DNA from: Candidatus Uhrbacteria bacterium
GTDB lineage: Bacteria; Patescibacteriota; Patescibacteriia; UBA9934
Reading direction: 5' to 3'
Length of the DNA stretch: 37,533 nucleotides
Assembly: GCA_943350635.1 (NCBI GenBank)
Contig: CALRAI010000007.1
Span: 1 to 37,533, forward strand
Positions within the stretch are counted from its first letter, which is position 1, and each line of letters starts with the position of its first letter. The notes beneath the pieces are model-generated. The model was not told where the DNA came from, made no database searches, and saw nothing but the letters and a program-made list of their open reading frames with translations. Shown one piece after another: positions 1-37,533 of the stretch. A program made the position numbers and the translations under genes.

Positions 1-3
1 TTC

Positions 4-555
4 ATGCCGAATTTACAGCACTTTTTGCCACCATGGGCCAACGAGGAAAAGCGTATTTTGAACGGTCTTATTGAAATTACCGCCGGAGGCATTAACAAAT
101 ACGAGTTTATTACGGAAACGGGACACCTGAAGTTGGATCGTGTCGGATATTCATCACTTGCTCGTCCTTCAACGTACGGATTGGTTCCGCAAACCTGGGA
201 TCAAGACAACGACATGCTCGACATTATGGTTGCGCAGGTTACTGAGCCGCTGCTCCCAGGATCATTGGCCGAAGTTCGCGTGATCGGTATCATGAAGTTT
301 GAAGACGGGGGAGAGATCGATGACAAGATTATTTGTGTTTTGGCCGACGATAAACGCGTTGATCACATCACGTCGTACAAGGACCTCGGTCCACATTGGG
401 AAAAGGAAACCGCACACTACTTTGAATTCTATAAGCACTTGAAGAAGCCAGGAACATGCAAGGTGTTGGGATTTTTTGAAGCGGACGAAGCGGTGAAGGT
501 TATCGGTGAGTGTATCGAGCGATATCGAACGGAGATTCTTCCGAAGATTCAATAA
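4..555 (+). CDS. ppa: Inorganic pyrophosphatase, family I
   Basis: Soluble cytoplasmic enzyme that hydrolyses pyrophosphate to two phosphates and so drives biosynthetic reactions forward. The 183-residue product has the usual family I length. Seen in the sequence: the NKYE segment (31-34), the DRVGYSS strand (45-51), the metal-binding aspartates D68, D70 and D73 in the loop DNDMLD, the acidic stretch around D101-D107, and the YK pair at 143-144. Two positions are unusual: the family normally has D-G-D-P-L-D and a Tyr-Pro before the NYG segment, while here the loop is DNDMLD and the residue before Pro55 is Arg54. The ATG at 4 gives a normal N-terminus, but a start to the left of the window cannot be excluded. 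The gene is followed by a hairpin terminator. Function is confident from the overall pattern. Confidence 0.93.
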   Translation: MPNLQHFLPPWANEEKRILNGLIEITAGGINKYEFITETGHLKLDRVGYSSLARPSTYGLVPQTWDQDNDMLDIMVAQVTEPLLPGSLAEVRVIGIMKFEDGGEIDDKIICVLADDKRVDHITSYKDLGPHWEKETAHYFEFYKHLKKPGTCKVLGFFEADEAVKVIGECIERYRTEILPKIQ

Positions 556-569
556 GAATAAAAAGCATG

Positions 570-600
570 AACGGCGCCTTCTCTCGAGGGCGCCGTTTGT
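570..600 (+). terminator. Intrinsic terminator after ppa
   Basis: A perfect 9-bp GC-rich stem (AACGGCGCC at 570-578 with GGCGCCGTT at 589-597) encloses a 10-nt loop and lies 15 nt after the ppa stop. The following T-run is short (TTTGT), so it may be weak, but its position fits the end of the ppa transcript. Confidence 0.75.
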
Positions 601-1228
601 GGTGAGGTCCACTGGAACATCGGATTCTTGGATTTGGGTGGGAGGACGGGACAAATGACGGTAATTGCTTACGACATTTGGAGTTGACGATCGTTTTGCT
701 GAGAGTGGGGGTATGCGTTCTTAAAACAGGGGTTCTGCTAATGCGAATGTTTCGCAGTAAGAAATCGATCGTGGGTTCTAGTGACGAGTGTAGCTATCGA
801 TAGTCCCTTCTACGATCGGCGTTTGCGCACTGCGATGTTCACGATCGATTATGACCAATTTCACGATTGTGCCACCTTCCAGGTGCCATGTTTTTTTTAC
901 CTCATTTTCGATAGGTGCTCGTTGAAATCACAATAGCCGATAGTCGCAACAAACCACAAGAAACCCGATCCCTTATCCCATTCTAACCAAATCCAAGAAT
1001 CTCTTCAGAATCTCCCTATCTCGTCCTAATCTAAAGAATCACTTTCACGTATACCGGACTGGTGGCTCGGGTACATTGTTCTGCACTCCGCGCGAATCCC
1101 TCACGCTGCGACGGTTCGCTGTGCTCACCTGCAGCTGTAGGGCGCGTGCTCGTTGGAACAATGTGCCCTCGCGCCACTGGCGTCCGGGAGTCTCGCTCTC
1201 ACAACCTAATCCAAGAATCCCTTCAGGT
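601..1228. other. Non-coding region with short repeats
   Basis: No convincing gene is seen here. A 15-bp motif, GATTCTTGGATTTGG, occurs at 623-637; its exact reverse complement is at 987-1001, and two weaker copies in the same orientation as the latter lie at about 1026-1046 and 1205-1226. A small hairpin (TGCGAA/TTCGCA) is at 742-756. A short stem (CACCT/AGGTG, 873-885) followed by eight T residues at 891-898 could end a small plus-strand transcript. The 135-bp hairpin element at 1053-1188 is listed separately. I could not match this region to a known RNA family. Confidence 0.5.
1053..1188. repeat. Dispersed hairpin element, copy 1
   Basis: About 136 bp, closely matching 26761-26895 along its whole length with scattered substitutions and small indels. 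Both copies end in inverted CCGGAC / GTCCGG arms. Further inside, GTACATTGTTC (1071-1081) pairs with GAACAATGTGC (1156-1166), with one G-T wobble, so the element can fold into one long imperfect hairpin. It carries no transposase. It could be a MITE, a REP-like sequence or a structured RNA. Confidence 0.75.
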
Positions 1229-1927
1229 TCATTTTGAATTCGCTTGATATTCCTCTCTAGCCTTCAACATAAACGGAATTTTGCGTAGGGCAGCTTTCGT
1301 CTTCGAGAAAAAGTTGATGCGATCAAGCGCGCCGTTGAGCCATCCTGTGGTAATGCAAAAGTATCGCGTATACGGTGCGGTGTGATGAATCCTATGGTGT
1401 TTTGGTGAAAGGATGCATCGATATCTCTGAAGAATACGAATGTACCGTGGAGCGTTTTTCATGTGCGCCCATTTATGAAATTGGTTTGTGGCAAGCACGC
1501 CAAGAACGAGAAAATACAATGTGCCAAACACAAAGCCCATCAATGCCGAAGTAAAAGCAAATTTCGCAAGAATGTGCGTCATGATCATCATCACGGGGAT
1601 TGATACTAGGCAATTGTGCCCGTTCGTTTCCACGAAATCATGATGCGTAATCGCTTCCGGTTCTACGTGATGTTCGCGGAAGGGAAAGATGAATGCCGGA
1701 CCAAAAAACGGCGTGGAAGCATCGCCAAACGTATCCCCAAGAAAGTGCACAAAGCCCGAAAGGAAGTCGGCAAGGAGATATCCCACCAATGCCACAAGTG
1801 CAATGCCAACAACGCCAATGGTCGGAGCGATGTGCACAAGGTCGAGGGTAATCAAGACGAGATAGAACGCGAATATCGCAATGCTCACAATATTCAGTGT
1901 GCGAAGATGTGCTGGCTGCTCTCGCAT
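1229..1927 (-). CDS. CarF/TMEM189 (Kua)-type lipid desaturase
   Basis: Predicted integral-membrane di-iron desaturase of the lipid desaturase domain family that includes plasmanylethanolamine desaturase (TMEM189/PEDS1) and bacterial CarF, which make the vinyl-ether bond of plasmalogens. The 232-residue product has hydrophobic helices near 11-30, 36-60, 108-128 and 130-147, and the family's histidine clusters: H61 in DFLSGFVHFLGD, HH at 86-87, HH at 95-96, H104, H151 and H155 in QFHKWAH, and the doublets 177-178 and 181-182 in SPKHHRIHH. The ATG at 1927 leaves one base after the clpB stop; a TTG at 1936 would overlap clpB by 8 bases. It probably shares the clpB transcript. Family membership is confident; the substrate is inferred, and CPR bacteria are not known to make plasmalogens. 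Confidence 0.8.
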   Translation of the reverse strand: MREQPAHLRTLNIVSIAIFAFYLVLITLDLVHIAPTIGVVGIALVALVGYLLADFLSGFVHFLGDTFGDASTPFFGPAFIFPFREHHVEPEAITHHDFVETNGHNCLVSIPVMMIMTHILAKFAFTSALMGFVFGTLYFLVLGVLATNQFHKWAHMKNAPRYIRILQRYRCILSPKHHRIHHTAPYTRYFCITTGWLNGALDRINFFSKTKAALRKIPFMLKAREEYQANSK

Positions 1928-1928
1928 A

Positions 1929-4544
1929 TTACACAAAAACTATCGTATCTTTTTTCACATCCACGATAACCGACGAGTCAATCGCGACAGATCCCTTCAC
2001 GATTTCGAGCGCAAGCGGATCAAGAATTTTTGATTGAATCACGCGCTTCAGTGGACGAGCTCCGTACAACGGATCGTAACCGTTGTCGGCAATATATTTC
2101 TTTGTTCGTGCCGTAAATTGTACCGCAATATTGCGTGCATCCTTCAGGCGATTCGTCACAAGCGCGAGCTGAAGATCCACGATCGCAGCGATATGTTCTT
2201 TTGCGAGTGCGTGGAACACGATAGTTTCATCGATGCGATTCAGGAACTCTGGACGGAAATGATCGCGCAAGAGTTCAAGAACTTTTTCCTGCGTTGCATT
2301 AATTTTTTCTTCGCCACTTTCGATAAAGCCGATCTTTCGACCACTGTTCAAGATGACGTCGCTACCAATATTGCTCGTCATGATGATGATGGTATTTTTG
2401 AAATTGACGGTACGGCCTTTTGCGTCCGTCAGTCTGCCGTCGTCAAGAATTTGCAACAGCATGTTGAACACATCAGGATGCGCCTTTTCAATCTCATCAA
2501 GAAGCACTACGGAATACGGGTGCTTTCGGATCTTCTCGGAAAGCTGACCACCTTCCTCGTAGCCGATGTATCCCGGTGGGGAGCCGACCATTTTGCTGAC
2601 GCTGTGCTTTTCCATGTACTCGCTCATATCCAAACGCACGAGTGCTTTCTCGTCGTTGAACATAAACGTTGCAAGCGCACGAGCAAGTTCTGTTTTTCCT
2701 ACTCCGGTTGGACCAAGAAAGATAAACGAACCAATCGGTCGTTTTTCTTCGGACAATCCTGCACGTGATCGACGCAGCGCATTGCTGACGGCGGTGATTG
2801 CTTCGCCTTGACCAACAACGTGTTTACGAAGCTCGTCCTCCATGCGCGAAAGTTTCACCATGTCGCTTTCCAACATTTTGCTTACGGGAATATGTGTCCA
2901 TCTGCCAACAACAGCGGCAATATCTTCTTCGGCAATAACTTCCTTGAGCAGTCCGCGTTCCGTTTGGAATTGCTTCAACTCATTATCTTTTTCAGCAAGC
3001 TCATCTCGTTTTTGCGGAAGCTCGCTGTATCGAATTTCGGCAACGCGCTCCAAGTTTCCTCTACGTTCCTCATATTCGGCCTCATTCGTGAGCGTATCAA
3101 TTGCACCCTTGAGTTCACGAATGGACGCGATAAGATTTTTTTCATTTGTCCAACGGAGCGCGAGCTCCGACGACTGTTCCTTGCTGTCTGCAATGGATTT
3201 TTCTATTTCCTTCAATCGTTCTTTCGATGCACGATCGTCTTCTTTAAGAAGTGCCTGACGTTCAATTTGTAAACGCATTTCTTCTCGCGTCATGCGATCC
3301 AGTTCTTCCGGCATGGAGTCGATCTGCAAGCGTAGTCCTGCCGCCGCTTCATCAATGAGGTCGATTGCTTTGTCGGGCAATTGACGATCGGGAATATACC
3401 GAGCCGAAAGGGTGACTGCAGCAACAATCGCGTTATCAGAAATTCGTACACCGTGATGAATTTCGTAGCGTTCTTTGATGCCACGAAGAATCGCAATCGC
3501 ATCGTCGACTGACGGTTCCTCAACCATAATCGGCTGAAAACGACGTTCAAGCGCTTGATCCTTCTCAATATGACGCTGATATTCCTTGGTGGTGGTAGCG
3601 CCAACAACACGCAGCTCACCGCGCGCCAACGCTGGCTTGAGTAAATTGCTCGCATCCATGGGGGACTCATCGCCTTTGCCGGCACCAACTAACATATGGA
3701 GCTCGTCAATGAAGAGAATGTATTTTCCATCGGACTGCGAGACTTCCTTCATCACCGCCTTCAAACGTTCCTCAAATTCACCGCGAAATTTTGTTCCAGC
3801 AATAAGAGAACCAAGATCGAGCGAAACGACCTCCTTGTTCTTCAAGGTCTCTGGAACATCGCCGGCGACAATGCGAATCGCTAAACCCTCAACGATCGCC
3901 GTTTTTCCCACACCAGCTTCACCAATCAGTACGGGATTATTTTTAGTGCGACGAGAAAGCACCTGCATGACGCGTCGGATTTCCTCGTCACGACCAACAA
4001 CGGGATCCAGTTTTCCATGACGAGCACGATCGGTCAGATTCATGCTGTATTTTTCGATGGCTTGGTATTTTGTTTCAGGATTCTGGGAGTCCACACGCTG
4101 ACTGCCGCGAAGGTCCTTTAATGCTGCGAGGATTGATTCTTCAGTAACTGCGTGTTCGGCGAGCATGGCAGCAATAGGCCGATCGACGAGAAGGCCAAGA
4201 AGAAGATGCTCCGTAGAAATATATTCATCGCCGAAGTGTTTCGATCGCTTTGCCGAATCCTGGAGCACGTTCGCAAGGGAAGGGGTGAGAATAATCTGTC
4301 CAATACCGCCGCGGTCACCGGCATGCTTCGGTAGCGCGTCGCACATACGATCGATGTCCCCGAGCAATGCTGGAAGGCTCGTGGCCATTTTCTGAAATAT
4401 CGTCACCACAAAGCCACCTTCCTGACGAGCAAGTGCAGCCAAAAGATGAATCGGTTCCACGCCGTGCTGACCGTTTTCCTCCGAAAAAGACTGCGCGTTT
4501 TGAATCGCTTCTTGAGATTTACTCGTAAAGTTGTTCGGGATCAT
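1929..4544 (-). CDS. clpB: ATP-dependent disaggregase ClpB
   Basis: Hexameric AAA+ chaperone that rescues aggregated proteins together with DnaK. The 871-residue protein has the full ClpB layout: an N-terminal Clp repeat domain (1-145), a first AAA+ module with Walker A GEAGVGKT (208-215) and Walker B ILFIDE (276-281), a coiled-coil middle domain (about 405-525), and a second AAA+ module with Walker A GPTGVGKT (611-618), pore loop GYIGYEEGG (658-666) and Walker B VVLLDE. The middle domain distinguishes it from ClpA and ClpC. The ATG at 4544 starts the canonical N-terminus. It is transcribed from a promoter overlapped by a CIRCE operator, so it is probably repressed by HrcA and heat-induced. 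The desaturase gene follows one base after its stop. Confidence 0.97.
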
Positions 4545-4560
4545 AGGGAAAAAACAACAA

Positions 4561-4587
4561 TTAGCACTCTCAAGTATAGAGTGCTAA
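4561..4587 (-). promoter_or_regulatory. CIRCE operator (HrcA site)
   Basis: TTAGCACTC (4561-4569), nine bases, then GAGTGCTAA (4579-4587): an exact match to the CIRCE consensus bound by the heat-shock repressor HrcA. It overlaps the -10 box of the clpB promoter and lies 16 bases before the clpB start, so binding would block RNA polymerase. Confidence 0.95.
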
Positions 4588-4601
4588 TTTCGAAAAGTCA
4601 A
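4573..4601 (-). promoter_or_regulatory. Sigma-70-type promoter of clpB
   Basis: On the minus strand, TTGACT (-35, 4596-4601) is followed by exactly 17 bases and TATACT (-10, 4573-4578). The -10 box falls in the spacer of the CIRCE operator. The predicted start of transcription is near 4566, about 20 bases before the clpB ATG. Confidence 0.85.
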
Positions 4602-4651
4602 AGGGGGAAGTTATTCACAGGAGAGGAATTTTATGCTAACATTTGCGCATT

Positions 4652-5083
4652 ATGATCAAATTTCGCCATGCGTTCGGTGCGATAGGTGCAGTGCTTGTGG
4701 TGCATGCCTTTGCGTTAGGGTTTGATTGGTACCGCGCTATATATTGGTTCGACATCCCCATGCACTACTTTGGGGGATTCGCAATTGCGATTTTGGCCTT
4801 TGCATTGTGGAATTGGATCATGTCGCATATTGAAATACAGTCACGAGGAAAAAAATCGAATCCTTACGCAACGCTTGTTCTGCAGGCAGTGTTTGTGTTG
4901 GGATTCGTAATGATTATTGGTGTGGCGTGGGAATGGTACGAGTTTTTGTGTGACCAATACGCAACCATAATCGTGCGTGAATTCGGATTTGCACAAATGG
5001 GAATCTCGGACACCATGGACGACCTTGTCAACGACACTCTTGGAGCAATAACCGCATTCATTCTCTGGAGAAACCGATCATAA
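4652..5083 (+). CDS. Small polytopic membrane protein, DUF2238-like
   Basis: A 143-residue hydrophobic protein with about four predicted transmembrane helices (roughly 5-25, 32-55, 70-93, 120-138). Conserved-looking motifs are FDIPMHYFGG near residue 30, a WEWYEF segment after the third helix, and DTMDDLVNDTLGA before the last helix. The pattern of acidic and aromatic residues at membrane edges resembles the DUF2238/YjdF group, whose role is unknown. The ATG at 4652 was chosen over an in-frame TTG at 4643; an in-frame stop at 4637 excludes earlier starts. The good Shine-Dalgarno sequence upstream (4619-4626) is instead placed for an out-of-frame ATG at 4633. It is divergent from clpB and heads a co-directional group with the glycosyltransferase gene 2 bases downstream. 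Confidence 0.7.
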   Translation: MIKFRHAFGAIGAVLVVHAFALGFDWYRAIYWFDIPMHYFGGFAIAILAFALWNWIMSHIEIQSRGKKSNPYATLVLQAVFVLGFVMIIGVAWEWYEFLCDQYATIIVREFGFAQMGISDTMDDLVNDTLGAITAFILWRNRS

Positions 5084-5085
5084 GT

Positions 5086-5913
5086 ATGCGATCGTTTCCT
5101 GTGCTTGGCGTTCGACTCGACGATCTTACGAACGAGGAGCTTCACGATCGATTGCTTGGGTTCCTGAATAGCGACCGACCAAATATTCTGGTGACGCCAA
5201 ATCCGGAGTTTCTTTTGACGGCGCAACACGACACGACATTCAGAGATATTCTCAACACGAGCGATCTGGCGCTGCCCGACGGGGTAGCGTTGCAATTTGC
5301 GGTTGCGGCACTGCACGGCGTTCACGGCCTGCATCGACATACTGGAGTAGACGTGTTGCCCGAACTGGCAAAAATCTGTCGTGATCAGAACATCCCGTTG
5401 GTGTTGTTGGGTGCGACTGATATTATTTTGGCTTCAGTAAAACTGCGTTTTGCGACACTAGCAGAAGGGATTTCCATCATAACGCTCAACCCGGGAATCA
5501 TTGAGGTCGTGAATCCTAGACTTTCGCTCGATATTCTTTCGCAGCTTCGGCAGGTTGGTCGATGTGCTGTTGCTATTGCGCTTGGTCAAAGCGGAGGCCC
5601 ATCGCAAGGGAAGCAAGAAAAGGTCGCTGCTCAAATTGCACAAGAAGTTCCAGACGCTCGAATCGTCATCGGGGTAGGAGGAGCGCTCGACATGATTGCG
5701 GGAACTGTTCCTCGAGCGCCGAAGGTTTTTCGTCGGTTGGGGATGGAGTGGTTGTGGCGTTTGTGTGTGGAACCGTGGCGATATTCCCGAATATTCCGTG
5801 CAGTGATCGTCTTCCCACTAGTGGTGTTTCGCGGTACGATCACACAGGGCCGATGGTTTTCTGCTCTGATCGATGTTGCCATTGCACTCAAATATCATTT
5901 CTTTTCTCGATAA
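5086..5913 (+). CDS. WecG/TagA/CpsF-family glycosyltransferase
   Basis: GT26-family enzyme that transfers N-acetylmannosamine or a related sugar to a lipid-linked acceptor during cell-surface polysaccharide or teichoic acid synthesis. The 275-residue protein shows the family's TPNPEF segment (37-42), the PDG motif with the proposed catalytic aspartate D65, HRHTGVDV (83-90), and the C-terminal GVGGALDMIAGTVPRAP segment followed by the conserved EWLWRL and EPWR residues. The C-terminal hydrophobic stretch, near residues 233-250, may associate with the membrane. It starts 2 bases after the preceding membrane protein and ends 6 bases before gltX, so the genes are probably co-transcribed. The family is clear; the exact sugar cannot be told from sequence. 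Confidence 0.9.
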   Translation: MRSFPVLGVRLDDLTNEELHDRLLGFLNSDRPNILVTPNPEFLLTAQHDTTFRDILNTSDLALPDGVALQFAVAALHGVHGLHRHTGVDVLPELAKICRDQNIPLVLLGATDIILASVKLRFATLAEGISIITLNPGIIEVVNPRLSLDILSQLRQVGRCAVAIALGQSGGPSQGKQEKVAAQIAQEVPDARIVIGVGGALDMIAGTVPRAPKVFRRLGMEWLWRLCVEPWRYSRIFRAVIVFPLVVFRGTITQGRWFSALIDVAIALKYHFFSR

Positions 5914-5919
5914 TCTTCT

Positions 5920-7383
5920 ATGACTGCTGTCCGTACACGAATTGCGCCGTCGCCCACAGGAAAAATGCACATTGGTACGTTGCGCACAGCGTTGTTTGAT
6001 TATTTTTTAAGCAAACAGAATAATGGGCAATTTATCATTCGCATTGAAGATACAGATCAAGAGCGATTAGTGCCTGGCGCTGTGGAGAATTTGCTAGAGA
6101 TGTTTCATTCGGTACATATTCCGCACGACGAAGGTCCATTCCTCCAACCGGATGGATCGATGATAGAAAAGGGTGGGTACGGACCATATGTGCAATCGCA
6201 GCGCCTTGATTTATATAACAAGTATGCGAACGAACTTGTAGAGAAGGGGTGTGCGTATCCATGCTTTTGTTCCACAGAGCGGCTCGACGAAATGCGGAAG
6301 GCACAAATTGCGGTGAAGCAGACCACAAAATACGATCGAAAATGTTTGTCGCTTACTGCTGAGGAGGCGCGGGAAAGAATTGAGGCCGGCGAAAGCCATG
6401 TGATTCGTATTAAGGTCCCCGAGGGAAAAACAGAATTCGACGATGCGATTCGCGGCCATGTGGTGTTCGACCATCGCGAAGTCGACGACTGTATCATTAT
6501 GAAGTCGGACGGATTCCCAACGTACTATCTCGCGTGTGTCGTCGACGATTATCTGATGAAAATTTCCCACGTTCTCCGCGGAGAAGAGTGGATTTCGTCC
6601 ACGCCAAAGTCGCTTATTTTGTGTGCGATGTTTGAGTGGGAAGCGCCAATTTTCGCCCATGTTCCTTTGCTTCTTGGCCCAGATAAGAAGAAGCTTTCAA
6701 AACGAACAGGGGACACGGCGGTAGAGGAATACTTTGTTCACGGATATTTGGCAGAAGCACTCATAAATTTTGTGGGAACGCTGGGATTCAATCCTTCCGC
6801 GGATCGGGAGATCTTTACGATAGACGAGCTGATCCAATCATTCGATTTGAGTAAAGTAAATTCCGGTGGAGCAATTCTCAACATGGAGAAACTGGACTGG
6901 ATGAACAAACAATATCTGATGTCGCTTCAAGTGGAAGATATTATTCGCCGCGTAAAACCTTTCTTGAAGGTGCCAATGAACGACGTGGTAGAAAGGGCTG
7001 TGGGTATTGAGCGCTCTCGCGTTGCTCGACTCACAGAGTTTGACGATGCGGTAAAGCCATACCTTTTCCTAGCAGAATACGATCCAAAAATTCTGGTATG
7101 GAAAAAGGCCGACGTTGCAGACGCTATTGCGCAGCTAACTCGTATGGAATTGCTCGTTGCAGCACTCTCAGAAGAGTCCTGTGCATCAATTGCTCTCCTC
7201 GAGGCGGCAATAAAGGAGTATATTACTCGGGAAGGATTGCAGAATGGAAATGTGTTGTGGCCGCTCCGTGTGGCGCTTTCGGGTCAGGAGAAGTCTGCAA
7301 CACCATTCGAAACACTGTGGGTATTGGGAAAAGAAGAATCTCTGCGGCGAATACAGGTTGCCATCGCGCTGCTCAAAACATAA
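5920..7383 (+). CDS. gltX: Glutamyl-tRNA synthetase
   Basis: Class I aminoacyl-tRNA synthetase that charges tRNA(Glu), and in organisms without GlnRS also tRNA(Gln), with glutamate. The 487-residue length is typical. Seen: the APSPTGKMHIGT signature with HIGT at 17-20, the zinc-region cysteines in AYPCFCS (C115, C117), the GFPTYYLACVVDD segment (198-210), and the KLSKR loop at 258-262. The ATG at 5920 immediately precedes the catalytic fold. The gene sits between the glycosyltransferase and the M23 peptidase on the same strand with short gaps of 6 and 10 bases. No odd feature was noticed. Confidence 0.97.
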   Translation: MTAVRTRIAPSPTGKMHIGTLRTALFDYFLSKQNNGQFIIRIEDTDQERLVPGAVENLLEMFHSVHIPHDEGPFLQPDGSMIEKGGYGPYVQSQRLDLYNKYANELVEKGCAYPCFCSTERLDEMRKAQIAVKQTTKYDRKCLSLTAEEARERIEAGESHVIRIKVPEGKTEFDDAIRGHVVFDHREVDDCIIMKSDGFPTYYLACVVDDYLMKISHVLRGEEWISSTPKSLILCAMFEWEAPIFAHVPLLLGPDKKKLSKRTGDTAVEEYFVHGYLAEALINFVGTLGFNPSADREIFTIDELIQSFDLSKVNSGGAILNMEKLDWMNKQYLMSLQVEDIIRRVKPFLKVPMNDVVERAVGIERSRVARLTEFDDAVKPYLFLAEYDPKILVWKKADVADAIAQLTRMELLVAALSEESCASIALLEAAIKEYITREGLQNGNVLWPLRVALSGQEKSATPFETLWVLGKEESLRRIQVAIALLKT

Positions 7384-7393
7384 CACTCGGCCT

Positions 7394-8605
7394 ATGGAGG
7401 GGAGGGGAGTACACATACTCATCGCAGTGATGGTGTTTGCGGGCACGGTGTTTTGCGTTCCCCAATTGGCCCATGCGGAGTCTGGCTCTGATCTTGTGCA
7501 GCTCCGACAATCAATAGCGGAAAAAAAGGCGGCAATCGCATCGCTGAATTCGCAACTTGCTTCGTATAAGTCAAAAATTCAAGGATTGGCGGGGAAGGCG
7601 GCTTCTCTGGAAAATGACATTGCGATGCTGGAAAACGAAACCGCCATGGCGGAGTTGGACATTGCCTCCACACAAAATACGATCGATCAGAAAAATCTTG
7701 AACTTCGCATTATCGATGGGCAGATGAAAGATATTCAAGACGAACTCGCAAAACGTCGTGCAATGCTGGCTGATTTATTGTTCGCGTTGAATAAGAACGA
7801 CGATCAAGGTGTGCTGGAAATGGTGCTTTCTTCGGGAAATATTTCCGATGTATTCGAGGCTGCGCAACAACTAGAAAGCGTGAACGATGAGATGCGCTCG
7901 GCATTGGAGGCAACACGAGTTACGCAAACGAGCCTGGCGCACAGGCAAATGTTACACCAAAAGAAGATAGACGAACTCGCGTCGTCTGTTTCGTTGCTGC
8001 AAGAGAAGGCCGAGAATCTTGATACACACAAAAATGCGAAACTTGTGCTTGCGGAGGCCACAAAGGACTCAGAGAACGAGTATCGTACGCTGATGAGCGA
8101 ATTACGATCGGAACAGCGCTCTATTACAAGCGACGTCACAAGCCTGCAGGATTCGCTTCAGCAAAAACTTGCCGCAGCCGATGGGCAATCGTCGGGTACG
8201 ACGAACATTACCTGGCCGGTTCATGGAGTTATAACCACATTATTTCACGACCCTACTTTTCCGTTCCGAAACCTTTTTGAACACTCTGGACTTGATATCG
8301 CCGTTCCGCAGGGAACTGCCATCGAGTCTGCAGCGCCGGGATACGTTGCACGTGTGTACAAGGGTCAGCAATACGGCTATTACGTGTTGATCATTCACGC
8401 AAATGGTTTTGCGACACTCTACGCACACATGTCTCGTATCGATGTTGAATTGGACCAGTATGTTGCGCGTGGTCAAGTCATTGGACTTTCCGGCGGACGA
8501 CCAGGAAGCCTTGGAGCGGGTTTCTCAACAGGACCGCACGTACACTTTGAAGTGCGACTGAATGGTATTCCTGTAAATCCAGGGTTGTACCTACCGGGCG
8601 AATAG
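7394..8605 (+). CDS. Secreted M23 peptidase with coiled-coil domain (EnvC/PcsB-like)
   Basis: Predicted exported murein hydrolase or hydrolase activator of 403 residues. The N-terminus is a signal peptide with a hydrophobic core and a likely cleavage after AHA, near residue 28. A long coiled coil follows (about 32-265), rich in heptads and broken near the middle. The C-terminal LytM/M23 domain starts at about 275 with WPVHGVITTLF and keeps the zinc motifs HSGLD (HxxxD) and HVHFE (HxH), so it may be catalytically active. The layout matches EnvC and PcsB, which are controlled by the FtsEX complex at division; no ftsEX is in this window. A purine-rich GGAGGGGAGG run at 7397-7406 lies inside the chosen start, so a GTG at 7427 or ATG at 7430 is possible, but either would shorten the signal peptide. 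Confidence 0.88.
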   Translation: MEGRGVHILIAVMVFAGTVFCVPQLAHAESGSDLVQLRQSIAEKKAAIASLNSQLASYKSKIQGLAGKAASLENDIAMLENETAMAELDIASTQNTIDQKNLELRIIDGQMKDIQDELAKRRAMLADLLFALNKNDDQGVLEMVLSSGNISDVFEAAQQLESVNDEMRSALEATRVTQTSLAHRQMLHQKKIDELASSVSLLQEKAENLDTHKNAKLVLAEATKDSENEYRTLMSELRSEQRSITSDVTSLQDSLQQKLAAADGQSSGTTNITWPVHGVITTLFHDPTFPFRNLFEHSGLDIAVPQGTAIESAAPGYVARVYKGQQYGYYVLIIHANGFATLYAHMSRIDVELDQYVARGQVIGLSGGRPGSLGAGFSTGPHVHFEVRLNGIPVNPGLYLPGE

Positions 8606-8614
8606 CGTAAGAAG

Positions 8615-8645
8615 CAAATGAGGTCACCGGTGCACGATTCATTTG
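8615..8645 (+). terminator. Possible hairpin after the M23 peptidase gene
   Basis: CAAATGA (8615-8621) and TCATTTG (8639-8645) form a 7-bp stem around a loop containing the palindrome ACCGGT. It lies 10 bases after the gltX-M23 transcript's last stop. There is no T-run, so a classical intrinsic terminator is not shown. Confidence 0.35.
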
Positions 8646-8757
8646 ATATTAGAGGTAGTTAGATGGGTCAGTTTTAACCTAGGGCGTTTAAATGCGTCGT
8701 TTGAAATACAGGATTTGTCGTAAGAGTCTCAGCAGACTACGTAACGCAAAAGCAGGA

Positions 8758-8964
8758 TCAATAGATGATACTCGCCACGATAAATATCATTACAGCGAAG
8801 GTGTTGTAGATCAAAGCAGAACCATTCAACACAACGGCAACGAATCTCGCGCAAGAAGTACAAATCAACTCAAATCGGGTATCAGCGGGAATACAGTGGA
8901 GATACAGTGCAACAGGAAGCTCAACATCGAGCACCCATACTGATTCATTGGTTTTATACCACAT
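8758..8964 (-). CDS. Possible small membrane protein (hypothetical)
   Basis: A 68-residue frame starting at an ATG at 8964. The C-terminal third is strongly hydrophobic (about 42-67) and ends at the stop, which would suit a single-pass membrane protein; the middle holds three cysteines. No family is recognised and no Shine-Dalgarno sequence is visible. A TATATC box close before the ATG could allow a near-leaderless transcript. It lies beyond the bcp terminator, so it would need its own promoter. Equally it may be a chance frame in a non-coding gap. Confidence 0.25.
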   Translation of the reverse strand: MWYKTNESVWVLDVELPVALYLHCIPADTRFELICTSCARFVAVVLNGSALIYNTFAVMIFIVASIIY

Positions 8965-9019
8965 GTGTCGTAAATGATATATTGTGCGACGCCACAGAGT
9001 ACGAATGAATAAAGGGTAA

Positions 9020-9053
9020 AACAAAAGAGTAGGACATTGGTGCCCTACTCTTT
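9020..9053 (-). terminator. Intrinsic terminator after bcp
   Basis: A perfect 10-bp stem (AAAGAGTAGG at 9024-9033 with CCTACTCTTT at 9044-9053) with a 10-nt loop. Read on the minus strand it is followed by TTTTGTTTT-like sequence, fitting termination of the long operon that ends with bcp. On the plus strand the run is only CTTT, so it is probably mainly one-directional. Confidence 0.8.
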
Positions 9054-9137
9054 CGTCGATTTGATCCATCGCATCGTTTCCTCGTCACGTTATCAGAATC
9101 GAATACAGATGTGTAAAAAACTTCTTGTGTCGTAATA

Positions 9138-9590
9138 TTATTTTTGAAGCTCTGCAAGATCCTTCAATACTTCTTCAACGTGCCCGCTCACCTTCACTTC
9201 GTCGTATTGCTTTGCTATATCCCCCGCCGGGTTGATTATCAGTGTGGTGCGCACGATGCCGTCGTACGCGCGACCCATGAATTTCTTTTTCTGCCACACG
9301 CCGTACGCCGTGCACACTGCATGATCGGTATCTGCAAGCAGCGGAAACGATAGCGACTGTTTCTCGGCAAACTTCGCGTGTCGCTTCTCGTCGTCCGCAG
9401 AAATGCCAAACACTACCGCATTTGCTGAAGCAAGACGATTCACATTATCCCGAAAATCGCACGCCTCCTGCGTACATCCCGGAGTCATGTCCTTAGGATA
9501 AAAATACAGAATCACCCACTTCCCTTGGTAGCTCTTGAGGTCGTGCGATTTTCCCGACTGATCGTTGAGTGTGAAATTTGGAGCTTTCAT
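9138..9590 (-). CDS. bcp: Thiol peroxidase BCP (PrxQ type)
   Basis: Cytoplasmic peroxiredoxin that reduces hydrogen peroxide and organic hydroperoxides using thioredoxin-like donors. The 150-residue length is normal. The active site DMTPGCTQEACDF gives peroxidatic C39 and resolving C44, the five-residue spacing typical of the atypical two-cysteine BCP/PrxQ group. The conserved G-K-W-V-I-L-Y-F-Y-P-K-D strand and the late R-T-T-L-I-I segment complete the thioredoxin fold. It is the last gene of the long minus-strand run and is followed by a good terminator. A GGGGTCAGGTCTT repeat, shared with the transposase unit at 21437-23465, lies three bases upstream of its start codon and may carry or disturb its ribosome-binding region. 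Confidence 0.95.
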   Translation of the reverse strand: MKAPNFTLNDQSGKSHDLKSYQGKWVILYFYPKDMTPGCTQEACDFRDNVNRLASANAVVFGISADDEKRHAKFAEKQSLSFPLLADTDHAVCTAYGVWQKKKFMGRAYDGIVRTTLIINPAGDIAKQYDEVKVSGHVEEVLKDLAELQK

Positions 9591-9593
9591 ATT

Positions 9594-9606
9594 GGGGTCA
9601 GGTCTT
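9594..9606 (+). repeat. Solo REP-like repeat next to bcp
   Basis: GGGGTCAGGTCTT is identical to the first 13 bases of the 24-bp repeats that bound the transposase unit at 21437-23465. It fills the 15-base gap between the hypothetical gene and bcp. The downstream bases (TTACTCTTTACTT) only resemble the rest of the repeat. Confidence 0.7.
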
Positions 9607-9989
9607 TACTCTTTACTTTTATTCATCGTGAATCCGATCTGATGTTTTGGTATCCCCAGGGCTACACCATAGGCCACGGCTTCAGTATACGTGTCGTTGC
9701 GGCGATGGTCGATGAAGAAGATTTTTCCGGGGAAAACGATGTAGTGATCTTGCGCGCCTTTAAAATCCGCAAACCACGAGGAATGCTCTGTTTCTATTGC
9801 TTTTTGGAGTTTGCGAACGAATGCCTTGATTGCTCCGTCCTCTATCTCCACAGTATCAATTGTCCACTGTTGCAACCACGGTGTGCGATGCTCTGAAGTA
9901 ACGGCCTCAATCTCTGCGCTGATGATGCGTACGCTGTCGAGAACGCTTCGATCGCGCAAGCTTTCTTCGATAATTTCTCCACGATACAT
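9606..9989 (-). CDS. Conserved hypothetical protein
   Basis: A 127-residue soluble protein starting MYRGEIIEESL, with the segments TPWLQQWTIDTVEI, SSWFADFKGAQDHYIVF and YGVALGIPKHQ. I associate this pattern with a short protein found in many CPR and other bacterial genomes, but know no function for it. The ATG at 9989 leaves 10 bases after the preceding stop; an earlier start at 10070 would overlap the DHH-like gene by about 70 bases and was not used. The stop codon lies at the edge of the repeat at 9594-9606. Its place between the DHH-like gene and bcp gives no functional hint. Confidence 0.7.
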   Translation of the reverse strand: MYRGEIIEESLRDRSVLDSVRIISAEIEAVTSEHRTPWLQQWTIDTVEIEDGAIKAFVRKLQKAIETEHSSWFADFKGAQDHYIVFPGKIFFIDHRRNDTYTEAVAYGVALGIPKHQIGFTMNKSKE

Positions 9990-9999
9990 AGAATGTTGA

Positions 10000-10929
10000 T
10001 TAGTGTGTGTTGATGAGCTTGAGAATCTGTTTTCGTTGATGAATTGGTACGACGATCCAGCCGTCGCCACGATGGACTATGGACGAGAAAAGCGGCACGA
10101 TCGTCTCAGTAAGCCACGCTGAATTATCAGAGAATAGTAGCGAAGTCTTTGATGACATGTCGGCGATATTGATGAGGCAGTGGGCATAGTCGAACTCAGA
10201 CCAATACGCGAGGATTCCCTCATTATGCTTTTCAAGGAAGGCTTTTGGCTCTTCGGTGATTTCAAGCTGAGAGAAGACGAAGAGTGAGTTTTCGAAAAGA
10301 TGTTCGATCTTTTTTGTGTCGTTTCGCAATGCATCGGCGAAGTTCGTTTCCATTCCCTCTGCGCACTCGCGAAAATATTGCGCTTCCCATCCGTCAGTCA
10401 TCGATCGATGCATTGTGAGTTCGACGAATGCGACTCGGTCACGATCATGTGTTTCGGTAGAGGTGAAGTTGAGTGTATTCTGAAGGATTGCGATCGATAA
10501 GAGATTTGCGGATTCTGCAGAAATAGATTGCGCAAAACTTTTTTTAGCGAATTCTTCCCAAATAAGTGTTGCGGCGGCACCAAGACGCTCGATGTGTGAT
10601 CGCTCACCAAGCCGATCCTGCCAATACGATTCAAAACTATAGTGATGATCGTACAGTTCATCAATCTGGGACTCGCTTTCCTTCCCAAATGCGAAGTGTT
10701 CAGGATCTGAGAGATCGACGTACACGATTCGGTCGTCAGATTGTAATACGTAGTCGACGACGAAGTCAGTGCTTTGCGCTTTTGCGAGATTAGTGACGGA
10801 ATGATTCAGCGGACCAGGAAATACCACGACACTCTCCTTTCCTTCTTTCATAAGCAATTCACGATACGCCAATGCACACGCAAAGGCGTCGATGTCGTTG
10901 AAGGCTTTTCCGGCAGAAACGATAATCAT
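10000..10929 (-). CDS. DHH-family phosphoesterase-like protein
   Basis: A 309-residue protein resembling family II pyrophosphatases and related DHH phosphoesterases in length and motif order. Seen: NDIDAFACALAY near the N-terminus (D12, D14), VYVDLSD (about 69-75), the name-giving DHH in ELYDHHYSF (about 93-95), and a following GAAATLIWEEF segment. The first metal motif is altered: the family has G-H-x-N-P-D-x-D, while here it reads G-K-A-F-N-D-I-D, so the metal-binding histidine is lysine. It may therefore be a non-pyrophosphatase member that hydrolyses another substrate, or have weak activity. A canonical family I pyrophosphatase is present at 4-555. It lies 27 bases downstream of ftsQ in the same operon. 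Confidence 0.6.
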   Translation of the reverse strand: MIIVSAGKAFNDIDAFACALAYRELLMKEGKESVVVFPGPLNHSVTNLAKAQSTDFVVDYVLQSDDRIVYVDLSDPEHFAFGKESESQIDELYDHHYSFESYWQDRLGERSHIERLGAAATLIWEEFAKKSFAQSISAESANLLSIAILQNTLNFTSTETHDRDRVAFVELTMHRSMTDGWEAQYFRECAEGMETNFADALRNDTKKIEHLFENSLFVFSQLEITEEPKAFLEKHNEGILAYWSEFDYAHCLINIADMSSKTSLLFSDNSAWLTETIVPLFSSIVHRGDGWIVVPIHQRKQILKLINTH

Positions 10930-10956
10930 AAAAGTAAAAGGTCAAAATTGATTCCA

Positions 10957-11841
10957 TCACTTCATATACACATACGCACCAAAACGGAGGTCGATGTATT
11001 CGGAAGGAGGGAGGAAGCCGGGTTCTGCGAGAATTGCGTTGAGTGCGGTCATTTGGTCGGACACGGAGTGATTCAGATCGAAATACAGGTCGTACGCTTC
11101 GTTGGTATCCACGCGGGTAAAGAGCGCAGTTGCTCCGTCGAAGGTAAATGTTTTCACAAGCACTCCTTGGGAATTCAGTTGAGTGCTGATGTCGAGAAGA
11201 TGGTTGACGCTGTCTTGTGGGAGCGATGTTGCAGGATCGTTCTGTGTATCGAGAACAACCGGCATTTCCGACTGTATTGGCCTGACAGCTTCCCCGTCGT
11301 TGGCCACAGCAGTGCCGATTCGAACGTCGATCGCGCGAGATTCTTCTGCGGTTGCATCGCGAACGTACGCGCCGTCCAGACCAAGAAAGAGTGTTTTTTC
11401 TTTGGTGCGAAGCGCGATGGTCATGATCTTTTCCTTGACGACCACCACGAGCGTTGTGCCTTCACGACGAACCTGTACGCTGTCGAGAGCAAAATTGTTC
11501 ATGAGTCGATACTCAATTGCAGACGTCCTCATGAGATATGCATTGTTTTGAGCAAGAAGCGGGTATCTGCTCTTCACAATCTGCTCTTCGATATTTTCTT
11601 GCAAGGCGACAGGATCGATAATGTTTGTACCGGTAATCGTGATCGATGTCAGACGAAACATGGGAAGGTATGAAAACGCGACAGTTGCCGTAATGATCCC
11701 CGCCATCAGCAAGGCTCCAGCACCAATCATGAGCCAGCTTTTTGGGGATGCTTTCAAAAAAAACGGATTCTTCCGAACGCCGTCAAGATATTCCTTGGCG
11801 TGGCGAATGCGGAGAAAATTCCGTTGTTTCTTTTCTGACAT
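10957..11841 (-). CDS. ftsQ: Cell division protein FtsQ/DivIB
   Basis: Bitopic division protein that links early and late divisome components. The 294-residue product has a basic cytoplasmic tail (1-36), one transmembrane helix (about 37-60), and a POTRA domain beginning FRLTSITITGTNII, followed by the beta-domain with the NFALDSVQVRREGTTLVVVVKEK segment and the conserved end EYIDLRFGAYVYMK. These features fit FtsQ; identity outside them is weak, as usual for this family. The ATG at 11841 gives a sensible cytoplasmic tail. It lies 5 bases after alr, and is not in a dcw cluster within this window. Confidence 0.85.
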   Translation of the reverse strand: MSEKKQRNFLRIRHAKEYLDGVRKNPFFLKASPKSWLMIGAGALLMAGIITATVAFSYLPMFRLTSITITGTNIIDPVALQENIEEQIVKSRYPLLAQNNAYLMRTSAIEYRLMNNFALDSVQVRREGTTLVVVVKEKIMTIALRTKEKTLFLGLDGAYVRDATAEESRAIDVRIGTAVANDGEAVRPIQSEMPVVLDTQNDPATSLPQDSVNHLLDISTQLNSQGVLVKTFTFDGATALFTRVDTNEAYDLYFDLNHSVSDQMTALNAILAEPGFLPPSEYIDLRFGAYVYMK

Positions 11842-11846
11842 AGTGT

Positions 11847-12992
11847 TTATACAACAATGCGTGGGAGCAGTGGATTGATACGTGTAACGACTTCGTAGTT
11901 AATTGTACCCAGAATTCCGGCAATGTCGTCTGCAGTTACCGCGTGCATACCGTCGCGACCAATAATTGTGACAACGTCGTCAACGGCAACCGATGGGACC
12001 GCTGAAACATCAATCATCATCATATTCATACACACTATTCCAAGCACTTGGCATTTACGACCTCGAACCAACACTTCGCCCTTGTTCGAAAGTCCCCGAT
12101 CCACTCCATCATAATACCCTGCCGGTAGCACGGCGATACGTAATGGTCGATTTGCGGTGTAAGTACAGCCATAGCCGATAGTTGCACCTGGTGGAATATC
12201 CTTAATTTGTGCAATGCGTGTTTTCCAGCTCAGTACAGGGTGAAGCTCGATATTTTGACACCCAAGCACCACCTGGCGTTTAAGGTTCTTTCCAGACCAC
12301 AGCCCATACATAGCAATGCCAAAGCGGGTCATGGTTCCCTGAGATTCCTTATCGGTCATTGCCGCCGCAGAACACGCAATGTGTTGGTATGGTGGAGTAT
12401 ATCCAGCATCGTGGAGCGTTTGTATTGCGGTTGCAAAGTGTTTCTTTTGATAGCCGTTCATGGCATCTGACGGTTCTTCGGCGCATGCAAAATGTGCACC
12501 AACGCCTTCGATAATTATCGAGTTCCCCGCAGCACGAACTGCATCAATCAGTGCCGAAAGGCCTCGAGGATTCGCGCCTTGTCGATGAAGGCCGGTTTCA
12601 ATTTTGAGCGATATTCGTGCTGGGCGATTGTTTCGATGTGCATGTTTCGTGATCTCAACAATCGTTTCGGGATTGTATACGGTCTGAATGGCATCGATTG
12701 CGCAAACGTCAACAAGGCGTTCGGGAACCGTCATTCCCAGAATAAAAATGGTAACGCGCGGCAAAATAGAGCGAACAATAATAGCCTCATCGATGCTGTC
12801 GACTGCGAAGGTGTGAACTCCGCACTCCGCAGCGATCGATGCCGCTTCACGCGTACCACAACCATATGCGTTCGCCTTAATCACGGCGCAGAAGGTTACT
12901 CCGGGATTGAGAAATGTGTGGAGTGACGCAATATTTTGCGCCATGGCACTTCGTGATACTTCAACCCATGTTTTTGCGCCGTGGGCAGTCAT
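11847..12992 (-). CDS. alr: Alanine racemase
   Basis: PLP enzyme that makes D-alanine for peptidoglycan. The 381-residue product has the N-terminal TIM-barrel with the PLP lysine in AVIKANAYG (K39), and the C-terminal beta domain with the second-subunit tyrosine in TIGYGCTYTA and the GIVCMNMMMIDV strand. The ATG at 12992 was chosen because it leaves one base after the serS stop and starts just before the conserved TWVEVS strand; an upstream ATG at 13022 adds ten residues and overlaps serS. It is followed after 5 bases by ftsQ, linking precursor supply to division in one transcript. Confidence 0.96.
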   Translation of the reverse strand: MTAHGAKTWVEVSRSAMAQNIASLHTFLNPGVTFCAVIKANAYGCGTREAASIAAECGVHTFAVDSIDEAIIVRSILPRVTIFILGMTVPERLVDVCAIDAIQTVYNPETIVEITKHAHRNNRPARISLKIETGLHRQGANPRGLSALIDAVRAAGNSIIIEGVGAHFACAEEPSDAMNGYQKKHFATAIQTLHDAGYTPPYQHIACSAAAMTDKESQGTMTRFGIAMYGLWSGKNLKRQVVLGCQNIELHPVLSWKTRIAQIKDIPPGATIGYGCTYTANRPLRIAVLPAGYYDGVDRGLSNKGEVLVRGRKCQVLGIVCMNMMMIDVSAVPSVAVDDVVTIIGRDGMHAVTADDIAGILGTINYEVVTRINPLLPRIVV

Positions 12993-12993
12993 G

Positions 12994-14256
12994 TTAGGCG
13001 GCAACAATTCTCTCCTTGCCATTCATGTATGGTCGGAGCACTTCTGGAATAGTTATACTCCCATCGGCATTCTGGAAGTTTTCAAGGATCGCAGCAATCG
13101 GACGGCCAGAGAACGCAGTTCCATTAACGGTATGCACAAACGCCGTTCCCTCCCCTGTTCGGTATCGTGTATTTAAACGACGGGCTTGAAAATCTGTGCA
13201 GTTACTCGTTGATGTTACTTCGCGGTAGCGATTTTGTGCCGGGAACCATACTTCGGTATCCCATTTTTTTGCCGCTGGCAGACCAAGATCGCCGGTACAA
13301 ATATTGAGGACGTGATACGGCAATCCAAGTGCCTGAAGGAGTTCTTCCTCGATGGCGAGAATCGCTTCGTGCTCGGCAACTGATGTTTCTGGTGTACAGA
13401 ACCCGAACATTTCCACTTTAGTAAATTGATGGACGCGAATGGTTCCCTTGGTGTCCTTTCCTGCACTTCCGGATTCACGGCGATAGCACGGCGAAACACC
13501 AACATATCGAAGCGGCAGTTTTGGCGCATCGATAATTTCATCCATGTACATTGGTCCAATCGCCTGCTCCGATGTTCCGATAAGGTAGAGATCGTCCTTT
13601 GGCAAATAGTAAATTTCGTCCTGTCCGCCGTGTTCCAAATACCCCATCGCTTCCATAGACTTTGCGCCGACGAGATGCGGAACGGTAACAGGAACGAAGC
13701 CGTGTTTCATAGCAAGACGCAACCCGTAATCGACCAACGCCAGTTCCAGCATTGCACCGTCCCCAACGTAATATACAAATCGTGATCCGCTTACTTTTGC
13801 CGCACGTTTAAGGTCGATGATTCCGAGGTGTTCCCCGAGCGTTTGGTGATCTTTCGGTTCAAAATCAAAGACGGGAGTTTCTCCGACCGTGCGCAGAACG
13901 GTATTCTCTTCATCGGATGCACCAATAATGACGTCGGGTAACGATGGATTCGGAATACGAAGTAGCGCATCGCGAAGCTCCTTTTCCAGTGGCGCGAGTT
14001 CGTCCGCCTTAGTGTTCGATGCTTGGTCGATCGCTCGCATTTCTTCGATAAGCGTTTTTCGATCCTCTGCACTAGCCTTTGCGATGGCGTCTGATGCTGC
14101 GTTCTTTTTCGCCTTTACGGATTCGATTTCTCCGGTGAGTAACCGAACTGCGCGATCGAGCTCAAGAATATGATCGGTATCAATCACGACGCCTTTTGCC
14201 TTTGCGCTTTCACGATAGAACTCTGGTTTCTCCCGAAGCAATTTGATGTCGATCAT
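12994..14256 (-). CDS. serS: Seryl-tRNA synthetase
   Basis: Class II synthetase that charges tRNA(Ser). The 420-residue length is typical. The N-terminal tRNA-binding arm is a long antiparallel coiled coil (about 25-100), followed by the catalytic domain with motif 2 around CYRRESGSAGKDTKG and RVHQFTKVEMF, and motif 3 NGTAFSGRPIAAILENFQ, where the usual NGSG is NGTA. The ATG overlaps the TGA of the preceding cytidylyltransferase gene by 4 bases (ATGA), suggesting translational coupling. Confidence 0.97.
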   Translation of the reverse strand: MIDIKLLREKPEFYRESAKAKGVVIDTDHILELDRAVRLLTGEIESVKAKKNAASDAIAKASAEDRKTLIEEMRAIDQASNTKADELAPLEKELRDALLRIPNPSLPDVIIGASDEENTVLRTVGETPVFDFEPKDHQTLGEHLGIIDLKRAAKVSGSRFVYYVGDGAMLELALVDYGLRLAMKHGFVPVTVPHLVGAKSMEAMGYLEHGGQDEIYYLPKDDLYLIGTSEQAIGPMYMDEIIDAPKLPLRYVGVSPCYRRESGSAGKDTKGTIRVHQFTKVEMFGFCTPETSVAEHEAILAIEEELLQALGLPYHVLNICTGDLGLPAAKKWDTEVWFPAQNRYREVTSTSNCTDFQARRLNTRYRTGEGTAFVHTVNGTAFSGRPIAAILENFQNADGSITIPEVLRPYMNGKERIVAA

Positions 14257-14660
14257 ACGGCATTAATCAGTGATGATTTATAGCGTTCTGGTTTGTGCGG
14301 TGAGAGAGTGATGACGGGAATTGATGACCCATCGGCGGCAAGATATGAGCAAAGATCGGCGGCAAGCTCAGTTTGATCGTAGCCAACAAAGATGACATCG
14401 GGATGAACCTCGTCGATTGCTTCGTACGTGCCCATCACATCGTCGCCACGCACCACGTCGTCCACAAGTTCGGATTCCCACAGTGCTTTTGCGCGCTCCT
14501 TCCAGGAAAACTTTGCGCGTTTCGACTTGAGTTCACTGATCACGGGATCTGGCGGCAAAACGACGACCAGTTTTCCCGTGTGTGTTCGCGCTTCCTTGAG
14601 CATTGCGCGATGCCCATCGTGCAAACCATCGAACGCGCCAAAGAGCAATCCAGTTTTCAT
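14253..14660 (-). CDS. Cytidylyltransferase-fold nucleotidyltransferase
   Basis: A 135-residue HxGH-type nucleotidyltransferase, with the nucleotide-binding segment FGAFDGLHDGHRAMLKEA near the start, and later VDDVVRGDD and a Y-D-Q-T-E segment. The size and motifs fit the TagD/RibL group, which transfers CMP or AMP to small phosphorylated alcohols such as glycerol-3-phosphate or FMN. The usual ISST-like C-terminal motif is represented at best by YKSSLINAV. The ATG at 14660 lies 4 bases after lysS; an ATG at 14675 would add five residues. Substrate not assignable from sequence. Overlaps serS by 4 bases. Confidence 0.75.
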   Translation of the reverse strand: MKTGLLFGAFDGLHDGHRAMLKEARTHTGKLVVVLPPDPVISELKSKRAKFSWKERAKALWESELVDDVVRGDDVMGTYEAIDEVHPDVIFVGYDQTELAADLCSYLAADGSSIPVITLSPHKPERYKSSLINAV

Positions 14661-14664
14661 AGAA

Positions 14665-16158
14665 TTATTCACCATCTATCGCCGCGTGATCGACGACCTT
14701 TGGTTTCAACGTTGGGAACGCAATTACTTCCTTCAGGTTTGGAGCGCCGGTAAGGAACGCGACCAGACGATCGATACCGATGCCCACACCGCTCGTAGGC
14801 GGCATGCCATGTTCGAGTGCGGACAAAAAGTCCTCGTCGAGGAACTGCGCTTCCTCACTTCCCTGTTCGCGCAACGTCTCTTGAGCTTCGAATCGTGCGC
14901 GCTGATCAATAGGATTATTCAGCTCGTAGTAATACAAATTTACAATCTCTGCACCAAGAATAACAAGCTGCGCGCAAGCACTCTTTGAATGATCCGCAGG
15001 ATTCTGACGGGCAAGCGGCTTCAGCTCAACCGGATAATCGAACACCCACGTTGGCGACGTAATCGCAGCACGACCGGTTTTTTTGTAGAGTGCATCAAGA
15101 TATTCTCCAAAACCAAGCGCCCCAGCAAAATCGACCTTGAGATTCTTCGACCGTGCCGCAGCCTCAACATCTTCCGGAGTTTTCAAGGTATCGATATCGA
15201 TTCCACAGGAAGTAAGAATGGATTCACGGAAGGTAATTCGCGGAAATGCGGTGCCAAAATTAACATCGATTCCCTCAATCTGCGCAATAGATGAGCCTGT
15301 GGCGCCGATGAGTGCTTTTCGAAGAAGCTCTTCGTTAAAATCGATAAACTCATCTTTCTTGGCGTAGGCACAATACAGTTCGAGCATCGTAAATTCTGGG
15401 TTGTGCGAGTAGTCGATGCCTTCATTTCGGAAACATCGGCCAATTTCATACACTTTTTCCATGCCACCAATCACCAAGCGCTTCAAATAAATCTCTGGAG
15501 CGATGCGCAAGTAAAATTCGGCATCAAGAGCATTGTGATGCGTAACAAATGGTCGCGCACTTGCTCCACCAGGAATAGGTTGCAGCATTGGCGTTTCAAC
15601 TTCAAGATACCCAGAGTCGTCCAGGAATCGACGCATGGCCGCGATAAACTTCGATCGCATTGTGAGACGAGCTTTTGATTCGGGATTTGAAATGAGATCG
15701 AGCTCACGGTGACGATATCGAATTTCTACGTCCTGTAATCCATTCCATTTTTCCGGTAATGGCTGAAGTGCCTTCGCTGCAATGGCTACCGACGACGCAA
15801 GCACGGACCGTTCGCCCGTTTTAGTGAGGTATGCCGAGCCTGACGCTTCAATGATGTCGCCAACATCCAGATGATCGACAAGAAATGTGTACGCATCGGC
15901 AAGATCTTCCTTTCGCAACACTACTTGCATGTTTGCAAAGCCATCGAGCACTCGAAGAAACGAAAGCGCGCCAATATGGCGCATAGCCGTGATGCGACCA
16001 GAAATAATCACGACATTCTGACTTGCAAGGAGATCGTCAAATGATCCAAGAACATCACCGGTCATGTGCGTTCGATTACTTCCTGCCGGATACGCGTCAA
16101 CGCCAAGCTTCTCAATAGAAGAAAGTCGTTCGCGTCGCACTATTTCTTCATTGGTCAT
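14665..16158 (-). CDS. lysS: Lysyl-tRNA synthetase, class II
   Basis: Charges tRNA(Lys). The 497-residue protein has an N-terminal OB-fold anticodon-binding domain (about 48-145), then the class II core with motif 1 near FLDDSGYLEVETPML, motif 2 GRCFRNEGIDYSHNPEFT, and motif 3 GVGIGIDRLVAFLTG near the C-terminus. All are canonical for LysRS rather than AspRS or AsnRS. It starts 11 bases after greA and is followed by the cytidylyltransferase and serS, so two synthetases share a transcript. Confidence 0.97.
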   Translation of the reverse strand: MTNEEIVRRERLSSIEKLGVDAYPAGSNRTHMTGDVLGSFDDLLASQNVVIISGRITAMRHIGALSFLRVLDGFANMQVVLRKEDLADAYTFLVDHLDVGDIIEASGSAYLTKTGERSVLASSVAIAAKALQPLPEKWNGLQDVEIRYRHRELDLISNPESKARLTMRSKFIAAMRRFLDDSGYLEVETPMLQPIPGGASARPFVTHHNALDAEFYLRIAPEIYLKRLVIGGMEKVYEIGRCFRNEGIDYSHNPEFTMLELYCAYAKKDEFIDFNEELLRKALIGATGSSIAQIEGIDVNFGTAFPRITFRESILTSCGIDIDTLKTPEDVEAAARSKNLKVDFAGALGFGEYLDALYKKTGRAAITSPTWVFDYPVELKPLARQNPADHSKSACAQLVILGAEIVNLYYYELNNPIDQRARFEAQETLREQGSEEAQFLDEDFLSALEHGMPPTSGVGIGIDRLVAFLTGAPNLKEVIAFPTLKPKVVDHAAIDGE

Positions 16159-16169
16159 AGGGTTTGTGG

Positions 16170-16628
16170 TTATTTCACTTCAGCAATTTTGTACACAATA
16201 ATGCCGGAAGGAACTTCTGCGTTCACAGTATCCCCCGCCTTCTTTCCAATGAATGCACTTCCTAATGGAGAAACATTGCTAATTTTTCCGGACATAGGAT
16301 CCGCTTCATTTTCACCCACGATCTCATATGTTTTTTGCTTGCCGTTGATGTCCACAACGAATGTAGAACCAAGACCGATAGCTCCACCGACTTTTTCCTC
16401 AACCACAACAGCATTCACGATCATTTCCTGAATATCAACAATACGCATTTCATTTTGCGCTTGTTGTTCCTTCGCTTCATGATACGCAAAATTTTCACTC
16501 AAATCCCCCATTTCCTTTGCATCGGAAATTTTTTGGGCAATTTCTGGGCGTTGAACCTTAATACGATTCACAAGCTCGTCTTTAATATTTTGGAGTCCGG
16601 AGGCAGAGATGTAGGTATTGTTGTCCAT
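16170..16628 (-). CDS. greA: Transcription elongation factor GreA
   Basis: Binds the RNA polymerase secondary channel and stimulates transcript cleavage to rescue backtracked complexes. The 152-residue product has the N-terminal coiled coil with the tip motif GDLSENFAYHEAKEQQ, including the acidic residues that coordinate the catalytic metal, and the C-terminal FKBP-like domain with SPLGSAFIGKKAGDTV. The ATG at 16628 gives the normal N-terminus; longer versions would run into mrdA and its terminator. It heads the lysS-serS-alr-ftsQ-bcp run. Confidence 0.95.
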   Translation of the reverse strand: MDNNTYISASGLQNIKDELVNRIKVQRPEIAQKISDAKEMGDLSENFAYHEAKEQQAQNEMRIVDIQEMIVNAVVVEEKVGGAIGLGSTFVVDINGKQKTYEIVGENEADPMSGKISNVSPLGSAFIGKKAGDTVNAEVPSGIIVYKIAEVK

Positions 16629-16650
16629 ATTCACTATCGTTAAGCGCTGT

Positions 16651-16676
16651 AAAAACAATTCCGCCGAATTCGGCGG
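16651..16676 (-). terminator. Terminator between mrdA and greA
   Basis: A perfect 16-base palindrome CCGCCGAATTCGGCGG (16661-16676) gives a 6-bp GC stem with an AATT loop. On the minus strand it is followed by AATTGTTTTT, so it probably ends the mre-mrdA transcript 37 bases after the mrdA stop. It lies 32 bases before the greA start, so some readthrough could feed the greA operon. Confidence 0.75.
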
Positions 16677-16713
16677 TATCCAAAGACCAGTATCCCATGA
16701 GGGGAAATGAGGG

Positions 16714-18639
16714 TCAAGGCGCCGGTGGACCTGAGCGATTTGCAAAAAACCAAGCAAAAATGTCCTTTGCAATTGGGGTCGCGTAATAATTTGCACCGCC
16801 TTCTTCCACAATAACAGTTATAGCAATAGTGGGATGTTCCATCGGGCCGAATCCAGTAAACCACGTATGCTCATCACGTCCAGTTGCCCACTGTGCGGTA
16901 CCAGTTTTTCCAGCAACAGCCTCCGGTAACTCAAGCATGGTTGCGGCACTTCCATACACGACGGTTTGTCGCATGGCATCACGCACGACGGTTGCAACAT
17001 CGTCAGGAACGATGTTTACGCCAACAGGAACTGCGTCCTTGGTTAAATGCGGAGTAAAGAGTGTACCGCCATTGGCAAACGCAACCGTGGATCGATTCAT
17101 CTGTAAAGGCGTAACCAAAATATCGCCCTGGCCGATGGATGCGTTGTACGTGTCCCCCACATACCACGGTTCACCCTTTACCTCCTTCTTCCATTCTTTG
17201 CTGGGAAGAAACCCGTCGGCCTCATTTGGAAGATCAATTCCGGATTGATCGCCAAATCCGAACATACTCGCGTACTTCATCAGTCGATCAATACCGAGCC
17301 CTCCTATATCCCCAGTGCCTCCGCCGATAATGTAAAAAAATGTGTTCACGGAATCGGCGATTGCGTGATACACGTTTGTTTGGCCGTGGCCTGCTCGCCG
17401 CCAGTCTGGGAATAGCCGATTGCCAAGAAAAATTCCGCCTGTCGAAAGAAAGCTCGTAGACGGAGTGATCACGTGCTCCATGAGCGCTGCTGCGGCATAT
17501 ACCGGTTTCATGGTGGAACCGCAGGGATATTCGCCTTGTGTTGCTCTAGGGAACAACGGATCGTTCGGATCATCAAGCAATGCTGAATATTCCGTCTGCG
17601 AAATACCACGCGCAAAAAGATTTGCATCGTAGGAAGGGTACGACACGAGAGCAAGCACCTCTCCAGTATTGGGATCCGAAACCACGACAGCAGTTTTTTT
17701 AACATTCGCGTCGGCTAACCGACGCTCAACGATTGCTTCTGTAGCCGCGGTAAGCCCTGCGTCAATGGAAAGCACAAGGTCCTCTCCGTCCACAGTATCC
17801 GTTTTTTCCAACGTGCGTAGTGTTTTTCCTTGGGCATTCACTTCCGTAATTTCCACGCCCGGTGTTCCGCGCAGCAAGGACTCGTATGATGCTTCAAGAC
17901 CCTGTTTTCCTAAAGTATCGAACCGTCGATAGCCATCGTCCTTCAAATCATCAAACATATCCGTATCCATAGCGCCGGTATAGCCCAGCACATGGGAAAG
18001 CGACGGAATGGCATTCGTGAGGTACGTCCGCGTTGAGCCAAGTTCTACGGTAATACTTGGATCATCGCCTTCGTGCGCAAGAAAATTCATGGCGGCATCG
18101 TACGGCACGTCATCAGACAGTAGCACCGTCTGATCGGCTGTGGCCCTTTGATACGCATCTTCAAACGACTCTGCCGTAATGGAAAGTTCCGTAGCAATAT
18201 TCGCAAATCGCAATGCGCGTTCGGTGAAATCGGTTGGAATGTCCGAGCGATTAGCAACCAAGCGAAACTCTGGAGTGTTCCACGCGAGTACAGTGCCATA
18301 GCGATCGGTGATCACTCCACGATTAGGGAGAATCGTTCTTGTCCGTGTTCGATTATTTTCGGATATTTGTCGGTACTCTTCTCCATGAAGAATCTGCCAG
18401 GAACCAAGACGAAGCAAGAAGATGCCAAAGGCAAAACACAACATTGCTCCACCAAATCGTCGCACGCGTCGGGCCGCAAAATTTCCAACAAACGAACCCG
18501 TCGAAAGATCCGCTGTTGAACGTTCAGAAAGCGTGTCATCGAATGTTTCATCGGCTGTGCCGCGTGAAAGACGTCCAATACGGTCGTCGTCGAGTACGGA
18601 GAAAATTCGCTGACCAGGTTGTGATGATTTTTTACTCAT
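16714..18639 (-). CDS. mrdA: Penicillin-binding protein 2 (elongation transpeptidase)
   Basis: Class B penicillin-binding protein that cross-links peptidoglycan in the lateral wall. The 641-residue protein has a cytoplasmic tail of about 60 residues, one transmembrane helix (about 62-80), a pedestal domain that includes the R-G-x-I-x-D-R motif (RGVITDR, 107-113), and a transpeptidase domain with the active-site S375 in STMK (375-378), SVN (430-432) and KTG (578-580). All three catalytic motifs are intact. The ATG overlaps the mreD stop by 4 bases. It is co-transcribed with mreBCD; the usual partner rodA is not in this window. The long acidic cytoplasmic tail is unusual for PBP2. Confidence 0.95.
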   Translation of the reverse strand: MSKKSSQPGQRIFSVLDDDRIGRLSRGTADETFDDTLSERSTADLSTGSFVGNFAARRVRRFGGAMLCFAFGIFLLRLGSWQILHGEEYRQISENNRTRTRTILPNRGVITDRYGTVLAWNTPEFRLVANRSDIPTDFTERALRFANIATELSITAESFEDAYQRATADQTVLLSDDVPYDAAMNFLAHEGDDPSITVELGSTRTYLTNAIPSLSHVLGYTGAMDTDMFDDLKDDGYRRFDTLGKQGLEASYESLLRGTPGVEITEVNAQGKTLRTLEKTDTVDGEDLVLSIDAGLTAATEAIVERRLADANVKKTAVVVSDPNTGEVLALVSYPSYDANLFARGISQTEYSALLDDPNDPLFPRATQGEYPCGSTMKPVYAAAALMEHVITPSTSFLSTGGIFLGNRLFPDWRRAGHGQTNVYHAIADSVNTFFYIIGGGTGDIGGLGIDRLMKYASMFGFGDQSGIDLPNEADGFLPSKEWKKEVKGEPWYVGDTYNASIGQGDILVTPLQMNRSTVAFANGGTLFTPHLTKDAVPVGVNIVPDDVATVVRDAMRQTVVYGSAATMLELPEAVAGKTGTAQWATGRDEHTWFTGFGPMEHPTIAITVIVEEGGANYYATPIAKDIFAWFFANRSGPPAP

Positions 18640-19130
18640 GATGGCTGACGAAATCGAATACGTGAAAGAAAATACCTCTCCCCTAAACGAAGGAAGAGTG
18701 TTCCGAAGAATAATCCAGGGATCAAAAGCGCACCGATAATCAACATACGCTCAAATGGGTGTGGAAGAAGGAACGCGGTATGAAAGAGCGTATCAAGTCC
18801 CCACGAGCAAGCCAGAGCAACAACCGACGATACGGTATACCCCACGGCACCAAAACCAAGGAGTGCATATACCGAACGTGTGGTGAAGATTTGCTGCACA
18901 AGCATTGGGCCGATCAGCGCAAAAACAAGAGAAAAAATATCTCCACGTAACACTGCAACAGACACAAACCACAATACACCTTCTTCAATTCCAAAACGCT
19001 GCATCACAATAATTCCTGCAATTGTGATGAGAGGAATGTACGCAACCATTCCACCGAACGCATGAAGAAATGATGTTTCAATCAGGAAACACCACGCAAA
19101 TACTGCGGCAAGAAAAAAGCCTACTCTCAT
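18636..19130 (-). CDS. mreD: Rod shape-determining protein MreD
   Basis: Integral membrane part of the elongasome. The 164-residue protein is almost entirely hydrophobic, with about five predicted transmembrane helices and the short basic or acidic turns typical of MreD. Identification rests on topology, size and its place between mreC and mrdA, with 4-base ATGA overlaps at both ends. The fold is poorly conserved in sequence, so the call depends on context. Confidence 0.85.
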   Translation of the reverse strand: MRVGFFLAAVFAWCFLIETSFLHAFGGMVAYIPLITIAGIIVMQRFGIEEGVLWFVSVAVLRGDIFSLVFALIGPMLVQQIFTTRSVYALLGFGAVGYTVSSVVALACSWGLDTLFHTAFLLPHPFERMLIIGALLIPGLFFGTLFLRLGERYFLSRIRFRQPS

Positions 19131-19945
19131 AACACGGCTTCAGGACGTGCAAGGACAAGGACCACGGTCCATTCGCGTTGGTCGTGCACAGGCTGAATGG
19201 TTGCACGAATAAATGGAGCACTTGGCGTAGCAAGAATATCTGTAACAATGCCGATAACAATATTTTCAGGAATGAGTCCTCCAAGGCCGCTCGTTACCAC
19301 AATGTCATTCACGGCAAGTGCCGAGTTTTGCGGAATATAGTCCATGGCGAGCAGTGCACCTTCCTGACCAGTAACCAGTCCAATGGTGCTTCGTGTATCA
19401 CGAATCGCGCCAGGAATAGCACTCTTGGAATGATCAGTGAGCCGAACGGTGGACGTCGAATTCCCAACAGTATCAATAACACCAAAGAGTACGCCATCAC
19501 CAACAATAACTGCTGTGCCGGGTTGGATACCATCTTGAAAGCCACGATCGATCGTGACGAGAGATTCTTCAGGGGTATCTCGAGCTAAAACACGGGCAGC
19601 GATTCCTTGAATTGCTTGCGGGGGCTGATACTTCATCAGCGTGCGCCACTCATACACCTCTCGAGCATTCGTTTCCGATGCCGCAGCAAGCACCGTGGAG
19701 GCTGCAAGACGATTCGTACACATATTGAGCTGCGCAGAAAGCGAATCTTCTTGCGCAAAGAACCGTGACGTTGCACGACCAATCAGTGCGCCTCCTGCAT
19801 ATACATTCGCTTGGATCGTATGAAATACCCGAGCAACCGTTGGGAGAAAGGAAAGCATCCAAAAAACAAGGAGCATAACCAAGAATGTTCCCAACCGTTT
19901 GGTAAGTGATCGAGCACGGTCTGTGGTATACCAAGCGCGAGGCAT
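19127..19945 (-). CDS. mreC: Rod shape-determining protein MreC
   Basis: Bitopic protein that connects MreB to periplasmic wall enzymes, including PBP2. The 272-residue product has a short basic N-terminus, one transmembrane helix (about 18-40), a coiled coil (about 58-100) and the beta-rich domain containing ARVLARDTPEESLVTIDRG and GDGVLFGVIDTVGNSTSTVRL, characteristic of MreC. The ATG at 19945 lies 3 bases after mreB, and the stop overlaps the mreD start. Confidence 0.93.
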   Translation of the reverse strand: MPRAWYTTDRARSLTKRLGTFLVMLLVFWMLSFLPTVARVFHTIQANVYAGGALIGRATSRFFAQEDSLSAQLNMCTNRLAASTVLAAASETNAREVYEWRTLMKYQPPQAIQGIAARVLARDTPEESLVTIDRGFQDGIQPGTAVIVGDGVLFGVIDTVGNSTSTVRLTDHSKSAIPGAIRDTRSTIGLVTGQEGALLAMDYIPQNSALAVNDIVVTSGLGGLIPENIVIGIVTDILATPSAPFIRATIQPVHDQREWTVVLVLARPEAVL

Positions 19946-19948
19946 ATG

Positions 19949-20998
19949 TTACCGACGTTCAATGCCCGTTGTAGGAAGCGCAATATCCTGAAGAAGTCGA
20001 GTATCATCAAGAAGTACTCCGCACCCACGAACAACGGCAGTACTTGGATCTTCCGCAAGACGAACCGGGATATCCGTTTCTTTGGAGATGGATCGTTCAA
20101 GGCCACGGAGCAAGCTTCCGCCACCAACAAGAATAATGCCGCGCTCATAAATATCTGCAACAAGTTCTGGAGGAGTTACCTCGATTGCTGCTTTGATATT
20201 ATCGATAATTGCGCGAACAGATTTATTCAGCGCTTCACGAATTTGTCCGTCGTTCACCGTAACTTCCTTTGGGAGTCCGGTAATAAGGTCTCTGCCACGC
20301 ATCGTCATTCGCAATCCCTCGCCAGTATCGAGACTGCTTCCAATATGACATTTCACATCGTCAGCAACACGTTCACCAAGAAGAAGATTGAAGACATCAC
20401 GAGAGTATTGAAGAATATGCTTCGTCATTTCGTCGCCCGCGACCGAAAGCGATTTCCACGTCACAATTCCGGAAAGCGATATGACGGCGATTTCCGTGGT
20501 TCCTCCGCCTATATCAACGATCATGTTGCCGAGAGAATCCTCGATGGGCAGCCCAGCACCGATAGCAGCCGCAATAGGAGCTTCCACGAGCAATGCCTGA
20601 CGGGCTCCCGCAGCAAGTGCGGCGTCCTCCACTGCCTTACGCTCAACTTCGGTAATTTCCATTGGCACGCTCATCACGATGCGCGGCCGAGGCACAAGAG
20701 TAAATGCATCGTCGTGAATTTTGTCGATAAAATACTTCAACATTTTTTCCGTAACTTCGAAATCGGAAATAACGCCCTTCGTAAGCGGACGAGTGATTTG
20801 GATATGCGGCGGCGTCTTCCCCACCATGTCCTTTGCGGTTTTCCCCACGGCGAGAATGTGGTTCGTTCGCGTGTTAATTGCCACAATAGAAGGCTCGTTC
20901 ATGACGATGCCCTTTTCTTTCACGAAAACGCGAGTGTTTGACGTTCCAAGGTCGATACCAATGTCCTCCGAGAAACGTCCAAAGAAACGATTAAACAT
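19949..20998 (-). CDS. mreB: Rod shape-determining actin homologue MreB
   Basis: Actin-like ATPase forming membrane filaments that guide wall elongation. The 349-residue protein has the amphipathic N-terminal MFNRFFGRF, the phosphate-1 loop DIGIDLGTSNTRVF, the VDIGGGTTEIAVISLSG phosphate-2 segment and the adenosine motif GIILVGGGSLLRGL. The ATG at 20998 was preferred to a TTG two codons earlier. It is the first mre gene, 55 bases after the small membrane protein, and is followed by mreC, mreD and mrdA. Confidence 0.97.
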   Translation of the reverse strand: MFNRFFGRFSEDIGIDLGTSNTRVFVKEKGIVMNEPSIVAINTRTNHILAVGKTAKDMVGKTPPHIQITRPLTKGVISDFEVTEKMLKYFIDKIHDDAFTLVPRPRIVMSVPMEITEVERKAVEDAALAAGARQALLVEAPIAAAIGAGLPIEDSLGNMIVDIGGGTTEIAVISLSGIVTWKSLSVAGDEMTKHILQYSRDVFNLLLGERVADDVKCHIGSSLDTGEGLRMTMRGRDLITGLPKEVTVNDGQIREALNKSVRAIIDNIKAAIEVTPPELVADIYERGIILVGGGSLLRGLERSISKETDIPVRLAEDPSTAVVRGCGVLLDDTRLLQDIALPTTGIERR

Positions 20999-21053
20999 AG
21001 GCAATCATGATGTTGCCAGGGAATCGACCGCAACGGAACACGGATATCCACAC

Positions 21054-21434
21054 CTAGGCTTCTTTTCGGATGCTCAGCATCAAAAATTCGACTAAACCGA
21101 TCAGAACAATCATGAGCATCATGGTTCCAAAGGAGAAAAGATCGCGAGAAAGTAGGTATAAACATCCAAGGAAAAGCCCCGAGAGCATAATGCCCTGACG
21201 GAACGAGCGCGCTACCGCGGAATGAATGTCGTCGTCTGTATATTTCCTGGCACGAATCATGGTGCCACCAATGGTAAAAATCCCTGCAATTCCCGCACCA
21301 AGCGTGAGATAAAATACAAAAAAAGCGAGTGAACCGGCGGTGGCCGGGTCAATGGAAATCATGACAATACACCACGAGGAAATGCTGATTGCGGTGCCGA
21401 GCGCTAAAGCAATGAGGTACTGGCGGAGGGACAT
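21054..21434 (-). CDS. Small four-helix membrane protein (hypothetical)
   Basis: A 126-residue protein with about four predicted transmembrane helices (roughly 5-26, 34-58, 81-98, 101-119) joined by a charged loop containing RARKYTDDDIHSAVARSFRQG. The sequence has no motif I recognise. It lies directly upstream of mreB on the same strand, so a role in envelope growth is possible but only from context. A 24-base repeat of the transposase unit begins two bases upstream of its ATG, so its normal promoter may have been displaced; TATACT on the minus strand (21465-21470), between the two repeats, could serve as a -10 box. Confidence 0.75.
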   Translation of the reverse strand: MSLRQYLIALALGTAISISSWCIVMISIDPATAGSLAFFVFYLTLGAGIAGIFTIGGTMIRARKYTDDDIHSAVARSFRQGIMLSGLFLGCLYLLSRDLFSFGTMMLMIVLIGLVEFLMLSIRKEA

Positions 21435-21436
21435 AC

Positions 21437-21460
21437 GGGGTCAGGTCTTCAATGTTCAAT
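21437..21460 (+). repeat. 24-bp RAYT repeat, copy A
   Basis: Begins GGGGTCAGGTCTTCAATG. Its 3' end continues into TGTTC-AAT-GAACA, a 5-bp hairpin (21453-21465), as is common at REP-type sequences. Confidence 0.85.
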
Positions 21461-21482
21461 GAACAGTATACAGGATTTATAG

Positions 21483-21506
21483 GGGGTCAGGTCTTCAATG
21501 TTCAAT
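21483..21506 (+). repeat. 24-bp RAYT repeat, copy B
   Basis: Identical to copy A over 24 bases and in the same direction, 22 bases away. The last codons and TGA stop of the transposase lie inside it. Confidence 0.85.
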
Positions 21507-22349
21507 AGTCTTTTTCAATATCATACTTACACTTGCCGGACTAAGACTCAAAAGTCGTGCAACGGCGATATTCGAATAACCACACGTTTTTATCGCAATA
21601 CTGATTGCGACATTTCGGTCATGAAGACTCATCTCATCTACAAACAGATCGGTCAAAAGTGGTCGACCCAATAATTTTTCTTCCTTTGCATTTTCAGGCC
21701 TTTCTTGAAAGAAATCGTCTGTTTGACTCCATATTTGGGTTATAAATTGAGGAGAGCCGAGCACTCTTCCACGTCCACACTCAAGGAGTGGCGAAGGAGA
21801 ACCGCGCCCTTCAAGAACGAAATCACGATACGTCAATCGAGCATTCTTGCGATCGTCTGCGAAATTCTGCAAGAAATCCTTCGCCGAAAGAAAGGCCTGA
21901 CAACGATCAAGCCCTATCGTTTGACGATAGCTGCTCCAAGGATATTCCTCAGGAAGTTTTACCAATCCAGCACGAACAGGATTGAGAACAATATATCGCG
22001 CAACGGTGAAAAAATACGTTTCCTTTTCTATGAGAAAGGCGGAAAATCGTCCTTGAAGGATATGACCCACCGTTGCATGGCGCTTATTGTATTGCTGGGT
22101 ATATATTCCATTAAGGTCTCGCATTCCTCGGGAAAGCTCTCCGTGAACGGTTTCAACAAGTAAATGATAATGATTCGACATCAAACAATACGCGTAGCAT
22201 TTCCAATGGTATTTCTTAATCATCGCCGATAACGTCCTTAAAAACATCACTCGGTCCGCATCTGAAACAAAAATATCTTTCTTCTGATTTCCACGAGAAG
22301 TGATGTGATACAGCGCTCCTGGGTATTCAATGCGTAACGGTCTGGTCAT
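21495..22349 (-). CDS. REP-associated tyrosine transposase (Y1, IS200-like)
   Basis: HUH single-strand transposase that nicks DNA at hairpin repeats through a tyrosine. The 284-residue protein starts MTRPLRIEYPGALYHITSRGN, the usual opening of this family, and has the HUH motif as NHYHLLV (H60, H62), the catalytic region GIYTQQYNKRH (candidate Y83 or Y87), GHILQGRF, and VARYIVLNPVRAGLV. A C-terminal region with IAVARLLSLSPASVS looks like a helix-turn-helix. It appears intact. A TATAAT box on the minus strand (22359-22364) is 9 bases from the ATG, so expression may be near-leaderless. Compared with IS200 TnpA, the longer C-terminus favours the RAYT group. Confidence 0.93.
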   Translation of the reverse strand: MTRPLRIEYPGALYHITSRGNQKKDIFVSDADRVMFLRTLSAMIKKYHWKCYAYCLMSNHYHLLVETVHGELSRGMRDLNGIYTQQYNKRHATVGHILQGRFSAFLIEKETYFFTVARYIVLNPVRAGLVKLPEEYPWSSYRQTIGLDRCQAFLSAKDFLQNFADDRKNARLTYRDFVLEGRGSPSPLLECGRGRVLGSPQFITQIWSQTDDFFQERPENAKEEKLLGRPLLTDLFVDEMSLHDRNVAISIAIKTCGYSNIAVARLLSLSPASVSMILKKTIEH

Positions 22350-22365
22350 ATATGATCAATTATAC

Positions 22366-22389
22366 ATTGAACATTGAAGACCTGGCCCT
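22366..22389 (-). repeat. 24-bp RAYT repeat, copy C
   Basis: Inverted copy relative to A and B, with two differences (GGCC for GACC and a final T). It lies between the transposase start and the passenger gene stop. Confidence 0.8.
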
Positions 22390-22393
22390 TTTA

Positions 22394-23425
22394 TTACTTC
22401 TTTCGAAACATGATCGGCAATCTACCTTTATATGCAGACCGAATCTGTGCGTCATACTCAGAACCAGCATCGACCGGAATCCGTACAGGAAGAAATGCTG
22501 AAAATCCTGCAGCATCAGGTTTTCTACCGAATGCGAAGCAAAATTGAATCCATTGTTTAAAAAACTGTTCTGGAGAATATGCCTCTGCGTTCCATTCGAA
22601 TCCCGATGTTACCGATGTTCCAACCTGGTCATTGGAAATAACCTTATAATCGATTTTACCTTCGCGAACTCCCTTGACGATAAATACGTCACTTGCCGGA
22701 CCCCGTGTTTCAATATTCCCCTCCTTACATAACACGATAAATTGATCGATTATATTTTTCTGTGCATTTTTCCAATACAATACAGCGCTACCTTCGTGGT
22801 GTTTCAATTCGTTGGGAGCAATACCGAGCGCGATTGCCGTATTGAAAAGTTGAGAAAGTCCGCTTTCGTTCAGTTGCGAAATTCCCTCGATATACACTTT
22901 GAACGCATTTCCGGGAACAGTATCCGACTCCTTTAGTACAAAATACGTTTGGCCGATTGCCGCACCTGATTGCGGAGAATGTTTTTTACCACCCACCTGC
23001 TGAAGAAGCCTTTCTCCAATCGTATCAAATACAAGTGATGCTTGATGCTGTTGATCAGGATCTAACGGCAAAATCCCAGGAGGTAAACGGTCAATCCATG
23101 GTGGCATTGCAATTGGGTTTGGAAGAATTTTTGATACTACTTTTGCTGGAAAAATAAATGATCGTTGAATTCCTGTAAGAAATTCATAATCGGTCACAGC
23201 TTTTCCAGCTTCCAAGTCCATAAACAATGATAATGCTCGTTCGGCACTATCCCTAAACGAATCGGGAGTGTTTGTAGGAAGATTTTTGAGAATATCACGT
23301 AATTTCTCTTCAAGAATACTCACCTGATCCGGCGTGATTGGAGTCCACGATACATCGACAGGCTTTGTTCCGGATAATGGAATCTGCATCGATTCCCATG
23401 AAATATTCTGCTTCGGTCTAGGCAT
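22394..23425 (-). CDS. Unrecognised passenger gene in the transposase unit
   Basis: A 343-residue soluble-looking protein starting MPRPKQNISWESMQI. I recognise no domain. The first half is rich in proline and leucine (LPTNTPDSFRDSAERALSLF, PPWIDRLPPGILPLD); the second half contains mixed alpha/beta-like stretches such as KVYIEGISQLNESGL and FKQWIQFCFAFGRKPDAAGF, and a basic end RLPIMFRKK. There is no signal peptide or membrane helix. It starts 17 bases inside the outer repeat and ends 5 bases before an inner repeat, so it is enclosed on both sides. By eye it is somewhat more AT-rich than the flanking housekeeping genes. It could be cargo or simply a host gene between REP sequences. Confidence 0.6.
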   Translation of the reverse strand: MPRPKQNISWESMQIPLSGTKPVDVSWTPITPDQVSILEEKLRDILKNLPTNTPDSFRDSAERALSLFMDLEAGKAVTDYEFLTGIQRSFIFPAKVVSKILPNPIAMPPWIDRLPPGILPLDPDQQHQASLVFDTIGERLLQQVGGKKHSPQSGAAIGQTYFVLKESDTVPGNAFKVYIEGISQLNESGLSQLFNTAIALGIAPNELKHHEGSAVLYWKNAQKNIIDQFIVLCKEGNIETRGPASDVFIVKGVREGKIDYKVISNDQVGTSVTSGFEWNAEAYSPEQFFKQWIQFCFAFGRKPDAAGFSAFLPVRIPVDAGSEYDAQIRSAYKGRLPIMFRKK

Positions 23426-23441
23426 AGAAGAATGTAAGACA

Positions 23442-23465
23442 ATTGAACATTGAAGACCTGACCCC
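23442..23465 (-). repeat. 24-bp RAYT repeat, copy D (outer right)
   Basis: Exact reverse complement of copy A, marking the right edge of the unit. The DUF721-like gene stop begins three bases beyond it. Confidence 0.85.
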
Positions 23466-23467
23466 GT

Positions 23468-23815
23468 TCAGAAATTTCCCTTCTCTATCTGCACCCGAGC
23501 AATAATTTTCGTGATATCAGCCTCGGGAATCTCGGACTGGATTCGAGCAAGAATCGTTGGGATCATACTGGTAATATCAAACGTTGCTGGAGCATTTGCG
23601 CAACCGATGATGAGAATTCCGGCGGCATAGCTTACGACACAAGCGTCTTGTGCCAATGGAGAATCCGCGACCATTTCTGCAAGGATCTCCTTTGCCCGAT
23701 CAACGATGATAGCTGCAGTAACCTGCTTAGTGATGCCATGGCGCTTCAGTGTGCCTTCCAGCATTCTACTGATCTGTGTGAGCGAGCTTCGGCGACGTTT
23801 AGGCAGTTCTGGCAT
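23468..23815 (-). CDS. DUF721/DciA-like protein
   Basis: A 115-residue basic protein starting MPELPKRRRSSLTQI. The predicted fold and the strand pair ACVVSYAAGILIIGCANAP followed by an amphipathic helix (SMIPTILARIQSEI) resemble the DUF721/DciA family, whose DciA members help load the replicative helicase in bacteria lacking DnaC. The typical tryptophan-containing first motif is missing, so this is a tentative match. The ATG at 23815 lies inside the uvrD-like gene (17-base overlap), suggesting coupled translation. The transposase unit begins directly after its stop. Confidence 0.55.
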   Translation of the reverse strand: MPELPKRRRSSLTQISRMLEGTLKRHGITKQVTAAIIVDRAKEILAEMVADSPLAQDACVVSYAAGILIIGCANAPATFDITSMIPTILARIQSEIPEADITKIIARVQIEKGNF

Positions 23816-26735
23816 ACGGGCAAATGTCTTTAAAGTCGCAGTATTGGCAATGTGGCCCAGGAGTTGCCTCGAACGTGCTCGATCGGATGCGCTGCATACT
23901 GTCCTTAATCTGAAGCTTGAGCTTTTCTTTATCCTTATCCGTAGGCTCAAAACTCACGGCAGTATTCGACTCCAAATAATAATACGTCATTTTCTTCACA
24001 ACGAGTGGCGGCACGAAACTTTCTTCCGCAGCAATCGCATACAGCACCAATTGTCGCCGATCGTCCCAGTCGAGCTTTGTTTTTGGAGCACCAGTTTTGT
24101 AATCGATAATTTCAATACCACCTTCCACATCGTCAATTCTGTCGATTCTTCCTTTGACGAGAATGCCGTCGATCTTGAGCGTAAATCCTTTCTCGATAAA
24201 CTTCGGTTGCGGAGGATTTTCTTTAAGGATCCGATAATATTCCTTCATGATCTCTGTGCCTCGATTTTTGTACTCATCACGTGTTTCATCGTTTGGATAC
24301 CATTCGTCGATCCAGGCTCGATCGTACATGTCGAGCAAATCCTGACTTGTTGGGAGTGTTATCGAATCACTTGATCCGTTGAAGAGCGATGCTTGATGAA
24401 TAGCGCTCGACGCGATGATGCGTTCCATGAATGCCTGCAGCGCGTTGTGCATCGATTTTCCAAAACTCATTTGGTGTTTACCGTACGAAGGAATACCAAT
24501 GATATGTGCGTATTTGTATTGAAGTGGGCACGTACTAAATGCGGCAATCTGCGAGAAACTGATTTTGTCGGGAATATGGATCGCTGCATCGCCGGTCGGT
24601 TTTTTTCCAACTTCTAGCGCGAGAGTGTCAGCAATATTTTCTGGTCGCGTTACGGTTACGGCATTGGTATAGCCAAGCTCGTCTAAGAATCGCGAAACCT
24701 TTCGTTTTCGTGCTCCACCATAATCCTCAGCACTCATTAAATACAATCCTTCTTTTGCACGTGTCATCGCAACGTAAAACAGTCGACGCTCTTCCGCTAC
24801 ATGATCGTCGCCGTCAACCTGGTCCTTCATTAATCCCGGAGGAAAGTCGATTGCTTGGGAACGTGATACTGATGGGAAGCGCTGCTCAACAAGATTGATG
24901 ACGAAGACATATCGAAACTCCAATCCCTTCGATCCGTGTACGGTCATGACCGACACAACATCCGGCCCTTCTTCCGGATCCTGCGCAACGGCACCATTCT
25001 CCCCTGCTGCGCGCTCCGCGTCGAACTCCTCGATGAAGCGCGGAAGCGTGGCGTCGTCATTCATGGCAACAAATCGCTTTAAGCGATTAAAGAAGCGTTC
25101 AAGGAATCGATACAGCTCTTGCTGCTCCATTTCCGAAGCATGCTGACAATCGCCGAGCAATCCCGTTTTTTTCATCATCTCTACAAACAGTTCCGTAATC
25201 GGTAATCGCTTTGCACTGTTTCGAAGTTCCGCAATGCGTTGCTGCAAGTCGATAATCGTGTTTCGACCAACCATCGAGATTCGTGCAGCATCCGCGTACG
25301 TGAGAAGATCGAACAGCGACATGCCTTTTCTGCGAGCATAAAACATCAACGCCGTGAGGTCTTCCTGCGATAGCCCGAGTCGTGGATGCGAAAGAATGCG
25401 ATACAACGACGGCGAGTCGTGCGGCGCCGCGATGACGCGAAGATAACTGAGTGCATCAAGAATAATCGGCATCGTGTACAAGCCGGAAAGCGCCATGAAT
25501 CGATACGGAATGCCGGCGCGCTCGAATGCCTCAAGAAACGGATCCACGTGATCGTTGCCTCGAGCAAGAATCGCAAAGTCTTTCCAACTTGCACCAGATT
25601 CGTCATGAAGCTTCCCGATGGTCTCGATAACCGTCGCTACTTCATCATCCAGCGTAGCGGCATGAATGTGATGAACGTTCCCGGTATGCTCGATATTCGA
25701 AATAAGTTGCTTCGACAACCCTTCGGAAATTTCCAATCGGTGAGGATTATTTTTGGTAATCGATGAATACGCGGTATCGAGGATGGTACGACCGCTTCGA
25801 TAATTGTGGACGAGAACAATTTTTGTGGTATTCGGAAAGTCGGAACGAAATGTAAGGATGTTCGCGAGTGCCGCACCACGGAACTTATAAATCGCTTGAT
25901 CATCGTCACCAACGATGGTGAGATTATTTTTTGGAGCTGACAAGAGTTTCACCAGCTCGTACTGCACGCTGTTCGTGTCTTGAAATTCATCGACGACGAT
26001 GTACGTGAATCGCTTTCGATATTCTGCGAGAATGTTCGGTCGAGTCTTGAAGAGTTCAACGGTGTATGCAAGCAAATCACCAAAATCGAGCGCATCTTCT
26101 GCAATAAGCGTCTGCTGATATGTTTTGTAGGCTTGACCGACTTCCCTGTGCTTCGACCATTCTAATCGCTCTTCTTCTGGGAGTGCATCAAACGCCTCCT
26201 CAGATCCGGCAGTGATCGATGAGATTTGAGCCTCGACATGATCGATGTATTGATCAGGAGTGATTCCTTCATCTTTTGCTCGCGAGAAATGCGAAAGCAA
26301 GAGTTTAAAAAACTTTGTCGGTGTTCCTCGGGGTTTGTAGTAGTCGAGTGTGAAATCGGATAAATGACGACGCATGAATAGCCAGCCGTCGACTTCGGAG
26401 GCGACAGTAAAGTCCTGTGGGATACCAATGTCTACACCGTGTTCTCGGAGAACCATTTCACAGAAGGCGTGAAAGGTGGAAATGGAGAGATCGACGTATC
26501 CCATGGGCAAGAGTACGTCGACCCGTTCTTCCATTTCGTTCGCAGCCTTATCCGTGAACGTTAATGCAAGAATATTCTCTGGCGCTGCCTTACCCTGTTC
26601 GATTAACCACGCAATTCTTTTTGTAATCACCGTTGTTTTTCCTGTGCCGGCGCCAGCAATAATCATGAGCGGTCCCTCGCCATGAGTGACCGCGTGCTGT
26701 TGCTCAGAATTTAACCCCTCGAGGAGATCGGGCAT
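23799..26735 (-). CDS. UvrD-like helicase fused to a PD-(D/E)XK nuclease
   Basis: A 978-residue SF1A helicase with a C-terminal RecB-type nuclease, probably acting in DNA end processing or repair. The helicase has motif Ia-type residues and Walker A AGAGTGKT (27-34), the DEFQDTN box, GDDDQAIYKFRGA, and the late VMTVHGSKGLEF and RRLFYVAMTRAKEGL motifs. The nuclease region has GRIDRIDDVEG followed by IEIIDYKTG. Four cysteines, one in FSTCPLQ and three in CQYCDFKDIC (CxxCx5C), match the iron-sulphur pattern of AddB/AdnB/Cas4-type nucleases. It is a stand-alone enzyme here; no AddB partner is visible. The ATG at 26735 is 25 bases from the hairpin element. Confidence 0.92.
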   Translation of the reverse strand: MPDLLEGLNSEQQHAVTHGEGPLMIIAGAGTGKTTVITKRIAWLIEQGKAAPENILALTFTDKAANEMEERVDVLLPMGYVDLSISTFHAFCEMVLREHGVDIGIPQDFTVASEVDGWLFMRRHLSDFTLDYYKPRGTPTKFFKLLLSHFSRAKDEGITPDQYIDHVEAQISSITAGSEEAFDALPEEERLEWSKHREVGQAYKTYQQTLIAEDALDFGDLLAYTVELFKTRPNILAEYRKRFTYIVVDEFQDTNSVQYELVKLLSAPKNNLTIVGDDDQAIYKFRGAALANILTFRSDFPNTTKIVLVHNYRSGRTILDTAYSSITKNNPHRLEISEGLSKQLISNIEHTGNVHHIHAATLDDEVATVIETIGKLHDESGASWKDFAILARGNDHVDPFLEAFERAGIPYRFMALSGLYTMPIILDALSYLRVIAAPHDSPSLYRILSHPRLGLSQEDLTALMFYARRKGMSLFDLLTYADAARISMVGRNTIIDLQQRIAELRNSAKRLPITELFVEMMKKTGLLGDCQHASEMEQQELYRFLERFFNRLKRFVAMNDDATLPRFIEEFDAERAAGENGAVAQDPEEGPDVVSVMTVHGSKGLEFRYVFVINLVEQRFPSVSRSQAIDFPPGLMKDQVDGDDHVAEERRLFYVAMTRAKEGLYLMSAEDYGGARKRKVSRFLDELGYTNAVTVTRPENIADTLALEVGKKPTGDAAIHIPDKISFSQIAAFSTCPLQYKYAHIIGIPSYGKHQMSFGKSMHNALQAFMERIIASSAIHQASLFNGSSDSITLPTSQDLLDMYDRAWIDEWYPNDETRDEYKNRGTEIMKEYYRILKENPPQPKFIEKGFTLKIDGILVKGRIDRIDDVEGGIEIIDYKTGAPKTKLDWDDRRQLVLYAIAAEESFVPPLVVKKMTYYYLESNTAVSFEPTDKDKEKLKLQIKDSMQRIRSSTFEATPGPHCQYCDFKDICPYARTA

Positions 26736-26760
26736 AACGGATTCGTTGGATGACGAGTAT

Positions 26761-26895
26761 CCCGGACTGGTGGCTCGGGTACATTATTCTGCACTCCGCG
26801 CGAATCCCCCACGCTGCGACGGTTCACTTCGTTCACCTGCAGCTGAGGGGGCCCGTGCTCGTTGGAAAAATGGAGCCGAGCCACTGGCGTCCGGG
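26761..26895. repeat. Dispersed hairpin element, copy 2
   Basis: About 135 bp, closely related to 1053-1188. Its ends are CCCGGAC (26761-26767) and GTCCGGG (26889-26895), and the inner arms GTGGCTCGG and CCGAGCCAC match perfectly. A CCCCC...GCTGC / GCAGCTGAGGGGG stem can form in the middle. It fills most of the gap between the antiporter-like gene and the uvrD-like gene and could form part of the helicase's 5' leader. Confidence 0.8.
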
Positions 26896-26900
26896 AATAC

Positions 26901-28115
26901 TTATAGGGTCGCGACACTCTGCGCTACAGAAACCGCAAACTGAATTCCTTGTTGAGTAAGCAAATACCCACCAGCGCCGAATGCCGCAATCACGTACAGC
27001 GCTAAAGCGCCGAGAACAAACTTCACCGATCGTGAATTGAGCGGTTCCGATGCTTCAGGATGTGCAGCATCCATCATCGAAAGCTTCGCGCGCACCAGTC
27101 GAACTGCAATAGCAACCAATGCCGCATATACCGCAAGCGCGAACCACAGATGCTCTTGCAATGCGTATCCCACACCAATCAGCGTGCTCACAAAAAGCAC
27201 CGATCCTGGCACAGCAAGCAGCGCAGCAAAGAGAGCCACAGTAAGGAAGCGCACACCATTGTGACGCTTCATCTCAGCATGCTGTACTACCGTCCAAAGT
27301 CCGGCATGAATAACTGCCTGCCCAAAAATATGCAGAATGGCAGGAATAATTCCAGCAGGACCAGCGCCAATCATAAAGGCAACAAGACCAAGCTGTACCA
27401 CGCCAGAAAGCTGAAGCGCAGAAGCGTGCTGTTTCTTTCGATACAATTTGAGGACAACAGCAGCAAGAATGACGAGTCCAGCAATCCAGAAACAGCGCCG
27501 AGTAAACTCGCCACCATCGTTCAATGTTCCGTCAACAATCTGCGCAAATCGGAGAAGCGCAATGAATAATGCAGCTGGAACCATGGTTGCAAAAAAACTA
27601 CTTGCTCGAGTTTTTGCAAGAAATAGTGGAAGAGAACAGATGAATCCAATTCCCGCAAACAATACGCCGTACCGTCGTAAGTCGCCTTGCGCACTTGCCG
27701 AAACCGCATTCTCAAGCAAACGCTGCATCGACACCGCTTCCTGCCACCACAATCCTGAGTGCATACCAGCAAGAACATTCAAAACACTATTTGCAACAAA
27801 ACCCAGGAGCGCGAGGGAAGAAAGAGCGATAAGAATCTTTTTGTGCTTTGCGCTCATGGCTGGAAACGTGTGTTTGAGCAAAAATACCGCACACCCAAGA
27901 AGCACAATATATGCGAGAGTAAGGGCAATAAGGTTATCCGCAAATACCGTTGCCGCAACTGCAAGAACGCTTACTACTCCAAGAATGAGATGCTTTCGCG
28001 ACGGTTTCGATCGCGCAGCCGTAAACACGGTTCCAACAGTGATTATTCCCAATACACCAAGTTCACACCACACCAAGACATCCACATGCCACAACGAAAG
28101 AAAAGCATTCAGCAT
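26901..28115 (-). CDS. NuoN/HyfF-like proton-pumping subunit
   Basis: A 404-residue polytopic membrane protein with about twelve predicted helices. The segment around QLSGVVQLGLVAFMIGAG, then IPAILHIFGQAVIHAGLW, matches the broken-helix region of complex I, hydrogenase-4 and Mrp antiporter subunits, closest by eye to HyfF. The normal H-A-x-x-K-A lysine is replaced by histidine in VIHAGLW, so the proton path may be modified or inactive. It follows the HyfB-like gene by 9 bases. No other subunit of complex I or a hydrogenase is in this window, so its partners are unknown. Confidence 0.65.
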   Translation of the reverse strand: MLNAFLSLWHVDVLVWCELGVLGIITVGTVFTAARSKPSRKHLILGVVSVLAVAATVFADNLIALTLAYIVLLGCAVFLLKHTFPAMSAKHKKILIALSSLALLGFVANSVLNVLAGMHSGLWWQEAVSMQRLLENAVSASAQGDLRRYGVLFAGIGFICSLPLFLAKTRASSFFATMVPAALFIALLRFAQIVDGTLNDGGEFTRRCFWIAGLVILAAVVLKLYRKKQHASALQLSGVVQLGLVAFMIGAGPAGIIPAILHIFGQAVIHAGLWTVVQHAEMKRHNGVRFLTVALFAALLAVPGSVLFVSTLIGVGYALQEHLWFALAVYAALVAIAVRLVRAKLSMMDAAHPEASEPLNSRSVKFVLGALALYVIAAFGAGGYLLTQQGIQFAVSVAQSVATL

Positions 28116-28124
28116 AGAAGAAGA

Positions 28125-29870
28125 TTAGCGGCGAAGTTTTGCAAGCGCACGGTTCCACAGTGCTCTGTATCGATCTCCAACGACAATTTTCCGTGTAACA
28201 CGATGACGGAACGACTCGATAGCCTCAAACGAAGGAATGCGATCAACCCACGATGCACGGAAATACCACAGCACAAGCAAAATTCCCGCAACTGCTCCAC
28301 CGACAACTCCCATTCGCAACGTACCTGCCGCAGTAACAACGCCGCCCTGGAAAGTTCCTGCAGCATCGGTAAGCGGATTCGCCCCAATGGCCAGGAGTAA
28401 TTGAGGAACAGCAAAACCGCTCACAAGCACAACAAGGGCAGAGAAGACGATAGGAATCAGTGCGGCGTCAGTTGGTTCCTGAATTGGTTCGGAATGTGAG
28501 GAGCGTGACACACCAAGAAATACACCTACAAACCATCGAAACGCAGCAACTACAGTCAAGAGACGCGAAAGAACGAAAAGCACCAAAAGCACGATTGCAA
28601 CTATTCCAAATGGGCGAGCAATGCTGGAAGCGATTGTCCCAAGCGTTGTTGCGAGCATCCATGCACTAGTCATGGTAGCGAATGGTGGCGCGCCAACAGC
28701 TCCCGCAAGAAGGATACCGGTTGCAAGCGTAAGCTTTGGCATGTGCTTTGCCCGACCACCGAGGTGTTCAAGCGTTTCGTTATCGGCAGAGAGAAGATTG
28801 CGAACAAGGAAAAGTCCTGATGTTGCAACAGCATTCACGGTAAGTTGGATGAACGCCGCAAAAAGTAATACGTTCATGGCGTCGTACAATGCAAGCGCTT
28901 GAAATGCCATGGCTCCGCCAATCATGAGCGCAACAAGACCAAAATTTTGTACACTAAGCTGCGCGATAAACCGTTTGAGATTATTTTCGCGTATAACGAA
29001 CATTGCACCTGCAACCATCGAAAACACACCAAGAACGAGTACCGGCAGAACAAACCACAGCGACAGCGGAGGAAGAATGAACAAAATACAGCGAATGAAT
29101 GCGTAAAATGCTACACCAGATACCGTGGCACGAAGCATTGCAGAAACATGGGAAGGAATATTGGATGCAACATCCAAAAACCAACGATGAAATGGAACGA
29201 GTCCAATGGAAAGCGCAAAGCCAAAAAGGATAAGGCCATACCCAACGGCAAGCGGAATAGGCTCACTCTGCCCCGCAAGATACGCCAATGTACCAAAATC
29301 ACTAAACAGCGCACCGGCTGTTAACGTAAAAAAACCAGCAGTAATTGCCGTCGTCGAAAGATGTGCCACAAAAAATGCACGTAACGAAAGACGACGATCA
29401 GAAGATTGCGCTTGAGCAAATGTGAATGCAACTATAGCGAGCATCATTATTTCCCACGCAGCAATAAAACCAACAATGTTTCCTGCGAGCACAACCCATT
29501 GTGTACCAATTACGAGTGTCGCAGTTGCAATGGAAAGCGAACGGAGTAATACCTGATCTGATTCATGCTTTTTCCCGTAACTGACTGCAAACATCCCCGC
29601 TGAGGCTATCACGATCGAAATGCCCAAAAAGAAAATGGAACCAAACCGATCGAGCGCGATCGTCATCGAATAAAAAACAGGAGTAACTAAAGTAAACGGA
29701 GCATCCTGAACCGCGCCATATGCGCTAGCTGCTACACCGGCAACGCCAGCAAGCCCAAGAAGCAAGGAGCTCCACCGAAATGCCAGTGGGTTTTTAAAAA
29801 AGAGTGCAATGACGAGTGCAACTGCCGGCGCAACAAGCGCAACATACAAGGAGTTCTCAAATGGGGTCAT
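28125..29870 (-). CDS. NuoL/HyfB-like proton-pumping subunit
   Basis: A 581-residue polytopic membrane protein of the NuoL/HyfB/MrpA superfamily. It keeps the conserved glutamate in AAWEIMML, the IPSHVSAML segment equivalent to the family's A-P-S-x-V-S-A-L-L motif, and ENNLKRFIAQLSVQNFGL with its lysine. The chosen ATG is at 29870; a GTG at 29945 would add 25 residues and leave 6 bases after atpC. The C-terminal tail is basic. It is downstream of the ATP synthase genes on the same strand, suggesting an ion-motive-force role linked to them. Family is confident; the complex it joins is not known. Confidence 0.75.
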   Translation of the reverse strand: MTPFENSLYVALVAPAVALVIALFFKNPLAFRWSSLLLGLAGVAGVAASAYGAVQDAPFTLVTPVFYSMTIALDRFGSIFFLGISIVIASAGMFAVSYGKKHESDQVLLRSLSIATATLVIGTQWVVLAGNIVGFIAAWEIMMLAIVAFTFAQAQSSDRRLSLRAFFVAHLSTTAITAGFFTLTAGALFSDFGTLAYLAGQSEPIPLAVGYGLILFGFALSIGLVPFHRWFLDVASNIPSHVSAMLRATVSGVAFYAFIRCILFILPPLSLWFVLPVLVLGVFSMVAGAMFVIRENNLKRFIAQLSVQNFGLVALMIGGAMAFQALALYDAMNVLLFAAFIQLTVNAVATSGLFLVRNLLSADNETLEHLGGRAKHMPKLTLATGILLAGAVGAPPFATMTSAWMLATTLGTIASSIARPFGIVAIVLLVLFVLSRLLTVVAAFRWFVGVFLGVSRSSHSEPIQEPTDAALIPIVFSALVVLVSGFAVPQLLLAIGANPLTDAAGTFQGGVVTAAGTLRMGVVGGAVAGILLVLWYFRASWVDRIPSFEAIESFRHRVTRKIVVGDRYRALWNRALAKLRR

Positions 29871-29904
29871 ATTGCGCAGTAGGACAAGAGTAATATCGCT
29901 CGAA

Positions 29905-29926
29905 GTGTATGGTGTACTGCATACAC
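29905..29926 (-). promoter_or_regulatory. Hairpin between atpC and the HyfB-like gene
   Basis: A 7-bp stem GTGTATG (29905-29911) with CATACAC (29920-29926) and an 8-nt loop. There is no T-run, so it is not a clear terminator; it could affect mRNA stability or partial readthrough from the atp operon. Confidence 0.35.
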
Positions 29927-29951
29927 GATCAAGGAGTTTGTCCACTGTTTT

Positions 29952-30392
29952 CTACGCTTCTGCACGATGTTGCTTCGACTTTCCCTTCTTCATTGCTACG
30001 CGATATCGGGCCATTTCACGCTCAAGATGCGCGGTAGCGTCTGCAAAGTCGGTTGCGGTACCATTTTTGATTGCCGCTAAACCATCCTCAGCTCGCTGTT
30101 TTGCTGCCGTTATTGCATCGAGTTCAAGTTCATCGCTGCGCTCTGCAGTGTCGGCTAATACTACGATCGACGATCCATCGCGCACCTCAAACATTCCTGT
30201 CGACGACGCAAAATACTCGGTATTGCCGCCATTACGGATGGTCAGTTCTCCGGCCTTCATGAGTGAAAGCAACGGAACATGATGTGGAAGCACAGTAATT
30301 TCCCCCATGTTCGTCATTACCGACACCGAATCAGCCTCGCCTTCTTGGACGACGCGTTCGGGGGTAACAATCTGATAATGGAGTTTTGACAT
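29952..30392 (-). CDS. atpC: ATP synthase epsilon subunit
   Basis: Central-stalk subunit that couples rotation and can inhibit ATP hydrolysis. The 146-residue protein has the N-terminal beta sandwich with TPERVVQEGEADSVSV and GEITVLPHHVPLLS, and a C-terminal helical hairpin (about 85-135) rich in Glu, Ala and Arg. Length is normal. It lies 2 bases after atpD and is the last canonical gene of the atp operon. Confidence 0.95.
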   Translation of the reverse strand: MSKLHYQIVTPERVVQEGEADSVSVMTNMGEITVLPHHVPLLSLMKAGELTIRNGGNTEYFASSTGMFEVRDGSSIVVLADTAERSDELELDAITAAKQRAEDGLAAIKNGTATDFADATAHLEREMARYRVAMKKGKSKQHRAEA

Positions 30393-30394
30393 AC

Positions 30395-32643
<2,249 letters not shown>

Positions 32644-32652
32644 ACGCGAACA

Positions 32653-34545
32653 CTATTTCGTAAACGTGCTCAAAAAGTCTTGAAGCGTTTTTTCGAGTTT
32701 CGGTTTAAGCTCCTTGGAAATTTCTTTTGTTTCCAAAATTTCCTTGAAAACTTCGCCACCAGAGGAATGCATGTATCGCAAACATTCTTCCTCGAAACGA
32801 CCAATATCGGTAACCGGAAGTGCATCGAGCATTCCCGTATTCAACGCATGCAACACAATGGCTTGTTCTGCAAAGTTCATTGGCGAATATTGCTTCTGCT
32901 TCATCAACTCCATCGCTCTGCGTCCGCGTTCGATTTGCTTCTTCGTTGCTTCATCAAGATCCGAAGCGAACTGCGCAAACGCTTCAAGCTCACGGAACTG
33001 CGCCAAATCCACCTTGAGTGTTTTTGCAGCATTCTTCATGGCCTTAGTTTGCGCCGAGCTTCCCACACGGGAAACGGAAAGTCCCACGTTCAGCGCCGGG
33101 CGCTGACCACGATAGAACAAGTCGGATTCCAAATAGATCTGACCGTCGGTAATGGAAATAACGTTTGTTGGAATGTACGCCGATACGTCACCACCCTGTG
33201 TTTCAATAATTGGCAGCGCAGTGATCGATCCTCCACCATGCTCCTCATTGAGTCGAGCAGAACGCTCGAGCAAACGGGAATGCAAGTAAAACACATCTCC
33301 AGGATACGCTTCACGACCTGGTGGACGACGAAGCAACAACGAGATTTCACGATATGCCCACGCATGTTTACTCAAATCATCGTACACAATAAGCACATCT
33401 TCTCCCTTTGCCATGAAGTATTCTGCAATGGCACAACCAGCATATGGCGCCAAGTATTGCATTGCGGCAGGATCCGATGCTCCAGCAAGAACAATTGTGG
33501 TGTATTCCATTGCACCAGCAGCCTCAAGTCGCGACATAATTTGCGCAATCTTCGACTCCTTCTGACCAATGGCAACGTAAATACATTTCACATTCTCACC
33601 TTTTTGATTGAGAATGGTGTCGATGGCAATAGCAGTTTTTCCGGTTTGACGGTCCCCAATAATCAACTCGCGCTGGCCACGGCCCACAGGAATAAGCGCA
33701 TCAATCGCCTTAATTCCTGTGTGCATTGGTACGGAAACCGATTTTCGGGTCATCACGCCTGGAGCAACCTTTTCCACTGGAACCAACACGGAATTGATGA
33801 GAGGCGCTTTCCCGTCGAGAATTTCTCCCAGTGGGCTCACGATGCGTCCAACGATTCCATCAGCAACAGGAATAGAAAGAATACGACCGGTCGATCGCGC
33901 GGTATCACCGGCTTTTACGGAAACCGCATTACCCAACAAAATAACACCAACGGTTTCCTCTTCTAAGTTCAGCGCAACGCCAACCACACCAGAGCCGAAG
34001 TCGATCATTTCTTGACTCATCACATTGCCAAGGCCAGACAATCGGGCAACACCGTCGGACACGCTTTCCACGGTTCCAACGTGCTCTACATTTTGTTCAT
34101 GATGAAATTCATCAATCCCTTCCCGAAGCGCAGTGATAACATCCGTCTTTTTGGTGATTGCACCATCCAAAGCAAACTTCAACCGCTGCAACACGCCGGC
34201 AACGCTTCCGTCGATGCGCTTATCGTCGATGCGCACCACAGCACCACCCATGAGTCGCTCGTCAACGCGTTCTTCAATTTCTGCACCAGGAGCAAGAGCT
34301 TCAATGGCCGTCATCATGCCACGAGTCATTTTGTGCGCAGTAACAACGGTAATTTTCGATGCGCCGAATTTCTTGCGCCATGCGTCGTGAATACCATGTT
34401 CTACCGCGCGCCACTGGTGCATTTGGCCCTTTGCAACAAGATCGTTAATAAACGAGCTGATATGCGTTTCCAATTCCGAAGCGGTCATGTTCTGCACGTC
34501 GTCGATGATAGACGTTGCAAGTGCGTTTGGTGTTGGTTTTGCCAT
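32653..34545 (-). CDS. atpA: ATP synthase delta-alpha fusion protein
   Basis: A 630-residue protein whose C-terminal part (about 130-630) is a complete F1 alpha subunit: [19 protein letters not shown], the nucleotide loop GDRQTGKT (297-304), the [15 protein letters not shown] and [14 protein letters not shown] segments. The first 128 residues match the latter part of the delta subunit (AtpH): [30 protein letters not shown] is the delta signature, preceded by a region that fits the last helices of the delta N-terminal bundle; the first 50 or so delta residues appear missing. No separate atpH gene exists in the operon, although atpF is normal. The frame is continuous without a stop or slip site. 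Fusion would place up to three delta domains per F1 instead of one, unless the protein is cut. Confidence 0.93.
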
Positions 34546-34548
34546 AGC

Positions 34549-35091
34549 TTAGGTAAGTTTGCGCACGACTTCTTCTGCGAGCGATTGCGACTTCTTTTCG
34601 TCCAATCCGTTGGTAACAATTTTTGCTGCAGCACGAACTGCTAAATCTGCCACATCCTTGCGAAGCTTCAGCATACTTGCATCGTGCTCTTGATCCAATT
34701 TCTCCTTTCCAAAACGGATCACACGCTCAACTTCTCGTTTAGCACCTTCCATCATGGCATTCTTGCGAACATCCGTTTCCTTCATTGCAGATTCAATAAG
34801 TGCCTGTGCTTCCTTACGTGCAGCAACAAGTATTGCCTCATGCTCTTGTTCTGAAGCCTTTGCGCGCTCCGCAATAGCGTCTGCGTCTCGCATGCTTTGG
34901 GCAATTTTCTCCTTACGCGCATCGAGCATAGCAAAAATGGGTTTGTATACGAACTTCCACAGCACCAACAACACCAACGCAAAGTTGATGAGCTGTGCGA
35001 GAAAAAGATCCGCCCGTACCCCAAAAGTGCCAAGCACGCCGGAATGTTCTGCGGCAGAAGTAGTTTCCGCCACGAGCTGTTCTGAAGCCAT
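34549..35091 (-). CDS. atpF: ATP synthase b subunit
   Basis: Peripheral stalk subunit. The 180-residue protein has one transmembrane helix (about 28-50, LFLAQLINFALVLLVLWKFV) and a long charged coiled coil reaching the C-terminus. Length is typical of b, without a fused delta domain. It lies 3 bases before the delta-alpha fusion gene, so the b-delta contact is between neighbouring gene products as usual. Confidence 0.95.
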   Translation of the reverse strand: MASEQLVAETTSAAEHSGVLGTFGVRADLFLAQLINFALVLLVLWKFVYKPIFAMLDARKEKIAQSMRDADAIAERAKASEQEHEAILVAARKEAQALIESAMKETDVRKNAMMEGAKREVERVIRFGKEKLDQEHDASMLKLRKDVADLAVRAAAKIVTNGLDEKKSQSLAEEVVRKLT

Positions 35092-35112
35092 ACGAAAAGT
35101 GTTACGAAGACA

Positions 35113-35328
<216 letters not shown>

Positions 35329-35344
35329 TCATGACTGAGCGATG

Positions 35345-35365
35345 GTCGATGAGAAGCTCATCGAC
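35345..35365 (-). promoter_or_regulatory. Hairpin between atpB and atpE
   Basis: A perfect 9-bp stem GTCGATGAG (35345-35353) with CTCATCGAC (35357-35365) and a 3-nt loop, in the gap before atpE. There is no T-run. A role in raising c-subunit mRNA stability or translation is plausible, since the c subunit is needed in excess. Confidence 0.5.
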
Positions 35366-35391
35366 ACACGTCCTGACACGATAGCTTTACG

Positions 35392-36216
35392 TTAGTGAGT
35401 CGCCACTTCATGATGTTCTTCATCGTGGCCACCGTGAGGTGTTGTCGCGATCATGAGATACACAAGCGACAACATGGAAAATACCGTAGCCTGCACAATG
35501 CCGACGAGAATTTCCAGGAAGATAAACGGGATTGGCACAACGTAGGACACCAATCCGAGCATCACGCCCATAAGAATTTCTCCAGCAAGCACGTTGCCAA
35601 ATAATCGAAGGGACAACGACAGCGTCTTTGCGACTTCACCGATGATCTCAATAAATCCCACACCAAACTCGATCACCGCGGTAATAATCGCCATGGGCCC
35701 TTTGCCGAGCGACTTCCAAATCCCCTTGAAATTGACAAACTTGCTGAAATAATCAAATGCACCGACAGCGCGCACACCCGCCATATGGGAAACGACCACC
35801 GTCACCAACGCAAGCGCTAGTGTAAAATTCAGATCACTTCCTGCAGGACGCAAAAGCGGGACAAGCTCGACTTCACCGTGGATTACCTCGTAGATACCAA
35901 TGGTTCCAGTTCCTGGAATTAATCCCAGCCAATTGTTTGCAAGGACAAAGAGAAAAATTGTAGCGATAAGCGGAAAGAACGCTCTCGCCTTTTTTGCTTC
36001 ACCTACCACCTTCTCTATTTCATTCAGTAACGTTTCTACAACAGCCTCGATAATATTGTAGGCACCCTTTGGAATCATCGCCGCCTTCTCTGAAGTAATG
36101 GATGCAATCACACAAAACCCAAACGTGACAATAACCGCATTCACTAAACTATTCGTGATAGGAAACGATCCAACATGCCACAACGGTTCAGCCGCGAGGG
36201 GAACCATTGCGAACAT
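35392..36216 (-). CDS. atpB: ATP synthase a subunit
   Basis: Membrane stator that forms the proton half-channels. The 274-residue protein has about six transmembrane helices, the conserved FPLIATIFLFVLANNWLGLIPG helix, and the essential arginine in SLSLRLFGNVLAGE. The C-terminus is histidine-rich and acidic (HGGHDEEHHEVATH). The ATG at 36216 was chosen because earlier starts overlap atpI heavily: 36249 would overlap it by 62 bases and 36216 still by 29. Another ATG at 36207 is also possible. No Shine-Dalgarno sequence is visible for any of them. Confidence 0.95.
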   Translation of the reverse strand: MFAMVPLAAEPLWHVGSFPITNSLVNAVIVTFGFCVIASITSEKAAMIPKGAYNIIEAVVETLLNEIEKVVGEAKKARAFFPLIATIFLFVLANNWLGLIPGTGTIGIYEVIHGEVELVPLLRPAGSDLNFTLALALVTVVVSHMAGVRAVGAFDYFSKFVNFKGIWKSLGKGPMAIITAVIEFGVGFIEIIGEVAKTLSLSLRLFGNVLAGEILMGVMLGLVSYVVPIPFIFLEILVGIVQATVFSMLSLVYLMIATTPHGGHDEEHHEVATH

Positions 36217-36454
36217 CGGTGTCAATGAGCGTTTGATAGTCTTTGGCATACTGACGAACTTTTTTTACAAGAACCGGGATAGTTAGGAGAAACGTTACGA
36301 GCAGCAATAGTGCTGCGGGGTGATATGTAGAGCCAATGTGCGGCTCTAGATACTTCCCAACAAACCCTGCGAGTATCGCCGGAACCACAATGGTTCCCAG
36401 CAAATCCGCCATGGCAAGCATTGCAAGCCTCACGTATGCGGATGAATTCTCCAT
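36188..36454 (-). CDS. atpI: AtpI/AtpZ-like ATP synthase accessory protein
   Basis: An 88-residue protein with two predicted transmembrane helices (about 7-32 and 44-64) and a charged tail, in the usual first position of the atp operon. AtpI-type proteins help c-ring assembly or magnesium supply. The ATG at 36454 was chosen; a TTG at 36520 would add 22 residues. Identification rests mainly on topology, size and position. Confidence 0.7.
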   Translation of the reverse strand: MENSSAYVRLAMLAMADLLGTIVVPAILAGFVGKYLEPHIGSTYHPAALLLLVTFLLTIPVLVKKVRQYAKDYQTLIDTDVRNGSPRG

Positions 36455-36466
36455 AAATTCGAGCGG

Positions 36467-36472
36467 AGTATA
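36467..36472 (-). promoter_or_regulatory. Candidate -10 box of the atp operon
   Basis: TATACT on the minus strand 12 bases before the atpI ATG, inside GCGG...CCGC inverted bases. Transcription would start near 36460, giving an almost leaderless message. The matching -35 position (around TTCCAT) is weak. Confidence 0.45.
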
Positions 36473-36546
36473 CCGCAGAAAACGCGGCAATGGAAGTGCG
36501 TAAGCGTACGTTATCAACAAATGAAGGAAGATAAGCCAAAAAGCAA

Positions 36547-36580
36547 CAATCCCCCGGCAGCCGAAGCTTCCAGGGGATTG
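36547..36580 (-). terminator. Strong terminator before the atp operon
   Basis: On the minus strand CAATCCCC and GGGGATTG pair over 8 bp, continued by a U-G wobble and a 6-bp stem (GGAAGC/GCUGCC, one mismatch) closed by a UUCG tetraloop. It is followed by TTGCTTTTT. It lies 33 bases after the GC-rich gene and separates it from the atp operon. Confidence 0.88.
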
Positions 36581-36612
36581 CGTATCGTTCGTGTGTCACC
36601 GAACCATGATGG

Positions 36613-37533
36613 CTACATCTGCGCCAGCTCAGCCTCGAGGGCTTCGGCGGCGAGACGTGCGTCTTCCGCCTGTTGACGAGCGAGTTCCGCAGCAGAACGT
36701 GCCGCCTCTGCCCGTGCGAGCAGCTCCGTCCGACGAGCGAGACGAGCCTGCTCTTCGCGCACCAGCTGTCGGTGGGCGATCTCGGCGGTCAGGTTCGTGA
36801 GGTGCACATTCGCGTCAGCGATCTGCACGTCCAGTTCGTCGTCATCCAGCGTGGTGATGTCCGTCGCCGTCTTCGCGATCGGCTCGGGGGTGATGACCTC
36901 GAGCTTCCTCTCGACGGCGGGAACCATCATCTTACCCATGAAGATGCTGTCCTTCACGAACTGCACCGGGCCGAAACCCGGAAAACACAGGAGGATCTCG
37001 CCACCTACGTTGTTCTGGAGCGCGAGGCCCCATCCGTTCTCCGGAAGCGTCTGCTGGTACTGACAGAACAGCGGAACGAAGATGTCCACAACCGGTTCCA
37101 CTTCGCGTGCGCCCCGGTTGGTAAGCCGGTTGAGCATCACCCGCCGCACCGTGGCCGTGACGGACTCGTCCTTGAAGAACGAAAACCCGTCCGTATCCAG
37201 CACGCGCACGATGAGGTCCATCACAAAGCCGGGAACCGCCAGAGGAATACGCTCGCCGATGTGAAAGATGCGGATCTCCTTGTATGGCACCACGAAGGCG
37301 TAGGCATCGAACGTCCCGCCGGGACCGGTGTGATCCACCTTCCGGAGGATCCCCGCCGCGACAAACCGCCTGAGCAAGCGCTCGAACACATCGTGGTTCC
37401 GGCCGAACAGCTGGCCGATCACCGATTTGGCGTACTCTTCCGGATCCGAGTGCTTCGGCATCCGGAACTCGCCCGGGAACACCTGAGACAGATCGGCATC
37501 GATCACCTCCAGAGCGTCACGCTCGTCCTGCGT
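36613..37533 (-). CDS. Unrecognised GC-rich gene with C-terminal coiled coil (partial)
   Basis: Open to the right edge of the window; a GTG at 37506 is one possible start, but the frame continues through the last base, so the gene is probably cut. Three hundred and six residues are visible. The N-terminal part has an alpha/beta feel with FRMPKHSDPEEYAKSVIG and a possible winged-helix stretch VFERLLRRFVAAGILRKVDH. The C-terminal 85 residues are highly charged and Ala, Glu and Arg rich, predicted as a long coiled coil. No family recognised. It is clearly richer in G and C than the genes to its left, and its third codon positions favour C and G. It ends in the strong UUCG terminator. Confidence 0.75.
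   Translation of the reverse strand, partial: TQDERDALEVIDADLSQVFPGEFRMPKHSDPEEYAKSVIGQLFGRNHDVFERLLRRFVAAGILRKVDHTGPGGTFDAYAFVVPYKEIRIFHIGERIPLAVPGFVMDLIVRVLDTDGFSFFKDESVTATVRRVMLNRLTNRGAREVEPVVDIFVPLFCQYQQTLPENGWGLALQNNVGGEILLCFPGFGPVQFVKDSIFMGKMMVPAVERKLEVITPEPIAKTATDITTLDDDELDVQIADANVHLTNLTAEIAHRQLVREEQARLARRTELLARAEAARSAAELARQQAEDARLAAEALEAELAQM

Follow-up and report, generated by a model that had tools for sequence, protein, structure and literature searches.

The window, a stretch of 37,533 nucleotides, is one whole contig of the 949-kb genome of an ultrasmall bacterium from the Uhrbacteria-like order of Patescibacteria, assembled to 97.7% completeness in 54 contigs. All genes discussed here lie on its minus strand. 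The F-type ATP synthase operon (36249-29952) runs in the order atpB, c-subunit, atpF, atpH-A fusion, atpG, atpD and atpC, and is followed by genes for a HyfB-like protein, a HyfF-like protein and a UvrD-type helicase. The genes from atpB to atpD occupy 30395-36249, and the c-subunit among them (35113-35319) is of the proton type by its helix 2 motif. The epsilon subunit gene atpC (29952-30392; PF02823, TIGR01216) is the direct upstream neighbour of the HyfB-like gene (28125-29870), which encodes a NuoL-type antiporter-like subunit of 581 amino acids. A junction of 9 bp (28116-28124) separates it from the HyfF-like gene (26901-28115), which encodes a NuoN/M-type antiporter-like subunit of 404 amino acids. 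The helicase gene (23799-26735), assigned by Pfam and synteny, carries a PD-(D/E)XK nuclease domain. An earlier note on this DNA had placed the two antiporter-like genes directly behind atpC on the same strand, and order, strand and the start at ATG 29870 were all confirmed.

A few other features of the contig deserve mention. The atpH (delta/OSCP) and atpA genes form a single open frame of 630 amino acids (32653-34545, minus strand), while in two congeners (L020 and L022) a stop divides them into separate genes; the arrangement in the window may be a real fusion or an assembly error. An insertion at 21495-23425 (minus strand), consisting of a gene for a Y1 (IS200-like) transposase and one for a 343-residue protein without known family, separates genes adjacent in most congeners. 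Upstream of atpB lies a gene for a 297-residue protein without known family (36613-37506, minus strand) with a long charged C-terminal stretch.

The HyfB-like open frame extends over 28125-29945, and the start common to the congeners (MTPFEN) corresponds to the ATG at 29870. The protein belongs to the antiporter-like family PF00361 (E 3.5e-20, 72.8 bits, cut-off 21.5), and its best NCBIfam model is hydrogenase-4 subunit B (E 5.5e-46), with a score of 157 bits that lies under the model cut-off of 667. The AF2 model of HyfB (mean pLDDT 86) has formate hydrogenlyase (FHL) HycC as its top PDB match (7z0t_C, TM 0.80), and alignments and a tree agree with the assignment; the alignments also show that the lateral helix and TM16 are missing. 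The HyfF-like protein alone gave no significant match in Pfam, NCBIfam or PDB sequence searches, and its place in the antiporter-like family comes from its homologues and fold only. Its homologues in the order are full-length HyfF proteins of 495 amino acids, with E values as low as 5e-19, and its AF2 model (mean pLDDT 80) matches the fold of MrpD/NuoM in the PDB. HyfF is shorter at its N-terminus and around the TM7 break, and in one species of the genus it measures 270 amino acids. The alignments given to AF2 contained no congener or E. coli sequences.

The origin of the pair is evident from the same gene slot in related genomes. Outside the genus, many relatives in the order carry six genes, I-B-C-E-F-G, between atpC and the helicase gene, the left and right borders of the slot. 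Subunit I is NuoB-like, C is NuoH-like, E is NuoK-like and G is NuoCD-like. The five species sampled from the genus have all lost I, C, E and G and keep B and F, with a gap of 9 bp where the relatives have hyfC and hyfE. The identical junction in all five species points to one ancestral deletion. In the HyfB tree, the five genus sequences form a single clade (100/100) that is sister to the full-complex HyfB of one species from the same family (100/99), on a stem of 2.07 changes per column. The distance from the genus to its nearest relative is 2.28 for HyfB and 2.85 for HyfF, compared with 1.12 for atpG and 0.90 for UvrD, that is, about twice that of the neighbouring genes, which lack this acceleration. 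HyfB and HyfF thus descend from an Ehr-type complex. A recent gain, or a novel joining to the atp genes, was ruled out by the shared slot across the order together with the vertical tree. The linkage to the atp operon that the earlier note had pointed out is ancestral, inherited from the six-gene cluster, and it is not strict: in one congener (L021) the pair is separated by about 1.9 kb of intervening sequence from the gene that, by its position and length, is probably atpC.

The missing partners were sought throughout the genomes. A profile search of the window's genome found a single PF00361 gene, leaving no room for an MrpA/D pair. Profiles of HyfI (NuoB-like) and HyfC (NuoH-like), built from relatives in the order, had no match in the five genus species, and the HyfG (NuoCD-like) profile had none in the three species searched. 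Similarly, the Pfam model of the NiFe large subunit found nothing in the five genus genomes, and G060 served as positive control both for this model and for the HyfI and HyfC profiles. Over the same scope for each subunit, no complex I core (NuoB/C/D/H) was found, nor was a group 4 NiFe hydrogenase/Hyf large subunit with two CxxC NiFe-binding motifs. DabA (PF10070), the partner that would define a DabAB system, was absent from all five genomes while controls in named genomes were positive, and the H+-pyrophosphatase, an alternative pump, is absent from the genus. Remnants of C, E, G or I beside the pair were rejected because there is no room for them, with a 9-bp junction and flanks of 81 and 165 bp. 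The full set of six Ehr subunits is present in relatives from the order, and the genus retains B and F only. In a sample of 381 genomes of the class, HyfB occurs practically always with HyfG, the exceptions being the genus and one weak match (G323). The whole-genome partner search, set beforehand as the check that could overturn the earlier note, yielded no complete hydrogenase-4 or complex I operon, so that its remark on the lack of other complex I or hydrogenase genes nearby extends to the whole genome.

The parent complex is itself unusual. The six-subunit CPR Ehr-type cluster is found in L125-L177 (for example L125:3399-10557, L136 and L158), and in 23 of the 53 loci it follows atpD/atpC. 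All four N2-cluster cysteines are absent from its NuoB-like small subunit in 42 of 42 sequences, and a complete NiFe CxxC at the ligand columns of the large subunit occurs in none of 47 full-complex relatives. The Lys and Glu residues of its antiporter modules are intact. As the parent complex has no redox centre, it must be driven by something other than electron transfer via NiFe or N2. Ehr complexes without NiFe ligands were already known (PMC6349859). Jaffe et al. 2020 (PMC7304191) described the large subunit of CPR Ehr as monophyletic and devoid of metal-binding cysteines, and their main text reports the cysteine loss for this subunit only. Beyond that main text, nothing on atp-linked Ehr clusters or two-subunit remnants in CPR was found in the searchable literature. 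As far as searchable papers go, the loss of the N2 cysteines in CPR, the position of the cluster behind atpD/atpC and the two-gene remnant are new. The label "undescribed" given by the earlier note therefore holds, within those papers, for the remnant and its redox-free parent, but not for a gradient-making pump.

Some variation was seen among these clusters. In Moranbacteria (L135-L147, L168, L169) hyfC and hyfE apparently form one fused frame of about 530 amino acids, and in L152, a MAG labelled 'Acidobacteria', HyfC and HyfG frames of 970-975 amino acids suggest further fusions. CPR-type HyfG with 57-59% identity also occurs in 'Acidobacteria' MAGs (L148, L150, L152) and a 'Micavibrio' MAG (L175), which may reflect transfer or mis-binned contigs.

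The residues of the canonical proton path were compared between the five genus species and full-complex relatives (43 HyfB and 47 HyfF sequences), with E. coli NuoL/M/N and HyfB included in the alignment. The HyfB TM5 Glu is present in 42 of 43 relatives and in one of the five genus species, that of the window. The TM7 Lys (43/43), TM8 Lys (42/43) and TM12 Glu (42/43) of the relatives are all missing from genus HyfB. In HyfF, the TM5 Glu (47/47 in relatives) occurs in none of the genus sequences, one of which has a gap at this position; the TM7 Lys (46/47) is likewise gone from all five, together with the HTWLPDAHSKT break, and the TM12 Glu (46/47) persists in two of five. In the HxxxHALxK stretch, the conserved Lys (HyfF residue 340 of L125) is replaced by His in four species and by Gln in one. 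The earlier note had rightly seen His in place of a key Lys in HyfF, which turns out to be one among many losses; Arg189, Asp195 and His262 are retained, the last in all five species. Neither protein thus carries the relay of TM5 Glu, TM7 Lys, TM8 Lys/His and TM12 Lys/Glu. In isolated antiporter modules of complex I, a single replacement of the middle Lys or the terminal Glu/Lys abolishes proton conduction (PMC11496545). Judged by these residues, the genus pair probably does not pump by the known proton path. An "orphan pump pair" had been proposed; the two genes are indeed orphans, without partners in the genome, but nearly all the key residues of a pump are absent. The further suggestion that the pair makes or uses a proton gradient fares poorly, with conduction-essential residues gone from HyfB in all five species and largely gone from HyfF.

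Despite these losses, both genes are maintained. Estimates of dN/dS are 0.09-0.16 for HyfB and 0.11-0.29 for HyfF, compared with 0.09-0.18 for the MreC-position gene and 0.01-0.04 for atpD, all of them rough values since dS is saturated. Third codon positions of B and F are near saturation (identity 0.31-0.46) whereas second positions retain an identity of 0.63-0.87; both frames are open in all five species and the pair contains genus-specific invariant motifs. The site of conservation has shifted. In the full-complex relatives TM5-8 are most conserved, whereas in the genus it is the non-cytoplasmic loops: the conservation of loop 14-15 is 0.88 in the genus against 0.28 in relatives, and that of loop 6-7 is 0.88 against 0.45. 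These loops are assigned to the outward side because of the positive-inside rule in the pair's own sequence, with K+R counts of 23 vs 3 and 15 vs 1. As read from the sequences, purifying selection acts on both genes in the five species, because dN/dS is about 0.1-0.3, the frames are open in all five and the outward loops are conserved. Pseudogenes were ruled out by the codon-position divergence together with the open frames.

Collectively, the pair is probably a two-subunit remnant of an Ehr-type membrane arm and probably serves, at the outer face, some purpose other than pumping. In an ancestor of the genus, the slot between atpC and the helicase gene held the genes of an Ehr-type complex (hydrogenase-4-like, from the complex I superfamily); I, C, E and G were deleted, apparently once, and the antiporter-like B and F were retained. 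The two proteins, which would have been freed from pumping, lost the buried Glu/Lys relay, the lateral helix of HyfB and the broken part of TM7 in HyfF, and their outward-facing loops became their most conserved parts. We infer that B and F most likely assemble as a heterodimer in the membrane, which is made with the ATP synthase and performs no canonical proton pumping; its retained role on the outer face may be structural, binding or non-proton transport. Several points weigh against this reading. The overall fold persists (TM-scores 0.7-0.8), and therefore conduction along a water-filled path is conceivable; HyfF retains the residues named above, with His for Lys in four of five species, and HyfB of the window keeps the TM5 Glu. 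Further, the conservation of the outward loops may merely reflect contacts between B and F, and a deleted subunit could have diverged past detection in a genome that is not closed.

The main rival, which is unlikely, is a minimal ion conductor, in which the stripped modules would pass H+ or another ion non-canonically, as a gated leak or an exchanger that adjusts the gradient used by the ATP synthase. Proton conduction in the absence of the redox arm is known from isolated Nqo12 and Nqo13 modules (PMC11496545), and the retained fold, the neighbouring proton-type ATP synthase, the invariant His262 and the His at the Lys position fit such a role. However, the middle Lys and terminal Glu/Lys, essential in isolated modules, are gone from every genus HyfB, one congener has Gln instead of the His, and the ion-pair Glu is gone from four of five HyfB and from all HyfF proteins. 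A relic in slow decay, in which the partners are gone and drift would remove a functionless pair as in sister genera, would agree with the lack of a homologue in most other genera of the family, the fast evolution and the shortened HyfF, but is rendered improbable by frames that stay open while third codon positions near saturation, by the low dN/dS, the identical 9-bp spacing and the invariant motifs. Finally, it is hardly credible that the two were displaced from a complete complex I, hydrogenase, Mrp or DabAB system encoded at another site of the genome: nothing was found in favour of this beyond the small gap left by 97.7% completeness and 54 contigs, and the single PF00361 match and the empty searches for HyfI, HyfC, DabA and the NiFe large subunit in this genome and four congeners, and for HyfG in three species, stand against it.

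A more specific form of the remnant reading is that an arm of the complex I superfamily was turned into a non-pumping, outward-facing partner of FoF1, produced together with it and serving, for instance, as a scaffold, gate or regulator. The first of two steps would have removed every redox centre in CPR, and the second all but two subunits and the proton relay; this reading is offered as a long shot.

Among known systems, Ehr (Rhodococcus plasmid pRZP3, Bradyrhizobium, Methylocalor and CPR Ehr) is the ancestor type of the pair, with the same slot in the order and a Rhodococcus gene order equal to that of the CPR cluster. The genus differs in having two of six subunits and no canonical proton path, and its parent CPR complex differs in lacking the N2-cluster cysteines that the Ehr of Rhodococcus, Bradyrhizobium and Methylocalor retain. 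Hydrogenase-4/FHL (E. coli HyfB-I, HycC; PDB 7z0s/7z0t) provides the best structural match of HyfB and the best family models, but the genus lacks its catalytic, iron-sulfur and NuoH-like subunits, the NiFe ligands and the lateral helix. The Mrp antiporter and DabAB similarly use PF00361-fold proteins outside a redox complex, but here the PF00361 gene is single, DabA is missing and the ion-path residues of the pair are lost.

The genus offers a case, replicated in five species, of what selection retains once a relative of complex I is dismantled, and close relatives, which carry the intact complex in this slot, provide the control for the remnant. The parent six-subunit complex of Uhr-, Moran- and Kaiserbacteria has intact proton-path residues and no redox centre. 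With it, whether antiporter-like modules can be used or driven without redox chemistry becomes a directly testable question.
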